In this document: piece after piece, positions 1 through 64,000 of the stretch | How positions within the stretch are numbered: position 1 is the first letter of the stretch | How the letters are laid out: each line of letters starts with the position of its first letter | DNA from: Fibrobacter sp. UWR3 | Lineage (GTDB): Bacteria > Fibrobacterota > Fibrobacteria > Fibrobacterales > Fibrobacteraceae | Assembly (NCBI RefSeq): GCF_900143055.1 | Contig: NZ_FRCW01000002.1 | Coordinates: forward strand, 310,001-374,000 | Reading direction: 5' to 3' | DNA: 64,000 bases | The notes under the pieces: generated by a model | Database searches by the model: none | The model's input: only the letters and a program-made list of their open reading frames with translations | Told to the model about the DNA's origin: nothing | Position numbers and translations under genes: made by a program

Positions 1-1
1 C

Positions 2-175
2 CTGCGCATCCCGGCGAGCATATTCGGGCTCGACGCCTTCGAGGGCGGTCACCTGCGGGGGAACCTGTACAAGTGCGCCGACAAGGCGAAGACCCCGCAC
101 TACCTAAGCGCCTTCCCCATCGATACCGAGAAGCCGGACTTCCACCGCCCGGAATTCTTCCAGGAACTCGCATAG
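2..175 (+). CDS. C-terminal end of a CBM9-like carbohydrate-binding protein (5' truncated)
   Basis: An open frame enters from the left edge and ends at TAG 173-175, giving 57 visible residues. The pattern NLYKCADK, then PHYLSAFPI, then PDFHRPEFF matches the C-terminal end of the CBM9-like domain common in Bacteroidetes and other FCB proteins, where the aromatic and His residues lie around the sugar-binding face. The domain usually sits alone or after a signal peptide in polysaccharide-handling proteins; which applies here cannot be seen. It is followed 16 bases later by rluE on the same strand, so the two may be co-transcribed. Recognition is from motif memory of a short fragment. Confidence 0.6.
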   Translation: MRIPASIFGLDAFEGGHLRGNLYKCADKAKTPHYLSAFPIDTEKPDFHRPEFFQELA

Positions 176-191
176 GCATTCCGGGTAAGAC

Positions 192-743
192 ATGTCTACC
201 GTAATCCTCTTCAACAAGCCGTTCGGCGTACTGAGCCAGTTCACGCCCGAATCGGGCCACCCGGCGCTCGATACCTTCGCCTTCCCGCCGGGAGTGTACG
301 CGGCAGGCAGGCTCGACCACGACAGCGAAGGCGCATTGCTCCTTACGGACAACGGGAAACTCATCAAGAAGTTGCTGGACCCGCAATTCGAGCACCCGCG
401 CACCTACCTGGCGCAGGTCGACGGGCAGATTACCGAAGAGGCCGTGCAGCGGCTCGCAAAAGGAGTGGACATCAAGGGTTACCGCACCAAGCCCTGCAAG
501 GCAGAGATTGCCGAAGAGCCCGACTGGCTTTGGCCGCGCAACCCTCCGGTGCGGTTCCGCGCGAACATACCCACAAGCTGGGTGCGCCTCACCCTTATAG
601 AAGGCAAGAACCGGCAGGTGCGCCACATGACGGCCGCGGTCGGGTTCCCCACGCTACGGCTCATCCGCATACAAATAGGAAACATCCCGCTGGGCGAACT
701 GAAGCCCGGCGAGTGGAAAACGGTTACCGATAGGGTAATTTGA
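192..743 (+). CDS. rluE: 23S rRNA pseudouridine synthase, RluE type
   Basis: 183 residues, the usual size of the short RluE/RsuA-class enzymes without an S4 domain. The catalytic motif GRLDHDSEGALLLT is at residues ~40-53, with the Asp that attacks the target uridine. The N-terminal LFNKPFGVLSQF and the later GKNRQVRHMTAAVGFPTLRL are also family signatures. Members isomerise a uridine of 23S rRNA (U2457 in E. coli for RluE) to pseudouridine, in the cytoplasm. ATG at 192 fits the family start. Converges with the minus-strand gene ending at 749. RluE rather than RluF or RsuA is inferred from size and the missing S4 domain. Confidence 0.88.
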   Translation: MSTVILFNKPFGVLSQFTPESGHPALDTFAFPPGVYAAGRLDHDSEGALLLTDNGKLIKKLLDPQFEHPRTYLAQVDGQITEEAVQRLAKGVDIKGYRTKPCKAEIAEEPDWLWPRNPPVRFRANIPTSWVRLTLIEGKNRQVRHMTAAVGFPTLRLIRIQIGNIPLGELKPGEWKTVTDRVI

Positions 744-750
744 TTTTTTT
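724..750 (+). terminator. Weak intrinsic terminator overlapping the end of rluE
   Basis: TTACC (724-728) pairs with GGTAA (734-738) around a 5-base loop, followed by TTTGATTTTTTT. Only five base pairs, but the T-run is clear and lies between two convergent genes that are separated by five bases. Confidence 0.35.
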
Positions 751-1087
751 AAAGCAGGCCCTTCTTTGCCGAACGCATCAGGTTCTTCACCTGCTTGTTC
801 GTGAGCTGCGGGACTTCCGCGTCCTTCTGGGCACGGGACTTCGGGGCGCATTCCTCGCAGTAGTGCTTGAATACGGTCCCGAAACTGGCGGCACCGTCCA
901 TGCGGTCCGTCTGGCGGCTACGGAAGGCTCGCACCATGGTTTCCTTGTGGCACTTGTCGCACACGCCCATCTTGGGGGCGGCAGGCTGACGCGGACCGCG
1001 GTCCTTGTTCCCATGTTCCGTAGTCATGTCCCAGGCACGTCTCTGGGCTGCAATCTTTCTGGCAAAACCATCATCTAAAAGACTCAT
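749..1087 (-). CDS. Small zinc-ribbon-like protein of unknown function
   Basis: 112 residues. Two Cys pairs, CDKC near residue 43 and CEEC near residue 79, are spaced as in a four-cysteine zinc site and separated by a basic stretch (RAFRSRQTDR). The remainder is rich in Lys, Arg and Gln, without signal peptide or membrane segment, so a cytoplasmic nucleic-acid-binding or structural zinc protein is plausible but not shown. It is the last gene of a three-gene minus-strand run (2233 to 749) with gaps of nine bases. No family recognised. Confidence 0.6.
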   Translation of the reverse strand: MSLLDDGFARKIAAQRRAWDMTTEHGNKDRGPRQPAAPKMGVCDKCHKETMVRAFRSRQTDRMDGAASFGTVFKHYCEECAPKSRAQKDAEVPQLTNKQVKNLMRSAKKGLL

Positions 1088-1096
1088 ATCAGCTCC

Positions 1097-1687
1097 TTAT
1101 TTATCTTCTAACTCTCTTAATATACAATCTTGCAAGAAAAGCGATTCGAGCGTAATGCACAAAGAGGTGGGTTTTGCGTCTTCCGAATACAGACTGCGGG
1201 CAAATTTGCCCCTTTCCAGTTGCTTTTGCTTGAAAATATCCGCATGCCCCGCGAAATCGAACACCTTCACCCGCGAAGGGAATGCAGTTTCGAACGCCCG
1301 GATGGCATTGTTGAGGATTTCCGCCTTGTCGCTCACGCCGGGCACGGAATCGGGAGGAACCGTCACCACGAAGATGCCGGACTGAGTCTTGTTGACAAGT
1401 TCACGCACGAGGCTCGTGTAGTTCTCCGCCGTAAGGAACCCCGAACCCGAATCCTTCTTGAGGTCGGTCAGCCCGAGGCCGAGCACGATGCGCCCCGCCT
1501 TCTTGCCGATAATGTCGGAAGCAGCCCGCGCCAAGAGCTGTGGCAACGAAAGCGGAACCGGAGAATTGATGGAAAACTGCATGGGCCGCGATGGTTCCCG
1601 GCACAGGAGCATCTCGGCCACGCGGGAGGCCACCTCGCCCTGTTCTCCGAAGAGTTCGTCGCCGATTATGAGAATCCTGTTTTCCAT
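1097..1687 (-). CDS. SGNH/GDSL-like hydrolase fold protein
   Basis: 196 residues. The N-terminus ILIIGDELFG resembles block I of SGNH hydrolases (GDS), but with Glu where the catalytic Ser would be, and RIVLGLGLTDL with LVRELVNKTQSGIFVVTVPP resembles the later strand-loop elements. No clear DxxH is seen at the C-terminus, so a catalytic role is doubtful. No signal peptide. It lies between the zinc-ribbon and TusA-like genes, nine bases from each, so the three are likely co-transcribed. Confidence 0.5.
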   Translation of the reverse strand: MENRILIIGDELFGEQGEVASRVAEMLLCREPSRPMQFSINSPVPLSLPQLLARAASDIIGKKAGRIVLGLGLTDLKKDSGSGFLTAENYTSLVRELVNKTQSGIFVVTVPPDSVPGVSDKAEILNNAIRAFETAFPSRVKVFDFAGHADIFKQKQLERGKFARSLYSEDAKPTSLCITLESLFLQDCILRELEDK

Positions 1688-1696
1688 GCCTTTAAT

Positions 1697-2233
1697 TTAC
1701 TTACTATCGAGGGGTTTGACCACTGAAATTTCCCAAAAACCGTCTTTTTTTTCGCGAGAGAGTATGCTACAGCCGTCCGCAACCAGCGCTCCGGGGACAT
1801 TCTCGATAGGGGAACCCTCGTCGAGATCAATCTTCAGCACGCGCCCGCGGGGGTAACCCGACATCACGAGCCTCGAACGGGCGGCATTGCCAGGACAAAC
1901 CACGCCCCGAAGGTCGAGCACGTCGGGAACTTCGACCGTCACTCCGGGCAGGGGCTCGCCAGACTTGGCCTTCTCGCAAAACGCGGCTATTTCCTCGCAA
2001 TGACGTTCCGGATGTTCGAGCCAGCGACCGACCGGATATGCAGGCAGGTCCGCAAGCATCACCCTGGAAAGGGCATCCTCGGGCGCAAGTTGCACCCCGA
2101 ACGTCACGCGGAGCCACTCGACACACGCATACGAGATAAGCGATTTCAGTGCATCACCGAAACCGGCATCGTCCCTGTGCGAAAGCATCCATTTGACTAC
2201 CGAAGACGGTTCGCCCGAATTACGTTCATCCAT
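1697..2233 (-). CDS. Unknown N-terminal domain plus TusA/SirA-like sulfur-carrier domain
   Basis: 178 residues. About residues 104-175 read as a TusA-like fold: LDLRGVVCPGNAARSRLVM carries the invariant CP pair (VCPG) at the start of helix 1, followed by GRVLKIDLDEGSPIENVPGA, the strand and helix of TusA. In TusA the Cys carries a persulfide delivered for tRNA 2-thiolation or other sulfur transfer. The first ~100 residues match no family I know. ATG 2233 is preceded by AGGT 8-11 bases upstream. First gene of the 2233-749 run. Confidence 0.62.
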   Translation of the reverse strand: MDERNSGEPSSVVKWMLSHRDDAGFGDALKSLISYACVEWLRVTFGVQLAPEDALSRVMLADLPAYPVGRWLEHPERHCEEIAAFCEKAKSGEPLPGVTVEVPDVLDLRGVVCPGNAARSRLVMSGYPRGRVLKIDLDEGSPIENVPGALVADGCSILSREKKDGFWEISVVKPLDSK

Positions 2234-2374
2234 ATTTTTTACCTAAACATACAATTTAATTGCACTTCGTCGCAAAAATGCGAAAAAACGCGATTTTTTG
2301 TAAAAAAGTTAAGTCCGTCACTCTTTTTTCCATAAAAATAGTAACGAAACATAGCAAAAAGAGGCATTGATTTC

Positions 2375-2382
2375 TATATTTG
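2375..2382 (+). promoter_or_regulatory. -10 element TATATTTG upstream of the GT2 gene
   Basis: TATATTTG fits the TAnnTTTG -7/-10 consensus of the FCB group and lies 38 bases before ATG 2421. The leader between carries AAAAGG as a possible ribosome site. No good -35 is visible. The 187-base gap 2234-2420 is AT-rich and otherwise empty. Confidence 0.45.
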
Positions 2383-2420
2383 CGCCCAAGCATTTGATTA
2401 TGCAAAAGGTTTTGTAAACG

Positions 2421-3971
2421 ATGAATACAGTTCTCCTCTACGCAATGTTCGTAGTCTATGTCATCGCCGGCGTGGGATTGGTGATTTACGGGTTCAGTTG
2501 CTACTACAGCATATATCTATTCCTGAAGAATAGCCGCCATACTAGACTATCAGACCGCAAAAAAATTCTCAAGTTCTACCGCGAGCATTCTATCAATGAC
2601 CTCCCGCAGGTCACGACCCAGCTCCCCGTATTTAACGAGGCGAACTGCGTGGAACGTCTGCTCGACGCGGTCTGCGCTATCGATTACCCCAAGGACAAGC
2701 ACGAAATCCAGGTTTTGGACGACTCCACCGACGAATGCTACGAAGTGGCGAAGAAGAAGGTGGCCGAACTTGCCGCGAAGGGTTACGATATCAAGCTTAT
2801 CCACCGCACGAACCGCCAGGAATTCAAGGCCGGCGCCCTCAAGGAAGCCATGGCCGTCGCGAAGGGCGATTTCCTCGCGATTTTCGACGCCGACTTCGTA
2901 CCGGAGAAGGACTTCCTGTTAAAGACCATCCCCTACCTGGTGATGGACGACCAGATTGGCCTCGTTCAGGGCCGCTGGGGCCACCTGAACCGCACGGAAT
3001 CGGGCCTTACGCTCGCCCAGTCCATCGGTATCGACGGCCACTTCGTTATCGAGCAGTCCGCCCGTAGCTGGGGCAAGCTGTTCATGAACTTCAACGGTAC
3101 TGCAGGCGTGTGGCGCAAGCAGGCCATCTACGGCGGTGGCGGCTGGGAAGGCGACACCCTGACCGAAGACATGGACCTCTCCTACCGCAGCCAGCTCGCC
3201 GGATGGAAGATGAAGTTCGTGTTCGACGTGATTGTGCCGGCCGAACTCCCGAACGATATCAACGCCTACAAGGCACAGCAGTTCCGCTGGGCCCGCGGTT
3301 CCATCCAGACGGCCATCAAGATTTTGCCACGCGTGTGGAAGGCGAAGGTCCCGCTCCGCATCAAGATCGGCGCGTTCCTGCACACCACGCACTACTCGAT
3401 TCACCCCTGCATGCTGTTTACCGCCCTCTGCGCCTGGCCGCTCCTCGCGTTCTTCGAACCGGTCGCGCACTTGCCCAGCTGGGCATACACCGTCGGTTTT
3501 AGTTTCATTTTCCTCGCCGCAATCGCACCTTCCGTTCTTTACTTCGTTGCACAGCGCTGCTCGGGCTACACCGGCTGGAAAATTCGCATGCTCAGCCTCC
3601 CCATCTTGATGGCGCTTGGCGTGGGCATCGCCGTGAACAACACGCGTGCCGTGTTCGGTGCCGTGACCGGCGTGAAGGGCAGCTTTGTCCGCACCCCGAA
3701 GAGCGGCGGATCCAAGAAGAAGGCGAAGAGCCACTACGCACAAAAGTTCCCCTGGATGGCTGTCCTCGAACTCGGCGTGGGCGTGTACTGCATCTTCGGT
3801 CTTCTGGAATACATCGGCGCACAGAAGTTCATTATCGGACCGTTCCTCGCACTCTACGCGGTGGGCTTCCTCTCCGTGGGCGTGCTCAGCTTCATGCACT
3901 TTATCGGAAACATTATCGAAGTGCACAAGGCCCGCAAGGAACACGGCAACGTCGAAGAGCAGGAATCGTAA
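2421..3971 (+). CDS. Cellulose-synthase-like family 2 glycosyltransferase, membrane-bound
   Basis: 516 residues. An N-terminal membrane helix (~5-30) precedes a GT-A domain: TQLPVFNE, LDDSTDE, IFDADFVPE (the DxD that binds the sugar-nucleotide metal), a TEDMDL acceptor-side motif and QQFRWARGS, the QxxRW motif of processive synthases. Four or five membrane helices follow from about residue 325. This order is that of bacterial cellulose-synthase-like and glucomannan-synthase-like enzymes; the catalytic domain is cytosolic and the helices form the channel. No PilZ domain is attached and no BcsB or BcsC partner is nearby, so the product is not cellulose with certainty. A strong terminator follows. 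Confidence 0.85.
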   Translation: MNTVLLYAMFVVYVIAGVGLVIYGFSCYYSIYLFLKNSRHTRLSDRKKILKFYREHSINDLPQVTTQLPVFNEANCVERLLDAVCAIDYPKDKHEIQVLDDSTDECYEVAKKKVAELAAKGYDIKLIHRTNRQEFKAGALKEAMAVAKGDFLAIFDADFVPEKDFLLKTIPYLVMDDQIGLVQGRWGHLNRTESGLTLAQSIGIDGHFVIEQSARSWGKLFMNFNGTAGVWRKQAIYGGGGWEGDTLTEDMDLSYRSQLAGWKMKFVFDVIVPAELPNDINAYKAQQFRWARGSIQTAIKILPRVWKAKVPLRIKIGAFLHTTHYSIHPCMLFTALCAWPLLAFFEPVAHLPSWAYTVGFSFIFLAAIAPSVLYFVAQRCSGYTGWKIRMLSLPILMALGVGIAVNNTRAVFGAVTGVKGSFVRTPKSGGSKKKAKSHYAQKFPWMAVLELGVGVYCIFGLLEYIGAQKFIIGPFLALYAVGFLSVGVLSFMHFIGNIIEVHKARKEHGNVEEQES

Positions 3972-3975
3972 TCCG

Positions 3976-4185
3976 CTACAAACGATTTGCATCAGGGCAT
4001 CCGCGAAGTTCGCGGATGCTTTTTTGCATGGTATGGATATATTCAGTCGAGCGGGAATCGTAGGCGGCAAGGATGTGCACGTATTCGCAGTGAAACATGC
4101 CGTAGAGCCCGAGCGCAGACGAAACAAGGATGCCCGCGACCGCGAGCGCCACCATGAGTTCCATTAGCGTGAAGCCTTTTTGCAT
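3976..4185 (-). CDS. Short prepilin-like protein (pseudopilin), last gene of the secretin operon
   Basis: 69 residues from ATG 4185. MQKGFTLMELMVALAVAGIL is a classic class III prepilin start: short positive leader, cleavage after Gly4 before Phe, Glu at +5, then a hydrophobic helix. After processing by prepilin peptidase it would be a 65-residue helix-plus-tail, much smaller than normal pseudopilins (about 130-200). The annotated longer frame adds 16 residues without support. It overlaps the preceding prepilin by 22 bases, and its last codons form the hairpin of the opposing terminator, so the C-terminus may be constrained by RNA structure. Confidence 0.75.
   Translation of the reverse strand: MQKGFTLMELMVALAVAGILVSSALGLYGMFHCEYVHILAAYDSRSTEYIHTMQKSIRELRGCPDANRL
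3997..4025 (+). terminator. Intrinsic terminator of the GT2 gene, inside the convergent prepilin CDS
   Basis: GCATCCGCGA (3997-4006) pairs perfectly with TCGCGGATGC (4010-4019) around AGT, followed by six T. It lies 25 bases after the GT2 stop and within the last 17 codons of the minus-strand prepilin. Confidence 0.88.
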
Positions 4186-4688
4186 CGGGTGAGCCTCCTG
4201 AAAGTATAGTCGGGCGTGCGGATTTCGAGCCACTGGAGCGATGTGGCGGGAACGGGGGTGATGGTTATTGCGGGGGAATCGTTTGTCGCGAGTTGATTGT
4301 TTATTTCGGGGGGATCGTTTATTGCGGGGTGGCCGCTTATTGCGGGGTTGCCGTTTATTGCGGGCGGAGTGTTTATTGCGGGCGGGTTGCGGGTTAGGGA
4401 TGCGCGGCGGGTATAGACGGTGTCGGCGCAGGGCGGGAGAGAAACTGCAAGGGAATCGATGTACGCGGCTGCAACAAGCGCAGAATCCGAGCGGGAGAAC
4501 TCGAGGGCAGAGATGCGCCGGAACGCCCCCAGGTACAGCGAGAGGGAGGCCGCCCCTGCGGCAAGAACCGCAAGCGCGACGAGGACCTCGAGCAAAGTAA
4601 AGGCTTTTCGTTTATCGCAGGCGAGATGTTTATCACAAGGTGCGAGTCGCTTATCGCTGGAGGCAAGATGTTTATCGCTAGTAATCAC
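4164..4688 (-). CDS. Prepilin-like protein with repeat-derived leader and C-terminal repeat region
   Basis: 174 residues, GTG start at 4688 overlapping the previous stop by four bases (GTGA). KRKA/FTLLEVLVALAVLAAG at ~26-45 is a type IV prepilin motif with Glu5, but the cleavage residue is Ala instead of Gly and the leader is about 29 residues. The leader is built of near-copies of SDKHLA / SDKRLA / CDKHLA. Residues ~105-150 are a second repeat, units like PPAIN, NPAIS, HPAIN. Both come from short DNA repeats containing GCRATAAAC. The middle part carries a normal pseudopilin helix. Function inferred: minor pseudopilin of the adjacent secretin system. Confidence 0.72.
   Translation of the reverse strand: MITSDKHLASSDKRLAPCDKHLACDKRKAFTLLEVLVALAVLAAGAASLSLYLGAFRRISALEFSRSDSALVAAAYIDSLAVSLPPCADTVYTRRASLTRNPPAINTPPAINGNPAISGHPAINDPPEINNQLATNDSPAITITPVPATSLQWLEIRTPDYTFRRLTRCKKASR
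4262..4392 (-). repeat. Short repeats GCAATAAAC coding for PAIN-like units
   Basis: About eight irregular units containing GCAATAAAC or close variants, 15-18 bases apart, in frame with the prepilin (PAIN, PAIS, PEIN units). Related GCGATAAAC units lie in the leader at 4604-4688. Confidence 0.75.
4622..4638. repeat. 17-base dispersed repeat, copy 1 (in prepilin leader)
   Basis: CGAGATGTTTATCACAA on the plus strand, identical to 10039-10055. Confidence 0.8.
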
Positions 4689-5704
4689 TGCGCGGACCTC
4701 CGGAATACGACTTTCTCACCGTCGAAAAACGCAGGCAGAAGGGCATGGGACGAGTCGCGCACGGTTCCGGGAAACGCAGCACCCGCGAGGCTGTCGGGTT
4801 CATCGAGTTCAACCATGCCGCCCGGCGCAGCGAGCACGCCCGCGAAGGAGGCTTGATTCAGGAAGGCGATGCGCCCGCTGCCCGACCCGAGCGATACGGC
4901 TACGCTCGGGAAATCTGCCCGCACACGGTCGCGGATGGTCACAACATCTCGGGCATAGAGCAGGCCCGAAAACCTGAAGGAGGAATGCACCTCCAGCGAC
5001 GCGCCGGAATAGACCTCGAGATGCGCGACCGTGACTTCGCCACCGAGGGTTACTTCGCCCTCGGAATAGATGCGCAGCGTGTCGAAACGCGCCCGCCCCT
5101 TCACGTTCACGGAGCCATCGACCAGGAAGGCGGCGGAAGGGACTCGTGTATCGAAATCGAGCGTGAGGTCGCCATCGCTCACATGCAACGCGATTGCGGT
5201 ATCGAGCCGGAAGATGCGGCGATTGCCGGACATAACGCGGAAGCCCCTTGCCGTCGTGATGGACTCGCGAAGGGCGGCACGGTATTGCGTCATGGCGGTG
5301 TACCAGTCATCAAACCGCAGGCGGGAATATCGCGTGCCGTAACTTGCGCAGAAACTGCGAGAAGAATTTGCAGACAAAGAAAGCGAAATATTTGCGGGTA
5401 TAGAATACGAAATATTTGCAGGTACAAGATGCCCGCCGACCAGTAGCGGGGCACAGATGCGACCCCACGGGCCAACAGCCTCGGCACTTACCGGCGGGAG
5501 CCCCGCAAAGAACCCGTCAGGGAATCCCGATAGGTTCGCAATAATTGCCGATTCCGCATCGTAGACCGCCTGCACTTCGCGCGCGTAGTGGTTTGTGGAA
5601 CGCAGCACGCCTCCCGGCACCCGCAAAAGGCAACCGAACAGGATGGTGAGTGAAAGGATAAGCGTGAGGACAAATCCCAAAACGAAACCGCGCTTACATT
5701 CCAT
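4685..5704 (-). CDS. GspK/PilX-like minor pseudopilin with a C-terminal beta-rich domain
   Basis: 339 residues from ATG 5704, which overlaps the GspC-like gene by 11 bases; the longer frame back to 5992 lies inside that gene. MECKRGFVLGFVLTLILSL is prepilin-like with KRG/F, but position +5 is Phe rather than Glu, as in GspK and PilX-type tip pilins. YAREVQAVYDAESAI is the conserved helix end of PilX-like proteins. From about residue 200 short repeated strands (FDTLRIYSEGEVTLGGEV and similar) suggest a bactofilin-like or parallel beta-helix fold. Probably caps the pseudopilus. Followed by two prepilins with overlapping ends. Confidence 0.68.
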   Translation of the reverse strand: MECKRGFVLGFVLTLILSLTILFGCLLRVPGGVLRSTNHYAREVQAVYDAESAIIANLSGFPDGFFAGLPPVSAEAVGPWGRICAPLLVGGHLVPANISYSIPANISLSLSANSSRSFCASYGTRYSRLRFDDWYTAMTQYRAALRESITTARGFRVMSGNRRIFRLDTAIALHVSDGDLTLDFDTRVPSAAFLVDGSVNVKGRARFDTLRIYSEGEVTLGGEVTVAHLEVYSGASLEVHSSFRFSGLLYARDVVTIRDRVRADFPSVAVSLGSGSGRIAFLNQASFAGVLAAPGGMVELDEPDSLAGAAFPGTVRDSSHALLPAFFDGEKVVFRRSAQ

Positions 5705-6854
5705 TGCGGACCTCCCGAATTTCACCCCCGCAGGCAAGCTGCACACGTTCCTTCCCGATAGAAACGACTTCGAAGGGCCCGAGGGAATCCCCGAGGCTGT
5801 ACCAGGAAGGCAATGCGCCCGCAATCGATGCGCTGAAAATGCGACCCGCCACGACGCCGTGCAAGCGAACAGGAGGGAGGTCGCAACCAGGCGCCGGTTT
5901 GTGAGTGCCGCGGGCATCGCCGATTTCTGATACACCGCGAACGTCGCTCTTAAACGGCGCGCGCTCTTCGTTAAACTGCGCATAGCCCTCATTAAACTGC
6001 GCGACCGCCTCTTCGCTCGGGCGCATCTCCGGCGGAGGCGTGAGCGCCGGAAGTTCCGCGCCTGCAGGCGATATTACTTCGGGTGACGCGCCCGACAAAT
6101 CGCCCGAAAGAACGTTCCACCAGGTACTAACCGCAAGCAACAGCGCCACGCCCGCAGCAAGCGCAGGCCATACTAACTTCCCGCGGGTTCGTACCCGCCA
6201 GAACGGATCGCTCCCCGCACGCCTTAACCAGCGGAGCCTTTCCGGTTCCTGCACGTCCCCTACGTCCATAAACGCGCAGTACCATTTTTCCGCCCGCGAA
6301 AACAGGTCGTCGTTCCGGAGAAAAACGTCAAACCGCCCGAGACGTTCCTGCACGCTTTCTTTATTATTATACTGAGGTTCCTCGCTCCAGTGGCAAAGCC
6401 TTCCTTCAAAGAAGACGAGGATGTACAGCCAGCCGTTGTCCAGAAATGCGAAGCGGCAGTTTCCGCAACTTTCGCGCAGGCTGCACCCGCAATAAGCGCT
6501 TTCGCACGAATCTTCCTCGCGCATTAGTTTGTCTGCACACCCGTAGAGCATCGCCGTCCGGGGCAAGATGCGCTCGCCTCGCCCGCGATATTTCGCAGGT
6601 TCCTTTTCTGATTTGCGCTCGTTCGCAAGCATCACCAGGTAGCGGTGCTTTCGCCCGTCCGTGCTGTTGAAGCTCACCATTTCCCGGAACACGGGTTGCG
6701 CCGTGCAAGAGCTTTCTGAACACGACTGCGCGACACTCGGGAAATCCTCGGCAAAGCGCCTGCGGAGCGTCAGCGGGTCCAGCACGCCATCGAAGCCTGT
6801 CACCACCTCCCAGGTCCAGAGCCGCGCCTCCACAAAAGCCGTTCTCGCCCACAT
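5694..6854 (-). CDS. GspC-like inner-membrane protein with Cys-rich cytoplasmic domain
   Basis: 386 residues from ATG 6854, which shares one base with the secretin stop (TGATG). Residues ~1-245 are cytoplasmic and unusually rich in Cys (a cluster CESAYCGCSLRESCGNC near 130-150), with stretches such as WLYILVFFEGRLCHWSEE that recall GspL. One membrane helix (~250-270) is followed by a Pro-rich linker and a C-terminal domain LHGVVAGRIFSASI ... LGDSLGPFEVVSIGKERVQL, the homology region of GspC/PilP that contacts the secretin. I infer an inner-membrane partner of the adjacent secretin; a GspL-GspC fusion is possible. Confidence 0.62.
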   Translation of the reverse strand: MWARTAFVEARLWTWEVVTGFDGVLDPLTLRRRFAEDFPSVAQSCSESSCTAQPVFREMVSFNSTDGRKHRYLVMLANERKSEKEPAKYRGRGERILPRTAMLYGCADKLMREEDSCESAYCGCSLRESCGNCRFAFLDNGWLYILVFFEGRLCHWSEEPQYNNKESVQERLGRFDVFLRNDDLFSRAEKWYCAFMDVGDVQEPERLRWLRRAGSDPFWRVRTRGKLVWPALAAGVALLLAVSTWWNVLSGDLSGASPEVISPAGAELPALTPPPEMRPSEEAVAQFNEGYAQFNEERAPFKSDVRGVSEIGDARGTHKPAPGCDLPPVRLHGVVAGRIFSASIAGALPSWYSLGDSLGPFEVVSIGKERVQLACGGEIREVRNGM

Positions 6855-8662
6855 CAGAATTCCACCTCGGGCGTGATGAAGATGGCCAGTTCGCTTTCGT
6901 CTTCGACCTCGCTCACGTAACTGAAAAGCCTGCCGATAAGCGGGATGCTCCCGAGGAACGGAACCGCCGTGCGCACCTCCGACTTGCCCTTCCGTACGAG
7001 GCCGCCCAGGCAAAGCGTCTCTCCGTTTTTCAACGTGACGGTCGTCTTCAGGTTGCGCGTGCTGATATCGCGCGGGCCATCGCCGCTCGAGCGCCCCGCC
7101 GTCTTGATTTCGGGCGAAATGTTCAGCGTGATGCTCCCGCCCTGCGTAACTGTCGGGGTGATTTCCAGCGAGATTCCGTCATTGAACGAGCGGTAATCCG
7201 TAATCGGGTAGCCGTCGGCGGATACCTGGCTCACCAGGTAATAGACCGTATTCGTCACGTTCAGTTCCGCCTTGTTGCCGTTAAGCGTCGTGAGCCGCGG
7301 GCGCGCAAGGACTTCGGCCCTGTTGTTCTCTTCCATCGCGGAAAGTTCCATCTCGAAACGCGCCGGCAGAATCCCGATTTTCCCGAACGCGCCCGAAGCG
7401 GAAACGTCCTTCCCCATAAAGTCCCAGAACCCGCGCACGCCCAGGTCGTTCTCGCCCGTCTTGCGCGTAGAGCCGCTGTGGAGCCCGATTTCGAAATTGC
7501 GCCCGCGCTTGAGTTCCACAATCACGCACGAGATGGTCACCTGCATGGCGGGCCTGTCCAGGTTTTCGAGGATGGCGACAGCCTCCGCAATTTCTGCGGG
7601 CGAGCCGCGCAGCATCAGCGCGTTCTGTTCCTTCACTTCCGACACGACAAGCCCCGAACCCGGCAACAGCTTGGAAAGTTGCGGCACGAGAGATTCCGGC
7701 GTCGTCGCCTTCAGCGGGTAAAGTTCCGTTCGCGAGAGCACGTTTTTCGCCCCGCGTTCTGTTACAAACAAAGTATTCGAATCGAGCGCATAGGTGTAGC
7801 GGCTCCCGCGAAAGAGCGACTGCAGGAGATTCGCAAGCGGTTCGCGTTCAAAACGCATCTGCAAGTTCTCGCGCACGTCTCCGTACAGCACCAGATTGAG
7901 GTTCGATACCCGCGAAAGCTCCTTGAGGAACATGTCCAGCGGGGTGCCGTCCAGTTCTACCGTATAGAGAGAGTCGTCCTGGGCTATATCCGGCACGGAG
8001 TTTGCGCCCGCGGGCGAAGCGCCGTTCGCACCAGCGCCGTTCGCACCCGCGCCACCCGCGGGCAAATTGCGTGTGCGTTCCACACGGAAGCAGTCAGCAT
8101 CGCGCCTCACGCGGAAACCGTGCGATTCGAGCAGCACCCGGAGCGCTGTCCCGGGCGGTACGGATTCCAGCCGGCCGCTCACAGGGCCCGCGACATCGGG
8201 CGAAGCTACCACGTTCAGGCCCGTATTCGCGGAAAAATCCCGGATAAACTCGCGAACGTCGCGCTCCCGCACATCGAGCGACACGAGCGAATCTGCTACC
8301 CGAAAAAAATTCTCGCCACGTTCCAGGCGCTTGCGGATATGGAAAACCGTCCCGTCGCGAATGAGTTCTAGCCCGAGGGTAGAACACAACGACGTGAGCC
8401 CCTCCAGCAGCCCGACGCCATCGAGGTGGAACGTGACACGCGCCTCCGCACCGACGTCCACAAGCACGGGCACCCCGTAGGCAAGCGACACCGAGCGGGC
8501 GACATCCTGCAGGCTCGCATCCACGAAATCGAGCGAAACCTTGTCGGGCACGTCGCGCTCAGCGCACCACGCGCGCCCCAGGCAAAGAAGTAAAATAATA
8601 ACGAGGCAAGCTACCGCGGGCATAAAGCATCCGCGACTTTCCTCCGCATTTTTGCGAGGCAC
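6854..8662 (-). CDS. Secretin of a type II / type IV-like system
   Basis: 602 residues, GTG start at 8662 with AGGGGA eight bases upstream; an internal ATG at 8623 has a poorly placed site. Signal sequence (about residues 14-34, LVIILLLCLGRAWC). Three N-domain repeats follow (VSLDFVDASLQDVARSVS; LVSLDVRERDVREFIRDFS; VELDGTPLDMFLKELSR), an Ala/Gly linker at ~205-220, then the secretin domain with VLARPRLTTLNG, SLEITPTV and the C-terminal VPFLGSIPLIGRLFS. Forms the outer-membrane ring. First gene of a five-gene overlapping operon. No S-domain is obvious, and no pilotin gene is adjacent. Confidence 0.9.
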   Translation of the reverse strand: MPRKNAEESRGCFMPAVACLVIILLLCLGRAWCAERDVPDKVSLDFVDASLQDVARSVSLAYGVPVLVDVGAEARVTFHLDGVGLLEGLTSLCSTLGLELIRDGTVFHIRKRLERGENFFRVADSLVSLDVRERDVREFIRDFSANTGLNVVASPDVAGPVSGRLESVPPGTALRVLLESHGFRVRRDADCFRVERTRNLPAGGAGANGAGANGASPAGANSVPDIAQDDSLYTVELDGTPLDMFLKELSRVSNLNLVLYGDVRENLQMRFEREPLANLLQSLFRGSRYTYALDSNTLFVTERGAKNVLSRTELYPLKATTPESLVPQLSKLLPGSGLVVSEVKEQNALMLRGSPAEIAEAVAILENLDRPAMQVTISCVIVELKRGRNFEIGLHSGSTRKTGENDLGVRGFWDFMGKDVSASGAFGKIGILPARFEMELSAMEENNRAEVLARPRLTTLNGNKAELNVTNTVYYLVSQVSADGYPITDYRSFNDGISLEITPTVTQGGSITLNISPEIKTAGRSSGDGPRDISTRNLKTTVTLKNGETLCLGGLVRKGKSEVRTAVPFLGSIPLIGRLFSYVSEVEDESELAIFITPEVEF

Positions 8663-8774
8663 AATCGTCCCCTAGATTTTAACACTATAATAAAAGGGCG
8701 TCACTCGACAGCCGACACAACCCGAAAAACGAGTTGAACATAATCTACAAAATTAAAAACGGAAAAACCAGCAA

Positions 8775-9314
8775 TTAGAGAATTTTTTCAAATTCTTTCA
8801 GGAGGGCTCGGCCTTCTTCCCATTCGCCGAGGTTCGAAAGCGCATTGATATGCCCCTTGCGGCCCACGTCAAAGAACATCGAGCCCCACGCATCCGCAAA
8901 AACACACGCACGCTCGATAGTCACATATTCGTCGTTCTCGCTCGCGACAACACACGAGGGCACCGGCAACTTTTCCAAAGGCATCGGAGCAAAGTCCTCG
9001 ACAATGTCAATCACGTCGATATCCGCAGGCGCAACGAGGAACACGCCCTTGACTTTTGCCGGAACGGCACCTTCCCTCGCCTTCTGCATAAGCCAGAGGA
9101 CCGTCGTCGCGACCCCCAGACTGTGCGAAACGAGAACCGTATCGGACTCGAGCGCAGCCACCGTCCTGTCGAGCGTATCGACCCAATCCGCCTTGTGCGG
9201 GTGTTCCCAGTCGTGCTGTTCAACGCGGCTTGCATCGGGCATGTTGTTCGCCCAATAAGTCTGCCAGTGAGTGGGGCCAGAATTGCTGTAACCGGGAACA
9301 ATCAGATAATGCAT
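8775..9314 (-). CDS. RBBP9/YdeN-family serine hydrolase
   Basis: 179 residues from ATG 9314 (AAGG six bases upstream); a TTG one codon earlier is less likely. Family signatures are complete: IVPGYSNSGPTHWQTYW at the start, nucleophile elbow SHSLG at ~64-68, the acid in ASENDEYV and the His in GRKGHINALSNLGEW. This alpha/beta-hydrolase family acts on small esters or amides in the cytoplasm, with uncertain natural substrates. It lies 16 bases after the permease gene on the same strand. Confidence 0.88.
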   Translation of the reverse strand: MHYLIVPGYSNSGPTHWQTYWANNMPDASRVEQHDWEHPHKADWVDTLDRTVAALESDTVLVSHSLGVATTVLWLMQKAREGAVPAKVKGVFLVAPADIDVIDIVEDFAPMPLEKLPVPSCVVASENDEYVTIERACVFADAWGSMFFDVGRKGHINALSNLGEWEEGRALLKEFEKIL

Positions 9315-9330
9315 CAAGAACCTTGTTGAA

Positions 9331-9975
9331 TTACATGCTCACGAACTTGCGCATGCTTAGGATAGCAGTGAGTACGCTGAAAGCAAGACTTACAAACAAC
9401 GTAACTACAGGAATGAATAGCCCAGCCAAGAACGTCTCGTGGAACAGCTGGACCAGGAGGAGCAGCGGGACTACAACGAAAAGCGAGATGTGGGCCGCGG
9501 CGCGGACCGTCTTTACGCGGAGCGAAAGCATCAGCGAGAACGATGTCGTGAGGAACACCGCCGAGAGCGCGCCGAGAATAGAAGCGAGCGCCGCGACGGT
9601 CGAAATATCGGGATGCGACGCCCAGTAGACGAACTGCGCCAGGAGCGCGAAACCCACCGGAAACGGAACAATCGCGAGCAACTTGCCCCAGAAGAGCCTC
9701 GCAGGCGCGATGGGAGAAAGCTGCAACAGTTCAAGCGAGTTGCGTTCGCGCTCGCCCGCAAACGAATCTCCGGCCAAGGGAGAGCCCATGGGCGCCATCA
9801 GGCAACCGAGCAAAAGCATCATGTAGCCTTCCATGCCTTCCATAATCTGCCCGCCGTACCGCGAAACCGCAATTCCCTGGCTCGCCGCGAGAATCACCGG
9901 CGGAATGATGAACGGAACCCAGAATCGCGGATCCCGGAATATCAGGCGAAGTTCGTGTCTAAAAACGTGGAGCAT
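9331..9975 (-). CDS. ABC-2 type transporter permease, orphan
   Basis: 214 residues starting at MLHVFRHELRLIFRDPRFW (ATG 9975). Six hydrophobic segments; the cytosolic loop GDSFAGERERNSLELLQLSPI matches the NatB/ABC-2 family loop (ERE...LE.L...P). Such permeases pair with a separate ATPase, but none is found next to this gene: upstream lies a repeat-rich gap and then a divergent gene. Either the ATPase is elsewhere or the operon was broken here. Substrate unknown. Confidence 0.78.
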   Translation of the reverse strand: MLHVFRHELRLIFRDPRFWVPFIIPPVILAASQGIAVSRYGGQIMEGMEGYMMLLLGCLMAPMGSPLAGDSFAGERERNSLELLQLSPIAPARLFWGKLLAIVPFPVGFALLAQFVYWASHPDISTVAALASILGALSAVFLTTSFSLMLSLRVKTVRAAAHISLFVVVPLLLLVQLFHETFLAGLFIPVVTLFVSLAFSVLTAILSMRKFVSM

Positions 9976-9996
9976 GAGTGAAGCGGCTTCGCCGCA

Positions 9997-10030
9997 GTTA
10001 TTAGTCAATAGTTAGTAGTTATTAGTTGAC
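9997..10030. repeat. Low-complexity TTAGT repeat
   Basis: Irregular units of GTTATTAGT, AATAGTTAGT and AGTTATTAGT in the 174-base gap between the permease gene and the next plus-strand gene. Confidence 0.6.
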
Positions 10031-10038
10031 TCAGGTTA

Positions 10039-10055
10039 CGAGATGTTTATCACAA
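10039..10055. repeat. 17-base dispersed repeat, copy 2 (intergenic)
   Basis: CGAGATGTTTATCACAA, identical to 4622-4638 inside the prepilin leader. Confidence 0.8.
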
Positions 10056-10113
10056 AAATACAATTATTCGAACAAAGAGCGGGCTAACATGCGCCAAAAA
10101 CATTTATTTTCAC

Positions 10114-10142
10114 TTGCTGAATGGCGTGAAATTGGGTATATT
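10114..10142 (+). promoter_or_regulatory. Promoter with -35 TTGCTG, 17-base spacer, -10 TATATT
   Basis: -35 at 10114-10119 and -10 at 10137-10142; the -10 ends seven bases before ATG 10150, where a transcript would be expected to begin. No ribosome site can fit, so a leaderless mRNA is implied. Confidence 0.6.
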
Positions 10143-10149
10143 AAAGATT

Positions 10150-10488
10150 ATGAAATTTGTGGCAGTATTTATTCTAAGCCTCTCTTTGCTTGTTTCCAGT
10201 TCTTTTGCGGTGTCACTTACTCCACCACTTGTTCTAAAGATGCAAGAAGACCGAAGCATGGCGACAGACATAGACACTACTACTAATGAATCCTTTTCTT
10301 TCCTCGATGCATTTATACTTAGTATGTCTATTCCGTTATTTATCAGCGGATTAGGTTTGGTAATGGTCGGTCACGCACAAAAAGGAAATGACGACTACAA
10401 CCAATCCGATGCAAAGTTGAGCATCGGGGTAGGCACCGGCATGACCGTCTTAGGAGCGGGCGGGTTGATTTATATTATTTACTTCTAA
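10150..10488 (+). CDS. Small exported or membrane protein of unknown function
   Basis: 112 residues from ATG 10150; the longer frame begins inside the promoter. Residues ~2-20 (KFVAVFILSLSLLVSSSFA) form a signal peptide or first helix. Two further hydrophobic segments, FILSMSIPLFISGLGLVMVG and IGVGTGMTVLGAGGLIYIIYF, suggest a helical hairpin. The same architecture is seen in small FCB proteins with Gly-rich helices, but I recognise no family. The sequence is AT-richer than its neighbours. Confidence 0.65.
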   Translation: MKFVAVFILSLSLLVSSSFAVSLTPPLVLKMQEDRSMATDIDTTTNESFSFLDAFILSMSIPLFISGLGLVMVGHAQKGNDDYNQSDAKLSIGVGTGMTVLGAGGLIYIIYF

Positions 10489-10617
10489 AATTTGTAGTTG
10501 TCATAATTTGACACTCTAAAATTTTATATTACTCAACGTGGGGAGCATTTGGCGACATCCCGCAAACTGCCAACAGGAAATTTTGCTTAAAAAAGCGGAA
10601 TTTTCCATCAAAACATA

Positions 10618-10646
10618 TTGACTTTTGATTATAATATATGTATATT
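10618..10646 (+). promoter_or_regulatory. Promoter with -35 TTGACT, 17-base spacer, -10 TATATT
   Basis: TTGACT 10618-10623 and TATATT 10641-10646. Transcription would begin near 10653, giving a ~54-base leader to ATG 10707, which has GGAGG upstream. A TATAAT at 10630-10635 is an alternative -10 with a poor -35. Confidence 0.5.
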
Positions 10647-10706
10647 ATGGATATAAAAGTAAGGTTTGACGAAGAAAAAGCCGCCTTTATCAGCGGAGGT
10701 ACGAAA

Positions 10707-10985
10707 ATGGAGAACTCAGAATTTGAGCCAATGGACGAGGAAGAAAGACTCCTCATGGAAGCCATTGAACGAGGCGACACAGAACCTCTTCCCGAAGAAG
10801 AGGTGAAACGCATCAAGGCAGAAATTCGCGGATCTGCCCACAACATCACTATCCGGATGAAGGATGCCGACATCGAAGGCATGAAGGTCAAGGCCGCTCG
10901 ACTTGGAACAAGTTACCAGACGCTCATCAATAGCCTTGTACACCGCTACCTGAATGGCGGCGTCACAATAAACGAAGCGTTTTAA
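10707..10985 (+). CDS. CopG/RHH-family antitoxin
   Basis: 92 residues from ATG 10707, chosen because GGAGG lies seven bases upstream and because the family usually starts just before the acidic DEEERLLMEAIERGD segment. The C-terminal NITIRMKDADIEGMKVKAARLGTSYQTLINSL is a ribbon-helix-helix DNA-binding domain of the antitoxins that pair with BrnT-like RNase toxins. No toxin gene is adjacent. The frame is open back to 10638, and those extra codons (FDEEKAA) recall the first residues of BrnT, so the partner may have been lost by deletion. Confidence 0.75.
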   Translation: MENSEFEPMDEEERLLMEAIERGDTEPLPEEEVKRIKAEIRGSAHNITIRMKDADIEGMKVKAARLGTSYQTLINSLVHRYLNGGVTINEAF

Positions 10986-11005
10986 AAGATTCCTAACTTT
11001 TAACC

Positions 11006-11416
11006 ATGGACGACATATTTGCTTTCATTGGCGGGCTCTACCTGGGGATTCATTACACCCGCACCAAGAAAATTGAGTACGTCTTCAAGATTCAATGGAA
11101 AGAGCAGCCCGTACTTTTCGGCATCATCATCCTTCTCTTCTGGTTTTTCGCGCTGGACAGTTTTTACGACACACTCGACCTATTCGGACTCTCTCCCATT
11201 TCCGGGAGACCGCTGCAACTCCTGGACATCATCACATTCTTCGCAATATTCTTTGTCGCAACCATCGCGAGCATTTTCACGAAGCAGGTCGAGATAAGGA
11301 AAAAGATTTACACCTGGCAAGACAGGCCACTAACCAGAAGTTCCATTCTGGTCATTTGCCTACTCTTGACAAGCATTTTCGTGAAAGAACTGCTGGAGTT
11401 CTTCGCAATTTTATAA
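11006..11416 (+). CDS. Small integral membrane protein, unknown
   Basis: 136 residues. Three clear membrane helices: LFGIIILLFWFFALDSFY (~36-53), LDIITFFAIFFVATIASIF (~72-90) and SSILVICLLLTSIFVKELL (~112-130), with a shorter hydrophobic N-terminus. No recognised motif. It starts 20 bases after the antitoxin gene and may share its transcript; no ribosome site is evident. Followed by a repeat and a terminator. Confidence 0.6.
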   Translation: MDDIFAFIGGLYLGIHYTRTKKIEYVFKIQWKEQPVLFGIIILLFWFFALDSFYDTLDLFGLSPISGRPLQLLDIITFFAIFFVATIASIFTKQVEIRKKIYTWQDRPLTRSSILVICLLLTSIFVKELLEFFAIL

Positions 11417-11423
11417 TTAAATA

Positions 11424-11447
11424 GATCCCCGCCTACGCGGGGATGAC
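11424..11447. repeat. Palindromic dispersed repeat, copy 1
   Basis: GATCCCCGC, loop CTAC or CTTC type, GCGGGGATGAC. Perfect 8-bp stem ATCCCCGC/GCGGGGAT with a 4-base loop. One of seven copies in the window. Confidence 0.9.
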
Positions 11448-11456
11448 ATAAAGAAT

Positions 11457-11504
11457 GGCGGCTTCCTTCGACTGTCGCTCAGGACAGGCTCTAGCCGCCT
11501 TTTT
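11457..11504. terminator. Bidirectional terminator built on a CTTCGAC...CTCAGGACAGG element
   Basis: GGCGGCT (11457-11463) pairs with AGCCGCC (11493-11499), followed by five T on the plus strand; the loop carries a CTTCGACTGTCGCTCAGG element. It separates convergent genes and starts ten bases after repeat copy 1. Confidence 0.75.
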
Positions 11505-11506
11505 GA

Positions 11507-13201
11507 TTACTGTCTCGTAAGAGTCTTGTACCTGATGGGCTTCGGGTTGTCGGCATCTTCGCCGAGGCGCTTGCGGCGGTCGGCTTCGTATTCGCTCCAG
11601 TTGCCTTCGAACCACACAACCTTGGAATCGCCTTCGTAAGCGAGGATGTGCGTGGCGATACGGTCCAGGAACCAGCGGTCATGGGAGATAATCACGGCGC
11701 AGCCTGCGAACTTGAGGATAGCCTGTTCCAGAGCCTGCAACGTTTCGATGTCGAGATCGTTCGTCGGTTCGTCAAGGAAAAGCACATTGCCCGGTTTCTG
11801 CAGGTTCTTCGCCATGAGCACGCGGTTGCGTTCACCGCCCGAAAGCGTCGTGAGCTTTTTCTGCTGGGCAGCACCCGTGAAGTTGAAGAGTCCGCAGTAG
11901 GCGCGGCCGTTCATCTTGCGGTCACCCACCATAATCTCGTCGTTGCCGCCGGTGATTTCTTCCCACACGGTCTTGCTGTCGTCGAGGCTGTCGCGGCCCT
12001 GTTCCATGCTGATGATTTCCACGGTCTCGCCAATCTTGAGCGTACCGCCATCGGGCTTTTCCTGGCCCATAATCATCTTGAACAACGTTGTCTTACCTGC
12101 ACCGTTCGGGCCGATAATGCCCACGATGCCGGAGCGCGGCAGGTTAAAGTTCAAGTCGTCGAACAGCACCTTGTCGCCAAAGGCCTTCTGCAGGTGTTCC
12201 GCCTGGATAACGATATCGCCCAGGCGCTTGCCGTTTGCAATGTGAATCTGCGCCACCTTGATCTGTTCGCGGGAATCTTCGGCCAAGAGTTCCTCGTAAG
12301 CCTTGAGACGGGCCTTGCTCTTTGCCTGGCGGGCCTTCGGGCTCTGCTTGACCCATTCCTGTTCGCGGGCCAAACGCTTCTGCCTGTCGGATTCGCCCTT
12401 CTCTTCGCCACGGAGGCGTTCCAACTTCTGGTCAAGCCACTGAGCGTAATTGCCTTCCCAAGGAATGCCGCGACCGCGGTCAATTTCCAGAATCCAGTTC
12501 GTTACGTTGTCGAGGAAGTAACGGTCATGCGTCACGAGAATTACGGAGCCCTTGTACTCACGGAGGTGGCGTTCGAGCCAGGCAACCGTTTCGGCATCCA
12601 GGTGGTTCGTCGGTTCGTCGAGCAACAGCAAATCCGGTTCTTCAAGGAGCAGACGGCAAAGGGCCACGCGGCGCTTTTCACCACCGGAGAGGTTCGTTAC
12701 CGGCCAGTCGCCCGGCGGGCAACGGAGAGCGTCCATCGCAATTTCGATATTGCGGTCGAGGCTCCACAAATCCTGCGCGTCGATGATGTCCTGAAGCTTC
12801 GCCTGTTCGTCGAGGAGCTTGTTCATCTCGTCGTCTTCCATGGGTTCCGCGAACTTCATGGAAATCTCGTTGAAGCGATCGAGCACGGCCTGCTTCTTGG
12901 CAACGGCCTGCATCACGTTTTCCTTGACGGTCAAGTTCGGGTCGAGCTGCGGTTCCTGCGGCAGGTAGCCCGCGGTGCGGCCCGGTTCAATCCAGGCTTC
13001 TCCCTGGAATTCCTTGTCGATACCCGCCATGATGCGAAGCAAGGTAGACTTACCGGCACCGTTCTGGCCAATGATGCCAATCTTTGCGCCGTAGTAGAAA
13101 CTGAGGGAAATATCCTTCAGCACCTCCTTGTTAGGCGGGTAGGACTTGGTCATCTTGTACATGTAGAAAACGAATTTTTCTGCTTTATTCTGTTCGGCCA
13201 T
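11507..13201 (-). CDS. ettA: Energy-dependent translational throttle protein EttA (ABC-F ATPase)
   Basis: 564 residues from ATG 13201. Two ABC domains: Walker A GQNGAGKST and GPNGAGKTT, signatures NLSGGEKRRVALC and TLSGGERNRVLMA, Walker B LLLLDEPTNHLD and VLFLDEPTNDLD. The arm region after the first domain and the linker of charged helices (ERLRGEEKGESDRQKRLA) are those of EttA, as are FVFYMYKMTKSYPP at the start and the short C-terminus. EttA binds the ribosomal E site and gates entry into elongation according to the ADP/ATP ratio. Monocistronic, with the terminator 11457-11504 just downstream. Confidence 0.95.
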   Translation of the reverse strand: MAEQNKAEKFVFYMYKMTKSYPPNKEVLKDISLSFYYGAKIGIIGQNGAGKSTLLRIMAGIDKEFQGEAWIEPGRTAGYLPQEPQLDPNLTVKENVMQAVAKKQAVLDRFNEISMKFAEPMEDDEMNKLLDEQAKLQDIIDAQDLWSLDRNIEIAMDALRCPPGDWPVTNLSGGEKRRVALCRLLLEEPDLLLLDEPTNHLDAETVAWLERHLREYKGSVILVTHDRYFLDNVTNWILEIDRGRGIPWEGNYAQWLDQKLERLRGEEKGESDRQKRLAREQEWVKQSPKARQAKSKARLKAYEELLAEDSREQIKVAQIHIANGKRLGDIVIQAEHLQKAFGDKVLFDDLNFNLPRSGIVGIIGPNGAGKTTLFKMIMGQEKPDGGTLKIGETVEIISMEQGRDSLDDSKTVWEEITGGNDEIMVGDRKMNGRAYCGLFNFTGAAQQKKLTTLSGGERNRVLMAKNLQKPGNVLFLDEPTNDLDIETLQALEQAILKFAGCAVIISHDRWFLDRIATHILAYEGDSKVVWFEGNWSEYEADRRKRLGEDADNPKPIRYKTLTRQ

Positions 13202-13298
13202 ATTCAAGTTCCAGATATCAGGTTACAGGTTTTTATTTCTCCGTTCAATAATACAAAAAACGAGCACCCGCCCGGGCAAACTACGCACCCAATATTGA

Positions 13299-13304
13299 TA
13301 TATT
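13299..13304 (+). promoter_or_regulatory. -10 element TATATT(TG) of mutY
   Basis: TATATTTG at 13299-13306; the hexamer ends six bases before ATG 13311, so the mRNA would be leaderless. No clear -35. Confidence 0.45.
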
Positions 13305-13310
13305 TGACGC

Positions 13311-14534
13311 ATGGAAAGCAACATCCTAAAGCGCCTGCGCGAGTGGTTCAAGAAAAATGCGGCAACGCTCCCGTGGAGGCCCGCAGATTTGGACGCGCCA
13401 CGCGACCCGTATGCGGTATGGATTAGCGAGACGATGTTGCAACAGACGCAGGTCGCGACGGTACGCGACTACTACATAAAGTGGATGAAGCGCTTCCCGG
13501 ATATCGAGACTCTCGCCAAGGCGAACGAGGAGGAAGTGTTCCGGTACTGGCAGGGGCTCGGGTACTACAGCCGCGCAAGGAATATTTTAAGAACCGCAAA
13601 GACTGTGAGTGGATCCTATCGGCCTGCGGCCTCCAGGATGACAAGCGAAGGTGCACAAGCGCATATCGCGCGTTGCGAGATGCCAAATGCCCGTTGCGAG
13701 ATGCCCGATGCAAGCGTCCGTTGCGAGATGCCGCGGACACGCAAGGAACTGGAAGCATTGCCGGGAATAGGCGCGTACACCGCAGGGGCAATACTGAGCC
13801 TCGCCTACCACCAGAAAGAAGCGATTCTGGACGGGAACCTGGTACGCATCTTTGCACGTTTCTACGCGCTCGATTTTCTGCCGACAGACAAGGCGAGCGC
13901 CGGCAAGAACGCAACCGGAAAGAACGAAAGTTGTGCCGAGGCCTACTGGAAATACGCCCGCGAGGTCGCAGACTCTCCCAAGGCATACATGCACAACGAG
14001 GCCCTGATGGAACTCGGGCGCACCGTATGCAGGAGCAAGAATCCCGACTGTGCAAACTGCCCGCTAAACGGCGGATGCCGTGCCAATGCCGAAGGGCGCA
14101 CCGGAGAGTTCCCGCCCAAACGCGAGCGCACGCAGTGGGATTGGCACGGCACGGCGCTTGTCGTAGAAAGCGCCGACGGCAAGCTACTTGCCGTATCCGC
14201 CGGGCAAGCCTTCCTTGCGGGGCAGGCGACGCTCCCGCATTTTGAAAGCCCGAGGAACGCCACCGCGGGTTTGCCCGCAGAAGCGGAAGCCTACCTTAAC
14301 GCAGACAACGTTGTACATACACGCGAATGCGGGAGTTTCCGGCACAACATCACGGTGCATAAGATTGAATGCAGGGTATTGCACGTAAAACTTTCGACAA
14401 AAGCGAGCAAATGCGTCGCCAGTTCGGGCAAGAAAATTGACCCGCGGTTCAACGCAACGTGGGTCAAAAAGGAAGATGCCGCGAAGGCGTTCGCGAATAG
14501 CTTTAGTTTGAAAGCATTAAAAATTGCTTTATAG
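13311..14534 (+). CDS. mutY: A/G-specific adenine glycosylase MutY with repeat-derived insertion
   Basis: 407 residues. Removes adenine opposite 8-oxoguanine. Catalytic Glu lies in SETMLQQTQV, the helix-hairpin-helix is LPGIGAYTAGAIL, catalytic Asp in ILDGNLVRIF, and the 4Fe-4S ligands are C-x6-C-x2-C-x5-C in CRSKNPDCANCPLNGGC. A Nudix-like C-terminal domain checks 8-oxoG. Between the helix ending RTAKTV and the LPGIG hairpin there are about 40 extra residues made from a palindromic repeat (13612-13642) and three copies of a 14-base repeat coding for RCEMP. All catalytic motifs are intact, so the enzyme is probably functional. Confidence 0.92.
   Translation: MESNILKRLREWFKKNAATLPWRPADLDAPRDPYAVWISETMLQQTQVATVRDYYIKWMKRFPDIETLAKANEEEVFRYWQGLGYYSRARNILRTAKTVSGSYRPAASRMTSEGAQAHIARCEMPNARCEMPDASVRCEMPRTRKELEALPGIGAYTAGAILSLAYHQKEAILDGNLVRIFARFYALDFLPTDKASAGKNATGKNESCAEAYWKYAREVADSPKAYMHNEALMELGRTVCRSKNPDCANCPLNGGCRANAEGRTGEFPPKRERTQWDWHGTALVVESADGKLLAVSAGQAFLAGQATLPHFESPRNATAGLPAEAEAYLNADNVVHTRECGSFRHNITVHKIECRVLHVKLSTKASKCVASSGKKIDPRFNATWVKKEDAAKAFANSFSLKALKIAL
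13612..13642. repeat. Palindromic dispersed repeat, copy 2, inside mutY
   Basis: GATCCTATCGGCC, TGC, GGCCTCCAGGATGAC: ends GATCCT and AGGATGAC as in the other copies but with a longer variable middle. It is read in frame as part of the mutY insertion. Confidence 0.8.
13671..13732 (+). repeat. Three copies of CGTTGCGAGATGCC in mutY
   Basis: Identical 14-mers at 13671-13684, 13692-13705 and 13719-13732, spaced 21 and 27 bases, so frame is kept and each encodes RCEMP. Confidence 0.9.
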
Positions 14535-14575
14535 ATCCTCGCCTTCGCGAGGATGACGAAGGAAGCGAGGATGAC
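14534..14575. repeat. Palindromic dispersed repeat, copy 3, with half-copy tail
   Basis: GATCCTCGC CTTC GCGAGGATGAC (14534-14557), 8-bp stem, then a half copy GCGAGGATGAC at 14565-14575. Copy begins at the last base of the mutY stop codon. Confidence 0.9.
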
Positions 14576-14589
14576 GATGTGGGTTCTAA

Positions 14590-14631
14590 GATCCTCGCCT
14601 TCGCGAGGATGACGAAGGGGGCGAGGATGAC
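14590..14631. repeat. Palindromic dispersed repeat, copy 4, with half-copy tail
   Basis: Same 24-base palindrome at 14590-14613 and half copy at 14621-14631; a near-tandem duplicate of copy 3. The two fill the gap between convergent mutY and the outer-membrane gene and may act as a transcription barrier, though no T-run follows. Confidence 0.9.
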
Positions 14632-14642
14632 ACGCGCTTTAA

Positions 14643-16355
14643 TTAAAACGTCTTCTTGACGGTGCAGACGAAACGGATGCGGTCGTAGTCGCCGTTAGGC
14701 ACCTGCACCACCTCGTCGGCAAGCACGTGGATGAGCGTACCCGCAAGGTAAAGTCCGAGCTTCGGGAACTGCTGCTCGAATGTAGCGTCCCAGTACCAGT
14801 CGCCCTTCACCACGAGCGGGTCGTGTCCACGCAGGTTCCACTGGGCATCGCTCCTGTAGCGCAGCGAATGCGAAACGCGGAAACTCTTGCGGATAAGCCA
14901 GTCGCCAGTAAACGCGACAAAGAATTCCGAAGGCGTGACCTCGAAGCGTTCCGTAGGCCCGTCGATGCGTTCAAAGCCCGCGAGCGCACGGAACTTGAAC
15001 ATATCCTCGTACCACGCGTCAATCCAGAGTTCGCCCGTAATGCCCTTGATCCAGGAATTTATGCGGGCAACATCTCCATAGCGGAACTCGAAGGCGTCAT
15101 CTTTCACGAAACCTTCCACGTCGAACGTCTCGGCACCGTGTTCCTCCCAGAAGCTAGCGCGCCCGCCCAGCGAGACGGAAGCGATCGTATCGGCAAACGC
15201 GAGGTATCCCTGCACCAGGTTCATCTGGCCATCCGGTGCAAGGTCAATTTCGTCATTCACTCCCTTCATGTTGAAATATTCAATATCATCGGCAAGCGGG
15301 TTCAAGCGCGTACCCGAAATATTCTTGATACCGAGCGTAACGCCCATGCCCTTCACGAGAACGGGCGCACCCATCTCTACGCTATCCTGCACGAGCCAGT
15401 CAGAATCGTTCATGCCGAACATCACGTCGGCGCGGAGCCAGCGGAGCGGCTGTACACGCAACTGCATAAACGGCCAAAGCACGCGGTCGTTATCGAGCCC
15501 AGTATAAACGTCGCCGTCATCGCTCACAAAGCGGAAGGCCAAGCCTCCCGAAATCTGGAAAACGCCCTTCTGGCAATCTTCGCCGCACTTGTAAAGCACG
15601 GAACCGCTCACCTCGTCGCGCTCGCCAGATTCACCGACTCGCTTGTTCTGGTATTCCGCGTGCTCGTAAGCGGCAGTCAGCGCGAAGTTCCAGAAATCCA
15701 CACGGCCTTCCACACGGGGCGCCATGTGTACCGGAATCCAGCGGGACGATTCCATGTATTCCCAGATGTATTCCTCGCCCGCAAGCACGGAAGCGTTCAC
15801 AAAATCGTTCGTATAGCCCAGCCCGCCGTAGATGGAACTGAACATCGGGTAGTTCTCGCCGAACAGCGAGAACTCGTCATCGACCATCTTCTTGCGATAG
15901 CTTGCTGTCCGCGCAGAATAGTGGTCGTCCTGGAAACCGCGGGCAGTTGCCCAGAATCCCTTGAAAGCAGGCGTCCTGAAACCACCTTCGAGAATGGGCG
16001 TGCGGTTCGTGGGCCTGTCCGTCTCGGTAATCACGTCCTGGTAAATCATGTCGCCGAGTTCATTGCCCGTCTTGACCCACACGGAAGGTTCCATCGGTTC
16101 CCACGAGGGCAGTACCGACATGCGGTTGAACAGGAGGCGATTGCGCAATTTTTGCGGAGTCCAGAGTTCACTTTCGGAGTGGATTCCGCCCGCACCGAGA
16201 ATGCGGTCAAAGAAATATGTAGGCCCGCCGACAAGGAATGTACCGTCGTCACGGCTAACCGGCTCCATCCCTTCCATTTCGGGGTCAATCGCCGCACTTG
16301 CATTTACCGCAAGCAGGGCTATAGACAACGTTGTCAACAAGGAGGAAAACTTCAT
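14643..16355 (-). CDS. Outer-membrane beta-barrel-like protein, unknown
   Basis: 570 residues. Signal peptide MKFSSLLTTLSIALLAVNASA, then a sequence rich in Trp, Tyr and alternating polar/hydrophobic strands, ending in an aromatic residue (VKKTF), typical of an outer-membrane barrel. No family is recognised. ATG 16355 overlaps the preceding gene stop (TAATG), so it is translationally coupled to the smaller barrel protein and belongs to the fmt-rsmB operon. Probably Fibrobacter-specific. Confidence 0.65.
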   Translation of the reverse strand: MKFSSLLTTLSIALLAVNASAAIDPEMEGMEPVSRDDGTFLVGGPTYFFDRILGAGGIHSESELWTPQKLRNRLLFNRMSVLPSWEPMEPSVWVKTGNELGDMIYQDVITETDRPTNRTPILEGGFRTPAFKGFWATARGFQDDHYSARTASYRKKMVDDEFSLFGENYPMFSSIYGGLGYTNDFVNASVLAGEEYIWEYMESSRWIPVHMAPRVEGRVDFWNFALTAAYEHAEYQNKRVGESGERDEVSGSVLYKCGEDCQKGVFQISGGLAFRFVSDDGDVYTGLDNDRVLWPFMQLRVQPLRWLRADVMFGMNDSDWLVQDSVEMGAPVLVKGMGVTLGIKNISGTRLNPLADDIEYFNMKGVNDEIDLAPDGQMNLVQGYLAFADTIASVSLGGRASFWEEHGAETFDVEGFVKDDAFEFRYGDVARINSWIKGITGELWIDAWYEDMFKFRALAGFERIDGPTERFEVTPSEFFVAFTGDWLIRKSFRVSHSLRYRSDAQWNLRGHDPLVVKGDWYWDATFEQQFPKLGLYLAGTLIHVLADEVVQVPNGDYDRIRFVCTVKKTF

Positions 16356-16987
16356 TACCAGACCCTCCTTTCAATGTAGAAGCCCACGGTGAGCATATTC
16401 GACCTTTCTGGGAGAGTCCACAGCTGTTCCCAGAGTACGTTCAGGCCCGCCGTAAAGTCCTTGAAGTAGAGGAACGGCATGTTCACGCGGGCAAACCACC
16501 CGAATTCCGTCTCGTTATCGAGAAGCATGCCGCCACGGCCCTTCAAATAGTCCTCCTCGCCATCGTAATCGGCACGCGTCCAGTTACAGGTGAAGCCCGC
16601 ACCCACGGCCAGCGGGCGGATGCGTTTCCAACGCCAGTCAAGCCCGAGGCGACCCACAAACTGGTGCACGCCCGGGAACGGAATCCCTTCGGCACGCACC
16701 TTCACGTAGGCATAGTTGAAATGCACAAAGCCGTCAAAGTCATCCCAGTAGCTGTAACGCAGCCCGACACCCCCATAGAACGAATTTTCCACGGCATCCT
16801 GGAGGTCGCCGAAGGGGTACATCTCGCCACCCTCGATAGACACGTACGCTTTCGAGAAAGCGGAATCCGCAGGGTTCGCCTTAACAGAATCCGCAGGAGT
16901 CTGTACAACGGCCGAATCAGCAGTCTGCGCAAACGGAACCGTCGCAAGGCACAGAACTATTGCAGATAAAATAAGTTTCAGTTTCAT
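16355..16987 (-). CDS. Small outer-membrane beta-barrel protein, unknown
   Basis: 210 residues. Signal peptide MKLKLILSAIVLCLATVPFA, then a Asp/Pro-rich linker with two repeats of TPADSVKANPADS type, then barrel-like strands (YVSIEGGEMYPFG, GVGLRYSYWDDFDGFVHF, VGAGFTCNW) as in the OmpA-like or outer-membrane protein beta-barrel family. C-terminus RRVW. Its start overlaps the rsmB stop by four bases (ATGA). Partner of the following larger barrel gene by position. Confidence 0.65.
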   Translation of the reverse strand: MKLKLILSAIVLCLATVPFAQTADSAVVQTPADSVKANPADSAFSKAYVSIEGGEMYPFGDLQDAVENSFYGGVGLRYSYWDDFDGFVHFNYAYVKVRAEGIPFPGVHQFVGRLGLDWRWKRIRPLAVGAGFTCNWTRADYDGEEDYLKGRGGMLLDNETEFGWFARVNMPFLYFKDFTAGLNVLWEQLWTLPERSNMLTVGFYIERRVW

Positions 16988-18231
16988 ACTTTTTTCCGTT
17001 CCAAAGCCTGTGCAAAAAATCCGTCAAAACGATTATCCTGCGCGCCGGGGAGCACATGTTCGCCACGCTTGGCAAATTCAGGGTGGGCCTTCAAGAAGCG
17101 GTTCACGACCTGGGTCGTTTCTAGCGGGTCGGGGCTGCACGTGGCATATACGAGAACACCGCCTTCCGCAAGGTGATTTGATGCGGATTCAAGAATTCCG
17201 TACTGCAGTTCGGCAAGTTCCTTCATGGAATCTTGCGTAATACGATACTTTGATTCGGGCCTGCGGGGCATAACGCCCATGTTGCTGCACGGCACGTCGA
17301 GCAAGATGCGATCGAACTTCGACTGCTGCGGCGAAAGCGCGTCGATGCATTCCAGCCGCACGTTCTTGAGGCCCAGGCGGTCCACCACGTCGTGCATCTT
17401 TTCTACGCGGAATGCGGAAACATCGCTTGCGAGAATATCGAGCGAACTGTCCATCTCGCCCATCAGCGCGGACTTTCCGCCGGGAGCGGCACACGCATCC
17501 CAAACCCTCTGGCCGGGCTTCAGGTCGAGCAGTTTCACGACCTCGTACGCGGAAGGGTTCTGCATGCTGAACTCGCCCTTCGCGAAGGATTCCGATTCGA
17601 GAATCGGCTTGAGTTTTGCATCTTCGGGAACCTGGATGTAGCGGTCGTAGAGAATCGAGGCGCCCGTAAGCCCGAGTTTCTGGGCAAGTACCGGAGCGGA
17701 AGTCTTCTGCAGGTTCACGCGAATCCATTCCACCGGGCGCTCGAGCGTCGCCTTCGCAAGCGATTCTGCACGGTCACCGCCGTAAATATCGAACCAGCGA
17801 CGCACCAGCCATTCGGGCACCGAACTTTCAATCGAAACGCGGCGCACGCGCTGTTGCGGAAGTGCGGGCAGCCCGGACCTCCGCGCGGAATGCAGCACGG
17901 CGTTCACGAGCCGCGCGGAACCTTCGCCAAGGTTCGCCGCCTTCACAAGTTCCACGCTCGTCGAAACGGCGGCGTGGTCCGGGATTTCCATAAAGAACAT
18001 CTGGAAGATTCCCATTTCAAGCACGGTCGCCACTTCAAGCGAGGGCATTTTCTTTACGAGAGTCTTTAAAAAGTATTGCAGGTACAGGTGCCTGCGGCAC
18101 ACGCCCAGGGCAAGTTCCATCGCGAAAGGAGAAAGCCCGCTTTCTTTAATAAAGCTGCCGTCCTTCTGCCACAGCAGAAGCACGCGGTATGCGTCCATGC
18201 GCTCTTTCAGGGAATCGTCTAGCAAAAGCAA
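16984..18231 (-). CDS. rsmB: 16S rRNA m5C967 methyltransferase RsmB
   Basis: 415 residues if TTG 18231 is used (13-base overlap with fmt); ATG 18198 is the next strong candidate. N-terminal NusB-like RNA-binding domain (to ~140) and a C-terminal SAM methyltransferase. WDACAAPGGKSALM is the SAM-binding motif, DVPCSNMGVMPRRPE holds the motif IV Cys and YATCSPDPLE the nucleophilic Cys of motif VI. It methylates C967 of 16S rRNA. The fmt-rsmB order is conserved in many bacteria. Confidence 0.9.
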   Translation of the reverse strand: MLLLDDSLKERMDAYRVLLLWQKDGSFIKESGLSPFAMELALGVCRRHLYLQYFLKTLVKKMPSLEVATVLEMGIFQMFFMEIPDHAAVSTSVELVKAANLGEGSARLVNAVLHSARRSGLPALPQQRVRRVSIESSVPEWLVRRWFDIYGGDRAESLAKATLERPVEWIRVNLQKTSAPVLAQKLGLTGASILYDRYIQVPEDAKLKPILESESFAKGEFSMQNPSAYEVVKLLDLKPGQRVWDACAAPGGKSALMGEMDSSLDILASDVSAFRVEKMHDVVDRLGLKNVRLECIDALSPQQSKFDRILLDVPCSNMGVMPRRPESKYRITQDSMKELAELQYGILESASNHLAEGGVLVYATCSPDPLETTQVVNRFLKAHPEFAKRGEHVLPGAQDNRFDGFFAQALERKKV

Positions 18232-19145
18232 AGTCCTTCGCGCTTCTGGATTCCGCGCATGAAGTCGGCGACAGGCATCGGCTTCTTGCCTTCGGCCTGA
18301 ATCTCGATGACCTCGAGCAGGCCCTCGCCCGTACCCACGTAAAAGCGATTGTCCTTGAATTCCACTGCACCCGGAGCAAGCTTCGGGCCCGCCTCCGGAG
18401 TATCCGTCTTACGCAAGTAAACCATACGGCCGCCCAGCTTCCCGTAACCGCCGGGCCACGGGTTGAATGCGCGAATCCTATTGTGGATTACCGCAGCAGG
18501 CAGGTTAAAATCGATAAGGCCTTCTTCTTTTTTCAGCTTCGGCGCGCCACTTGCCTGCGCGTGATCCTGCGTCAAGTCCTTCTCGCGGCCTTCGAGCAAC
18601 TGGTGAATCGCATCGTCCAGCGCGTCGCAACCGGGTGCAACCATCTTTTCCAAGAGCGAAGCCGTCGTATCCTGATGGTCAATCGCCACCGTGCGCTGCG
18701 CAAGAATCGGGCCGTGGTCCATCTTCTCGTCCAGGCGGAAAACCGTCACGCCCGTTTCGGGAAGGCCATCGGCAATCGCGCGCTGCACCGGGGCTGCCCC
18801 GCGGTACTTCGGCAAAAGGCTCCCGTGAACGTTCACGGCGCCGAACTTCGCGACACCCAGGATGTTCTTCGGCAAAATCGAGTATGCAACGACCACGAAC
18901 AGGTCGGCTTCGAACTTGCGCAAATCCGCCTCGAATTCGGGCGACTTCAGGTCGGTCGGCTGGAGTACGGGCAGCCCGTATTCGAGGGCCAGTTGTTTCA
19001 CTGGCGGCGGCGTTAACACGCGCCCACGCCCTGCCGGCCTGTCAGGTTGCGTCACCACAGCCACCACGTCTGCAAAGTCCGATTCCTTGAGATGCTTCAA
19101 AAAACAAGCCGCGAATTCCGGCGTTCCCATAAATACGATTTTCAT
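18219..19145 (-). CDS. fmt: Methionyl-tRNA formyltransferase
   Basis: 308 residues from ATG 19145. MKIVFMGTPEFAACFLKHL is the canonical start; the catalytic region is VNVHGSLLPKYRGAAPVQRAI with the Asn-His pair and later the Asp in VTVFRLDEKMDHGPIL. The C-terminal tRNA-binding domain follows (AFNPWPGGYGKLGGRM). It formylates initiator Met-tRNA using 10-formyl-THF. A TATATT hexamer (19158-19153) ends seven bases upstream of the ATG without a ribosome site. First gene of an operon with rsmB and two outer-membrane genes. Confidence 0.96.
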   Translation of the reverse strand: MKIVFMGTPEFAACFLKHLKESDFADVVAVVTQPDRPAGRGRVLTPPPVKQLALEYGLPVLQPTDLKSPEFEADLRKFEADLFVVVAYSILPKNILGVAKFGAVNVHGSLLPKYRGAAPVQRAIADGLPETGVTVFRLDEKMDHGPILAQRTVAIDHQDTTASLLEKMVAPGCDALDDAIHQLLEGREKDLTQDHAQASGAPKLKKEEGLIDFNLPAAVIHNRIRAFNPWPGGYGKLGGRMVYLRKTDTPEAGPKLAPGAVEFKDNRFYVGTGEGLLEVIEIQAEGKKPMPVADFMRGIQKREGLCFC

Positions 19146-19148
19146 AAC

Positions 19149-19177
19149 TTGAAATATAGAATATACTTTTCTACATT
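19149..19177 (+). promoter_or_regulatory. Overlapping divergent promoters of cidA/lrgA-like gene and fmt
   Basis: Plus strand: -35 TTGAAA 19149-19154, 17-base spacer, -10 TACATT 19172-19177 (TACATTTG, a TAnnTTTG match), ten bases before ATG 19188. Minus strand: TATATT 19158-19153 for fmt lies inside the same segment, so the two RNA polymerases would compete. Confidence 0.6.
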
Positions 19178-19187
19178 TGCACCCGTC

Positions 19188-19613
19188 ATGAGAATACCGC
19201 TCCAACTTGCCGTGATTTTCGCTATTTGCGTCGCCGGGGAATTCCTCCACCGCATCGTGGGCGTGCCCCTCCCGGGGAACATTATCGGCATGGTCCTGCT
19301 GCTCATATTACTTTGTACTAAAGTCATCAAGCCGGAACAGATTTCGGGCGTCTCGAGCTTTTTCCTGAACCACCTGGCACTCTTCTTCTTGCCGCCTAGC
19401 ATCGCCATCATGGCCGTCGGCGACGACATCCTTTCCAAGTGGCCGCTACTCCTGTTCCTCTGCATCGCCTTCACGCTCGTGGCCATTGCTGCCGGCGGCC
19501 GGGTCACGCAGTTTTTTATCCGCAGGCAGGAATACCGGGAAAACCTTGCCCTGCGTGCAGAACGCCTTTCCAAGCGTGCAGAACGCAACGGCACAATCGG
19601 GGGCGAAAAATGA
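19188..19613 (+). CDS. CidA/LrgA-family holin-like membrane protein
   Basis: 141 residues from ATG 19188. Four membrane helices; GEFLHRIVGVPLPGNIIGMVLL is the family signature (LPG.IiGmvLL). The C-terminal tail is charged and repetitive (NAFPSVQNA in another frame; ERLSKRAERNG). In Staphylococcus these proteins modulate murein hydrolase export and in other bacteria pyruvate or glycolate transport; which applies here is unknown. Start overlaps no other gene; its stop overlaps the LrgB start by four bases. Confidence 0.88.
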   Translation: MRIPLQLAVIFAICVAGEFLHRIVGVPLPGNIIGMVLLLILLCTKVIKPEQISGVSSFFLNHLALFFLPPSIAIMAVGDDILSKWPLLLFLCIAFTLVAIAAGGRVTQFFIRRQEYRENLALRAERLSKRAERNGTIGGEK

Positions 19614-20299
19614 ACGCCATCATCAACTCTCCCCTGTTCGGCATATTCCTCACGCTCGTCGCTTTTGAAACCGGCGTGTTCATCAGCAAGAAGTTCAAGT
19701 ATTCCTTCCTGAACCCACTTCTGATAGGCAACATCCTCATCGTCGGATTCCTGCTCATCACGGGCATCAGCCTCGAAAGCTACAACGTGGGCGGCGACTA
19801 TATTTCGGTGATGCTCTCGCCCGCGACAGTCGTGCTCGCCGTGCCGCTCTACAGGCAGATTTCCAAGCTCAGGCAATTCTGGAAGCCCATACTCGCGGGC
19901 ATCTTCGCGGGTAGCCTCACCTCGATTGCGTGCGTGATTCTTTTCAGCAAGCTGCTCGGGCTGAGCAACACGCTCATGCTCTCGTTGCTCCCGAAATCCG
20001 TCACCATCCCGATGGGGAGTGTCATCTCGTCGCAAATCGGCGGCATTCCTTCCGTCACCATCATCGCCATCACCGTCACGGGAATCACGGGTGCGGTCGC
20101 GGCCCCCGCCGTATGCAGGTTCTGCCACATAAAGCACAAGGTAGCGCAGGGAATCGCCATCGGTACCGCAAGCCATGCGCTCGGCACCACCCGCGCCATG
20201 GAGATGGGCGAAGTACAGGGCGCCATGAGCAGCCTTGCCATCGGGATTGCAGGGCTATTCACCGCAGTCGTCGCACCGTTACTGACCGCGCAGTTCTAG
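19610..20299 (+). CDS. LrgB/CidB-family membrane protein
   Basis: 229 residues from ATG 19610 (ATGA overlap with the LrgA-like gene). Seven or eight membrane helices; family motifs LLPKSVTIPMGSVISSQIGG, ITVTGITGAV and IGTASHALGTTRAMEMGE are intact. Works with the upstream CidA/LrgA partner as a two-component membrane complex linked to murein hydrolase control, pyruvate/glycolate export or overflow metabolism in different lineages. Confidence 0.93.
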   Translation: MNAIINSPLFGIFLTLVAFETGVFISKKFKYSFLNPLLIGNILIVGFLLITGISLESYNVGGDYISVMLSPATVVLAVPLYRQISKLRQFWKPILAGIFAGSLTSIACVILFSKLLGLSNTLMLSLLPKSVTIPMGSVISSQIGGIPSVTIIAITVTGITGAVAAPAVCRFCHIKHKVAQGIAIGTASHALGTTRAMEMGEVQGAMSSLAIGIAGLFTAVVAPLLTAQF

Positions 20300-20359
20300 A
20301 CCCACCCACTTCCGATTTAACATCGAAGGCTTCGGCTCACACTAACTACTCGAAATTAT

Positions 20360-20365
20360 TATATT
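20360..20365 (+). promoter_or_regulatory. -10 element TATATT upstream of a 70-residue membrane protein gene
   Basis: TATATTTA begins at 20360; the hexamer ends six bases before ATG 20372, with no ribosome site. The -35 is weak (TCACAC). Confidence 0.45.
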
Positions 20366-20371
20366 TAAGCC

Positions 20372-20584
20372 ATGGCTTACGTACTCTTGATTCTCGCTAC
20401 CCTTATCGGCCTTGCCATCTGCGCGTACTTCTTGCGCAAGAACATTCTCGTAATCCGCGAGAAGAACAAGAACGAACCGAAGGCGTACAAGCGCGGGCTC
20501 AACTACGTGCTCACGGGCCTATGGTACGGCTACCTTGCCGTATTCTTCATCGGACTAACTGTTAATAATATAGGCAATTGGTAA
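20372..20584 (+). CDS. Small two-helix membrane protein, unknown
   Basis: 70 residues. N-terminal helix AYVLLILATLIGLAICAYFL, a basic loop (REKNKNEPKAYKRG) and a second helix YVLTGLWYGYLAVFFIGL. No recognised family. Preceded by its own -10-like element and followed directly by palindromic repeat copy 5. Coding is supported by the clean helix-loop-helix pattern and in-frame stop, not by homology. Confidence 0.6.
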   Translation: MAYVLLILATLIGLAICAYFLRKNILVIREKNKNEPKAYKRGLNYVLTGLWYGYLAVFFIGLTVNNIGNW

Positions 20585-20586
20585 AA

Positions 20587-20632
20587 GATCCCCGGTCATC
20601 CCCGTCAAGCGAGGACAGGCGCCGGGGATGAC
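20587..20632. repeat. Palindromic dispersed repeat, copy 5 (long-loop form)
   Basis: GATCCCCGG at 20587-20595 pairs with CCGGGGATGAC at 20622-20632; the loop holds a second CATCCCCGTC and an AGCGAGGACAGG segment. It fills much of the 68-base gap between convergent genes. Confidence 0.85.
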
Positions 20633-20652
20633 AATCGCATCAGTGGTTCAAG

Positions 20653-21378
20653 CTACTTGCGGGCCTCTAGCCAGCGTTCGTACAGGAACAGCGCAATCAG
20701 GTTCTTGCCGTCGATAAACTTGTGGGCGGCTTCCTCGTAGGGCAACACTACCGTCCTAATCCATTCGTTCTCTTCGACATACGTCTGGTTCTTGCCGTCC
20801 ATCGCCTTCAGCTGTTCCGGCGTCACGTCGCGCTCGATGGCGTACAGGCGAATGCGTTCGTCCAGGAGTCCGCAACTGCCCGCAAAGCCTTCCGTCATGC
20901 CCTTCCACCAGAATTCGGAAAGGTCGATGAGTTCCGAATCTTCCGCCTTTATCTGCGCTTCTTCTTCAAGCTCAGAAAGCGCCACCTTGCGGTAATCGCC
21001 GCTCCAGTCCAGAATCCCCGCGGGTATTTCGAGCGAGGCTTCCTCGGTAATGGCAAGCCTCGGCTGGCGAACCAACAGCAGGTACTTTTTCCCTTCGCAG
21101 CGGAGCACCACGAGCACGCCCACCGCATTCCCGCGCAAGAGCACCACGCCGTGCACGGGCCTGCCATCGGGCAATGTCGCCGTTGCGGTAATCTTGATGA
21201 ACAGCGGGCGGTGAACACGGCTAAAGTAGTCGACCGAATCCACATGGATGTGCGTTACCGCAAAATCCTTGCGCGCCTTCGCAATCCAGTCCTTGAAAAA
21301 CGGGCAATCGACGATTATCTGGTAGTCACTTTCGGGAATGTCCGTCGCGAACGAGTATTCAATATTATCTTGCAGCAT
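20653..21378 (-). CDS. Nudix hydrolase of ADP-sugar/ADP-ribose type with degenerate box
   Basis: 241 residues from ATG 21378, with GGAAG six bases upstream; an in-frame ATG at 21414 lacks a site. The Nudix region GILDWSGDYRKVALSELEEE keeps the leading Gly and the metal-binding Glu residues of the helix, but the usual Arg before the first Glu is Ser and the late Gly is Gln. The C-terminal TYVEENEWIRTVVLPYEEAAH and FIDGKNLIALFLYERW resemble plant-type ADP-sugar diphosphatases. Last gene of the operon 24113-20653. Metal binding should persist; activity is uncertain. Confidence 0.75.
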   Translation of the reverse strand: MLQDNIEYSFATDIPESDYQIIVDCPFFKDWIAKARKDFAVTHIHVDSVDYFSRVHRPLFIKITATATLPDGRPVHGVVLLRGNAVGVLVVLRCEGKKYLLLVRQPRLAITEEASLEIPAGILDWSGDYRKVALSELEEEAQIKAEDSELIDLSEFWWKGMTEGFAGSCGLLDERIRLYAIERDVTPEQLKAMDGKNQTYVEENEWIRTVVLPYEEAAHKFIDGKNLIALFLYERWLEARK

Positions 21379-21423
21379 CTTTACTTCCAATAGGTTCCGC
21401 GAAGAATACGACATGCAAACGAT

Positions 21424-22491
21424 TTACTTTGCCGGCGCGACCTTCGCGGATTTCCAGGTACCGTAGAGCGAATCCGCATCAAGGGAATCCGGGAACACGC
21501 GGTTGCGGCCCATGTCATAGATAAACACGTCCTTCAGTGCAGAAGGCCCGCAGGCGCTCTCGGACTCGTCGGGAACCATAAGTTCACGGATAAAGTTCAC
21601 GTTCTTCCCCAGCGCGTATCCCGCCACCCGGAAAGAATTCATCGTGGCACATTCGGGAATCTCCTCTACATAGTAGAGGCTCGTAAACCACACGGTATCG
21701 GCGCGTTCCTGCACAGGCCCGACCGCAGAAGAATCGTTCACCCAGCGGCTCGCCACGCAGTAGGTGGAATCGTCGGACGCGCACGCCTTGCGGATAGGCA
21801 CGAGGGCCGTATCGGTAAGGCTCCAGGCCATCGGGAACAGCGTATCGTTCACGACTGAATCGCACATGTCGATGCGCAGTTCACAAGAAGATTGCATCGC
21901 GCGCCAGTAAAACACTCGCGGGTTGAGGCTATCGAGCACCTTCAAGACCGAGGGAGAATCCTTGGTGCGGAGCGGGAGCGAAGATACCGTATCGAAGAGG
22001 CTGTCCACGTAGATGGCGAAAGTATCGAGTTCGAACTTGCCGCGACGCAAAAGAACCGTATCGAGAACGTTGCCCTCGTCGTTACGCACGCGCAAAACAG
22101 ACGCATCCCCAAATTCTTCGGCAGGGGGCAACAGCTTGATTACCGTATCCGGGTGGAGGAACGGCGACGGGCAATCCTTACCATCGGACTCGATGATTAT
22201 CTTCGGGAAAAACACGAGAGCGTCACCTTCGTGCGAGGTATCGATTTCGATTCGCTTGAGCGCGCAGTTGGAATAGCTCCAGAGGCTGTCTATCCGCAGA
22301 TAGAGCGTATCGGACACGAGATGGATAAGCGAGTTGGAATCGAATTCGGCAATGCGGAAAAAGCCCGTACCCACGAAGGAATCGTCTTCTGCAGATACGG
22401 GAATCGCGCCATCATCGTCGCGGGTACACGCGGACACGCAAAGCATGGCCGCGACCGCAGCAAAAATCCCGATGATAAACGACTTGCGCAC
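21424..22491 (-). CDS. Lipoprotein of unknown function
   Basis: 355 residues. N-terminal MRKSFIIGIFAAVAAMLCVSAC is a lipoprotein signal peptide with lipobox VSAC; Asp-rich residues follow the Cys (CTRDDDG). The mature part is rich in Asp, Ser and Val with even strand spacing (DTLYLRIDSLWS, RRGKFELDTFAIYVDSLFD), suggesting a beta-rich periplasmic protein. No family recognised. It stands between the M23-like and Nudix genes in a minus-strand operon. Confidence 0.68.
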   Translation of the reverse strand: MRKSFIIGIFAAVAAMLCVSACTRDDDGAIPVSAEDDSFVGTGFFRIAEFDSNSLIHLVSDTLYLRIDSLWSYSNCALKRIEIDTSHEGDALVFFPKIIIESDGKDCPSPFLHPDTVIKLLPPAEEFGDASVLRVRNDEGNVLDTVLLRRGKFELDTFAIYVDSLFDTVSSLPLRTKDSPSVLKVLDSLNPRVFYWRAMQSSCELRIDMCDSVVNDTLFPMAWSLTDTALVPIRKACASDDSTYCVASRWVNDSSAVGPVQERADTVWFTSLYYVEEIPECATMNSFRVAGYALGKNVNFIRELMVPDESESACGPSALKDVFIYDMGRNRVFPDSLDADSLYGTWKSAKVAPAK

Positions 22492-22522
22492 CTGCTCTCT
22501 CCGAAATCAAACCGCCCTAAAC

Positions 22523-23440
22523 CTAGAGCTCAATCTTCTGCAGGAATTTAGCAATTTCCGCGCTGTCGAGCGGGTGCGTCTGCGAATACAAATCGGCCCA
22601 GCGCACGAAAAACCCGTTGTGCCGCACCGTAAGGTAGAACGTCGCGCTATCCCTGGGAGCAAGGCGCCCCACGATGGAATTCATGTCGAGATATTCGCCC
22701 TCGAGGAACGGGAGCGTATCGGCAGGGTTCACCGGGTACATGCCCGACATGCGCGAGGTCACGTTGTTGCCATGATCCAGTACGACGAACTGGCCCAGTG
22801 AATCCTTGCCCGACGAAAGTACGATTCCGGGCAGAATCGGATGTATGGGAGCCTCCCCGATTCCAAGCATCGCGTCCATCGCGAGGAGCGATTCCTGGCC
22901 CTCGAAATCGAAGTCACCCGTAATGGTAAGCGCCGACCAGTCCAGCGGCTGCCTCGGGCATAGTCCGGGATAGCGGCACCCGTCGGCGATATCGACCCAG
23001 TAATAAAGCGAATCCTGACCCCTCACGTGAATGAAGGTACGTACAAGCGAATCTTCCACCTGCACGAGAACCGCTTCGGAAAAACGGTCGCGCGGGGCAA
23101 CCCAGTGAAGTTTCGGGTGCTTTGAATTTGTCTGTGATGCTATGTAGCGCAAAAAATCGTTCGGCAGGTAGAACACGGAATCCGAGACGACCCAGGAACA
23201 CTGGCCAAGACCGTTCTTGAGTTCAAAGGCCTTGCCGCGCATAGTTTCGCACCGGGATTTCCAGTCGCTTGCCTCCACAACAGTCGAACCCGGCAACAGC
23301 TGCACGACCTTTTCGGCAAAGCCAAGACGCACGAAAAGCACCACGGCCACACAAAAAAGGAGAATGCGCACTACGGGGTAATTGTAGCGCTTGGGCTTGT
23401 ATCTTTTTTTACAGCGATGTTCCGAAAAACCTTCAGACAT
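22523..23440 (-). CDS. Membrane-anchored, degenerate LytM/M23-like protein
   Basis: 305 residues. A basic N-terminus and one membrane helix (~22-42, PVVRILLFCVAVVLFVRLGF) put the rest in the periplasm. Residues ~195-235 read PILPGIVLSSGKDSLGQFVVLDHGNNV, the core of an M23 peptidase beta sheet, but the usual first His-x3-Asp is missing and the closing HxH (normally after YTT.Y) is replaced by MSGMYPV. That pattern is typical of non-catalytic LytM factors such as EnvC or NlpD, which activate amidases. Whether it does so here is inference. Seven bases after the STAS gene. Confidence 0.5.
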   Translation of the reverse strand: MSEGFSEHRCKKRYKPKRYNYPVVRILLFCVAVVLFVRLGFAEKVVQLLPGSTVVEASDWKSRCETMRGKAFELKNGLGQCSWVVSDSVFYLPNDFLRYIASQTNSKHPKLHWVAPRDRFSEAVLVQVEDSLVRTFIHVRGQDSLYYWVDIADGCRYPGLCPRQPLDWSALTITGDFDFEGQESLLAMDAMLGIGEAPIHPILPGIVLSSGKDSLGQFVVLDHGNNVTSRMSGMYPVNPADTLPFLEGEYLDMNSIVGRLAPRDSATFYLTVRHNGFFVRWADLYSQTHPLDSAEIAKFLQKIEL

Positions 23441-23447
23441 CCTTCAA

Positions 23448-24113
23448 TCACATCAAGAAGAAGGCCGCAAGGCCACCGAGAACAAGAAGGACGAGGATGA
23501 TGAAGAATACAGTTTTTCCCGACGAGGATTCCTCTTCGAACGGCATGTTCATGCCCTTCGAGGCAAGTTTTTTCTCGTCTTTCACGACAGCGTTGAAGCT
23601 CTTGGTGAACCTGCGGTTGTGGCCCGTACGGCGCTCGGAACGGAACTCGCCCGACATCGAAGGAGCCTGACCGCCATTCTGCGAGGCGACAGGAGCCGCT
23701 TCGGGTTCCGACGGAGCGGCAGGAGCCTGCTCACGGGGAGGCAGTTCTACAGGATCGTGGCTATGCAACGAGAAAGTCATCATTTCGGCTTCGGCACCGA
23801 ACACCTTGAGCGTACGGTCGAGCCCGGCCTTCTTCAGACCGTCAGCGATGGTCGCACTGTTGCTGAGGAGCGCAAGCATGCCTCCCTTGCCCGAAAGTTC
23901 ACACTGGAACTGGACAAAAGCATTGTAGGCATCGCTGTATACAAAATCGAGACCCATGAGGTCGACCGCGACGAACTTGTCGTCGGGGTTGTCGTCTATC
24001 AGCTTGCGGACATCTTTCTTGAACTGTTCGGCGTCAAACGCCCCTATAGGGTTGAGAGGGGCAGACAAAAGGTCAAAAATGCCAACTTCACGATAGTTCT
24101 TCAATTGCGTCAT
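23448..24113 (-). CDS. STAS-domain protein with C-terminal membrane anchor
   Basis: 221 residues. Residues ~1-110 follow the STAS/anti-sigma-antagonist fold (FVAVDLMGLDFVYSDAYNAFV ... GMLALLSNSATIADGLKKAGLDRTLKVF), with Ser in the position often phosphorylated (VYSDAY). A Pro/Ala/Glu-rich linker and a basic segment (RSERRTGHNRRFTKSF) lead to a tail anchor of ~17 hydrophobic residues (VFFIILVLLVLGGLAAFFLM). Tail-anchored STAS proteins are unusual. TATATT lies 7 bases upstream of the ATG. First gene of an operon with M23-like, lipoprotein and Nudix genes. Confidence 0.7.
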   Translation of the reverse strand: MTQLKNYREVGIFDLLSAPLNPIGAFDAEQFKKDVRKLIDDNPDDKFVAVDLMGLDFVYSDAYNAFVQFQCELSGKGGMLALLSNSATIADGLKKAGLDRTLKVFGAEAEMMTFSLHSHDPVELPPREQAPAAPSEPEAAPVASQNGGQAPSMSGEFRSERRTGHNRRFTKSFNAVVKDEKKLASKGMNMPFEEESSSGKTVFFIILVLLVLGGLAAFFLM

Positions 24114-24120
24114 GGTAAGA

Positions 24121-24150
24121 AATATAAACTAAAAAATGGTTGATGTGCAA
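24121..24150 (-). promoter_or_regulatory. Promoter with -35 TTGCAC, 18-base spacer, -10 TATATT
   Basis: On the minus strand TTGCAC 24150-24145 and TATATT 24126-24121, which ends seven bases before ATG 24113. No ribosome site can fit; leaderless mRNA predicted. Confidence 0.55.
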
Positions 24151-24189
24151 AAAATCACAGACAAAAGTTAAAAAAAAGCGAAAAAACGG

Positions 24190-25545
24190 CTACTCCTCCC
24201 AGTACACGCCTCCAGAGGGCGCGGTTTCAAGAACCTCGTCGGAAGATTCTTCCACTACGGGCGCCTGCGGGGCGGGAGCCTCAGGGGCTGGTCCGGCAGG
24301 CTGGCCGGTTGCCTGGCTAGCCTGTTGTCCGTCGGCTTGGCCCGCGGGTTGAGCGGCATCCTGGGACGCGCCTTCCGGAGCGATTTCATCGGGGGCGTCG
24401 GGTTCGGCGCCAAGCAGGCTGCTACCCGCACTGCCACGCCTTGCTGCTTCAGGTTCAGGCTTGGGCGCATGCGCAAACAGGTAGGGGCTCACGCTTATGC
24501 TCACGCGATGCACCGGAGAGAGAACCGGGTGCGACTCGAACGCGTAATCGACCCGCAGGAACTTCGCTATGGTAAGCCCGGCACCCGCGGTCACGCTCTT
24601 GAAGGTGGTAAAACTCGATAGGCCCGCACGCACGCTGAGCCCGAAATCAAAGGCGAACTCGATACCGCCGCGGCCACCCGAAAGCCAGTCGAGCGGGCTT
24701 TCCCAGATGCGGCCACCCACATCGTCATCGGTCTCGTACCCGAGCGCGCGCGCCTCGCGGTGGAGCAGCCCCGCACCCTGCCAGTAAAGGTTCAGCTTGC
24801 CATACAGGTAGGCGACAGGCAGGGAGTAGCTCGCCGCCAGGTAGAACTCGGGCGCGGAGTACTCGAACTCGCCCGACTCCCATGTAGTCGCAGAAGAAGT
24901 CCAACCCTTGAGGAGGCCCGCGACATACAGTTCGTCAACTACGCGATACCGGAGGGAAGCATCGCCCCGGAAGCCCCAGCCCGTCTGGTCCATGTCGCGG
25001 TACAGCAGGTGGAAGCCCACCCCCAGGTCAAAACGGTTGAACAGGCGCCTGCCCCAGGTTGCAGAAAACATCCAGTCATCATAGGAAAGCGTATTGTAGT
25101 CGCTCCCCTCGGGGAGCGGTTCGCCCTCGCGTATATAAGGAATGTCGTCGGCGCCAAAACGCGCAAAAGAAATGCCCAGGCCCTGCCCCTCGGAAATCGG
25201 GATAACCGCAGACGCAAAATCATAGCGGGTATCCTCGTAGTATGCGGTATGCGAGAACGACGCCCAGAGGTAGCGTACCGAAGACAGCTGGTGCGGGTTC
25301 GAGACAAGCCCGAGGTAATCGCCGTCGACCGCCATCGTAGCAGAACCGAGGGCTGCAGACCGCGCTCCGGGTTCCATGTTCATGGTCTCGTTCGCGCCCG
25401 CCACACGGTCGGCGGCAAGGGATGCGCCCGCAAACAGCAGGGAGGCCGCCAGAGCGACCACCGCCCGACGGCACGCAAAAGCGACCGCCGCCCGAAAGCG
25501 GCAGTTCACAAGAGCACGTGTGTCTAAAATGCGCGCGAGTCTCAT
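24190..25545 (-). CDS. PorV/PorQ-like outer-membrane protein with Pro/Ala-rich tail
   Basis: 451 residues from ATG 25545; a longer frame to 25611 lacks support. After an N-terminal signal segment (FRAAVAFACRRAVVALAASLLFAGASLA), the sequence MEPGARSAALGSATMAVDGD followed by alternating strands fits the PorV/PorQ (UPF0164-like) outer-membrane family linked to type IX secretion and other FCB export systems. The barrel runs to about residue 365. The last ~85 residues are a Pro/Ala/Gln-rich tail (repeats such as AGQADGQQASQATGQPAG), which may be periplasmic. Divergent from the Xer gene. Confidence 0.68.
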   Translation of the reverse strand: MRLARILDTRALVNCRFRAAVAFACRRAVVALAASLLFAGASLAADRVAGANETMNMEPGARSAALGSATMAVDGDYLGLVSNPHQLSSVRYLWASFSHTAYYEDTRYDFASAVIPISEGQGLGISFARFGADDIPYIREGEPLPEGSDYNTLSYDDWMFSATWGRRLFNRFDLGVGFHLLYRDMDQTGWGFRGDASLRYRVVDELYVAGLLKGWTSSATTWESGEFEYSAPEFYLAASYSLPVAYLYGKLNLYWQGAGLLHREARALGYETDDDVGGRIWESPLDWLSGGRGGIEFAFDFGLSVRAGLSSFTTFKSVTAGAGLTIAKFLRVDYAFESHPVLSPVHRVSISVSPYLFAHAPKPEPEAARRGSAGSSLLGAEPDAPDEIAPEGASQDAAQPAGQADGQQASQATGQPAGPAPEAPAPQAPVVEESSDEVLETAPSGGVYWEE

Positions 25546-25619
25546 ACCTTGTCCATAAAATAGATTTTTCGCCGGAGCAAGACCAACCGAAAGCTCCCTT
25601 ATTATGGTCATTTGTTTAT

Positions 25620-25625
25620 TAAATT
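25620..25625 (+). promoter_or_regulatory. Possible -10 TAAATT of the Xer gene
   Basis: TAAATT ends seven bases before ATG 25633, the same spacing as other genes here. No good -35. Confidence 0.3.
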
Positions 25626-25632
25626 ATGCGAC

Positions 25633-26565
25633 ATGAACCTTCCGGAACACATAGAGCAGTTCTTGCAGTACATCGCGGAGAGGCGGCGCTTTTCGCCCCG
25701 CACGGTAGACACCTACAAGAAGTCACTCGTGAAGTTCCTCGAGCACCTAGGCGGCGCGCCCATACCCGCGGGCAAAGCGCGCGTCGAGAATGCGCCGGAA
25801 CTTTCCGCATTTTCCGAGATGAACGTGAAGGGCTTCGTGTGGGATTTGAAGATGAAGCAGAAACTTGCACCCACGAGCATCTGCGAGCACCTCGCCGCAT
25901 TAAAGAGTTTCGGCAAGTACCTGGTCCGCTCGAAAGTGCTGGAAACAAATCCCGCCGAAGCAGTCCCCATGCCCAAGCGCCCCAAGAGGCTCGTGAACGT
26001 GCTCGGGCAGAAGGACCTCGCCGAAGAAAAATTCCCGGAACTGCCGCCGGATGCCAAGCTCCCGCAGGTGCGCGCCCGCATCCTGCTCGAACTCATCTAC
26101 GGTTCGGGGCTGCGTATCTCGGAATGCCAGAACCTCACGTGGGACCGCATCGACGTTAACGCGAAACTCGTGCGCGTGCTCGGCAAGGGCAACAAGGAAC
26201 GCATCGTGCCGCTCACCGAAAGTTTCATCGACCGCATCGCGAACTTCAAGCAGATGGAAGCGGAAGCGGGCCACCTCCCCACCGCAACGGGATACGTATT
26301 CCTCAGCGAAGACGGCAAGCCGTTCGGGATACGCACACTCCGGAACGACATCCACGACCTGCTACGTGAAATCGGCTGGGAGGGCAAGGCGAGCCCGCAC
26401 GTGCTGCGCCACAGTTTCGCCACGCACCTGCTCGAAAACGGTGCCGAAATCATGAGCGTCAAAGAGATGCTCGGGCATTCAAACATCTCCACCACCCAAG
26501 TCTACACGCATGTAAATGCAGAACGCCTGCGCGCCGCCTTCAAGAAGACGCACCCGCGAGCATAA
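25633..26565 (+). CDS. Tyrosine recombinase XerC/XerD
   Basis: 310 residues from ATG 25633. N-terminal SAM-like domain (FLQYIAERRRFSPRTVDTYKKSL), then the catalytic domain with all residues: Arg in YGSGLRISECQNL, Lys in GKGNKERIVPL, HVLRHSFATHLLENG (His-x2-Arg), LGHSNISTTQVYTHV (His and the nucleophilic Tyr). With its partner it resolves chromosome dimers at dif, coordinated by FtsK. XerC or XerD cannot be told apart here. It is monocistronic and not flanked by mobile-element genes, so a housekeeping role fits. Confidence 0.92.
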   Translation: MNLPEHIEQFLQYIAERRRFSPRTVDTYKKSLVKFLEHLGGAPIPAGKARVENAPELSAFSEMNVKGFVWDLKMKQKLAPTSICEHLAALKSFGKYLVRSKVLETNPAEAVPMPKRPKRLVNVLGQKDLAEEKFPELPPDAKLPQVRARILLELIYGSGLRISECQNLTWDRIDVNAKLVRVLGKGNKERIVPLTESFIDRIANFKQMEAEAGHLPTATGYVFLSEDGKPFGIRTLRNDIHDLLREIGWEGKASPHVLRHSFATHLLENGAEIMSVKEMLGHSNISTTQVYTHVNAERLRAAFKKTHPRA

Positions 26566-26576
26566 TTCCCGCGAGC

Positions 26577-27728
26577 TTAGAAGAAACTTCCCTTGATGCC
26601 GACGGCGATGGTCCACTGCTGCAGAATGTCGCCCCAGTCGGGAGCGTTCCATTCGCGCATCGGAGATTCATCGTACTCGTCGCTCGGGTCGGCCGCGTTC
26701 GCCTTGTCGTGTATGGGCACGGAGAGCGCAAGGAACACCGGGAAGTCCGCATCCGAGAACTCGATACCGTAGGCAAGCGCCACGGACCACGCCTGGTGAT
26801 CGGGGTCGGGGCGCGGGTCATACGTACCCGCCTTCTCGGAACTTATCCAGGCAACACCCAACGGCACGGAGAAGTTCAGGCCAAAACTCTGCACTATACC
26901 CGGACGGCCGCGATAGCCATAGGCAACAGACGCGCTCACGGAAGGCGGAGTGAAGGCACCCAGGTCGTTTTCGCCATACGGTTTGAAGCGGTATTCAAAA
27001 CGGTCGCCATCGTGTTCGATGTTCTTCCAGTAACTGTCGTTGAACTCGTTCTCGCCCGAAATCAGGTGCATCGCGAACGGGTACGTGAACGTAAGCCCGT
27101 AGAGCCAGATTCCCTTGTCGGTATCACGACTGTAGTCCCAGCCGAGAGTGAGCGAATACAGGCCTGAGCCCTTCTGGAAACTTGCGGGCAAGATTTCTTC
27201 GGAAGCATCGGTACCGCGCTTGATGTCGTACTGGCCGGTAGGAATCGTGAGCGATGCAGAAAGCGACGCCGCTCCCCCACTGCCAATCGTCTTGCTAAAG
27301 TCAAAAGAAATATCGCCGAGCCCGCCGGTACTGCGGTCGGTCGGAGCCTGGTTACTGCGGTACTGGACTTCGCCCTGGTGCGAAACAAACGGTATGGACA
27401 CGCCGAGTTTCGTGGACCATGTAGGCTTGATGGAAAAATGCGGGGTGAGCGTGAGGCCCGAGAAATTCTGGCCGACGCTGTACTTGGTAAATACTTCCGT
27501 TTCCAGGTAGCCGCCCGAAACGCCCTGACCAATCCACTTGATGCCATCGCTCGCACCGCCACCGGAACCGCCGGCACCGCACCCGCCAATGGATTCCCAG
27601 GGGGTAGCGGGTTCGACCGGAGCGTTGTATGCCGCAAGGAACGCGCAGGTAGCGACAGCCGCGAGAGATGCGACCGCACCGAATTTTTTGCCAAATTTTT
27701 TACCGGACTTCAATAAGGAATTCTTCAT
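26577..27728 (-). CDS. Outer-membrane porin-like protein, unknown
   Basis: 383 residues from ATG 27728, with GAGGTGG five bases upstream and nine bases after the preceding stop. A basic N-terminus and hydrophobic segment (FGAVASLAAVATCAFLAA) act as signal. CGAGGSGGGAS follows, then barrel-like strands (LTLTPHFSIKPTWSTKLGVSIPF, ASLSASLTIPTGQYD, YSLTLGWDYS) that recall meta-pathway phenol or transporter-type outer-membrane barrels. It ends in Phe (GIKGSFF), as outer-membrane proteins do. Probably co-transcribed with the upstream propeller lipoprotein. Confidence 0.68.
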   Translation of the reverse strand: MKNSLLKSGKKFGKKFGAVASLAAVATCAFLAAYNAPVEPATPWESIGGCGAGGSGGGASDGIKWIGQGVSGGYLETEVFTKYSVGQNFSGLTLTPHFSIKPTWSTKLGVSIPFVSHQGEVQYRSNQAPTDRSTGGLGDISFDFSKTIGSGGAASLSASLTIPTGQYDIKRGTDASEEILPASFQKGSGLYSLTLGWDYSRDTDKGIWLYGLTFTYPFAMHLISGENEFNDSYWKNIEHDGDRFEYRFKPYGENDLGAFTPPSVSASVAYGYRGRPGIVQSFGLNFSVPLGVAWISSEKAGTYDPRPDPDHQAWSVALAYGIEFSDADFPVFLALSVPIHDKANAADPSDEYDESPMREWNAPDWGDILQQWTIAVGIKGSFF

Positions 27729-27736
27729 CGTCCACC

Positions 27737-28906
27737 TCACGGAAGTTCCAGCAAATAGCCGTAGTTTGTACCGGTGGCAAGGAACCTGCCATCGGGAGAG
27801 CGCCCGCCAATCATGGGAATGGAGGCGATTTCACGAACATCTCCGACCCACTCTACCGCAAGGTCGCTCGGGGCACCCGCATTCAGGCGAACTTCGCGCA
27901 TCACCGTGCGGCCCACGGAACCGTCCTGCACGGATTCCTGCGTGAGGTCGTTTTTGTTGAGCATCTGCGAGCCCTGCGGGAATTCCGTCCACACCACAAA
28001 CAGCCTGCCACCAAACGAGAACCAGTGCGGCTGTGCGGGTTCCGAAAGCGAGTTCTGCCCGCGTTCGATTTTTACCGGCGAAGAGTTCGCGGAAAGTTCC
28101 TGGATGTAGGCTTCCCACGTCGTCGGATTCTCGAGCACGTTATAGACAATGAAGTTTCCGTCCGGCGAAATCATCGGAGCGTCAATGCTCCAGCCGGACT
28201 TGCCGGAAGGCCTTGCAAGCGTCTTCGCCTTATCGAGCCCGCCGTTCGCAAAATCGACAAACACAATCTTGTCTTCGTCGTTCACGTAAGTCAGGCGCAC
28301 CTTGTCGGTGCCAAAGAAGCCTTCCACCGTGGAATCCGCGGCATCCTCATCAACGGAGGCATCCGGCGAAACCCACAGGTGCGGGGATGCCGTCTCGATA
28401 ATATTCTTGTCGTAGAACCAGAACCTCTTGCTATCCGACATGCGCACGGCGAAAATTCCGTAGTCAAGATTCTCGCAGGCCTTCTTCCCGTCCAAGTCGT
28501 AGGCACGGAGCGCAACGGCGTAGTCGGCGTGCGTACTCCATTCCGGGTCCTGGAACTGGCATTCGCCCGCAGACGTATCGCGCATCATGTACCAGAGCAC
28601 ATTGCCCGAAGTATCTGAAATAGTCAGGCGGTCATGCTGGATTACCCCGCTTGTCGTAAAGCCAGAATCCGGCGGAGTCACCTTGAGCGTACCGCCAAAG
28701 TTCAGCCAGAGCATCGCAGCAGGATAGTTCGCCGTATCCTGGGATACGGAAGGGTTGCAAATCTGCTTCTGCGTGTTCACCGGGAAGACCGTCCCGATAT
28801 CGGACTTACCACTGGACGCGGACTCGACCGATTCGGCCTCGAAAGGTTCCGGCGAGTAGCACGCAACAAGCAGCGCGGGCAGGAGTAATTCAAACAGTTT
28901 TTTCAT
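27737..28906 (-). CDS. Lipoprotein with beta-propeller (TolB/WD40-like) character
   Basis: 389 residues from ATG 28906. MKKLFELLLPALLVAC is a lipoprotein signal with lipobox LVAC. The mature part has repeated blades of the kind MISPDGNFIVYNVLEN, and near the end GGRSPDGRFLATGTN; the SPDG motif is typical of TolB-like propellers. Likely periplasmic or surface-bound. Coupled to the barrel gene nine bases downstream. AATATT lies nine bases upstream of the ATG, and purT ends 14 bases upstream, so it may be transcribed both from purT and from its own start. Confidence 0.65.
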   Translation of the reverse strand: MKKLFELLLPALLVACYSPEPFEAESVESASSGKSDIGTVFPVNTQKQICNPSVSQDTANYPAAMLWLNFGGTLKVTPPDSGFTTSGVIQHDRLTISDTSGNVLWYMMRDTSAGECQFQDPEWSTHADYAVALRAYDLDGKKACENLDYGIFAVRMSDSKRFWFYDKNIIETASPHLWVSPDASVDEDAADSTVEGFFGTDKVRLTYVNDEDKIVFVDFANGGLDKAKTLARPSGKSGWSIDAPMISPDGNFIVYNVLENPTTWEAYIQELSANSSPVKIERGQNSLSEPAQPHWFSFGGRLFVVWTEFPQGSQMLNKNDLTQESVQDGSVGRTVMREVRLNAGAPSDLAVEWVGDVREIASIPMIGGRSPDGRFLATGTNYGYLLELP

Positions 28907-28920
28907 CGACACGTAAATAT

Positions 28921-30105
28921 TTACAGAGTGACCTTCACTTTTTCGCGCATGGCCATGACCTGCGCCTTGGCCTCTTCCACCGTGTCGCGGCGGGCAAGCA
29001 GCACGCCCAAGCGGCGGTGGCCCTTGAGTTCGGGCTTGCCGAACAGGCGAAGCGCAGTGTCAGGTTCTGCAAGCACATCTTCCAGGCCACCGAACTTCAC
29101 GTGGTCGGAATTGCCGTCCACGACGATTGCCTTCGAGGCGCTCGGGCCGTGGAAAGCGATGTTCGGGATAGGCAGGCCCAAGATAGCGCGTGCATGCAGT
29201 GCAAATTCAGACAAATCCTGCGAAATCAATGTCACCATGCCGGTATCGTGCGGGCGCGGAGAAACTTCGCTGAAGAGCACCTGGTCCTTGCACACGAAAA
29301 GTTCCACACCGAAGATGCCGCGGCCACCGAGAGCGTCGGTAATCTTCTTCGCGATGTTCTTCGCCTGTTCCAGGAGTTCGGGCTTCATCGGCTGGGGCTG
29401 CCAGGATTCCTGGTAGTCGCCGCCCACCTGATGGTGACCCACCGGTTCAAGGAAGCTGGTTCCGCCCACATGGCGAACCGTAAGCAATGTAATCTCATAA
29501 TCGAACGGCACGAAACCTTCCACAATCACGCGGCTGGCATGGCCGGTGCGGCCCTCGTGCTGGGAAATGTCCCACGACTTCTGGATGTCGGCCTCCGTCT
29601 TGATGACGCTCTGACCATGGCCCGAAGAACTCATCACCGGCTTCACCACGCAGGGGATGCCGATTTCCTTGACGGCCTTCTGGAAATCCTCGAAATTGTC
29701 GGCAAAGCGGTACGGGCTCGTCTTGAGGCCCAGTTCCTCAGCGGCAAGGCGGCGAATGCCCTCGCGGTTCATCGTGAGCTTGGTGGCCTTCGCGGTCGGG
29801 ATGACGTTGAAGCCTTCCTTTTCGAGTTCCACGAGCGTGTCGGTCGCAATCGCCTCGACTTCCGGGACGATGTAGTCGGGCTTCTCCAGTTCAATCACGC
29901 GGCGCAGTTCGGCACCGTCAAGCATGTTGATAACGTGGCTACGATGGGCCACCTGCATGCCCGGGGCGTTAGCATAACGGTCCACGGCAATCACCTCGAC
30001 TCCGAGACGCATCATCTCGATGATGACTTCCTTGCCGAGTTCGCCGGCTCCGCAAAACAGCACCTTGGTGGCGCTAGAACTTAGAGGTGTACCGATTTCT
30101 GCCAT
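28921..30105 (-). CDS. purT: Formate-dependent phosphoribosylglycinamide formyltransferase PurT
   Basis: 394 residues, ATG 30105 with AAGGAG eight bases upstream. ATP-grasp enzyme: [25 protein letters not shown] at the start, [17 protein letters not shown] for [30 protein letters not shown] at the active site. It makes formyl-GAR from formate, ATP and GAR in purine synthesis, independent of folate. A likely -10 TATATT lies at 30140-30135, about 30 bases upstream, so a normal leader is used here. Confidence 0.96.
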
Positions 30106-30134
30106 AAAAAACTCCTTGGTTTAGGAATAATATA

Positions 30135-30140
30135 AATATA
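30135..30140 (-). promoter_or_regulatory. -10 TATATT upstream of purT
   Basis: TATATTTA on the minus strand, 2 bases past the stop of the FISUMP gene; leaves a leader of ~25 bases that contains AAGGAG. Confidence 0.45.
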
Positions 30141-30141
30141 G

Positions 30142-31374
30142 TTAGTCCTTGAGGCAACGGACTGATAAACTGAAGTTCTCGTCAGCGAAGCTGAGGGTCG
30201 CACCGATCGCATTCAAGTACCAGTAGTCAGCGGAATGGTTATCATACTCAGTAAACTCAGCGGCACTCCAGAAGCGGGCGTAACCGCCGACATCGAGAAA
30301 TTCGCCCCCGAGTTTGCCGCCGGCAGGAAGCGCGGAGAACCCGTACGCATCGGTTGCATCAGGCCAATTGTCAAAGCCCTTCGCCTGCATGGCATTCGAC
30401 GATTTGCCCATCACGCTATACAGCGTTCTCCATTCCGTAGAATCCGGGATATGCCAACCTTCCGGGCAAATACCACGCGCAGGAGTCTTTATGGTACATT
30501 CTACGTCATAGCCACAACCCTTGGCATTATCCGAAAATACAGCTGCACTGTCCATGGCATCCGCCCAAGTGTAATAGCGACCGTACTTGGCACAGGAATC
30601 CATGTAGCAAAGGCTATTCGCCGTTTCGTAATTGAGGTTCTCAGCCATCCACGTCTGGGTGCCGATGGTCACATACTTATAAGCCTTGCCATCACGGGTA
30701 TCACAAAATTGCCTTTCCGGATCATAAGGCTTAATTCCGCACATAGCCTTGTAAAGAACTGTTCCATCAGGACCGCACCACAAAGTAACAGTTCCGATTC
30801 CATCATCAATTAGATAGCAACCTTCGCTCTCGCCGTCTTCGCCCTTGTCGCCTTGTTCTCCTTTTTCGCCGTTCAGCACAACGCCGACGGAATCTCCGCC
30901 ACAGATGACCTTGAATCCGCTGCTATCGGGCAAGGACTCCATTGTGCAAGAAGTACCAGCTTCACCAGTGTCCCCCTTTTCTCCAGATTCGCCCTTGTCG
31001 CCTTTGACTCCTTGGTCACCCTTATCGCCTTTCGCACCATCTTCGCCGTCTTTACCGTCACGGCCATCCTTACCGTTGAACGAAGTCCATTTGCGGTTGA
31101 TGCAGGCGTACGACGCAGCAGAATCCAGCGCATAAACCATCGTGCCTTCGTTTTCCGTGGTGCACTCGGGCAACTTCTCGCCCTCTTCGACAATCTTCAT
31201 GCCGGTCTCGTGGACTTCGGTCACTTCGGTGACTTCATCGCCGCAGGCTACAAGGAGCGTGGCTGTTAACGCAAGGAAGATCCCCGCCTTCGCGGGGATG
31301 ACGAGAGAAGTCGCGGGGATGACGAGAGAAGTCGCGGGGATGACGCTTCGGGTTAAAGAGTGTTTCAGGGACAT
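30142..31374 (-). CDS. FISUMP-domain lipoprotein with collagen-like repeats and repeat-derived signal peptide
   Basis: 410 residues from ATG 31374, with AAAGGAG seven bases upstream. The signal peptide has an insertion of SVIPATSLVIPATSLVIPAK, the translation of the palindromic repeat and its half copies, ahead of the hydrophobic core GIFLALTATLLVAC (lipobox LVAC). Then a Gly-x-y tract of about 13 triplets (GKDGRDGKDGEDGAKGDKG) near residues 102-142 and another short one, followed by the FISUMP domain (YVTIGTQTWMAENLNY, ICPEGWHIPDSTEW, SLSVRCLKD) to the end. The FISUMP family is abundant in Fibrobacter; function unknown. Probably surface-exposed. Confidence 0.85.
   Translation of the reverse strand: MSLKHSLTRSVIPATSLVIPATSLVIPAKAGIFLALTATLLVACGDEVTEVTEVHETGMKIVEEGEKLPECTTENEGTMVYALDSAASYACINRKWTSFNGKDGRDGKDGEDGAKGDKGDQGVKGDKGESGEKGDTGEAGTSCTMESLPDSSGFKVICGGDSVGVVLNGEKGEQGDKGEDGESEGCYLIDDGIGTVTLWCGPDGTVLYKAMCGIKPYDPERQFCDTRDGKAYKYVTIGTQTWMAENLNYETANSLCYMDSCAKYGRYYTWADAMDSAAVFSDNAKGCGYDVECTIKTPARGICPEGWHIPDSTEWRTLYSVMGKSSNAMQAKGFDNWPDATDAYGFSALPAGGKLGGEFLDVGGYARFWSAAEFTEYDNHSADYWYLNAIGATLSFADENFSLSVRCLKD
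31279..31344. repeat. Palindromic dispersed repeat, copy 6, with two half copies, inside a signal peptide
   Basis: GATCCCCGC CTTC GCGGGGATGAC at 31279-31302, then two tandem 21-base units GAGAGAAGTCGCGGGGATGAC-like to 31344. Read in frame on the minus strand as VIPAT/VIPAK units. Confidence 0.9.
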
Positions 31375-31403
31375 GGGTGCTCCTTTGAAGGGGTTAGCTT
31401 CTT

Positions 31404-32963
31404 TTAAAACTTCGTATCGACCGGGTTGAAGGTGAACTTCACGCCGGAACGCAACCAGCCGTCGTAACCGTCGTCGCCCTTCACATGCGCGAGGTTTTCG
31501 TACTTGCGGAAACCGCCTCCCACGTAAAAGCCGAACCAGCCGTTCACCTTCATCTTGTAGAGCGCATCTACCAGGTACTGGGCCTCTTCCACGCCGGAGG
31601 GGGAATTCTCTCCGCCGGCGAGGGCCACGTTGTAGTCGGTGTACATTTCCTTGTCGCCCTGGCGCAGCCATGCGAGAGTGAGCGCGAGCGAGTGCTTGCC
31701 GTACTGCCAGCCGAAATCGAACCACAGGTCGAGAGCGTCGGCGCCACGGCGGTAGCCTATCGGGTAATCCACAAAGTAGGCGTCGGCGTAATCGGGGTCG
31801 TCCTGTTCGCGGTAGTTGCTGCGGTAGTTGCGGCGGCTCGTGTACTTGAGGAGCGGGAGCCTGCTGTTGCCAGCCACGGGGTCGGTGCGCACCACGTCGA
31901 GCCTCCAGCTGAACTTGCCGTAGAGCGCGGTCGAAAGTTCGTGATAGTAACCCACGAGGTAGTTGATTACGGAACGGCTCGTGCCCTTGTCATCGTCCTC
32001 ACCCACCGGGCTGTTGATGTCTTCCATGTTTATCTGGCTATAGAACTTCGCGCCGTTGCTCGTCTTGTAGCCGAGTTCCACGGAGGTCGCCGCCGACGTG
32101 TAGCCGGTCGCGTAGTTGTCGTGCCAGTATATGAACGGGCTCATGGAGCGGAACTCGGGAGCCTTGCCGCCTATCATGCTCTGCTCTGCGATGTAAATCC
32201 AGAACTTTTCGGTCTCGATGCCGAACTTGTGGAACATGAAGGTCTTGATGTTGTCGTCGTAGGTGCGGTTGCGCTGGTTCGCCACCTGGTTGTCGCGCTC
32301 GGTGCATTTTTGCGCGTAGGCCTCGGTACCCACGGGCGGGCAGCCGGTCGAATGGTCTATCACGTCGCCGTAGAGCCAGGCGTTGAGCGAACTGAACAGG
32401 AAATCGTAGCGGAACATGCCGGCAGCGAATTTCCAGCGCAGGCCGTCGTGGTAGGGTGCACCGCCCACCAGGATGTCGTTCCTGGAAACTTTCAGGTCGT
32501 CGAGCGCGAACCGCCCGAACTGCACGTAGCCCACGGGGTTTTCCCACACGGCGTAGGCGTTGTTCGGCACGTTTATATCGAGTTCGCTCGGGTCGTACGT
32601 GAAATTCTTGTGAAGGTCATCCTGGTACCAGGCCTCGAGATCGCGCCGGAGCGGGGCTTCCAGAAGCACGTGGAAACTCTTGTAGCCCGCGCGGAAACTG
32701 AGGGTGAAGAACGGGTCTATGTGGTCCTCGTAACTGCGGGCGGTTTCGAGCGGAATCTGCAGGCCGCGCCAGTTGCCCCCGAACCAGTCGGCGGTATCTA
32801 CCGCGAAGGTGGGGTCGGTGGGGCCGCCGTTGAACCCGAAATCGAAATCGGTGCCTATCTGGAAATAGCCGCGTTCGCCCGACTGCGGGGGCGCCGGGTA
32901 TGCATGGCACAGGGCCGCAAAAGCGAGCACACCAAAAACGAGGGTGTGAATACAGTTCCTCAT
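31404..32963 (-). CDS. Outer-membrane protein (porin-like), unknown
   Basis: 519 residues from ATG 32963; the longer frame to 33032 only reads through repeat copy 7 (VIPGFAGD) and is rejected. Signal peptide MRNCIHTLVFGVLAFAALCHA. The mature part is rich in Tyr, Trp and Asp with repeated strand pairs (YGKFSWRLDVVRTD, LWFDFGWQYGKHSLALTLAWL). The C-terminal SGVKFTFNPVDTKF ends in Phe like many outer-membrane proteins. No family recognised. It lies between the FISUMP gene (29 bases downstream) and the FtsZ terminator region. Confidence 0.65.
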   Translation of the reverse strand: MRNCIHTLVFGVLAFAALCHAYPAPPQSGERGYFQIGTDFDFGFNGGPTDPTFAVDTADWFGGNWRGLQIPLETARSYEDHIDPFFTLSFRAGYKSFHVLLEAPLRRDLEAWYQDDLHKNFTYDPSELDINVPNNAYAVWENPVGYVQFGRFALDDLKVSRNDILVGGAPYHDGLRWKFAAGMFRYDFLFSSLNAWLYGDVIDHSTGCPPVGTEAYAQKCTERDNQVANQRNRTYDDNIKTFMFHKFGIETEKFWIYIAEQSMIGGKAPEFRSMSPFIYWHDNYATGYTSAATSVELGYKTSNGAKFYSQINMEDINSPVGEDDDKGTSRSVINYLVGYYHELSTALYGKFSWRLDVVRTDPVAGNSRLPLLKYTSRRNYRSNYREQDDPDYADAYFVDYPIGYRRGADALDLWFDFGWQYGKHSLALTLAWLRQGDKEMYTDYNVALAGGENSPSGVEEAQYLVDALYKMKVNGWFGFYVGGGFRKYENLAHVKGDDGYDGWLRSGVKFTFNPVDTKF

Positions 32964-32992
32964 GTTAAGCAAGATAGTAAATAAAAAAAGGA

Positions 32993-33017
32993 GATCCCCG
33001 GCGAAGCCGGGGATGAC
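32993..33017. repeat. Palindromic dispersed repeat, copy 7
   Basis: GATCCCCGGC, GAA, GCCGGGGATGAC: an 8-9-bp stem with a short loop and the family ends, 29 bases upstream of ATG 32963. Confidence 0.9.
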
Positions 33018-33019
33018 AT

Positions 33020-33055
33020 AAAAAACGGGCAATATACCCCAAACGGGACGCCCGT
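33020..33055 (-). terminator. Second terminator-like hairpin downstream of ftsZ
   Basis: On the minus strand ACGGGC (33055-33050) pairs with GCCCGT (33030-33025), then TTTTTT. The ~19-base loop can itself fold. Confidence 0.45.
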
Positions 33056-33178
33056 GAGCGACAAAGCCACAGGCGTTAAGCCGTGGCGATCGCGAGAGCG
33101 AGTGAGGAACCGGAGGTTTCGCACCCTAGACGACGAACGAGCGGTCTTATAAAACCTTTTTGCGTTGTAAAACAACGC

Positions 33179-33216
33179 AAAAAGGACTACCCAGGCAGGG
33201 AGACCCAGGTAGTCCC
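33179..33216 (-). terminator. Intrinsic terminator of the dcw operon after ftsZ
   Basis: On the minus strand GGACTACC (33215-33208) and GGTAGTCC (33191-33184) form an 8-bp stem with an inner loop of Gly/Cys-rich bases, followed by TTTTT (33183-33179). Confidence 0.8.
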
Positions 33217-33298
33217 TTGTGTGTTGTGGGGATGTGCGCGGAATACGCACACCCTGTGTGTGTGTTATTCTTCTTTCTAGAAGTTCTTCAGAGGCATC

Positions 33299-34858
33299 TT
33301 AGAAGATGTCGCTCAGGGCGTTTCCACGGAGGAAGGCGGGCACGTCGTAATCGACGCCGCTTGCCTTCTTGATGGAACCGGGGTCATCCTGCACCGTCTT
33401 AGAGGCAACGGTAGTCGCGAGGGCTTCCTGACGCATGAAGGTCGGGGTCTCGAGCGACTTCGCATCCATCTGCACAGACTTCGCCGGGGCTTCATGAACG
33501 CCGTTCATGTCGTCGGTATCGGCGATTTCGGAGAATTCCTGGGTGTCGTGCAGGGAAGCGTTCGGCGTGCCGAGCATGACTTCTTCGGCAGGAGCGGTTG
33601 CCGAGAAGCCCGGGGCGGCAAAGCCGACCGGATTTTCAACGGAGGGCATCGGGATGGTGCCACGCGCGATGGCGGCAAAGTTGAAAGCCGTCGGGCGCGG
33701 GGTCGCCTGCACCGGCTGCGGAGCCACGGGGGCCTGCTGCACCGGGGCGGCAGGAGCAGCGGGTGCTGCCTGCGGGTAGTTGGCGGCAGGGCCACCGATG
33801 CTGTTCACGAGGTCGGTCGGGCGCGGGGCAACTGCGGGCTGTGCAGCCGGCTGCGTGAAAGCAGCGGGCTGGTTGCCGGTACCACCGCAACCAGTCGCGA
33901 TGATGGTGATGCACACCTTCTCGCCAAGTTCCGGGAGGAGGATATCGCCGATGATGATGTTCGGGTCACCCATGTCGCCCACAGCTTCGTAGATGTGGTC
34001 CATGGCCTCGCTGTATTCCATCATGGAGAAGTTTTCGCCGTGGGACACGTTCACGAGCACGCCGGTAGCGCCTTCCACGTTCACGTCTTCCAGGAGCGGA
34101 GAAGAGAGCGCCATATCGACGGCCTTGAGGCCGCGGCCGTCGCCTTCGGCAATGCCGGTACCCATGAGGGCGGAACCGCCGTTGGTCATCACGGTCTTCA
34201 CGTCGGCAAAGTCAACGTGGATGAGGCCGTGGCGGAACATGATGTCGCAAATGCTGCGCACTGCGTTGCCGAGGATTTCGTCGGTAAGCTTGAACGCACC
34301 GTCAAGAGTCATGCTCCTGTCCACGATGTTCATGAGCTTCTTGTTGTCGACGACAATCATGGTATCGACCTTGTCGCGCAGGTCCTTGATACCCTTGTCG
34401 GCATTACGGCCACGCACAGGGCCTTCGTACCTGAACGGCTTGGTCACGACGGCAATCGTGAGGATGCCCATTTCGCGGGCAACCGCACCGACCACGGGAG
34501 CAGCGCCCGTACCCGTACCACCGCCCATACCGGCAGTGATGAAAATCAGGTCGGCGCCCTTCATGGCTTCCTTCAGGTCGTCGATGTTCTCTTCGGCTGC
34601 CTTGCGGCCCACATCGGGCTTCGCGCCGGCGCCAAGAGTCTTCGTCGTCTTCTGGCCAATGGCAATCTTGTGGTCAGCGAGGCTCAGTTCAAGAGCCTTC
34701 GCATCGGTATTGACGGCATAGTATTCTACGCCTTCAATGTTCATGCCGACCATGCGGTTTACGGTGTTTCCGCCGGCGCCACCTACGCCGAACACCTTCA
34801 CCTTCGCGTTATTGAGGGTGGTTTCGTCCATCTCGATGTGGGATGTGATTTCACTCAT
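33299..34858 (-). CDS. ftsZ: Cell division protein FtsZ
   Basis: 519 residues, long for FtsZ (about 350-400) because of an extended Ala/Pro/Gln-rich linker at ~335-400 (PVAPQPVQATPRPTAFNF). GTPase core: FGVGGAGGNTVNRM at the start, GMGGGTGTGAAPVV (tubulin signature), and the T7 loop GSALMGTGIAEGDGR. The C-terminal VDYDVPAFLRGNALSDIF carries the conserved peptide (DxPxFLR) that binds FtsA and other partners. Polymerises into the Z-ring. Last gene of the cluster, 42 bases after ftsA, with a strong terminator. Confidence 0.98.
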   Translation of the reverse strand: MSEITSHIEMDETTLNNAKVKVFGVGGAGGNTVNRMVGMNIEGVEYYAVNTDAKALELSLADHKIAIGQKTTKTLGAGAKPDVGRKAAEENIDDLKEAMKGADLIFITAGMGGGTGTGAAPVVGAVAREMGILTIAVVTKPFRYEGPVRGRNADKGIKDLRDKVDTMIVVDNKKLMNIVDRSMTLDGAFKLTDEILGNAVRSICDIMFRHGLIHVDFADVKTVMTNGGSALMGTGIAEGDGRGLKAVDMALSSPLLEDVNVEGATGVLVNVSHGENFSMMEYSEAMDHIYEAVGDMGDPNIIIGDILLPELGEKVCITIIATGCGGTGNQPAAFTQPAAQPAVAPRPTDLVNSIGGPAANYPQAAPAAPAAPVQQAPVAPQPVQATPRPTAFNFAAIARGTIPMPSVENPVGFAAPGFSATAPAEEVMLGTPNASLHDTQEFSEIADTDDMNGVHEAPAKSVQMDAKSLETPTFMRQEALATTVASKTVQDDPGSIKKASGVDYDVPAFLRGNALSDIF

Positions 34859-34899
34859 GGTTTATCTCCCTGTGATTGTTTGAGTGTTTGATGTTTTAG

Positions 34900-36141
34900 T
34901 TAAAAGTACGTGCGAACCATGTCCTTGAACCATTGGATTCCCTTCTTTACGGAAACAGTCAACTGCGCGCCCGTATCGTGCTTCTTGTTTACGCTCTGCT
35001 GGCGTGCAGCATAGTGCAAGAGGCCGATGCCGGTTGCATAGGACGGCTTATGGAACGCTTCCTGGATACCGCTCGTACCCTTCGGGTAACCGATGCGGAC
35101 CGGTTTCTTGAATACCTTCTCGGCAATCTCGTCGATGCCCTCGAGAGCGCAGCACCCGCCGGTAAGCACGATGCCACCGTTGATGAGGCCGTCAATCTTG
35201 TGGGTCTCGAGATTATCCTTGATAATCTTGAATATTTCTGCCACGCGGGCAGTAATCACCCTTGCAAGGAGTTCGCGGGAGCACTGCACGTCGCCACGGT
35301 CGCCGACGCCCGGAACCGGGAACGTCTCGTCTTCGAGAAGGTTGTTCAACTTGCAGGTACCGTACTTCTTCTTGATCTCTTCGGCCTTGGAGAGCGATAT
35401 AGGCACCTTGAGGCACTTGCTGATGTCGCTGGTAATCTTGTTGCCCGCGAGGTCGAGCGAGGCGGTGTAGCGGACAGACTCGCCCACGAACACGGCGATA
35501 TCGGCAGAACCCGCGCCAATATCTACCAGGGCAACGCCCAGTTCCTTTTCGTCGGGAGTAAGCACGGCGTATGCGGCGGCAAGGGGTTCGAGCACGAACT
35601 CCACGGTATGCAGCCCCGCGCTGCGCACGCACTTGTCAAGATTCTGGATGGCATTGAGCCTCGAGGTGACCACCTGCACTTCCACGCCCAGGCGACGGCC
35701 GTTGAGGCCCTTCGGGTTACGGATGCCCGGCTGGTCGTCGAGCGTGTATTCGCCGGGGAACACGTGGATTATCTGGCCCGCGTTCTCGGGAATGGTGCTC
35801 GCCTGATCCTTGACGGTCTCAATATCCTGGCTGCGGACTTCGCCGGTCGGGAGCGTAATGAGGCCCCTGTAATTGAATGAGGACACGTGCTTCCCTGCAA
35901 TGCCCACGTAAACATCGTGGACATCCACGCCCGCTGTCGATTCGAGCGTCTGCGCGGCCTTCTTCAGCGTTTCGACAACGTTGTCGAACTCGTCTGCGTT
36001 CTTCAGCGGAAAATCGCCGCATTCGAGCACGCGCACGGAAGATCCATTCGCCACACCGACGAACAGATTGATTTTAGAGGCACCGATGTCCAGACCGAAC
36101 AGCAAGTCCTCTTTCCTTATTTCATTTTTGGGTTCATCCAT
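34900..36141 (-). CDS. ftsA: Cell division protein FtsA
   Basis: 413 residues from ATG 36141 (GAGGTG six bases upstream), overlapping ftsQ by eight bases. Actin-like ATPase: LFGLDIGASKINLFVG, VALVDIGAGSADIAVFVG, LTGGCCALEGIDEIAEKVF, and a 1C domain in the N-terminal part. C-terminal amphipathic tail KKGIQWFKDMVRTYF should anchor it to the membrane, tethering FtsZ. Organisation ftsQ-ftsA-ftsZ is canonical. Confidence 0.97.
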   Translation of the reverse strand: MDEPKNEIRKEDLLFGLDIGASKINLFVGVANGSSVRVLECGDFPLKNADEFDNVVETLKKAAQTLESTAGVDVHDVYVGIAGKHVSSFNYRGLITLPTGEVRSQDIETVKDQASTIPENAGQIIHVFPGEYTLDDQPGIRNPKGLNGRRLGVEVQVVTSRLNAIQNLDKCVRSAGLHTVEFVLEPLAAAYAVLTPDEKELGVALVDIGAGSADIAVFVGESVRYTASLDLAGNKITSDISKCLKVPISLSKAEEIKKKYGTCKLNNLLEDETFPVPGVGDRGDVQCSRELLARVITARVAEIFKIIKDNLETHKIDGLINGGIVLTGGCCALEGIDEIAEKVFKKPVRIGYPKGTSGIQEAFHKPSYATGIGLLHYAARQQSVNKKHDTGAQLTVSVKKGIQWFKDMVRTYF

Positions 36142-36982
36142 TGACACACCTCTTATCAAAGTTCCTTACATAGGCAAAGCCAACAAATCGTAAATCCACT
36201 TCACCTGCACAACGTATATCTTGCGGGAATCCCGCCTTGACCATATCGTAAAGGGCGAACATGTCACGGTTCCAGCCCGACTGGGGGTAAAGCACGTGGA
36301 AAGCGACATCCCTGAAAAACACCTCGAAGGCGCGGTCCTCTGCAGACCACCCCACCTGCGACACGAGCGAATACTGCCTGGGGTCGAGTTTCTGCATTTC
36401 GGCGAGGAACCTGCTTATCGCCTTCACGTTCTCGAGCGAGCCCTGTTCCACGACGGGGAGGCGGAACGCGGTCGACGTAGAAAGCGGAAGCGGGAGGCCC
36501 CTCTCGGAATAGACGGTCGCCTTCCCCGCATCGAAATACGACACAACGGGTTTCGATTCCTCGAGCGAGATGGACATCGAAGACGGGAAATGCTTCGTGA
36601 CCGAAACGGACCGGATGAGCGGGGAGCGCATGAGCATCTTCTCGATAGAATCGGGAACGACTTCCGACATGAGCATGCCCGGTTCCACCTGCGCGTTCTG
36701 GATAACGTCTTCCCAGGTGAGCATTCGGTTACCCTCGATATCGATATACTTCAGGTGGCGAAGCTCGAGCGGGTTGAAGCGCTGCACATAGAAGCGGTTT
36801 TGCCACAGAGCGACACCTGCAGCCACGACGAGGATGCAGAGAATCCAGCCACAACGCTTGAACCAGCGTAAAGCACCCTTGAACCCGCGCTTGATCTTCT
36901 CCTTGCGGGCCTGCTTACGCTTGCTCTCGTTATAGCCTATGCGACGGCCTAGAAATGTCGTCCCGGATTCGCTCAAATACAT
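36134..36982 (-). CDS. ftsQ: Cell division protein FtsQ
   Basis: 282 residues. Basic cytoplasmic tail, one membrane helix (~43-62, GWILCILVVAAGVALWQNRF), POTRA domain (LKYIDIEGNRMLTWEDVIQNA) and the FtsQ beta domain. Recruits FtsL/FtsB to the divisome. Two starts compete: ATG 36982 has GGAGGA directly adjacent, while TTG 36976 lies seven bases after GGAGG and forms a TTGA overlap with the murC stop; the latter is more convincing by spacing. Confidence 0.9.
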   Translation of the reverse strand: MYLSESGTTFLGRRIGYNESKRKQARKEKIKRGFKGALRWFKRCGWILCILVVAAGVALWQNRFYVQRFNPLELRHLKYIDIEGNRMLTWEDVIQNAQVEPGMLMSEVVPDSIEKMLMRSPLIRSVSVTKHFPSSMSISLEESKPVVSYFDAGKATVYSERGLPLPLSTSTAFRLPVVEQGSLENVKAISRFLAEMQKLDPRQYSLVSQVGWSAEDRAFEVFFRDVAFHVLYPQSGWNRDMFALYDMVKAGFPQDIRCAGEVDLRFVGFAYVRNFDKRCVNG

Positions 36983-38355
36983 TCCTCCAAGATACGGGTC
37001 CCGAGTTTATAGATGTTGCCTGCACCCATGAGAACGACCACGTCGCCTTCACGGAGTTCTTCCTTGAGGATAGGCAAGATGTTCGCCTGGTCGCCCACGA
37101 AGCGCGCATTGCGGTGCCCGCGGTCGCTCGCGCTGTTTGCCACGAGTGCGCCGGTAACGCCTTCAATGGGGCGTTCACGCGCGGGGTAAATGTCGGCAAC
37201 CAAAAGCACGTCGCAGTTCGCGAACGCCATGCCGAAGGCTTCGTGCTGGTCGCGGGTACGGCTGAAGAGGTGCGGCTGGAACGCCACCACGATTCGCTTG
37301 TCGGGGAACGCCTCGCGGAACCCGAGAAGCGTGGCGGTCGCTTCCGTCGGGTGGTGCGCGTAGTCGTTGAACACCATAACGCCCTTCTTCTCGCCCATGA
37401 ATTCGAAACGGCGGGTCACCCCCTGGAATTCGGCGCATGCCTTGCGCGCGATATCGGGTGCAATGCCTTCCTCGTTCGCGAGCGCCACGGCGGCAGTTGC
37501 GTTGAGCACGTTGTGGCGTCCGGGAATCTGGAGCCTGAATTCGCCGAGGCTCTCGCCATCGTTCAGGATATCGAATACCGGGTAGCCCTTCTCGAAACGC
37601 AGGTTATCGACGCGGTATTTCGCCTGGCGGCTAAAACCGTAGGTAATCACGGGTTTCCTGACGCGCGAAAGGATTGCCTGCACGTTCGGGTCATCGAGGC
37701 ACAGAATCGCCTGCCCGTAGAAAGGAATCTTGTTCACGAACTGCACGAACGCATCCTTGATATCCTCGATGTTCTCGTAGGTATCGAGATGGTCGGCATC
37801 GATGTTCGTGACAATCGCCGAAGAAGGCATCATCGAAAGGAAACTGCGGTCGAACTCGTCGCTTTCGGCAATCAGGTAGTCGCCGCAGCCCACCTTGGCG
37901 CCGCTGCCCTTGCCCTTCACCACGCCGCCCACGATAATTGTCGGGTCGAGGCCGGCCTCTTCCCAGATCTGGCCCACGATGGACGTGGTCGTCGTCTTGC
38001 CGTGCGTACCCGCAATCGAGAGCGTGTACTTGAGGCGCATCAGCTCGCCGAGCATTTCGGCACGGCGAATCACCGGAATGCGGCGATTGCGCGCTTCCAC
38101 GAGTTCGGGGTTGTCGTGCGGGACAGCCGAGGAATAGACCACGAGGTCCGCGTTTTCCACATTCTTCGCCTCGTGCTTCGGGGCAATCGCGATCCCGAGC
38201 CCCTTCAGGTAATCGATAACCGGGCTCTCGCCCGTATCGGAACCGCTCACCACAAACCCATTGTCGTGAAGCACTTCCGCGATGCCGGACATACCGGCAC
38301 CACCGATGCCTACAAAGTGCAGTTTACGGACACGCTTACAATCATTTATCTGCAT
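36973..38355 (-). CDS. murC: UDP-N-acetylmuramate--L-alanine ligase
   Basis: 460 residues. VGIGGAGMSGIAEVL (UDP-sugar/nucleotide loop), SIAGTHGKTTTTSIVGQ (ATP P-loop of Mur ligases), NIDADHLDTYENI and VFNDYAHHPTEATATL are all family motifs. Adds the first L-Ala to UDP-MurNAc in the cytoplasm. ATG 38355 overlaps the murG stop (TAATG). Confidence 0.97.
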   Translation of the reverse strand: MQINDCKRVRKLHFVGIGGAGMSGIAEVLHDNGFVVSGSDTGESPVIDYLKGLGIAIAPKHEAKNVENADLVVYSSAVPHDNPELVEARNRRIPVIRRAEMLGELMRLKYTLSIAGTHGKTTTTSIVGQIWEEAGLDPTIIVGGVVKGKGSGAKVGCGDYLIAESDEFDRSFLSMMPSSAIVTNIDADHLDTYENIEDIKDAFVQFVNKIPFYGQAILCLDDPNVQAILSRVRKPVITYGFSRQAKYRVDNLRFEKGYPVFDILNDGESLGEFRLQIPGRHNVLNATAAVALANEEGIAPDIARKACAEFQGVTRRFEFMGEKKGVMVFNDYAHHPTEATATLLGFREAFPDKRIVVAFQPHLFSRTRDQHEAFGMAFANCDVLLVADIYPARERPIEGVTGALVANSASDRGHRNARFVGDQANILPILKEELREGDVVVLMGAGNIYKLGTRILEECI

Positions 38356-39425
38356 TATGCGTTTTCCTTTTCCATGATGACTGCCGCAATGCGGTCTGCG
38401 GCATCGGGCATCCCGAGGCCCTTTGCCGCGGCGGCCATCTTCTCAAGTTTTTCTTCGTCCGAGAGGAGCGAGAGCGTCTTGTTCCACAAGTCGTTCGGGT
38501 CACTGTCGAGTTCCACGAGGGCGGCACCCGCCTTCTCGACCACACGGGCATTGTGTTCCTGGTGGTTCGCAGTCGCGTGCGGGAACGGCAACAGGATAGA
38601 GGGCTTGCCGAAGGCAAGGATTTCAGCGAGGGCCGATGCGCCCGCACGGCTGATAATCAAGTCCGCATGGCTCATGTAGGAATAGATACCGTCGAGGAAC
38701 CCGCGAATCGCCACGTTCGGGACATTCCCCACGCGGGCGGTAATCGTATCCACGTTCTTCACGCCCACCTGCCACACGACATTCACGTCGTCGCGGGCGG
38801 CGATATCCTTGATACTTTCTTCAATCTTGTTGTTGATGCCTACGGCACCCTGCGAACCGCCCACGATAAACACGGCCTTCTTGCCTTCCGCAAATTCAGC
38901 CGGGCGCGGAAGTGCACCCGCATCGGGGAGCTTACGGACCGGATTACCGAACACCATGCACTTTTCTGCGGGGAAGAACTTCGCCGCATCGTCGGAGGTC
39001 ACAAAAATCGTCTTCGCGTAACGCGAACCGACCTTGTTCGCGATACCCGCAACCGCATTCTGTTCCTGCAGGTACACGGGAATGCCGAGCGAGCCTGCCG
39101 CAAGCACAATCGGGAGCGACACGTAACCGCCGGTAGCGACAACTACATCGGGCTTTACCTTCTTGAGCACGCTCTTTGCACGCACGAGCGACTTGGAAAG
39201 CTTGAACGGGAGGGCAAGATTCTTGAGGAACGGGCCACGGTGCAGCGGTTCTGCCGTAATGTACTCGTAAGGCCAGTTCTTTGCCACAAGACGTTCCTCC
39301 ATGGAATCCTTACGGCCTGCAAACGTGATGTCTTCGACACCCATCTTCTTTAGGCTCTCGGCAATGGCGACTGCCGGGAAAATGTGGCCACCCGTGCCAC
39401 CGCATACAAACAGGAACTTTTTCAT
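38355..39425 (-). CDS. murG: UDP-GlcNAc:lipid I N-acetylglucosaminyltransferase MurG
   Basis: 356 residues. FVCGGTGGHIFPAVAIAESL is the GGTGGH glycine loop, VVATGGYVSLPIVLAA and LQEQNAVAGIANKVG are the acceptor-side motifs, and VVGGSQGAVGINNKIEESI plus ISRAGASALAEILAFGKPSILLPFP the donor-binding site. It makes lipid II at the inner face of the membrane. Start overlaps the ftsW stop by four bases (ATGA). Confidence 0.97.
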   Translation of the reverse strand: MKKFLFVCGGTGGHIFPAVAIAESLKKMGVEDITFAGRKDSMEERLVAKNWPYEYITAEPLHRGPFLKNLALPFKLSKSLVRAKSVLKKVKPDVVVATGGYVSLPIVLAAGSLGIPVYLQEQNAVAGIANKVGSRYAKTIFVTSDDAAKFFPAEKCMVFGNPVRKLPDAGALPRPAEFAEGKKAVFIVGGSQGAVGINNKIEESIKDIAARDDVNVVWQVGVKNVDTITARVGNVPNVAIRGFLDGIYSYMSHADLIISRAGASALAEILAFGKPSILLPFPHATANHQEHNARVVEKAGAALVELDSDPNDLWNKTLSLLSDEEKLEKMAAAAKGLGMPDAADRIAAVIMEKENA

Positions 39426-40654
39426 GTTTCAGCCCTCGTTATATTAAATCCACCTATGGTGTAGGTATCCGTGTTGATGCCGCCCATATAGGGTTCGGTC
39501 AACTTCTTGCCGGTACCCGCCTTTGAAATATTCAAGAGAATCCCGATAAAGAGCCCAGCAACAATAAGGTTCGTACCGCCATAACTGATGAAAGGCAGCG
39601 GCTGACCCGTCGTAGGCATCAGGCCCGTACTCACGCATACATGCACCAAGAAATTGAAGAAAAGCGAAACCGTAAGCGCCACCGCCAGGTACTTGCCGAA
39701 ACGCGTCGTAGAATTCCTCGCAATCTCGAAACCCTGGTAGAAAAGGATGCTGAAGGCGGCAAGCACGGCCAGCGTGCCCACGACACCGAATTCCTCGCCC
39801 ACCACGCTGTACACCACGTCCTTGTGGGCTTCGGGCAGGTACCCCAGCTTGTGGGCGCTGTTACCGACACCCGTGCCCAGGATTCCGCCGTTACCCAGCG
39901 CTTCCAGGGATTGCTGCGTCTGGTACATCTTCTTCTTTACAAGTTCGGTCTGCATCGCAGGGTCACCCGACGAGAAGAACGCATCAAACCTGTCCTTAAC
40001 ATGCTGGTATATGGGTTTATCCTTGCTCCCAGAAATGGCCTTGACAAGTTCCTTCAACATGACCACGACAGTACCTGCAGCAGCGGCAATGCCGTAACTC
40101 TTGAGCATATGCTTGAAGTTTGCGCCAGCCACCAGGAGCATTATCGTAAAGATTCCAGCAAACATGCCGACCATCGAGAAGTTCGGCTGCAGGGCAAGCA
40201 GGATTGCCGCAATCAAGAACGGGATGCCAGGCTGGATAATACTGCACTTGAGCGACTTGATTTCGGTACCGGCATCGGAAAGCTTTGTCGCCACCATCAA
40301 GATAAAACCGAACTTGAGGATTTCGGAGGGCTGAATACCCCAAATCCAGCGATTCGCCCCATTGATGGTCGGGCCAAACAGGACTGCGGCAAGCGTCAGG
40401 GCGCACCCGACAATAAATACCGGGCGGGCCGCCTTTTTCCAGATGGAGTAATCCACCCGGGATGCAACAAACATGGCGACAAACGCAATCAGGACCTTGC
40501 TGCAGTGAGCCTTCAGGTAGAATTCGGGATCCCCGTACTTCTTTATCGCAGCAGGAGCGGACGCAGTATAAACGACAGCAACGCCGAACAGTATCAACAG
40601 GATTGTCGATACCAACAGCAGCTTGTTTACGCCTACGGACTGGTTGTTACTCAT
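39422..40654 (-). CDS. ftsW: Lipid II polymerase / division protein FtsW (SEDS)
   Basis: 410 residues, about ten membrane helices. SEDS signatures: NGANRWIWGIQPSEILKFGF, GYLPEAHKDVVYSVVGEEFG and TTGQPLPFISYGGTNLI. With FtsI it polymerises septal glycan. Starts 30 bases after murF; mraY and murD, which often lie between, are missing. Confidence 0.96.
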   Translation of the reverse strand: MSNNQSVGVNKLLLVSTILLILFGVAVVYTASAPAAIKKYGDPEFYLKAHCSKVLIAFVAMFVASRVDYSIWKKAARPVFIVGCALTLAAVLFGPTINGANRWIWGIQPSEILKFGFILMVATKLSDAGTEIKSLKCSIIQPGIPFLIAAILLALQPNFSMVGMFAGIFTIMLLVAGANFKHMLKSYGIAAAAGTVVVMLKELVKAISGSKDKPIYQHVKDRFDAFFSSGDPAMQTELVKKKMYQTQQSLEALGNGGILGTGVGNSAHKLGYLPEAHKDVVYSVVGEEFGVVGTLAVLAAFSILFYQGFEIARNSTTRFGKYLAVALTVSLFFNFLVHVCVSTGLMPTTGQPLPFISYGGTNLIVAGLFIGILLNISKAGTGKKLTEPYMGGINTDTYTIGGFNITRAET

Positions 40655-40684
40655 CGCTATCTAAAGCCTCTTTACCTACAGTTG

Positions 40685-42073
40685 CTAGTCCTTGGAAACC
40701 GGAGAAAGTTTCGTGAGCGCATCCACGACCTGCTCCATGTGCATGCCGCGGCTGCCCTTCACCAGCACGACATCGCCTTCCGACACGACATCGCCCAGAA
40801 ATTCAATCACTTCCTGCACGGAATCGAAGTGGTACGCCTGCGCCATGCCGGCAGCACGCGCTCCCTTCACGAATTCCTGCGCATCCTTGCCTACCGCAAG
40901 GAGGAGGTCAAAGTTCATCTCGGGCACGAGGGCGCCGATTTCCTTGTGCAAATCCTTGCTCGCCTTGCCCAGTTCGAGCATGTCGCCGAGCACCGCGATG
41001 CGGCTCCCGCGAATATCCATGTGGCCGATGGTCTGGAGCGCCATACGGGTAGAAGACGGGTTCGCATTGTAGCAGTCGGACACAATCTTGAAGCCCGCCG
41101 CCTTGCGGATTTCCATACGCATGTTGGTCGCACGGAAGTTCCCGAGGGCACGCGCGATGGTGGTACGCGGCACGCGGAATGCATCGCCCACGGCAATGGC
41201 TGCAAGCGAGTTGTAGAGGTTGTGCGTGCCCGGCACGTTCAGCACAAAGTGCGTACGCCCGATATAGAAATCGGCACAGGCATTCTCGTTCCAGGTAAGC
41301 TTTTCGGGCTTGATGATACCGCGCTTCACGCCGAAGGTCACCACGTTCATGTTCCTCGTCTTGCGCACCTTGCAGAGGCGCGGGTCGTCCGCATTCACGA
41401 TAAGCGTGCCGCCCGCCTTCAGGCCTTCCCTGATGGTGATTTTCTCCCTGAAGACTCCGTCCAGGTCACCGAGACGCTCAAGATGCGAGGCGCCAATGTT
41501 CGTAATTACCGCCACGTCGGGTTCCACCGCAAGCGAAAGCGGGCGAATCTCGTCGGGGCCACTCGTGCCCATCTCGACGACGGCCGCCTCGTGGCTATGC
41601 TTCAGCTGGAACAGCGTCATCGGGACACCGATATGGTTGTTGAAGTTCCCCTGCGTGGCGTGCGTATTGTATTTCGCAGAAAGCACCGCCTTCACCATTT
41701 CCTTCGTGGTGGTCTTGCCGTTACTGCCGGTAATGGCAACCTTCTTCACCTTGAAGAGGCGCTGGTAGCCCTTCGCGAGCTTGAGGAGGGCCTTGGTGGT
41801 ATCGTCCACCGGGGCGTACATCTTGATGGTATTCTCTTCAACGGATTCCTTGTTTACTACGCTCATCAGCGCTCCATCCTTTTCCATTTGAGGAACAAAC
41901 TTGTGGGCATCGAAACGCGTGCCCTTTATAGGCCAGAACACAACGCCCTTGGCCTTCTCGCGTGAATCCAGGCAAAGATTCACCTTCCTTTTCAGAGTGC
42001 GGGCCGGAACGCCGACTGCATCGGTTTCCAGGATTTCCAGCATCTGTTGCACTGTCAAATCAAGTTTCAGCAT
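40685..42073 (-). CDS. murF: UDP-MurNAc-tripeptide--D-Ala-D-Ala ligase MurF
   Basis: 462 residues. VAITGSNGKTTTKEMVKAVL is the P-loop, GNFNNHIGVPMTLFQL and MGTSGPDEIRPLSLAVEPD are MurF-specific, and VSDCYNANPSSTRMALQTI is the C-terminal ligand motif. Adds D-Ala-D-Ala to UDP-MurNAc-tripeptide. The start overlaps murE by seven bases. Confidence 0.97.
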   Translation of the reverse strand: MLKLDLTVQQMLEILETDAVGVPARTLKRKVNLCLDSREKAKGVVFWPIKGTRFDAHKFVPQMEKDGALMSVVNKESVEENTIKMYAPVDDTTKALLKLAKGYQRLFKVKKVAITGSNGKTTTKEMVKAVLSAKYNTHATQGNFNNHIGVPMTLFQLKHSHEAAVVEMGTSGPDEIRPLSLAVEPDVAVITNIGASHLERLGDLDGVFREKITIREGLKAGGTLIVNADDPRLCKVRKTRNMNVVTFGVKRGIIKPEKLTWNENACADFYIGRTHFVLNVPGTHNLYNSLAAIAVGDAFRVPRTTIARALGNFRATNMRMEIRKAAGFKIVSDCYNANPSSTRMALQTIGHMDIRGSRIAVLGDMLELGKASKDLHKEIGALVPEMNFDLLLAVGKDAQEFVKGARAAGMAQAYHFDSVQEVIEFLGDVVSEGDVVLVKGSRGMHMEQVVDALTKLSPVSKD

Positions 42074-43491
42074 TCTTCCATCGCCTTCACCGCCTGTTCG
42101 CGGTCGTCAAAATGGTGTTTCGTCTTCCCGACAATCTGGTAATCCTCGTGCCCCTTGCCCGCAATCACGAGCCAGTCGCCATCCTTCAGGGCAGCACATG
42201 CCTTGCGAATCGCCTCGGCACGGTCGGGGACAACCTCGAACTTTTCCGTCTTCATTCCGGCACGCACGTCCTCGATAATCGCAAGCGGGTCTTCCGTGCG
42301 CGGGTTATCGGAGGTGAGCCAGGCCTTGTCGGCAAGGGTTTCCGCAATATGCCCCATAATCGGGCGCTTGGTGCGGTCACGGTCACCGCCACAACCGAAC
42401 ACGGTCGAAAGCGTACCGCGGCAGAGGCTGCGAGCCGTATTCAGCACGCGCTCGAGGGCATCGGGCGTGTGGGCGTAATCCACAATCACGTGGCGGCCAC
42501 CCTTGTTCCAGACCTTCTCAAAACGGCCCGGCACACGCACGCTCGCAATTGCCGCACGCATAGCGAGTTCCTGAATCCCGATGGCATTCGCCCAGGCGAG
42601 CACCAGCAATACATTATCCACGTTGAATTCGCCACATAGCGGCGTTTCCAGCTTTTCCTTCGCAATCATCGGGAGCAGCATCTCGAGCCCTTCCTCGGTG
42701 CTCTTCACCGCCCCCTCAGGCTTCACGTCGGCCTTCGCATTCCCGAGGCGCGATACGGCAACCGCCTTGCGGCCGGCCGCTTTCATCTCGTCAAAAATCT
42801 TTTCGCCATGCGCATCGTCGATGTTCAGTACCGCAACGCCATCTTCCGCAAGATACTTCGTGAACAGGAGTTTCTTTGCCTCGAAGTAGTTTTCCATCGT
42901 CTTGTGGTAATCGAGATGGTCCTGCGTGAGGTTGCTGAAGAGCGCGCTCCTGAAGCGGATTCCCGCCACGCGCCCCTGCACCAGCGAATGCGAGGAGGCT
43001 TCCATCACCAGGTCGGTGCAGCCCGCCGCCACGGCCTTCGCGGCAAAAGCGAACAGGTCCAGAAGCCCGGGCGTCGTAAGCGTCGCCACCACGGAGGTAT
43101 CGCCAATCTTGTTCTTGATGGTCCCGAGGAGGGCCGTCTTCTTGCCCGAAGACTCGAGCATTGCGTTCATCAGGAAAGCGCTCGTCGTCTTACCGTTCGT
43201 ACCGGTAACGGCATGGCAGGCCAGTTTCGCGAACGGGTCCTTGTAGAAAATCCTTGCGGCCTCGAGACGCGCCGCCTTCACGTCGGACACCTGAATCCAC
43301 CTGGAGGTAAGCCCTTCGGGCGCAGGCAACTCGCTCACCACGGCAACGGCACCCGCGGCAACGGCATTGCGCGCAAATTCCTCGAAACCTTCCGTCGAAA
43401 GCGAGAAGAACAAATCACCAGGCTTCGCACGGCGGGAATCGTCGCACAGAACCTTCACAGACAAGTTCTGCATCAATCCTTCCGAAATCAT
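42067..43491 (-). CDS. murE: UDP-MurNAc-L-Ala-D-Glu--meso-diaminopimelate ligase MurE
   Basis: 474 residues from ATG 43491, which shares one base with the ftsI stop (TGATG) and has AAGGAGAG upstream; ATG 43473 with GGAAGGATTG is an alternative. AVTGTNGKTTSAFLMNAML is the P-loop, VMEASSHSLVQGRV a MurE signature, and LTSDNPRTEDP carries the DNPR motif of enzymes that add meso-DAP, so the peptidoglycan is DAP-type. The N-terminal domain is shorter than usual. Confidence 0.95.
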   Translation of the reverse strand: MISEGLMQNLSVKVLCDDSRRAKPGDLFFSLSTEGFEEFARNAVAAGAVAVVSELPAPEGLTSRWIQVSDVKAARLEAARIFYKDPFAKLACHAVTGTNGKTTSAFLMNAMLESSGKKTALLGTIKNKIGDTSVVATLTTPGLLDLFAFAAKAVAAGCTDLVMEASSHSLVQGRVAGIRFRSALFSNLTQDHLDYHKTMENYFEAKKLLFTKYLAEDGVAVLNIDDAHGEKIFDEMKAAGRKAVAVSRLGNAKADVKPEGAVKSTEEGLEMLLPMIAKEKLETPLCGEFNVDNVLLVLAWANAIGIQELAMRAAIASVRVPGRFEKVWNKGGRHVIVDYAHTPDALERVLNTARSLCRGTLSTVFGCGGDRDRTKRPIMGHIAETLADKAWLTSDNPRTEDPLAIIEDVRAGMKTEKFEVVPDRAEAIRKACAALKDGDWLVIAGKGHEDYQIVGKTKHHFDDREQAVKAMEEC

Positions 43492-45359
43492 CAGCCTCTC
43501 TCCTTGAGCGTCAACTTGCAAATGGTCCCCTTGCGGAGTTCTTCCTCGGGCTTCGGGGACTGCGCCACTACGCGGCCCTTGCCTTCGTATTCCACATTCA
43601 CGCGTATATTGCCCATAATTTCCATAGCGTCACGGAGCGAAAGCCCGTTCAGGTCCGGCATTCTGGATGCCGAAACGTTCCCGAGCGAAAGCACAATGCC
43701 CGCATCGCCCGTTCCGTCCACATTCTGCGACATCACGCGGTTGCCTTCACCCACGAAGGTAACCTTGCAGCCCTTGTCATCGGCAAGTTTCTTGGCGCCA
43801 TCGACAGTCAGGCCCATAAATTCCACATCGCAAGGGTTCTGCGGCTTGACCTGCGCGAGGTTATGCGAAAGCGGCGATGTTTCCGGATTGTAGTAGATGC
43901 CTTCCATAATCCGGCGGAAAATCGGGCCCGCGGTAAGGCCGCCCACGTGCTTGCCCTGCGGGTCATCGACCAGCACCAGGCACACGTAGCGCGTATCTTC
44001 CACAGGGGCAAGGCCAATGAACGATGCCACCTGATGGTCGCGGTCATACTTCTGCGTTTCCTGGTTGAACTTTTCTGCCGTACCCGTCTTGCCGCCGAAC
44101 AGCACATCGGGAATCTTCTTCGAGACCACCTTCTTCGCTGTACCGCTGTTCACCACGCGGTAAAGCATGGAGCGGATTGTCGACGCCGTGCTTTCAGAAA
44201 TCACGCGGCGCACGGGAGTCGGCGCTCTTTTCTCGACAACGCTATCCTGGGCATCGCGCCATTCACGCACAATCATCGGTTCCATCAATACGCCACCATT
44301 CGCGACTGCCGCATAAGCCATCGCCATCTGGATAGGCGTCACGGAAACTGCGTGGCCAAAACCCATCGTCTTCAGCGTACGGTCATCGCGCTTGAGTTCG
44401 TAGGGCTTGAGCAGGCGGCCATTTTCCTCGCCGGCAAAGAACTCCGACGTCGGCATACCGAAACCAAAACTGCGCGCCATGTGGTAGAGCTTGTCCGCGC
44501 CCACCTCGTCGGCAATCTTTGCAAACACGATGTTCGAGGATTGCACCATCGCCTCGCTCATGTCCATGTCGCCGTAGATATGCGTATCGCAAATCTTTTC
44601 CGATTTCGGGTTCCATTTCCAGCACTTGCCCTCGTTCTCGTAAACGCGGGCCGGGTCAACCACCTTGTTCTCGATTGCCGCAGCGGCGGTAATCACCTTG
44701 AAGGTAGAACCCGGTTCGTACGACATGGAGACGATATCGTTTTTCGACATGCGGCCAACGCCCTGCGTCTTGGAGTTCGGATCGAACGTCGGGTAGCTCG
44801 CCATCGCAAGTATTTCGCCCGTGTACGGCTCCACCACAACCGCGCTCGCGCTCTTCGCGTCAAATTCCTCGACACCGTCCTTAAGTTCCCTCTCGACAAT
44901 TTCCTGTATGTTCTTGTCGATGGTAAGCACGAGGCTCATACCGGGTTCGGCCTTCGCCACTTCGCGGGAACGCGTGTAAAGGTCCTTCACCCCGACCCTG
45001 AGGCCACTAACGCCCCTCAGCTTTTCGTCAAAGGTAAGTTCAAGGCCCATGCTGCCCTTTCCATCGTGCCCCACCTTCCCGATGAGCTGGCTCGCAAGCT
45101 TACCCTGCAAGAAAAGGCGGCTATAGTTGTTCGCCGAATCGCTGACATTATCCGCGAACACGTTTCCATTACGGTCCAGAATACGGCCACGGTCGGCATG
45201 CACGTTTTTCGTGCTGACCACCATGCTCTCAGTCTGCGTCTGGTAAACTTCGCGGTTCACCACCTGGATGTTTATCGTCTGCCACGCAAGGATAGCGATG
45301 AGGCTCATCAGGAGCCACTTGATAAAGGCGAGCGGTTCTATCTGGACTTTGTTATTCAC
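43491..45359 (-). CDS. ftsI: Septal transpeptidase FtsI (PBP3-like) with two PASTA domains
   Basis: 622 residues from GTG 45359, which follows AAGGAGG by five bases and overlaps the ftsL stop; a TTG at 45377 is possible. One membrane helix (FIKWLLMSLIAILAWQTI), a pedestal domain with GRILDRNG, then the transpeptidase: YEPGSTFKVITAA (SxxK), SSN in EAMVQSSNIVFA, and FGGKTGTAEKF (KTG). About residues 495-622 form two PASTA repeats (the second MPDLNGLSLRDAMEIM ... VVAQSPKP). Crosslinks septal peptidoglycan with FtsW. Confidence 0.95.
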   Translation of the reverse strand: MNNKVQIEPLAFIKWLLMSLIAILAWQTINIQVVNREVYQTQTESMVVSTKNVHADRGRILDRNGNVFADNVSDSANNYSRLFLQGKLASQLIGKVGHDGKGSMGLELTFDEKLRGVSGLRVGVKDLYTRSREVAKAEPGMSLVLTIDKNIQEIVERELKDGVEEFDAKSASAVVVEPYTGEILAMASYPTFDPNSKTQGVGRMSKNDIVSMSYEPGSTFKVITAAAAIENKVVDPARVYENEGKCWKWNPKSEKICDTHIYGDMDMSEAMVQSSNIVFAKIADEVGADKLYHMARSFGFGMPTSEFFAGEENGRLLKPYELKRDDRTLKTMGFGHAVSVTPIQMAMAYAAVANGGVLMEPMIVREWRDAQDSVVEKRAPTPVRRVISESTASTIRSMLYRVVNSGTAKKVVSKKIPDVLFGGKTGTAEKFNQETQKYDRDHQVASFIGLAPVEDTRYVCLVLVDDPQGKHVGGLTAGPIFRRIMEGIYYNPETSPLSHNLAQVKPQNPCDVEFMGLTVDGAKKLADDKGCKVTFVGEGNRVMSQNVDGTGDAGIVLSLGNVSASRMPDLNGLSLRDAMEIMGNIRVNVEYEGKGRVVAQSPKPEEELRKGTICKLTLKERG

Positions 45360-45666
45360 CGGCCCCTCCTTCGCCAATGACCTTCACCGGCACGGCATTC
45401 AATTCAAGCCCAGCAACCTTGGCAAAGTCCTTCAGGCGTTCCAGCGAAGAATACTGGTTCACCTTGAGTTTCAACTGCAGTATATCGCTCTCCAGGACAG
45501 TCGTCTCGTTCGAAAGCCTGCTATATTCCTTGTAGAGCGCGTTGATCTTGTTCTGCAAGTATAGCGGAGTCATGATACCGATCACGATAGCGAACGCGGC
45601 GAGCACGACGATCAGAGCGATCATCTTGTTCGTCTTCAGTACAGGCATTTTCACAGTTTCGCTCAT
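45352..45666 (-). CDS. ftsL: FtsL-like division protein
   Basis: 104 residues. One membrane helix (~14-36, KMIALIVVLAAFAIVIGIMT) followed by a coiled coil (LQNKINALYKEYSRLSNETT) and a conserved-type end (LERLKDFAKVAGLEL). Size, topology and position between rsmH and ftsI identify FtsL, whose sequence is poorly conserved. It links FtsQ and FtsB to FtsW/FtsI. ATG overlaps the rsmH stop by four bases. Confidence 0.85.
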   Translation of the reverse strand: MSETVKMPVLKTNKMIALIVVLAAFAIVIGIMTPLYLQNKINALYKEYSRLSNETTVLESDILQLKLKVNQYSSLERLKDFAKVAGLELNAVPVKVIGEGGAGE

Positions 45667-46676
45667 ACCCGTTCGTAAACCCTTAGTTTTGCAGAGCGAG
45701 CCCTGCTGTTGTTCGCAATTTCTTCGTTTGTCGGCAAAATCGGCTTGCGATTGACCTTCCTAAGCTTCTGGTGATTGCCACCGCACACGCATACCGGCAG
45801 GTTCTCCGGGCAAATGCAAGCGCGTTCGAATTCGGCAGCCGTTTCCTTGACACAGCGGTCTTCCACGGAATGGTAGCTCATCACCACCAGGCGGCCACCC
45901 ACCTTGAGGCAATCCACCGCGGCGCGGAGGCTGTCCTCGATTTCCTTCAGTTCACCGTTCACTTCCATGCGTACCGCCTGGAATACGCGGGCCAAAAGGC
46001 CGTTCACTTCGCGCTTCTTGTCGGGGAATACCGATTCCACAACAGACTTCACGTCCGAGGGCAAGATGGCACGGCCTTCCTTTTTGGCGATAGTCGCCAT
46101 TTCTACAAGGCGGGTCGCAAGTTTGAACGCACGGTCCATATCCGAATTCTTGCGGAGAGCACCGGCAAGCGTTTCTGCATCGACATTCTTGAGCCATTCC
46201 TGCGCAGAGGTTCCTTCACGGCGGTCCATGCGGAGGTCGAGCGGGTTATCGCCCACAAAGGTGAACCCGCGCTTGGAATCGTCGACCTGGTGGCTGCTGA
46301 TTCCCAAATCGTAAAGGATGCCATCCAGAGTGTTCGGCGCAATCTCGTTCTTCAGCTCGCCAAAACGCACCGGATGCACCACGAACTTGCACTTCACACC
46401 CGCAAGGCGCTTGGTTGCAAACGCAACCGCTTCCTCGTCGCGGTCAAACGCGTGAAGCGTTCCTTCTTCGTTTAATTTATTTGCAATCGCGTAGGAATGT
46501 CCGCCACCGCCCAGCGTACAGTCGCCATAGGTACCGTCAGGCTTGATGTTCAACCCATCAAGGCATTCGGCAAGCATCACGGGGTCGTGATAGAACACGC
46601 CATCGGTAGCGCCGGCAAGAGCCGCAGAATATTCGTTTGTCTGTAAATTAGTTTGTCTGAGGTCAGCGTTTGCCAT
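45663..46676 (-). CDS. rsmH: 16S rRNA m4C1402 methyltransferase RsmH (MraW)
   Basis: 337 residues from ATG 46676 (GGAGG five bases upstream). YHDPVMLAECLDGL at the start, GDCTLGGGGHSYAI for SAM, YDLGISSHQVDDSKRGFTF and VVMSYHSVEDR are all RsmH signatures. Near the end a Cys-rich CICPENLPVCVCGG loop is seen, as in several FCB homologs. Methylates N4 of C1402 of 16S rRNA. Confidence 0.96.
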   Translation of the reverse strand: MANADLRQTNLQTNEYSAALAGATDGVFYHDPVMLAECLDGLNIKPDGTYGDCTLGGGGHSYAIANKLNEEGTLHAFDRDEEAVAFATKRLAGVKCKFVVHPVRFGELKNEIAPNTLDGILYDLGISSHQVDDSKRGFTFVGDNPLDLRMDRREGTSAQEWLKNVDAETLAGALRKNSDMDRAFKLATRLVEMATIAKKEGRAILPSDVKSVVESVFPDKKREVNGLLARVFQAVRMEVNGELKEIEDSLRAAVDCLKVGGRLVVMSYHSVEDRCVKETAAEFERACICPENLPVCVCGGNHQKLRKVNRKPILPTNEEIANNSRARSAKLRVYERV

Positions 46677-47139
46677 CAAGACCTCCCGACGAACCGATTA
46701 GGCGGAACATTTCGTCGAACGACTTCTGAGCAGCATCGGTATCGATCTTGCTCTTGTTTTCGAATCGTTCGGGGTTCCACAATTCCAGAGAGCGTCCACG
46801 ACCGGGAGTGTAAACCACTTCTGTCGTGAGACCCGCATATTCCAACAATTTCTTGGGAATAAGAATGCGGTTCTGGCCATCCATTTCTACTAGGCTGGCA
46901 TCGAGCTGTTTCCGGAATTCATCGGCTCGAGGGCGATCTATGAACGCATCGAGTTCGGCCATGAATTTGGCGTACTCAGGCAGCATGTACAACCGGAGGG
47001 TGTGGTCCGGGTCGCGAGCGACTACGAACTCAGTCCCTTCGGAAGCCCACAGCTGGCGACGGAGTTCCCTAGGGAAGGAAGACCTTCCCTTTCCGTCTAT
47101 CGCCGTCTTGGCGCTGCCTATGAAATAACCTAAATCCAT
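46663..47139 (-). CDS. mraZ: Transcriptional regulator / division protein MraZ
   Basis: 158 residues from ATG 47139 (AAGG seven bases upstream); the frame extends to 47169 without support. Two AbrB-like halves: TAIDGKGRSSFPRELRRQ and VEMDGQNRILIPKKLLEYAGL, the duplicated DxKGR-type motif. MraZ binds repeats upstream of its own gene and represses the cluster. No convincing tandem TGGG boxes are seen upstream of this copy. First gene of the cluster. Confidence 0.95.
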   Translation of the reverse strand: MDLGYFIGSAKTAIDGKGRSSFPRELRRQLWASEGTEFVVARDPDHTLRLYMLPEYAKFMAELDAFIDRPRADEFRKQLDASLVEMDGQNRILIPKKLLEYAGLTTEVVYTPGRGRSLELWNPERFENKSKIDTDAAQKSFDEMFRLIGSSGGLDGKR

Positions 47140-47371
47140 TTGATTCCTTGACACACTTTGCCACAACACTTATAACACATGGTAAAATTAAACATTTTCT
47201 ACCACTACGGCAATAAAATTTTGGAATATCGCCCCCAGAAACCGGAAAACTTACAGAAAGCATACCTCGTACCGAGGTCCGATTTTGTTTTAGTGTTCAG
47301 ATGTGCATTAACAAAAAAAAATGACCCTATCGGGCCAAGTTGGATTTATCAAACTAAATTTTGACTACGCT
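47140..47371. promoter_or_regulatory. Divergent intergenic region between mraZ and a membrane-protein gene
   Basis: 232 bases. Toward mraZ, a TTATAA-like -10 occurs about 40-50 bases before ATG. At 47264-47278 a hairpin ACCTCG-TAC-CGAGGT is seen, a candidate operator. Classical MraZ boxes are not recognised; GTGT-type repeats near 47170-47200 are weak candidates. Confidence 0.35.
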
Positions 47372-47680
47372 ATGAAAAAGTTCAAGCTTACCAAACTGAA
47401 GATCAAGATCATCGCGATTGTCCTATTGTACCCTACCCTAGTCGTAGGGCACAACATCTATTTTGATGAAACTACGCTCTTCGGCATGCTGGCGCTGCCC
47501 TCTACCATCTGGTTCGGCCTTGCCATTTTCATCATGTGCAATGCCGGAGCGCTCCCTCCTGGAGCCAAGCCATACGAATACGTGGTCGAAGACGAGTTCG
47601 ACAAGGCGCTAAAGAGCATGAAAAAGAATAAGGGAAAGGACAACAAGCCCAAAAGAAAATACCAAGGGCTTGATAAGTGA
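47372..47680 (+). CDS. Small membrane protein, unknown
   Basis: 102 residues from ATG 47372. One or two hydrophobic segments (IKIIAIVLLYPTLVVGHNIYF and GMLALPSTIWFGLAIFIMCNAG), then a strongly charged tail (KALKSMKKNKGKDNKPKRKY) that would lie in the cytoplasm. No recognised family. Divergent from mraZ; no ribosome site is visible. The longer frame from 47321 is less likely. Confidence 0.6.
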   Translation: MKKFKLTKLKIKIIAIVLLYPTLVVGHNIYFDETTLFGMLALPSTIWFGLAIFIMCNAGALPPGAKPYEYVVEDEFDKALKSMKKNKGKDNKPKRKYQGLDK

Positions 47681-47716
47681 GACAAGGGAGGGCTAAAAGC
47701 CTTCATTTTGACATTT

Positions 47717-47926
47717 TAGCAGACCAAATCGGTTAAAAGTAGTCATTTAGTCTGTTTTTTTACAAACAAGGTAACAACATTTGTCTTTTTTCCAAACAAA
47801 ATATGACAAAAAGAAGTCCTTTTAACACAGAATCTGCGCTAAAAGGCGTTAAAGCAGCAAATTTTATCACACACAAACTAATATATTGCAGACTAAACGT
47901 CCACAAGCAAGGCATTTGGTCTGCTA
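47717..47926. repeat. Inverted repeat, 13 bases, ~190 bases apart
   Basis: TAGCAGACCAAAT (47717-47729) and its complement ATTTGGTCTGCTA (47914-47926) flank an AT-rich, gene-free stretch of ~185 bases (part of the 285-base gap 47681-47965). A weak terminator-like stem CAGAC/GTCTG with a T-run at 47719-47764 may end the upstream gene. Confidence 0.5.
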
Positions 47927-47965
47927 TTTTGGCAAAAAAGCCTTGCGGATTATTTGCACGGGCAC

Positions 47966-48829
47966 CTAGCGATTTTCACGCAAATACTTGATGGCGGCAA
48001 GGCCCGCAATGGCGCCCTCGCCCACGGCGACAGCGACCTGCAACGTACCGCCGGTGCAGTCCCCCGAGGCAAACAGGCCGGGAACCGTCGTCATGTAATC
48101 CTTGTCCAGCACGACGCTGCCGCCGTCAAAGGCGGCTCCCGCCTTCCGCGCAAGATCCATGGCACTTGCGCTGCCGAGGGCGACAAACAGTCCGTCGAGT
48201 TTCAGTTCCTCGCCATCATCGAACTTTACGCCGGCAAACGTTCCCTCGCCCACAAGGCCCGCGAGCTTTCGCTTGTCAATCCTTACTTTGTCTGTGAATT
48301 CAGCCGTCGGTTCCACACCATTCGTAAGGAGCGTCACACTTCCGACCACATTCAGGAGTTCATTGCATTCATGCAGGGCATACTCGCCCGACCCAAGAAC
48401 CGCGACATCCTTCCCGCGGTAAAAGAACGCATCGCACACCGCGCAGTAGCTCACGCCGTGGCCTTCCATCTCGGCCATACCCGGGAGAGGAGTCTTCTTG
48501 CGGGCAGAACCCGTCGCCATGATGCACGCGCGACCACGGTACTCGCCCTTGAGCCCCGTCGCCACGAATTCCTTCCCGTCGAAGAACAGGTCGGTCACCT
48601 CGTCCTCTACAAGGTTCGCCCCAAGACGCTCGGCCTGCTTCTTGCCCACCTCATAGAGTTCTGCGCCCGTCAGCGGTTTCTCGAGCCCGTAATAATTCTC
48701 TATCATATGCGCCTTTTCGAGCGCACCGGCGCCCTTCCCGACCAAGATAACGTCCAATCCGGCACGCAACGCATAAAGCGATGCTGAAACGCCTGCCGGG
48801 CCCTGTCCAATAATCAACATATCTGCCAT
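47966..48829 (-). CDS. Thioredoxin-reductase-like flavoprotein lacking the NADPH motif
   Basis: 287 residues from ATG 48829 (GAGAGG six bases upstream). FAD motif GQGPAGVSASLYALRAG, redox pair CAVC (SYCAVCDAFFYRGK) and the closing SGDCTGGTLQVAVAVGEGA are those of TrxB. The second nucleotide loop is GSGEYALHE, and the HRRxxxR that reads NADPH in normal TrxB is absent (LLTNGVEP). It may accept electrons from NADH or ferredoxin, as in deep-branching or ferredoxin-type reductases. Divergent from the GH8 gene. Confidence 0.82.
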   Translation of the reverse strand: MADMLIIGQGPAGVSASLYALRAGLDVILVGKGAGALEKAHMIENYYGLEKPLTGAELYEVGKKQAERLGANLVEDEVTDLFFDGKEFVATGLKGEYRGRACIMATGSARKKTPLPGMAEMEGHGVSYCAVCDAFFYRGKDVAVLGSGEYALHECNELLNVVGSVTLLTNGVEPTAEFTDKVRIDKRKLAGLVGEGTFAGVKFDDGEELKLDGLFVALGSASAMDLARKAGAAFDGGSVVLDKDYMTTVPGLFASGDCTGGTLQVAVAVGEGAIAGLAAIKYLRENR

Positions 48830-48931
48830 AAATACCTCTCGTTGTAAAAATACGAAATTTCCACACATTTTTTTACACTTGTTTTCAAAAAGCGGTTTTG
48901 CATACGGGACAAATTAAGTTATTTTAGATAA

Positions 48932-48937
48932 TAGAAT
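48932..48937 (+). promoter_or_regulatory. -10 TAGAAT of the GH8 gene
   Basis: TAGAAT 48932-48937, 12 bases before ATG 48950, with GAGG between. Confidence 0.4.
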
Positions 48938-48949
48938 AGAGGATTTTAT

Positions 48950-50062
48950 ATGGAATGTAAAAAGCCCCGCGACATGTTCGTCGAAGCAGGCTACGGCCCG
49001 AACTTCGCCGACCAGCTAATCCAGAACGCATTCAGCAAACTCTTCGAGGGCGACCCCATCGACGAGCGCGTGTGCTTTGATGCAGCCGACGACATGGCAT
49101 ACATCATCGACATCGGCCACGACGACATCCGCTCCGAGGGCATGAGTTACGGCATGTTCATTGCCGCCCTCACCGGCCACGACAAGCTTTTCCAGAAACT
49201 CTGGAACTTCGCGAAGAAATACCTGCGCAACGACGACGGCCCGCACAAGGGCTACTACTCCTGGCAAGTCTCCACCACCGACTTCTCGATGATGGACCCG
49301 GGGGCTGCCCCCGACGGCGAGGAATACATCGCGGCAGCCCTCCTCATCGCCGCAAAGAAGTTTAGCCGCGACGACTACAAGCAGGAGGCCATCGAACTCA
49401 TCAACTGCATCAAGAACAAGCCGTTCAACGAACTCGTGGGCCCGATGATCGACCCCGAAAGGAAGCTCATCAAGTTCTCGCCCGTGCTGGGCAACGACTT
49501 TACCGACCCGAGCTACCACACCATCGCGTTCTACCGCGCCTACGCCGATGCGACCGGCGACAGCGAGTGGCTCGAAATTGCGAAGAACAGCATCGAGTAC
49601 CTGAAGAAGGCCGCCCACCCCGAAACCGGCCTCTGCGGCGACTACTCCGAATACGACGGCACCCCGAAGGCAATGCCCTGGTTCCCCGAAAGCAACTGCT
49701 TCAGCGGAGACGCCTGGCGCGTTGCGCTCAACCTGAGCCTCGACTACGCACTCTTTGGCGGCGACGAGAGCGAGAAGGAAATCTGCACGCGCCTGCTGAA
49801 CTTCTTCGAGAACAGGAGGCCCTACCTCTCTGACTACGCGACCGACGGCGGGCCCTACCCGCGCCAGGGCCGCAACGCCACGCTGGGCATTATCGCGATG
49901 AACGCAGCCGCCACGCAGGTACTCGATTCCGAAGACCCGCTGGTAAAGCCCTTCGTCAAGGACCTCGCGGCACTTTCCGTCCCGTTCCGCTTCTGGCGCT
50001 ACTACGACGGCATGCTCTACATTATCGGGCTCTTGGCCACCGCCGGTAAGATTGAATTCTAG
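48950..50062 (+). CDS. GH8 reducing-end xylose-releasing exo-oligoxylanase (Rex-like), cytoplasmic
   Basis: 370 residues, no signal peptide. DIRSEGMSYGMFIAAL contains the GH8 acid Glu; ending motifs WRYYDGMLYIIGLLA and PYPRQGRNATLGIIAMNAAAT fit the reducing-end xylose-releasing branch of GH8. Such enzymes trim xylose from imported xylo-oligosaccharides. The lack of an export signal supports that use. Upstream GAGG near 48940 and TAGAAT. Followed 15 bases later by a lipoprotein gene, likely one transcript. Confidence 0.85.
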   Translation: MECKKPRDMFVEAGYGPNFADQLIQNAFSKLFEGDPIDERVCFDAADDMAYIIDIGHDDIRSEGMSYGMFIAALTGHDKLFQKLWNFAKKYLRNDDGPHKGYYSWQVSTTDFSMMDPGAAPDGEEYIAAALLIAAKKFSRDDYKQEAIELINCIKNKPFNELVGPMIDPERKLIKFSPVLGNDFTDPSYHTIAFYRAYADATGDSEWLEIAKNSIEYLKKAAHPETGLCGDYSEYDGTPKAMPWFPESNCFSGDAWRVALNLSLDYALFGGDESEKEICTRLLNFFENRRPYLSDYATDGGPYPRQGRNATLGIIAMNAAATQVLDSEDPLVKPFVKDLAALSVPFRFWRYYDGMLYIIGLLATAGKIEF

Positions 50063-50077
50063 AACAAGGAGAACACG

Positions 50078-51004
50078 ATGAAACAGAGAACCATCCTCAT
50101 TGGCGCTACCCTTGCGGCAGCACTTGCATTCACCGCCTGTGACGACATCCGCGTGCAGGAATTCCCCGACGGAAAGGTGCGCATGGAAACCACCTACGTC
50201 AAGGACAAGAAGCAGGGCCTCGAGAAGGAGTACTACAACAACGGCACTCTCCGGCGCGAGACCACCTACAACGCCGACCGCAAGGAAGGCCTGCAGAAGG
50301 AATACTACGAGGACGGCACGCTCCAGGCCGAAACCCCGTTCGCCGACGGCTACATCGAGGGCGAAGTCGTGAAGTACCACAAGAACGGCAAGCTCGCCTC
50401 CAAGGCCAAGTACCAGAAGAACAAGCAGGTTGAATTCGGCGAGGTGTTCGACCCCGACGGAACTCCCGCGACCGACGGCAGCTACAAGGACCCGCGCGAC
50501 GGATACGCCTACCAGTGGATTCGAATCGGCACGCAGCTCTGGACCGCAGAGAACATGAACTTCGGCACCTACGAAGGTTCCGTGTGCAACCAGTGCAACC
50601 ACTGGGGCCGCCTCTACAACTTCGAGAACGCGAAGAAGGCCTGCCTCGAAGGTTTCCACATGCCCACCAAGGATGAATGGAAAACACTCCTCACCTTCGC
50701 CGAGACAAGCGGCAAGGTCGGCACCGTGCTCAAGGCCGGCTTCGGCTGGGACCCCATCAAGGAAGGCGGCAACGACTACGGCAACGGCAAGGATGAACTC
50801 GGGTTCGGCGTGAAGGCCGGCGGCGCACACTTCGCGAAGAGCGATGTTCCGCTGAAGGAACGCAAGTTCGAAGATGCCGGCAAGAAGGCCTACCTCTGGA
50901 CAGCCGAAGGCGAAGTGCTCGTGTTCTACCACGACAAGGACATCGCGAAGTTCGAGAAGTTCAATCCCGAATTCGGCGCAAGCCTCCGCTGCCTGAAAGA
51001 CTAG
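50078..51004 (+). CDS. Lipoprotein with MORN-like repeats and a FISUMP domain
   Basis: 308 residues, AAGGAG upstream of ATG. Signal MKQRTILIGATLAAALAFTAC with lipobox. Residues ~25-125 hold about four repeats of the form GLEKEYYNNGTLRRETTY, a toxin-associated MORN-like unit (E-YY-NG-L). The C-terminal ~180 residues are a FISUMP domain (WIRIGTQLWTAENMNF, GFHMPTKDEWKTLL, GASLRCLKD). Architecture differs from the collagen-like copy at 30142. Probably on the cell surface. A strong terminator follows. Confidence 0.85.
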   Translation: MKQRTILIGATLAAALAFTACDDIRVQEFPDGKVRMETTYVKDKKQGLEKEYYNNGTLRRETTYNADRKEGLQKEYYEDGTLQAETPFADGYIEGEVVKYHKNGKLASKAKYQKNKQVEFGEVFDPDGTPATDGSYKDPRDGYAYQWIRIGTQLWTAENMNFGTYEGSVCNQCNHWGRLYNFENAKKACLEGFHMPTKDEWKTLLTFAETSGKVGTVLKAGFGWDPIKEGGNDYGNGKDELGFGVKAGGAHFAKSDVPLKERKFEDAGKKAYLWTAEGEVLVFYHDKDIAKFEKFNPEFGASLRCLKD

Positions 51005-51040
51005 GCAACAATGTGAAATGTGTAGTGAGGAATGTGGAAT

Positions 51041-51075
51041 GAAAAATTGCTCCGGCCAAACCGGAGCGATTTTTT
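51041..51075. terminator. Bidirectional terminator between the FISUMP gene and argJ
   Basis: GCTCCGG (51049-51055) pairs with CCGGAGC (51061-51067), loop CCAAA, with AAAAAT before and GATTTTTTT after, so it can serve both convergent genes. Confidence 0.88.
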
Positions 51076-51089
51076 TCAACGAGAAACTT

Positions 51090-51141
51090 CTTTCGTCTTT
51101 CGTCTATAGCAAGTCTCGCAGAGACTTGCGTCCTTTCGTCT
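51090..51141. repeat. Palindrome flanked by CTTTCGTCT direct repeats
   Basis: CTTTCGTCT at 51090-51098, 51097-51105 and 51133-51141 flanks a perfect 9-bp palindrome GCAAGTCTC/GAGACTTGC (51109-51129). Looks like a small palindromic insertion. Confidence 0.7.
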
Positions 51142-51144
51142 AAA

Positions 51145-52362
51145 TCACGTCGTGTATTCCGCGTTGATCTTCACGTAGCCGTAGCTCAGGTCGCAGGTAA
51201 ACGCGCTTGCGGATGCCTGCCCAATGTTGAGCACGAGCGTTACTTTGTATTCACGCTGGCGCACCACGGCATGGAGTGCCGCCGTCTGGGCCTCGTCAAG
51301 CTGGAGCGGGCGCCCGCCTTCCAAGACCTTCACGTCGCCGAAGTACAGGTCGGTGTGTTCGGCCACCATGTTGCAACCGCTGGAACCCGCGCTGCTGAGG
51401 ATGCGGCCCCAGTTCGGGTCTTCACCGAACATCGCGCACTTCGCAAGGTTGCTGGTACCGATAAAGCGCGCCATGCGGAGCGCTTCTTCGTGGCTTTCGG
51501 CCTTCTCGATACGCAGTTCGATAAGCTTGGTGGCACCTTCGCCATCACGCACGATGTCTTTTGCGAGGCTCTGCATGATGAGCATGAGAGCAGCACGGAA
51601 CTCGCCCTGTTCGCTCAAGCTCAGGTCCTCGTAACGAAGCCCGCTCATGCCGTTTGCTAGCAAGATGCACGTGTCGTTCGTGCTCGTGTCGCCGTCCACC
51701 GTAATCGCATTGAAGGAATCGGCGATGTCGGCACGGAATTCGGCAAAGAAGTCTATGGGGAGCGAGATGTCGGTCGTGATGAAGGCAAGCATCGTCGCCA
51801 TGTTCGGGTGAATCATGCCCGAACCCTTGCAGGCGCCGCCAATCGTAATCACGCCCTTCTCCGTCTGGATTTCCACGGCGTGGCTCTTGAGGGCAAGGTC
51901 GGTCGTGAGGATTGCGCGCCCGAATTCCTCGGAAGCATCGGCATGCAGTTTTTCCACGAGCTTCGGGATTCCCGCCTCGATCTTGTCCATCGGCATCAGG
52001 TGGCCAATCACGCCCGTGCTGCAAACGAGCACGCTCTTCGGGGTAAGGCCAAGAGCCTCCTCGGTCATCACGGCCATGCGTTCGGCATCCTTGTAGCCCT
52101 GTTCGCCGGTACAGGCGTTCGCGTTGCCGCTGTTCACCACGACTGCAGTCGCGAAGTGTGCGTGTTCAAGCGCAGCCTTGTCGTACAGTACCGGAGCGGC
52201 CTTCACCTTGTTGGTGGTAAAAACGGCGAAACAGCGGGCCGCCTTCTCGCTTTTCAAAAGCGCCATGTCGGCGTTACCGCTGGCCTTGATGCCAGCGCAA
52301 ATTCCAGATGCGGTAAAGCCCTTGGGTGAGCAAACGCCGCCTTTTTCCAGCACAGTGTACAT
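51145..52362 (-). CDS. argJ: Bifunctional ornithine acetyltransferase / N-acetylglutamate synthase
   Basis: 405 residues from ATG 52362 (AGGAG six bases upstream). GSGMIHPNMATMLAFITTD has the conserved Ala-Thr at which the precursor cleaves itself and exposes the nucleophilic Thr; AVVVNSGNANACTG and SAGSSGCNMVAE are family motifs. Catalyses the acetyl transfer from acetylornithine to glutamate, and possibly also acetyl-CoA-dependent synthesis, in arginine biosynthesis. Confidence 0.96.
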   Translation of the reverse strand: MYTVLEKGGVCSPKGFTASGICAGIKASGNADMALLKSEKAARCFAVFTTNKVKAAPVLYDKAALEHAHFATAVVVNSGNANACTGEQGYKDAERMAVMTEEALGLTPKSVLVCSTGVIGHLMPMDKIEAGIPKLVEKLHADASEEFGRAILTTDLALKSHAVEIQTEKGVITIGGACKGSGMIHPNMATMLAFITTDISLPIDFFAEFRADIADSFNAITVDGDTSTNDTCILLANGMSGLRYEDLSLSEQGEFRAALMLIMQSLAKDIVRDGEGATKLIELRIEKAESHEEALRMARFIGTSNLAKCAMFGEDPNWGRILSSAGSSGCNMVAEHTDLYFGDVKVLEGGRPLQLDEAQTAALHAVVRQREYKVTLVLNIGQASASAFTCDLSYGYVKINAEYTT

Positions 52363-52436
52363 AGTATCTCCTAAAAAGAAGCTTTCTTTGCGATTCGGGG
52401 CTCGCAACGCCCGTTAAAATTTTTACCTTGTAGAGC

Positions 52437-52904
52437 ATGGAAAAGATCAAGTTTACACAGGAAGCTTTCGACAAGCTCATCAAGGACCTAGAAAATTTAA
52501 AAAATGTTGAACGCCCGCGCGTATTGCAGGAACTGGTTGATGCCCGTGCGCAAGGCGATTTGAGCGAAAACGCCGAATACCACGCAGCGAAGGAACGCCT
52601 CGCCTCCATCGACAACATCGAGATGCCCAGGCTCCAGGACCAGATTGCCCGCGCCGAAGTCGTCGCGTTCGACCCGAATTCCGACACCATCCGCTTTGGC
52701 GCGAAGGTCACGCTCCTCAACGCAAAGACCAAGAAGAACGTCGTGTACCAGCTGGTGAGCCCCGAAGAGGCAGACGCCCTCAACGGCAAAATCAGCTTCA
52801 AGAGCCCCATCGGAGCCGCCCTCATGGGCCAGAAGAAGGGCGAAACCATCGAAGTCACGACCCCGAGGGGCGTAAACAAGTTCCAGATTATCGACTTCAG
52901 CTAA
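52437..52904 (+). CDS. greA: Transcription elongation factor GreA
   Basis: 155 residues. N-terminal coiled coil with the tip ARAQGDLSENAEYHAAKE (acidic tip DxxE that enters the polymerase secondary channel) and C-terminal FKBP-like domain (ISFKSPIGAALMGQKKGETIEV). Rescues backtracked RNA polymerase. Followed 12 bases later by holA. Divergent from argJ with a 74-base gap. Confidence 0.95.
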   Translation: MEKIKFTQEAFDKLIKDLENLKNVERPRVLQELVDARAQGDLSENAEYHAAKERLASIDNIEMPRLQDQIARAEVVAFDPNSDTIRFGAKVTLLNAKTKKNVVYQLVSPEEADALNGKISFKSPIGAALMGQKKGETIEVTTPRGVNKFQIIDFS

Positions 52905-52916
52905 CTGGACCCGCAG

Positions 52917-53885
52917 ATGATTATCGCGCTCATCGGCAATGACGATTTCTCGAAGGACATGCGCATCGAGAAATTCCTGCAAGATACCCTCGGCGACCGC
53001 AAAGACGACCCGATGGCAAAGCAGATTCTGTTCGCGACGGACCCGAACATCGCCTCCATCGCGGAGTCGGTCATTACTGCATGTGACAGCGTATCCATGT
53101 TCTCGCCCGAACAGACGGTCGTCGTCCGCAAGGCCGACGAACTCAAGGCCGACGACACGCGCGAACTCACCAAGTGGCTGAGCCACAAGCCCAACTGCAC
53201 ACTCCTTTTCGAGTTCTCGAAACTCGACGGGCGCGGGGAACTGTACAAGACACTCAAGAGCGTGGGCGAAATCGAGAAATTCGACGAACCGCCCCAGTAC
53301 AAGATGGCCGACTGGATTGCGGCCGCAATTCCCTCGCACTTCAACAAGGCAATCGACAGGGACGCCTGCTACTACCTCGCCGACGCGCTCGGCAACAAGA
53401 CGAAAATCGTCTGCGAGGAAGTCGAGAAGGTCCTGATGTACGACCCCAACTGCAAAAAAATCACGCTCGACCTCGTGAAATCCATGGTGGTTCCGCAGCG
53501 CAAGAACGCGTCGTACGAAATAAACACGCCGTTCGGGCTACGCGACGTGAAGGCATACACCCGACTGCTGAACGAAATGTTCAGGAACGGCGTGGAAGCA
53601 GTCCCCATAGTCGCATCGCTCTACTACTACGCCATTGACCTGCTGAACTTCATGACCCTGACCGAAAAGAAGATGTCACCTGCCGATGCCGCAAAGGCCA
53701 TGGGCAAGAACGACTACGTGTTCAACAAGCTGGGGCGCGCCCCGGAATGCGCCAAGCGCTGGAGCAAGCCTCTGCTCTGCAGGGTAATTCGCCGCCTCTC
53801 CGATATCGACTACGAAATCAAGAGCGGAAAGTGCAGCACGAAGATCGCACAAGAACTCGCCCTCGCTGCACTCGTCGTGCGATAG
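52917..53885 (+). CDS. holA: DNA polymerase III delta subunit
   Basis: 322 residues. N-terminal FSKDMRIEKFLQDTL, an AAA+-like region with EQTVVVRKADELKADDTREL and the C-terminal helical domain (YYAIDLLNFMTLTEKKMSP, YEIKSGKCSTKIAQELALAALV) that meets the clamp loader ring. Opens the sliding clamp. Recognised by domain order, not by one motif. Terminator-like hairpin follows. Confidence 0.85.
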   Translation: MIIALIGNDDFSKDMRIEKFLQDTLGDRKDDPMAKQILFATDPNIASIAESVITACDSVSMFSPEQTVVVRKADELKADDTRELTKWLSHKPNCTLLFEFSKLDGRGELYKTLKSVGEIEKFDEPPQYKMADWIAAAIPSHFNKAIDRDACYYLADALGNKTKIVCEEVEKVLMYDPNCKKITLDLVKSMVVPQRKNASYEINTPFGLRDVKAYTRLLNEMFRNGVEAVPIVASLYYYAIDLLNFMTLTEKKMSPADAAKAMGKNDYVFNKLGRAPECAKRWSKPLLCRVIRRLSDIDYEIKSGKCSTKIAQELALAALVVR

Positions 53886-53950
53886 TGCAACTAGGGACGG
53901 CATACGCACGGCTGGCCCTCCCTCTCTAAAACAATTCCAATATAAACAGA

Positions 53951-53973
53951 GAAGCCCGCTTGGAGCGGGCTTC
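53951..53973. terminator. Hairpin between holA and pilQ
   Basis: GAAGCCCGCT TGG AGCGGGCTTC, 10-bp perfect stem, between convergent genes. T-runs are short on both sides. Confidence 0.65.
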
Positions 53974-53994
53974 TTAAGTTCTTGAAGGAACGGC

Positions 53995-55605
53995 TTAGTT
54001 CCAGTCGTCCTGGACGTCGTTTGCAGCAGGTTCCGGTGCGGCGGGAGTTTCCGCAGCGGGCTCGGATGCCGGAGCAGGTTCTGCGGCAGGGGCAGGTTCC
54101 TGTGCAGGAGCCGGACTGGTTGCTGAGCCTGTCGAAGCATCAGCGGCAGGAGCGCTCTGAGCAGCGGGCTGTGCTGCAGGAGCAGCCTGTTGTGCAGGCT
54201 GTGCAGCCGGAGCCGGCTGTTCCACCTTCTGCATCTGCGGAGCGCCCTGTTCAGCCACTTCGGCGGAAGGTTCGGAAAGTTCCACGTTGCCGATGTAATT
54301 GCGGATAATGCGCGGGGTCACGAAGATCACGAGGTCCTTCTTGACCACGGAATGACGCGTATACTTGAAGAGGTTGCCGAAGAACGGAATGTCCTTGAGG
54401 AACGGAATGCCGCTCTCGGATTCCTGGGTCTCGTTACGGGTCAGGCCGCCGATAATCACGGTCTCGCCGTCAGCCACCACGACCTTCGTCTTGGCTTCCT
54501 GCGTACTGATCACGATTTCGCCCTTGGAGTCGTAATCGTAGGAGTTGTTTTCCGGGTGCAGGTCAAGCAAGATGCGGTTGTCGCCCGAAACGTGCGGGGT
54601 AACCGTCAGCTTGATACCGGTTTCGACGAGCTGCGTAGAAGATTCACCGCTATCGTCAATCACGCGGATAGAAACCTTGTCACCCATGAACACCTGGGCT
54701 TCGGTATTGTCGAGCGTAGAGACCTGCGGGCTCGCGAGCACTTCGGTAGAAGCGTCACCCATCAGGCTCGACACGGCGAGCTTCAGGTTGTTGTCGAACA
54801 GGCTCGTGGTAATAGTCGTTGCGGCACCGCTAACAGCAGGCGTTGCACCGTTGTTCGGGAAGGACGTAACCATGGCAGCGCCACGGCTAGACCCAGCCTG
54901 GCTTCCGTAAGTACCGTTTGCCGCACCCGGAGTCATAGAGACGTTGTTGCCGAGCATCGCGCTCCAGTCCACACCGAGTTCGCGGGCGCGCTGGCTGTTC
55001 ACCACCACGAGCTTCGCAGTAATCATGATCTGGAGGGTTTCCACGTCAAGTTCGGTAAGGGCGTTTTCCATCTGCTCAATCTTAGAATCGGTATCGTACA
55101 CGATAATGGAGTTCGTGCGTTCCACGACGGTGATACGGCCACGACCGCTCTTCATGCTTTCGAGCACCTTCACGAGTTCGTCGGCCTTCGCGTGGTGAAT
55201 CTGGAAGTTCTTGCGTACGAGCGGAGCAGTATCTTCCTGCTGCTTTTCCTCGTCGGCAATCTTCTTCTGCTTGGCCTGGTAAGTACTCTGGCGCTGAACC
55301 ACGATGTACTTGTCCTGAATAACCCAGGTGAGGTCATTGATTTCGCAGATAATGTCGAGCGTTTCCTGCCAGGTTTTCTTGGTGACCTTGATGCTCATCT
55401 TGCCCTTCACATCGGGAGCAAGCAAGATATCGACACCCGCAACCACAGAAACAGAGCGGAACACGGCACTGAAGTCAGTGTCCACGAACGAGAAGTCGTA
55501 CAGCTTCTTGTTGGGTTCCACGGAACCCGACGCGGGGGCAGCACAGACCGAGGAGAGTCCCACTACCAGGGACAGGACCATGAGTATTTTAATCAGCTTT
55601 TTCAC
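53995..55605 (-). CDS. pilQ: Type IV pilus secretin PilQ
   Basis: 536 residues, short for PilQ because the N-terminal AMIN domains are absent. Signal peptide MKKLIKILMVLSLVVGLSSVCA, an STN/N0-like domain (FSFVDTDFSAVFRSVSVVAG), an N1 domain and the secretin core (VLASPQVSTLDNTEAQVFMG, IPFLKDIPFFGNLFKYTRH, FVTPRIIRN). The last ~100 residues are Ala/Pro/Gln-rich and contain an in-frame CTTCGACAGGCTCAGC element (read as ASTGSATS). Fourth downstream of pilM; overlaps the PilP gene by four bases. Confidence 0.93.
   Translation of the reverse strand: MKKLIKILMVLSLVVGLSSVCAAPASGSVEPNKKLYDFSFVDTDFSAVFRSVSVVAGVDILLAPDVKGKMSIKVTKKTWQETLDIICEINDLTWVIQDKYIVVQRQSTYQAKQKKIADEEKQQEDTAPLVRKNFQIHHAKADELVKVLESMKSGRGRITVVERTNSIIVYDTDSKIEQMENALTELDVETLQIMITAKLVVVNSQRARELGVDWSAMLGNNVSMTPGAANGTYGSQAGSSRGAAMVTSFPNNGATPAVSGAATTITTSLFDNNLKLAVSSLMGDASTEVLASPQVSTLDNTEAQVFMGDKVSIRVIDDSGESSTQLVETGIKLTVTPHVSGDNRILLDLHPENNSYDYDSKGEIVISTQEAKTKVVVADGETVIIGGLTRNETQESESGIPFLKDIPFFGNLFKYTRHSVVKKDLVIFVTPRIIRNYIGNVELSEPSAEVAEQGAPQMQKVEQPAPAAQPAQQAAPAAQPAAQSAPAADASTGSATSPAPAQEPAPAAEPAPASEPAAETPAAPEPAANDVQDDWN
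54122..54138. repeat. GCTTCGACAGGCTCAGC element inside pilQ tail
   Basis: On the minus strand GCTTCGACAGGCTCAGC, close to the CTTCGAC...CTCAGG element in the terminator at 11457-11504 and a widely known intergenic repeat motif. Here it is translated. Confidence 0.6.
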
Positions 55606-57566
55606 TTTTGACCCCCAAATTTATCGGGAAGACCCATAGAGTAGCGACGGCTCACGCCAAATTCTTGAATAAGGAAGAGCACGTCTGTTTGTGTGATTTT
55701 AAGAACTTTTCCGTTGAGAATCTTGTCGCCTTCCTTAAGCGTGTAGGATATGGAAGGATTCTTGGATTCCACGAGGAGCGCCATCGGGACATCGGATTCC
55801 CAGATAATACCGACAAGTTCGACCTGGTCGATGTTGATGCCTTCTTCCACGAGGCCCTTGATTTCGACAAACGGGTCACGACGGCCGAAGGAACTGTAGG
55901 TCACGCGGTCATCGTAGAGGCCGTCGAGCTGGCTGCCAGCAATCTCGCCATTTTCGGAAAGAATCTCGCCCCTTTCCTTGTCGACCTGCTTGAGGCGCTC
56001 CGTCTGCACGGCGGAAAGTTCATCCATGTAACTGACTGCGCGCTTGTTCACGAAGCCGATGTGGCTACCGAACTGCACCTTGCAATAGAGGCCCGAAACA
56101 TCGAGGCTCACGAGGCGGTCACCGAAGGTGAGGCGCTTGAGCACCTGCGAGTTGTCGTTGGGCGCGGCAAAAAGTTCAATTTCGTCGGCGACGACAATGA
56201 GTTCACGTACCACAGGGCGCAGGTGGAATGTCTGCGAACCCGAGACGAGCTTCTTGCTTTCCTTGTCGTGCTTGCTCACGAAAGTTTCAAAGGAGGGCTT
56301 TTCTTCGGCCGACTTCATCCAGTCGCGCACGAAGATTCCATCCGGATGGGCGCTCCAGAAGAGGAAGCCATCCTTCTTGATAGTCGTTTCCCGGACCTGC
56401 AAAATAAGTGCACCTTCCTGCACCACGATAACGGGCTTCGCGTTCTGCTGCAACTGCACCTTGAGGCCGTTCGCACCCCAGGTCACGTGCTTCACGAGCG
56501 TACCCGCACCAATCTTGAACACCGGCGACTTTTGCGGGCCGGCAAGCCCGATAACAATCGTACCCGCCTTGTCCGGACCAGTCACGTTCTGCAGTTCAAT
56601 CGGGGTGGTCGCCACCAGGCGGAACTGTTCCATGCCGGAACCCACGAGCACCGTCATTTCCTTCAGGTTCGGGAGGAGTGCAGAAATCTTGCCGCCTTCC
56701 TTGATAGCCTTGTCGAGGTTCTTCTGTTCCTCGGCAATGCGCTTCTCTTCTTCCTTCGCGGCCTTTTCTGCAGCCTTCTTCTCTTCGAGGGCGCGCTTCT
56801 CGGCTTCTTTCCTTTCGGCAGCCTCGCGCTTGCGTTCCTCGAGAGCAGCCTTTTCCGCAGCCTTCTTTTCTTCGAGAGCACGCTTTTCAGCCGCCTTCTT
56901 CTCTTCGGCTAAACGCTTCTTTTCTTCGGCAGCAGCCTTTTCTGCGGCCTTCTTGTCGAGAGCGGCCTGCTTTTCGGCAGCCTTCTTCTCTTCGGCAAGG
57001 CGCTTCTTTTCTTCAAGGGCAGCCTTCTCGGCGGCCTTCTTTTCTTCGGCGGCACGCTTCTTCTCTTCGAGGGCGGCCTTTTCAGCAGCCTTCTTCTCTT
57101 CGGCAGCGGCCTTCTCGGCAGCCTTCTTGCGGTCAGCAAAGAGCTTCGAGAGCGTCCAGGCCTTCCCGCCCTTGCCGGCGAGTTTCAGCATAAAGTCCGA
57201 CTTGTTGAGAGCAATCTCGTTCTTGTCAGATTTAATCGCAGAACCGACAATCAAGTCAATCTTCAAGAAATCCGACCCGCGGAAGGGTTCCTTGTAGACC
57301 TTCATGGACTTGACCCATTCCGAGGAGGGGTCAATTTCAAACGCACCCATGCCAAGAGCGAACTCACTCGTCGAAAAACCGAGGGTAAGCTTGTGCGACT
57401 TGGCATCGTACTTCTGGAAGAATGAGGGCAAATCCTTGTCCGAGGCAAACTTGAACGTGACGGCGCAATTGCTCTTATCGCAACCGAAACTCACATCCTT
57501 AATCTGAGCAGCGTTCACGGCCACCGCGACGAACAGGAACAAAGTAATTAATTTGTTCATCATCAT
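55602..57566 (-). CDS. pilP: PilP-like pilus protein with AMIN-like domain, long charged helix and SH3-like domain
   Basis: 654 residues, ATG 57566 with AAGG upstream, overlapping pilO. Signal peptide MMMNKLITLFLFVAVAVNA. Residues ~20-130 look AMIN-like (peptidoglycan/pilus-associated). About 145-290 is a long Lys/Ala/Glu helix of units such as EKKAAEKAALEEKKR, like TolA. After a beta-rich part, ~460-510 resembles SH3b (ELFAAPNDNSQVLKRLTFGDR). The C-terminal ~100 residues match PilP: RRDPFVEIKGLVEEG ... QVELVGIIWESDVPMALLV ... YTLKEGDKILNGKVLKI. PilP normally is a ~180-residue lipoprotein; no lipobox is seen here. Confidence 0.75.
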   Translation of the reverse strand: MMMNKLITLFLFVAVAVNAAQIKDVSFGCDKSNCAVTFKFASDKDLPSFFQKYDAKSHKLTLGFSTSEFALGMGAFEIDPSSEWVKSMKVYKEPFRGSDFLKIDLIVGSAIKSDKNEIALNKSDFMLKLAGKGGKAWTLSKLFADRKKAAEKAAAEEKKAAEKAALEEKKRAAEEKKAAEKAALEEKKRLAEEKKAAEKQAALDKKAAEKAAAEEKKRLAEEKKAAEKRALEEKKAAEKAALEERKREAAERKEAEKRALEEKKAAEKAAKEEEKRIAEEQKNLDKAIKEGGKISALLPNLKEMTVLVGSGMEQFRLVATTPIELQNVTGPDKAGTIVIGLAGPQKSPVFKIGAGTLVKHVTWGANGLKVQLQQNAKPVIVVQEGALILQVRETTIKKDGFLFWSAHPDGIFVRDWMKSAEEKPSFETFVSKHDKESKKLVSGSQTFHLRPVVRELIVVADEIELFAAPNDNSQVLKRLTFGDRLVSLDVSGLYCKVQFGSHIGFVNKRAVSYMDELSAVQTERLKQVDKERGEILSENGEIAGSQLDGLYDDRVTYSSFGRRDPFVEIKGLVEEGINIDQVELVGIIWESDVPMALLVESKNPSISYTLKEGDKILNGKVLKITQTDVLFLIQEFGVSRRYSMGLPDKFGGQK

Positions 57567-58162
57567 GGGCCAACCTTCTTGGATGTATAGGTGGTCAGGT
57601 TAAACGACACCGACACCGTAATGGGAGTCCAGCCGTGGGTTTCCGCCTTCTGGAGTTCGGCGGCAATTCCCGAGTAGCGGTTCAACCTGAGGTTCGTAAT
57701 CGCCGTCGGGTAATTGAAGTTCGCAATTTCAGCAAACAGGTAGCCCAGCATGTGGTAACCCGAGTTGACCGCGATGGAGTAGCGGTTCTCGATGTAGTGT
57801 TCCTTCTGGGAAGAACCTTCCGGATTGAACTTCTGGATCTGCACGCCCGAACTGCGTAGCACGGCATACAAATCCTGCAGGCGCAGCGGAACCTTTTCCT
57901 CTTCGGGGAACATTTCCTTCAGCTTTTCGAAATCCTTCTCGGCCTGCACCAGCTGCAGTTCAAGCTCCGCAATGCGGTGCTTCTTCGCGTTAATCTTGTC
58001 GAGTTCGGACTGTGCAGTGCTGAGTTCAGATTCTAGTTGCTGCTTCCTTTGTACATACGGGTTATACACGTAGTCGTATGTGTAGTAGATAAGACCCACA
58101 ATAAGGAGACATACAACAATCAGGTATATGTTCTTCTTGTCTTTAAAATCGAAATTACCCAT
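57563..58162 (-). CDS. pilO: Type IV pilus assembly protein PilO
   Basis: 199 residues. One membrane helix (~12-32, IYLIVVCLLIVGLIYYTYDY), a coiled coil (QRKQQLESELSTAQSELDKI) and a ferredoxin-like periplasmic domain (SIAVNSGYHMLGYLFAEIANF). Partners PilN in the inner-membrane alignment complex. Starts one base from pilN stop and ends over pilP start. Confidence 0.9.
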   Translation of the reverse strand: MGNFDFKDKKNIYLIVVCLLIVGLIYYTYDYVYNPYVQRKQQLESELSTAQSELDKINAKKHRIAELELQLVQAEKDFEKLKEMFPEEEKVPLRLQDLYAVLRSSGVQIQKFNPEGSSQKEHYIENRYSIAVNSGYHMLGYLFAEIANFNYPTAITNLRLNRYSGIAAELQKAETHGWTPITVSVSFNLTTYTSKKVGP

Positions 58163-58163
58163 G

Positions 58164-58799
58164 CTAGCCCTCCCCCAGGTCCTGCTTCAGGACTATCTTG
58201 ATGGTAAAGCTATACGCTTCCTCGCCATCGACCTTGGTGGTAGCGATAGTCAGGAGCGACACCTTTTCAACGCTTACCTGCTTCTCGAGCTTGACCATGT
58301 ACTCGGCCACTTCCGAGAAGTCAAACGTCATGCCCTTCATCTCGAGGTTGTCTTCCGACACCTGGTTGAGGCTCGTGAGCCACATGTTGGGCGGCAGCAC
58401 CGACGACACGTTTTCGAACAGCACCACCCAGCGACGCTTGCTCACCTGGATGCTCTTGAGCGCATTAATCTTGGTATTGACAATCGCCTGTTTCTGTTCG
58501 AGGTCGCCAATCTTCGTGAGCAATGGACGTTCACGTTCGACTTCTTCCTTCACGCGAGTCACATCGTTCTCAAGGCTCATGATTGTTTCGTCAATCAAAA
58601 TGTTCGCGTACATGAACCCGACAATAGCGACAATCAATGCCAGCGTAGGCCAAACAATGCGGCGGTCAGTAATCCACGAAAGATCCTTCTTGACCTTGCG
58701 GTACTCCGGAGGCAAGAGGTTAATCGAAATGCATATCGAACGCTTTGCGGCGTTCTTCGCTTTCGTCTTCGTCTTAGTCTTTGTTTTCTTTTCTGCCAT
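58164..58799 (-). CDS. pilN: Type IV pilus assembly protein PilN
   Basis: 211 residues. A Lys/Thr-rich start (KKTKTKTKTKAKN), the conserved INLLPPEYR motif that docks into PilM, one membrane helix (~50-68) and coiled coil plus a ferredoxin-like domain. The Lys/Thr repeat at the N-terminus is longer than usual. Overlaps the pilM stop (TAATG). Confidence 0.9.
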   Translation of the reverse strand: MAEKKTKTKTKTKAKNAAKRSICISINLLPPEYRKVKKDLSWITDRRIVWPTLALIVAIVGFMYANILIDETIMSLENDVTRVKEEVERERPLLTKIGDLEQKQAIVNTKINALKSIQVSKRRWVVLFENVSSVLPPNMWLTSLNQVSEDNLEMKGMTFDFSEVAEYMVKLEKQVSVEKVSLLTIATTKVDGEEAYSFTIKIVLKQDLGEG

Positions 58800-59947
58800 T
58801 AGTCAAACTTCCTCATAGCAAGCCCAAGCGCTGGCGCAAGGATGTTGGATAAAGCGAGGGACACGCCCGATTCGCCCACCACGCTCGCATCACATTCAAC
58901 GTAACGGAACGGGTTCACGGTGTCGGTCTCTATGCCGGAACGTTCGGCGATATATTCCTTCAAGCCCTTGATGGAGGCGCCACCGCCGCCGAGCAAGATC
59001 TTGTTCAGCGGTTCGGAATCTTCCGAAGAAGAGTAGTAGCGGATACCGAATTCCACCTGGGCCATAATGTCTTCAAAGGCAAGCTTCAAGGCCTCTTCCA
59101 CTTCGGCTTCGGCAAACCCGTCCACGATGCCCAGATCGCCCGTCTCGAAAATCTCGTGGCACTTGGCGGCATCGACACCGAGCGTCACGCCGAGCTTTGC
59201 AATAATCATGTCAATCGAGCCACCGGTCATGGCACGCATGGAGTGGAACTTGCCCTGCTGGATGAACCCGATGCTCATCTTCTTTTCGCCGATGTTGATG
59301 ACGGCGGTAGTCTGCTTGAGGTCTTCTTCGGAAGCGGTCGCCGTGTAGGCGTTCAAAAGGCCGAAGATATCGACGTCCATCGCGGTGAGCTTGAGCCCCT
59401 TCACGGTAAAGAACTGGGCCCAGGAATCAAGAAGCGCGTTTTTCGCGGCAACGACGTTCGCCTTGACTTCCTCGCCTTCGCGGGATTCAATCTCGTAGTC
59501 AATCACGTTGTCCTGGTCATCGAAGGGCGGACGGGACTGCGCGGTCTGGAGAATAATCGCCGACTCGTTGCCGTTCTTCGGCACCTTCACGCTAATCCTG
59601 TCGACCAGCACGCCGCCGGCGCCAGCACCGCAGTTCACGCATGCGACAATATCGGTATTGGCATCGCGGGTATGGCGCATCATCATCTTGGTGAGCGCCT
59701 CGCTCAAAAGTTCGTAGCCGTCCTTTTCCTTCTTGCCGTCGGGACCTGTCGTAGGTTCGCCCTCGCGACGTTGGATTTCGCCGTTAATGACGGAGCCTTC
59801 CGGAACGGGTTCCGTATCAATCTCGACGACAACATGGCCACCGCGACTGTTGTGGTAAACCTTCACGTACTTGATGCTGTAATGGCCAACATCGATGCCG
59901 ATAGTCTCGCGTTCACCGCGAATTCGAGCGAGCAAATCTAGTGCCAA
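58799..59947 (-). CDS. pilM: Type IV pilus assembly protein PilM
   Basis: 382 residues, TTG start at 59947 with GGAG seven bases upstream. Actin-like ATPase fold: TIGIDVGHYSIKYVKV at the start, AVINIGEKKMSIGFI and LLGGGGASIKGLKEYIAERSG later. Cytoplasmic partner of PilN, linking the inner-membrane complex. First gene of the pil operon, with a good promoter at 59980-60008. Confidence 0.93.
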   Translation of the reverse strand: MALDLLARIRGERETIGIDVGHYSIKYVKVYHNSRGGHVVVEIDTEPVPEGSVINGEIQRREGEPTTGPDGKKEKDGYELLSEALTKMMMRHTRDANTDIVACVNCGAGAGGVLVDRISVKVPKNGNESAIILQTAQSRPPFDDQDNVIDYEIESREGEEVKANVVAAKNALLDSWAQFFTVKGLKLTAMDVDIFGLLNAYTATASEEDLKQTTAVINIGEKKMSIGFIQQGKFHSMRAMTGGSIDMIIAKLGVTLGVDAAKCHEIFETGDLGIVDGFAEAEVEEALKLAFEDIMAQVEFGIRYYSSSEDSEPLNKILLGGGGASIKGLKEYIAERSGIETDTVNPFRYVECDASVVGESGVSLALSNILAPALGLAMRKFD

Positions 59948-59979
59948 AGTAAACTCCGATCGGAAACAATACTACCCTA

Positions 59980-60008
59980 ATTCTACCTTTATAAAAGCAA
60001 AATGTCAA
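59980..60008 (-). promoter_or_regulatory. Promoter of the pil operon, TTGACA-17-TAGAAT
   Basis: On the minus strand -35 TTGACA (60008-60003), 17-base spacer, -10 TAGAAT (59985-59980). It sits in the 97-base gap after the PilZ gene and gives a leader of ~25 bases. Confidence 0.8.
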
Positions 60009-60044
60009 GAGAAAAATGCATCTAAGTCATTAAAAATCAACTAG

Positions 60045-61055
60045 TTAGCGCATTTTCGGCCATTTCTTTTGCCTTTTTCGCTTATTTACCTCAAATATGT
60101 ACTGCAAAACGCGTTCCTGGGTCCATCCGAAGGCTCCGGTAAAGGACGCCGTCATGGAGAAAAGTTCCGGATAATCGCTGTTTTTATGGCCTAAACTGCG
60201 CAAAATCTCAATTTCCACGTCTTCGGGGCCAAAACTCGGGAGTTCGAAATGGATATGCACGTGGGTACCGCCCGGGTATTCCTGCGGAAGCCCGATAAGG
60301 ATACCGCCGGCAGACAGGTCGTAGAGGACGCCCGAAATCTTGGAACCATCGGCAAGGGTGACTTCGACCGGGAAATTGACAATTTCACGGAGCCAGCGAC
60401 GCAGCTGCTGCTTTTCAAGATCGTTCGAATGGCGAAGGACAAGCTTCCCGGGTTCGCTATCCATTACCTTCACATACGCAGAATAGACCGCGTCCTCAGG
60501 ACGGGTCCAGCGGATGCGGACTTCCTTGCCCACGTAGGACTTGCCCGGACCGAAACTGTCGTCGTAAGAGACCTTCCAGTACTTCTCGCGGCGTGAAAGG
60601 ATTTCGGAATGCTTGAGCTTTGCCCCGCCGTCGAACAGGATGTCGACACGGTTACCCACGTTGAACTGGCGCGTACACACGATTACGGTGAGCGGATTCG
60701 CCGCATCGAATGCAAGTTTCTCGCGCAGCCCCGTTATGGCGTCCAGCGTCTCGTCACGAACCTTGTCCACATCGCGGAAATCGTAGAAGTCGCATACGGC
60801 TGCCTCGAACAGGTGCGAGGAATTCAGCACGGCATCCTTGTTTTCGAACTTGGATGCACGGACCAGTTTCTCCATTGTCCGGATTTCCTTCGGCGTAAGG
60901 CCGCGTTCTTCCACCTTATTCTCGAAATCCTTCGTCCCGAACATTTCCGCGTTTTCGCGGCGGTCATTGGAACGATGAATCTCAATGAGGACTAGGAGCA
61001 CCAGTCCCAAGATGGCGATCGAACAAATCCAGAACAACTGAGCAGGCAGAATCAC
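60045..61055 (-). CDS. Membrane-anchored PilZ-domain protein
   Basis: 336 residues, GTG start at 61055 with GAGGG seven bases upstream. N-terminal membrane helix (~7-25, FWICSIAILGLVLLVLIEI), a central region with an SH3/YcgR-like beta domain (VGNRVDILFDGGAKL) and a C-terminal PilZ domain: RRWLREIVNFPVEV carries the RxxxR-type start and LYDLSAGGILIGLP the DxSxxG motif of c-di-GMP binding. It starts four bases after pyrC' and precedes the pil operon, suggesting c-di-GMP control of pili or surface behaviour. Confidence 0.85.
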   Translation of the reverse strand: MILPAQLFWICSIAILGLVLLVLIEIHRSNDRRENAEMFGTKDFENKVEERGLTPKEIRTMEKLVRASKFENKDAVLNSSHLFEAAVCDFYDFRDVDKVRDETLDAITGLREKLAFDAANPLTVIVCTRQFNVGNRVDILFDGGAKLKHSEILSRREKYWKVSYDDSFGPGKSYVGKEVRIRWTRPEDAVYSAYVKVMDSEPGKLVLRHSNDLEKQQLRRWLREIVNFPVEVTLADGSKISGVLYDLSAGGILIGLPQEYPGGTHVHIHFELPSFGPEDVEIEILRSLGHKNSDYPELFSMTASFTGAFGWTQERVLQYIFEVNKRKRQKKWPKMR

Positions 61056-61058
61056 GAG

Positions 61059-62306
61059 CTATCCCTCGTTCCAGTTTCCGTTGATATAAGTGCCGAGGAT
61101 ACGGGAAGGCAACTTCTTGCCCAGGAGCGGGCAGTTGCGGGTCTTGCCCGCAAACATCGAGGAAACGACTTCCGTTTCTGCATCCGGGTCAAGGAGAACC
61201 AGACTCGCCTGTCCGCCCTGCTTAAGCGCTGCGGGTTCAATTCCTGCAAGCTGTGCCGGGGCGGTGGAAAGGAGTTCCACCGCGCGCGCGGCGGAAAGCC
61301 GCGTGCAGAGCGGTTTCCAGATTGCGGGGAGCGCGACTTCCAGCGAAACCGCTCCCGGCACCGCATCCTCGAAATTCACTTCCTTGTCCTGCCTGAGCAC
61401 CGGGTCGTGGTTCACGCTGATTGCATTCACGGTTCCCGACTCGAGCCCTTGCCACAAGGCCTCGCGGTCTTCCGCAGAACGGAACGGCATAGGCACGTTG
61501 CAGTGCGAGTCGAGGTCGAACAGGCAGCTGTCGTCCAGGAGCAGGTGGTAGATATCCACGTCGCAGGTCACGTCCACGCCCTGCGTGCGCGCACGTTCGA
61601 TAAGCTTGAGCGTCTCGCCGCAGCTCACCTGCTTCAGATGCACCGGCACCTTCAGGAAGCGCGCCATTTCAAGAATCCGGAACGCTTCCATCGTCTCGGC
61701 GATGCGCGGGATTCCCTTCATGCCGAGCGTGTCGGCGAAACTGCCCTCGTGCACGAGCCCGTGGTGGCGGAGCGAGTCATCGAGCGGCATAAAGAAGAAG
61801 CGCTTGCCCGTCATGGAACCGTATTCCATCGCAAGGCGCAGGAAGCGCGAACGCGAGCAGTTGTGGTTGCCGTCGCCGAAGCCGACCACACCGCCTTCGG
61901 AAAGCTCCACCATTTCGGCGAGGTCCTTGCACTGGTAGCCCATGCTGAACGCGCCCAGGAAGGCGAACGAGAGGCCGCAATTCGCGCTAATCTGCTGGAT
62001 GGCGGCAAGCTTCAGGGAATCGTCTATGGCGTTCGCGTTGCTTTCGTAAAGGCCGCCGTAGAAGCCGCCACGGCGCATGGCCTCCACACCGTCCTTGAAG
62101 GTGTAGATGTCGTCGCGCAGGGGTTCCTTGAAATCGAGCCCGAGGCCGAAGAGCGCCGGGAGGGCGACTGCGCCCTTCGCATCAAATTCAGGTGTCCCTT
62201 CGGGTGCGGACGAGGCCCAGGCCCCATCCACGAGGCAAATCTTCGCAGGTTCAGCAATCTTCCCGTCAACAAAGGGGCGGACGTTGTTCAAGACGATATT
62301 ACGCAT
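61059..62306 (-). CDS. pyrC': Dihydroorotase-like protein without catalytic residues (PyrC')
   Basis: 415 residues from ATG 62306 (GGAGG eight bases upstream), overlapping pyrB by eight bases. The fold follows dihydroorotase, but the metal HxH is replaced by GLGLDFKEP, the next His (normally HVS) is Gln (LKQVSCGETL), EVTPHH is DVDIYH, and the catalytic Asp of SDHAPH is Asn (SVNHDPV). In Pseudomonas such inactive PyrC' proteins are needed to assemble aspartate transcarbamylase with PyrB; the same gene order suggests that role. A true dihydroorotase should be elsewhere. Confidence 0.9.
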   Translation of the reverse strand: MRNIVLNNVRPFVDGKIAEPAKICLVDGAWASSAPEGTPEFDAKGAVALPALFGLGLDFKEPLRDDIYTFKDGVEAMRRGGFYGGLYESNANAIDDSLKLAAIQQISANCGLSFAFLGAFSMGYQCKDLAEMVELSEGGVVGFGDGNHNCSRSRFLRLAMEYGSMTGKRFFFMPLDDSLRHHGLVHEGSFADTLGMKGIPRIAETMEAFRILEMARFLKVPVHLKQVSCGETLKLIERARTQGVDVTCDVDIYHLLLDDSCLFDLDSHCNVPMPFRSAEDREALWQGLESGTVNAISVNHDPVLRQDKEVNFEDAVPGAVSLEVALPAIWKPLCTRLSAARAVELLSTAPAQLAGIEPAALKQGGQASLVLLDPDAETEVVSSMFAGKTRNCPLLGKKLPSRILGTYINGNWNEG

Positions 62307-63234
62307 TTGCACGACCTCCAGCCAAAAGGTAAAGCACGGCCATTCGCACGGCCACGCCGTTGGTCACCTGGTTCAGGATGACCGAATTTTCTCCGTCGGC
62401 AATTTCGCTGTCGAGTTCCACCCCACGGTTGATGGGCCCAGGGTGCATGACCAGCACCTGGTCCTTCACGTTTTCGAGCAGGTCGTGCGTGATGCCGAAG
62501 GTGTTGCGGTATTCGCGCATGCTGGGCAACAGGGCATCGTCCATGCGTTCCTTTTGCAGGCGAAGCGCGATAATCGCATCCGCATTTTTCACGGCCTTCT
62601 TCACATCGCTTTCCCAGGTGACCTTGTCCATCAGTTCGGTATTGCGGGGGACCAGGGTGCTCGGTCCGCAGAGCGTCACGTGCGCACCCATCGTCGTCAT
62701 GCCCCAGAGGTTACTGCGGGCCACGCGGCTGTGGCGGATATCGCCCACAATCGTCACGTTCTTGCCTTCGAGGGTTCCGAGCTTTTCTTCGATGGTGAGC
62801 ATGTCGAGCAGCGCCTGTGTGGGGTGCTCGTGCGCACCGTCGCCCGCGTTCACGATAATCGCATTGCTGTTGTCGGCGAGGAACTTCGGGACGCCCGTCC
62901 CCTTGTGGCGGACGACCACGATGTCGATCTTCATGGCCTCGATGTTACGGAGCGTATCGACAAGCGTTTCGCCCTTCTTCACGCTGGAGTTGGAACTCGT
63001 GAAGTTCACCGTATCTGCAGAGAGTCGTTTTTCTGCAAGCTCAAAACTCGTGCGGGTGCGGGTGCTGTTCTCGAAGAACAGGTTCACGACCGTCATGCCG
63101 CGCAGGCTCGGAACCTTCTTTACCGGGCGTTCCAGAATTTCGCGGAACTGCTTCGCGTTATCGAGAATCATGCGGATATCGTGTTTCGATACCCCGCGCA
63201 GTCCAAAAAGGTGTTTAATCTCAAGCGCGCTCAC
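62299..63234 (-). CDS. pyrB: Aspartate carbamoyltransferase catalytic subunit
   Basis: 311 residues. VNLFFENSTRTRTSFELAEKRL is the carbamoyl-phosphate site, SSVKKGETLVDTL and GAGDGAHEHPTQALLDMLTI (close variant NAGDGAHEHPTQALLD) follow, then IVGDIRHSRVARSN and VMHPGPINRGVEL. Makes carbamoyl-aspartate in pyrimidine synthesis. The pyrR stop (63236) lies one base from the pyrB start. Confidence 0.97.
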   Translation of the reverse strand: MSALEIKHLFGLRGVSKHDIRMILDNAKQFREILERPVKKVPSLRGMTVVNLFFENSTRTRTSFELAEKRLSADTVNFTSSNSSVKKGETLVDTLRNIEAMKIDIVVVRHKGTGVPKFLADNSNAIIVNAGDGAHEHPTQALLDMLTIEEKLGTLEGKNVTIVGDIRHSRVARSNLWGMTTMGAHVTLCGPSTLVPRNTELMDKVTWESDVKKAVKNADAIIALRLQKERMDDALLPSMREYRNTFGITHDLLENVKDQVLVMHPGPINRGVELDSEIADGENSVILNQVTNGVAVRMAVLYLLAGGRANA

Positions 63235-63235
63235 G

Positions 63236-63796
63236 CTATGCCTCCACTTCTACGAGATAAACGGAATTTTCACTGTCAATGGGTTCAATCATCACGCGGA
63301 CTTCCTGGTTCTGTGCGGTCTCTACCGTAAGGCCCACGCAGTCCGGGGCAATCGGGAGTTCGCGGTGGCCGCGGTCCACCAGCACGCAGAGCCGGATGGC
63401 GGCGGGGCGCCCGAGGTCAAGAATCGCCTGCATGGCGGCACGCACCGAGCGGCCCGTGTAGAGCACGTCGTCCACGAGGATTACCGTCTTGCCTTCCACG
63501 GAGGCGGGCATCTCGGTAAAGCGCATCTCGGTAGAGGCGCTGGGCTTGCGGTAGTGGAAGTCGTCGCGGTAGAATGTCGCGTCAAGGCAGCCCATCTCGA
63601 TGGGCTTGCCGAATTTTTGCGAGAGCCTGTCGCTCAGTTTCTTTGCCAGCGGGATTCCGCGGCTTGCCATGCCGAGGACAATCAGGTTCTCGGCGGAAGG
63701 GTGCATTTTCGCAATTTTCGCGGCCATTTCGTCGAGGGCGAATTCCATGGCCTGCGCGGAAAGCAATTCCTGGATACGTTTGCAGTTGTCTTTCAT
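63236..63796 (-). CDS. pyrR: PyrR-like pyrimidine regulator / uracil phosphoribosyltransferase
   Basis: 186 residues from ATG 63796. LGMASRGIPLAKKLSDRL, GCLDATFYRDDFHYR and VILVDDVLYTGRSVRAAMQAI are the PRPP-binding and family motifs of PyrR. It can act as uracil phosphoribosyltransferase and, in some bacteria, as RNA-binding regulator; no clear pyr attenuator is seen in the leader. Longer frame to 63892 not used. First gene of the pyrR-pyrB-pyrC'-PilZ run. Confidence 0.9.
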   Translation of the reverse strand: MKDNCKRIQELLSAQAMEFALDEMAAKIAKMHPSAENLIVLGMASRGIPLAKKLSDRLSQKFGKPIEMGCLDATFYRDDFHYRKPSASTEMRFTEMPASVEGKTVILVDDVLYTGRSVRAAMQAILDLGRPAAIRLCVLVDRGHRELPIAPDCVGLTVETAQNQEVRVMIEPIDSENSVYLVEVEA

Positions 63797-63851
63797 ATCG
63801 TGTTTTAATCTAGCATTTTTTATAGAAAAAGAGGAAAACCGCACCTTATTT

Positions 63852-63865
63852 TTGTATATATACAA
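63852..63865. promoter_or_regulatory. Palindromic TTGTATATATACAA in the divergent pyrR / cyclophilin promoter region
   Basis: Perfect 14-base palindrome holding TATATA elements on both strands, in the 106-base gap between pyrR and the cyclophilin gene. Confidence 0.5.
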
Positions 63866-63902
63866 TGCATAGAGAATTAACCTATCAAACACTGGAGTTT
63901 AC

Positions 63903-64000
63903 ATGTTCAATCAGCTGGATAAACCGCAGCCGGGCGAAACCATCGCCATCATGACCACCAACCACGGAGTAATGAAGCTCCGCCTCTTCGAAGACCGCGT
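63903..64000 (+). CDS. Peptidyl-prolyl cis-trans isomerase, cyclophilin type (3' truncated)
   Basis: 32 codons before the right edge. GGAG lies seven bases upstream of ATG 63903. The start GETIAIMTTNHGVMKLRLFED matches the first strand of bacterial cyclophilins (a target-less leader then T..G.M...LF.D). No signal peptide in the visible part. Identified from a short piece, so moderate confidence. Confidence 0.7.
   Translation, partial: MFNQLDKPQPGETIAIMTTNHGVMKLRLFEDR

Follow-up and report, generated by a model that had tools for sequence, protein, structure and literature searches.

A T2SS-like secretin and pseudopilin operon of Fibrobacter that may share the platform protein of the type IV pilus

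The platform protein GspF/PilC is generally regarded as an indispensable, system-specific core part of type II secretion systems (T2SS) and type IV pili. Outside the phylum, a putative T2SS was described in Cytophaga hutchinsonii (PMC5553014) and placed close to the type IVa pilus in work on the T2SS-T4P relationship (PMC6668835). This bacterium of a neighbouring phylum resembles Fibrobacter in being a contact-dependent cellulose degrader with a divergent T2SS-like cluster, but its cluster encodes its own T2S-F and T2S-G, whereas the Fibrobacter system has neither. For Fibrobacter itself, a passage of the S85 genome paper refers in passing, without a gene list, to the apparent presence of type II secretion (PMC3079729), and a survey of the phylum assigned two PilQ and one PilC to the Fibrobacteraceae, a second system not being recognised (PMC4704652); one of these two PilQ is probably a secretin of the type described here. 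Such a secretin may also be among the entries of an RNA-seq study of F. succinogenes S85, part of which carries an annotation resembling Pfam's description of the secretin family (PMC4668043). No report of a GspF-less T2SS was found in the literature searched, which does not by itself prove that none exists.

The window analysed here is a stretch of 64,000 nucleotides from Fibrobacter sp. UWR3, whose genome (3.55 Mb in 20 contigs, estimated 100% complete) encodes exactly two secretins. One is the PilQ of a type IV pilus, and the other belongs to a five-gene cluster (8662-3976) about 45 kb away, in agreement with an earlier note on this DNA, which had placed five overlapping genes here, distinct from the pilM-Q locus, and had counted at least two secretins. 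All five genes are read from the minus strand, their frames overlap or abut and, as start and stop codons overlap throughout, they likely form one operon. The locus holds no gspE, gspF or gspG and no separate gspL or gspM gene, and a PHROGs search gave no useful match.

6854-8662, minus strand: gene 1, secretin (GspD-like), 602 aa (Pfam, NCBIfam, hhalign, tree, conservation)
5694-6854, minus strand: gene 2, fusion of a PilM/GspL-like domain with a GspC HR domain, 386 aa (hhalign, Foldseek)
4685-5704, minus strand: gene 3, GspK-like tip pseudopilin, 339 aa (sequence, structure model, hhalign)
4164-4688, minus strand: gene 4, GspI-like minor prepilin, 174 aa (N_methyl E 5e-7, operon position)
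3976-4185, minus strand: gene 5, minor prepilin in the GspJ position, 69 aa (N_methyl E 2.5e-8)
2421-3971, plus strand: convergent membrane glycosyltransferase (GT2, CelA/PgaC-like), a conserved neighbour (Pfam/NCBIfam)
53995-59947, minus strand: pilQ-P-O-N-M of the separate type IV pilus

With the T2SS (gsp/xcp/pul; reference, E. coli K-12 gspC-M), the system shares a GspD-type secretin with an N0 domain (gene 1), a GspL-type domain and, at the C terminus of gene 2, a GspC-type HR domain, a dedicated GspE-type ATPase, and the minor pseudopilins K, I and J, of which K is recognised by its missing Glu at +5, its operon position and its homologues, and J is very short. On the contrary, it has neither its own GspF platform nor the major pseudopilin GspG, no GspH was found, its ATPase is unlinked (contig 4), its secretin has three N0-like modules, and GspL and GspM are not separate, the N-terminal part of L being fused to C and M undetected. 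Since GspF and GspG are missing, it should not be filed as a canonical T2SS, and the relation of its L, M and C elements to those of E. coli is one of fold and position, sequence homology being undetectable. With the type IVa pilus (PilM-Q, PilB, PilC) it shares the PilM-like fold, the PilN- and PilO-like domains present in the L and M of its relatives, minor pilins that initiate the filament and probably the same PilC. It differs from this pilus in its separate secretin devoid of AMIN, its separate assembly ATPase, the fusion of a GspC-type HR domain to a PilM-like domain and the lack of a linked retraction ATPase; a PilM-N-O-P-Q locus with an AMIN-containing PilQ lies elsewhere in the window.

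The reading of gene 1 as a secretin is borne out by Pfam (Secretin, PF00263, E 9e-43, plus Secretin_N, PF03958, and GspD N0, PF21305). The protein comprises a signal peptide, three tandem STN/N0-like modules (about 37-106, 119-192 and 230-305, related to one another by hhalign), one Secretin_N domain and a C-terminal secretin barrel; Pfam gave no AMIN match, and the score with the NCBIfam GspD equivalog (170.6) is below the cut-off of 351.35. Three such modules ahead of the N1-type domain depart from the usual single N0. A contig scan reached five close relatives; the nearest ones bearing names are Fibrobacter sp. UBA7003, whose secretin is 97% identical, and MAGs of Fibrobacter succinogenes.

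Gene 2 has no Pfam match and a marginal NCBIfam match at its C terminus (GspC_delta, E 0.048). Residues about 18-219 correspond to a predicted cytoplasmic PilM/GspL-like domain of actin fold, followed by a TM helix (about 229-249), a linker and a predicted periplasmic HR domain of GspC type (about 293-385). With hhalign, residues 18-219 aligned with the N-terminal half of the L protein (E 2e-35), and residues 293-363 aligned with the HR domain at the C terminus of the MC protein (E 1.4e-13) as well as with that of C from far relatives (E 4e-6). Through intermediates, this L is in turn tied to that of the far relatives (E 9.5e-10 and 2.7e-10); in one far relative, L has a PilN domain, M has a PilO domain and C gives a weak T2SSC match. 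When a structure model of low confidence (mean pLDDT 49) was searched with Foldseek against all PDB chains, the top matches were to Pseudomonas PilM (E 6e-4, prob 0.99), and the C-terminal part matched the HR domain of ETEC GspC (prob 1.00, E 0.057); the alignments underlying the model were shallow because sequences came from the window and five close-relative loci only. Direct hhalign comparison with E. coli GspL and GspC and with PilM and PilP of the window gave no match, homology to L and C being reached only through intermediates and fold search. Together, these profile and fold matches indicate that gene 2 is an L-C fusion from which M (no GspM segment was detected by hhalign) and the PilN-like part of L were lost. 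The protein had at first been taken for a GspC-like one with a Cys-rich cytoplasmic part, and GspL had been declared absent. The HR domain agrees with the GspC-like character, and the statement on GspL was wrong, a GspL/PilM-like domain being fused to GspC within gene 2. The Cys-rich stretch is a clade-specific insertion (the conserved cysteines are only C154, C324 and C375), and a functional role for it was rejected.

Gene 3 has a prepilin-type signal with a G-1/F+1 site; it lacks Glu at +5, the pattern that a tip pseudopilin of GspK type should show. Its C-terminal domain (about 155-311) is modelled as beta-solenoid-like; Pfam gave DUF7305 and Bactofilin, both sub-threshold, and Foldseek gave no significant match for the model. 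Profiles of the Fibrobacter K aligned with those of other genera (E 1e-34) and of far relatives (E 3.5e-9), in support of the GspK/PilX-like protein with a beta domain initially proposed. Genes 4 and 5, seen as two small prepilins, are confirmed as such by their N_methyl matches. The leader and tail of gene 4 are repetitive, and the I protein of far relatives aligns with E. coli GspI (E 3e-7). In the window genome the -1 residue of gene 4 (KRKA/FTLLE) is Ala, whereas close relatives have Gly, and its cleavage may hence be less efficient. Gene 5, at only 69 aa against about 170 aa for its counterparts in distant relatives, is almost without a globular domain, which makes a complete K-I-J tip uncertain.

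The secretin was searched for in 168 genomes of the phylum, 80 of them Fibrobacter, and loci were compared to trace the origin of the cluster. In distant members (families f7 and f9-f11), the secretin lies within an E-D-L-M-C-K-I-J operon, and family f4 shows the arrangement L-M-C-K-I-J-E-D. Within the family to which Fibrobacter belongs, other genera have D-L-(M+C in one gene)-K-I-J, E lying apart from the operon in all but G044, and Fibrobacter has D-gene 2-K-I-J. On these comparisons, the cluster derives by reduction from an operon of eight genes, gspE-D-L-M-C-K-I-J, which occurs throughout the phylum. About 15 of the 80 Fibrobacter genomes and a few of sister genera carry a third secretin in a second E-D-L-M-C-K-I-J operon, here called type B (L133, G057:C4; L134, G062:C1:638000-656000; L127, G129:C5; L126, G147:C51). 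Type B resembles the window system (type A) in gene order, in the absence of F and G and in occurring partly in the same genomes, but its L, M and C are unfused, its E is linked, and its secretin and ATPase form separate clades. Neither gspF nor gspG occurred in any of the phylum operons examined, and none of the loci examined in relatives within the phylum had the complete adjacent T2SS that would have spoken against a reduced system. Outside the phylum, the cluster of a Haliovirga plasmid secretin (full-length, 26% identity) includes GspF and GspG, so that both were likely lost within the phylum, a single outside example not settling the direction.

The description of the cluster as a system without ATPase does not hold at the genome level. 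Six T2SSE-family matches were found: PilB, two PilT/PilU types, two divergent PilT-like proteins (contig 1) and a GspE-like protein of 408 aa encoded alone on contig 4, beside a convergent gene for a transglycosylase. In a maximum-likelihood tree, this lone ATPase, together with its orthologues, forms a clade with the E proteins of the phylum's operons (support 96/98), apart from PilB, E. coli GspE, HofB and the E of type B; this grouping is well supported, whereas long branches make the placement of PilB and of the E. coli proteins uncertain. These main groups recur in the secretin tree. Within the family, 79 genomes have both secretin and lone ATPase, 24 have neither and 8 are mismatched; among genomes at least 90% complete, the counts are 47, 12 and 1 (Fisher p 9e-12, ignoring phylogeny, the counts not being independent of kinship). 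The contig-4 ATPase thus appears, by sequence and co-occurrence, to be the dedicated GspE orthologue of the cluster's system, having left the operon. The one mismatch, G098, is 100% complete and has an intact five-gene cluster, but no lone GspE was found in it; G061, which is 89% complete and likely a close relative, resembles it in gene 2 and is likewise without the ATPase, and the two may represent a natural case of the machine minus its ATPase. As to the divergent PilT-like ATPases, their genes are paired at L031 6276-8905 (G000:C1), upstream of a gene for a patatin-like protein.

The search for gspE, gspF and gspG elsewhere in the genome was thus positive for the first and negative for the other two. 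The sole T2SSF protein is PilC (contig 3), there is one prepilin peptidase, and the GspG domain (PF08334) is absent, as it is from all but 3 of the 168 phylum genomes (2 above cut-off); the original statements that GspF and GspG are lacking therefore stand. Each Fibrobacter genome has exactly two T2SSF domain matches, that is one platform protein, except G120 (none) and G128 (three). G062 combines the pilus, a system of the window type and the second operon, yet has one PilC, and the same single-platform pattern is seen in G057, of a sister genus, whose second operon was examined in full. From these gene counts we infer that PilC is common to the type IV pilus and the cluster's machine. Of the system-bearing genomes from other families, about half have at least two platform genes, which could be dedicated, and sharing is therefore best supported within Fibrobacteraceae. 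The suggestion that motors are borrowed from type IV pili thus probably holds for platform and pilin, but not for the ATPase, which is the system's own.

The reading that we moderately favour is a T2SS-like pseudopilus machine with its own K-I-J tip, secretin and ATPase, and with a platform and a main pilin taken over from the type IV pilus. What was directly observed comprises the gene content, the homologies, the conservation, the co-occurrence and the single PilC. Following the known workings of T2SS and type IV pili, from which docking, sharing of PilC and pilin, assembly order and protein secretion are extrapolated, the K-I-J minor-pseudopilin complex (genes 3-5) would form the tip and prime a short filament acting through the secretin. 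Gene 2 would stand in for GspL, GspM and GspC in one protein, its PilM/GspL-like cytoplasmic domain docking the ATPase and its periplasmic HR domain binding the N0 modules of the secretin, while the lone GspE-type ATPase would drive assembly via gene 2 and PilC. As it has no GspF or GspG of its own, the machine would have to use PilC and the main pilin of the type IV pilus set, together with the sole prepilin peptidase.

A wider proposal, which we hold tentatively and at somewhat less than even credence, is that one PilC serves up to three secretin machines per cell (pilus, type A and type B), which would each keep a separate ATPase, secretin and tip, the T2SS-like ones being without own platform or major pseudopilin phylum-wide and L-M-C being compressed to one protein in Fibrobacter. 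A genus-wide GspF-less machine would make the pairing of a platform protein with ATPase, tip and secretin testable in the cultivable F. succinogenes, and the fused gene 2 would offer a natural minimal link between ATPase and secretin. Such a machine bears on protein transport to the surface in Fibrobacter, a key rumen cellulose degrader. The export of cellulases, an early suggestion, was not supported as the reason for conservation: GH9 counts do not track the system and sister genera without it retain 2-8 GH9 genes, so that having GH9 does not require the system, these counts being mute on its use by individual enzymes in genomes that have it.

Alternatively, the cluster could provide a true type IV pilus with another exit and tip and not be a secretion machine, the K-I-J set with its beta-solenoid K capping a surface pilus for fibre adhesion that would be built with ordinary pilins and PilC and would leave the cell by this second secretin. 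We consider this unlikely, although the lack of a GspG-type pilin in almost all of the phylum, the single and shared PilC, the large beta domain of K and the NCBIfam scores of gene 1, higher with the PilQ than with the GspD model and under the cut-off with both, are all consistent with it. However, the HR-type C domain, the L/M/C and K/I/J make-up and the absence of AMIN follow the T2SS, a dedicated GspE-type ATPase is maintained alongside PilB, and the extra-phylum relative lies within a full T2SS including F and G.

Cyanobacterial pseudopilin loci serve hormogonium polysaccharide. By analogy, the cluster might export polysaccharide or slime made by the neighbouring GT2 synthase, as the abutting position of the CelA/PgaC-like gene in the window and in related genera would suggest. 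This is quite improbable, since the GT2 gene is convergent and is kept in place in operon-less genera: about 68-80% identical across the family with or without the adjacent operon, it is not counted as part of the machine and was rejected as its fixed partner. Indeed, in g6, g9 and G150 (g11), the two small flanking genes and GT2 are intact and the operon is missing.

Such empty sites could also point to a functionless, decaying remnant of the ancestral operon, as could the stepwise loss of M, the fusion of L and C, the shrinking prepilins and the Ala at -1 of gene 4 in the window genome. Secretin and ATPase are both absent from genera g2, g4, g6 and g8 and part of g11, and g9 and g10 carry no more than the operon of type B. 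On the contrary, the secretin is present in 79 of the 80 Fibrobacter genomes (identity 56-97%), the exception, G120, being 69% complete and possessing the ATPase; genes 2-5 follow it at nearly every Fibrobacter locus examined (order rearranged in L114), dN/dS against three relatives is 0.11-0.35 for all five genes, denoting purifying selection, and the unlinked ATPase is retained or lost together with the secretin. By this conservation and dN/dS, the five-gene cluster is a maintained unit and a relic is rejected as highly improbable. The earlier note had asked whether the five genes are conserved together in Fibrobacter, as they are, and had named loss from most relatives as a refutation; essentially all Fibrobacter keep the cluster, although several sister genera lack it.

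Least probable of all, and barely credible, is a surface sensor in which gene 2 and the ATPase would report contact of the pilus tip, with no protein export; the predicted cytoplasmic location of the PilM/GspL-like domain and a tip complex without major pseudopilin would suit it, but the operon has no signalling domain or regulator and the Cys-rich stretch that hinted at a special cytoplasmic function is not conserved.

Among other pilin genes, L030 6146-14752 (G000:C11) encodes a prepilin of 482 aa and, after it, a protein of 2384 aa that begins in a PilX/GspK-like manner and may be a giant adhesin of the pilus tip.
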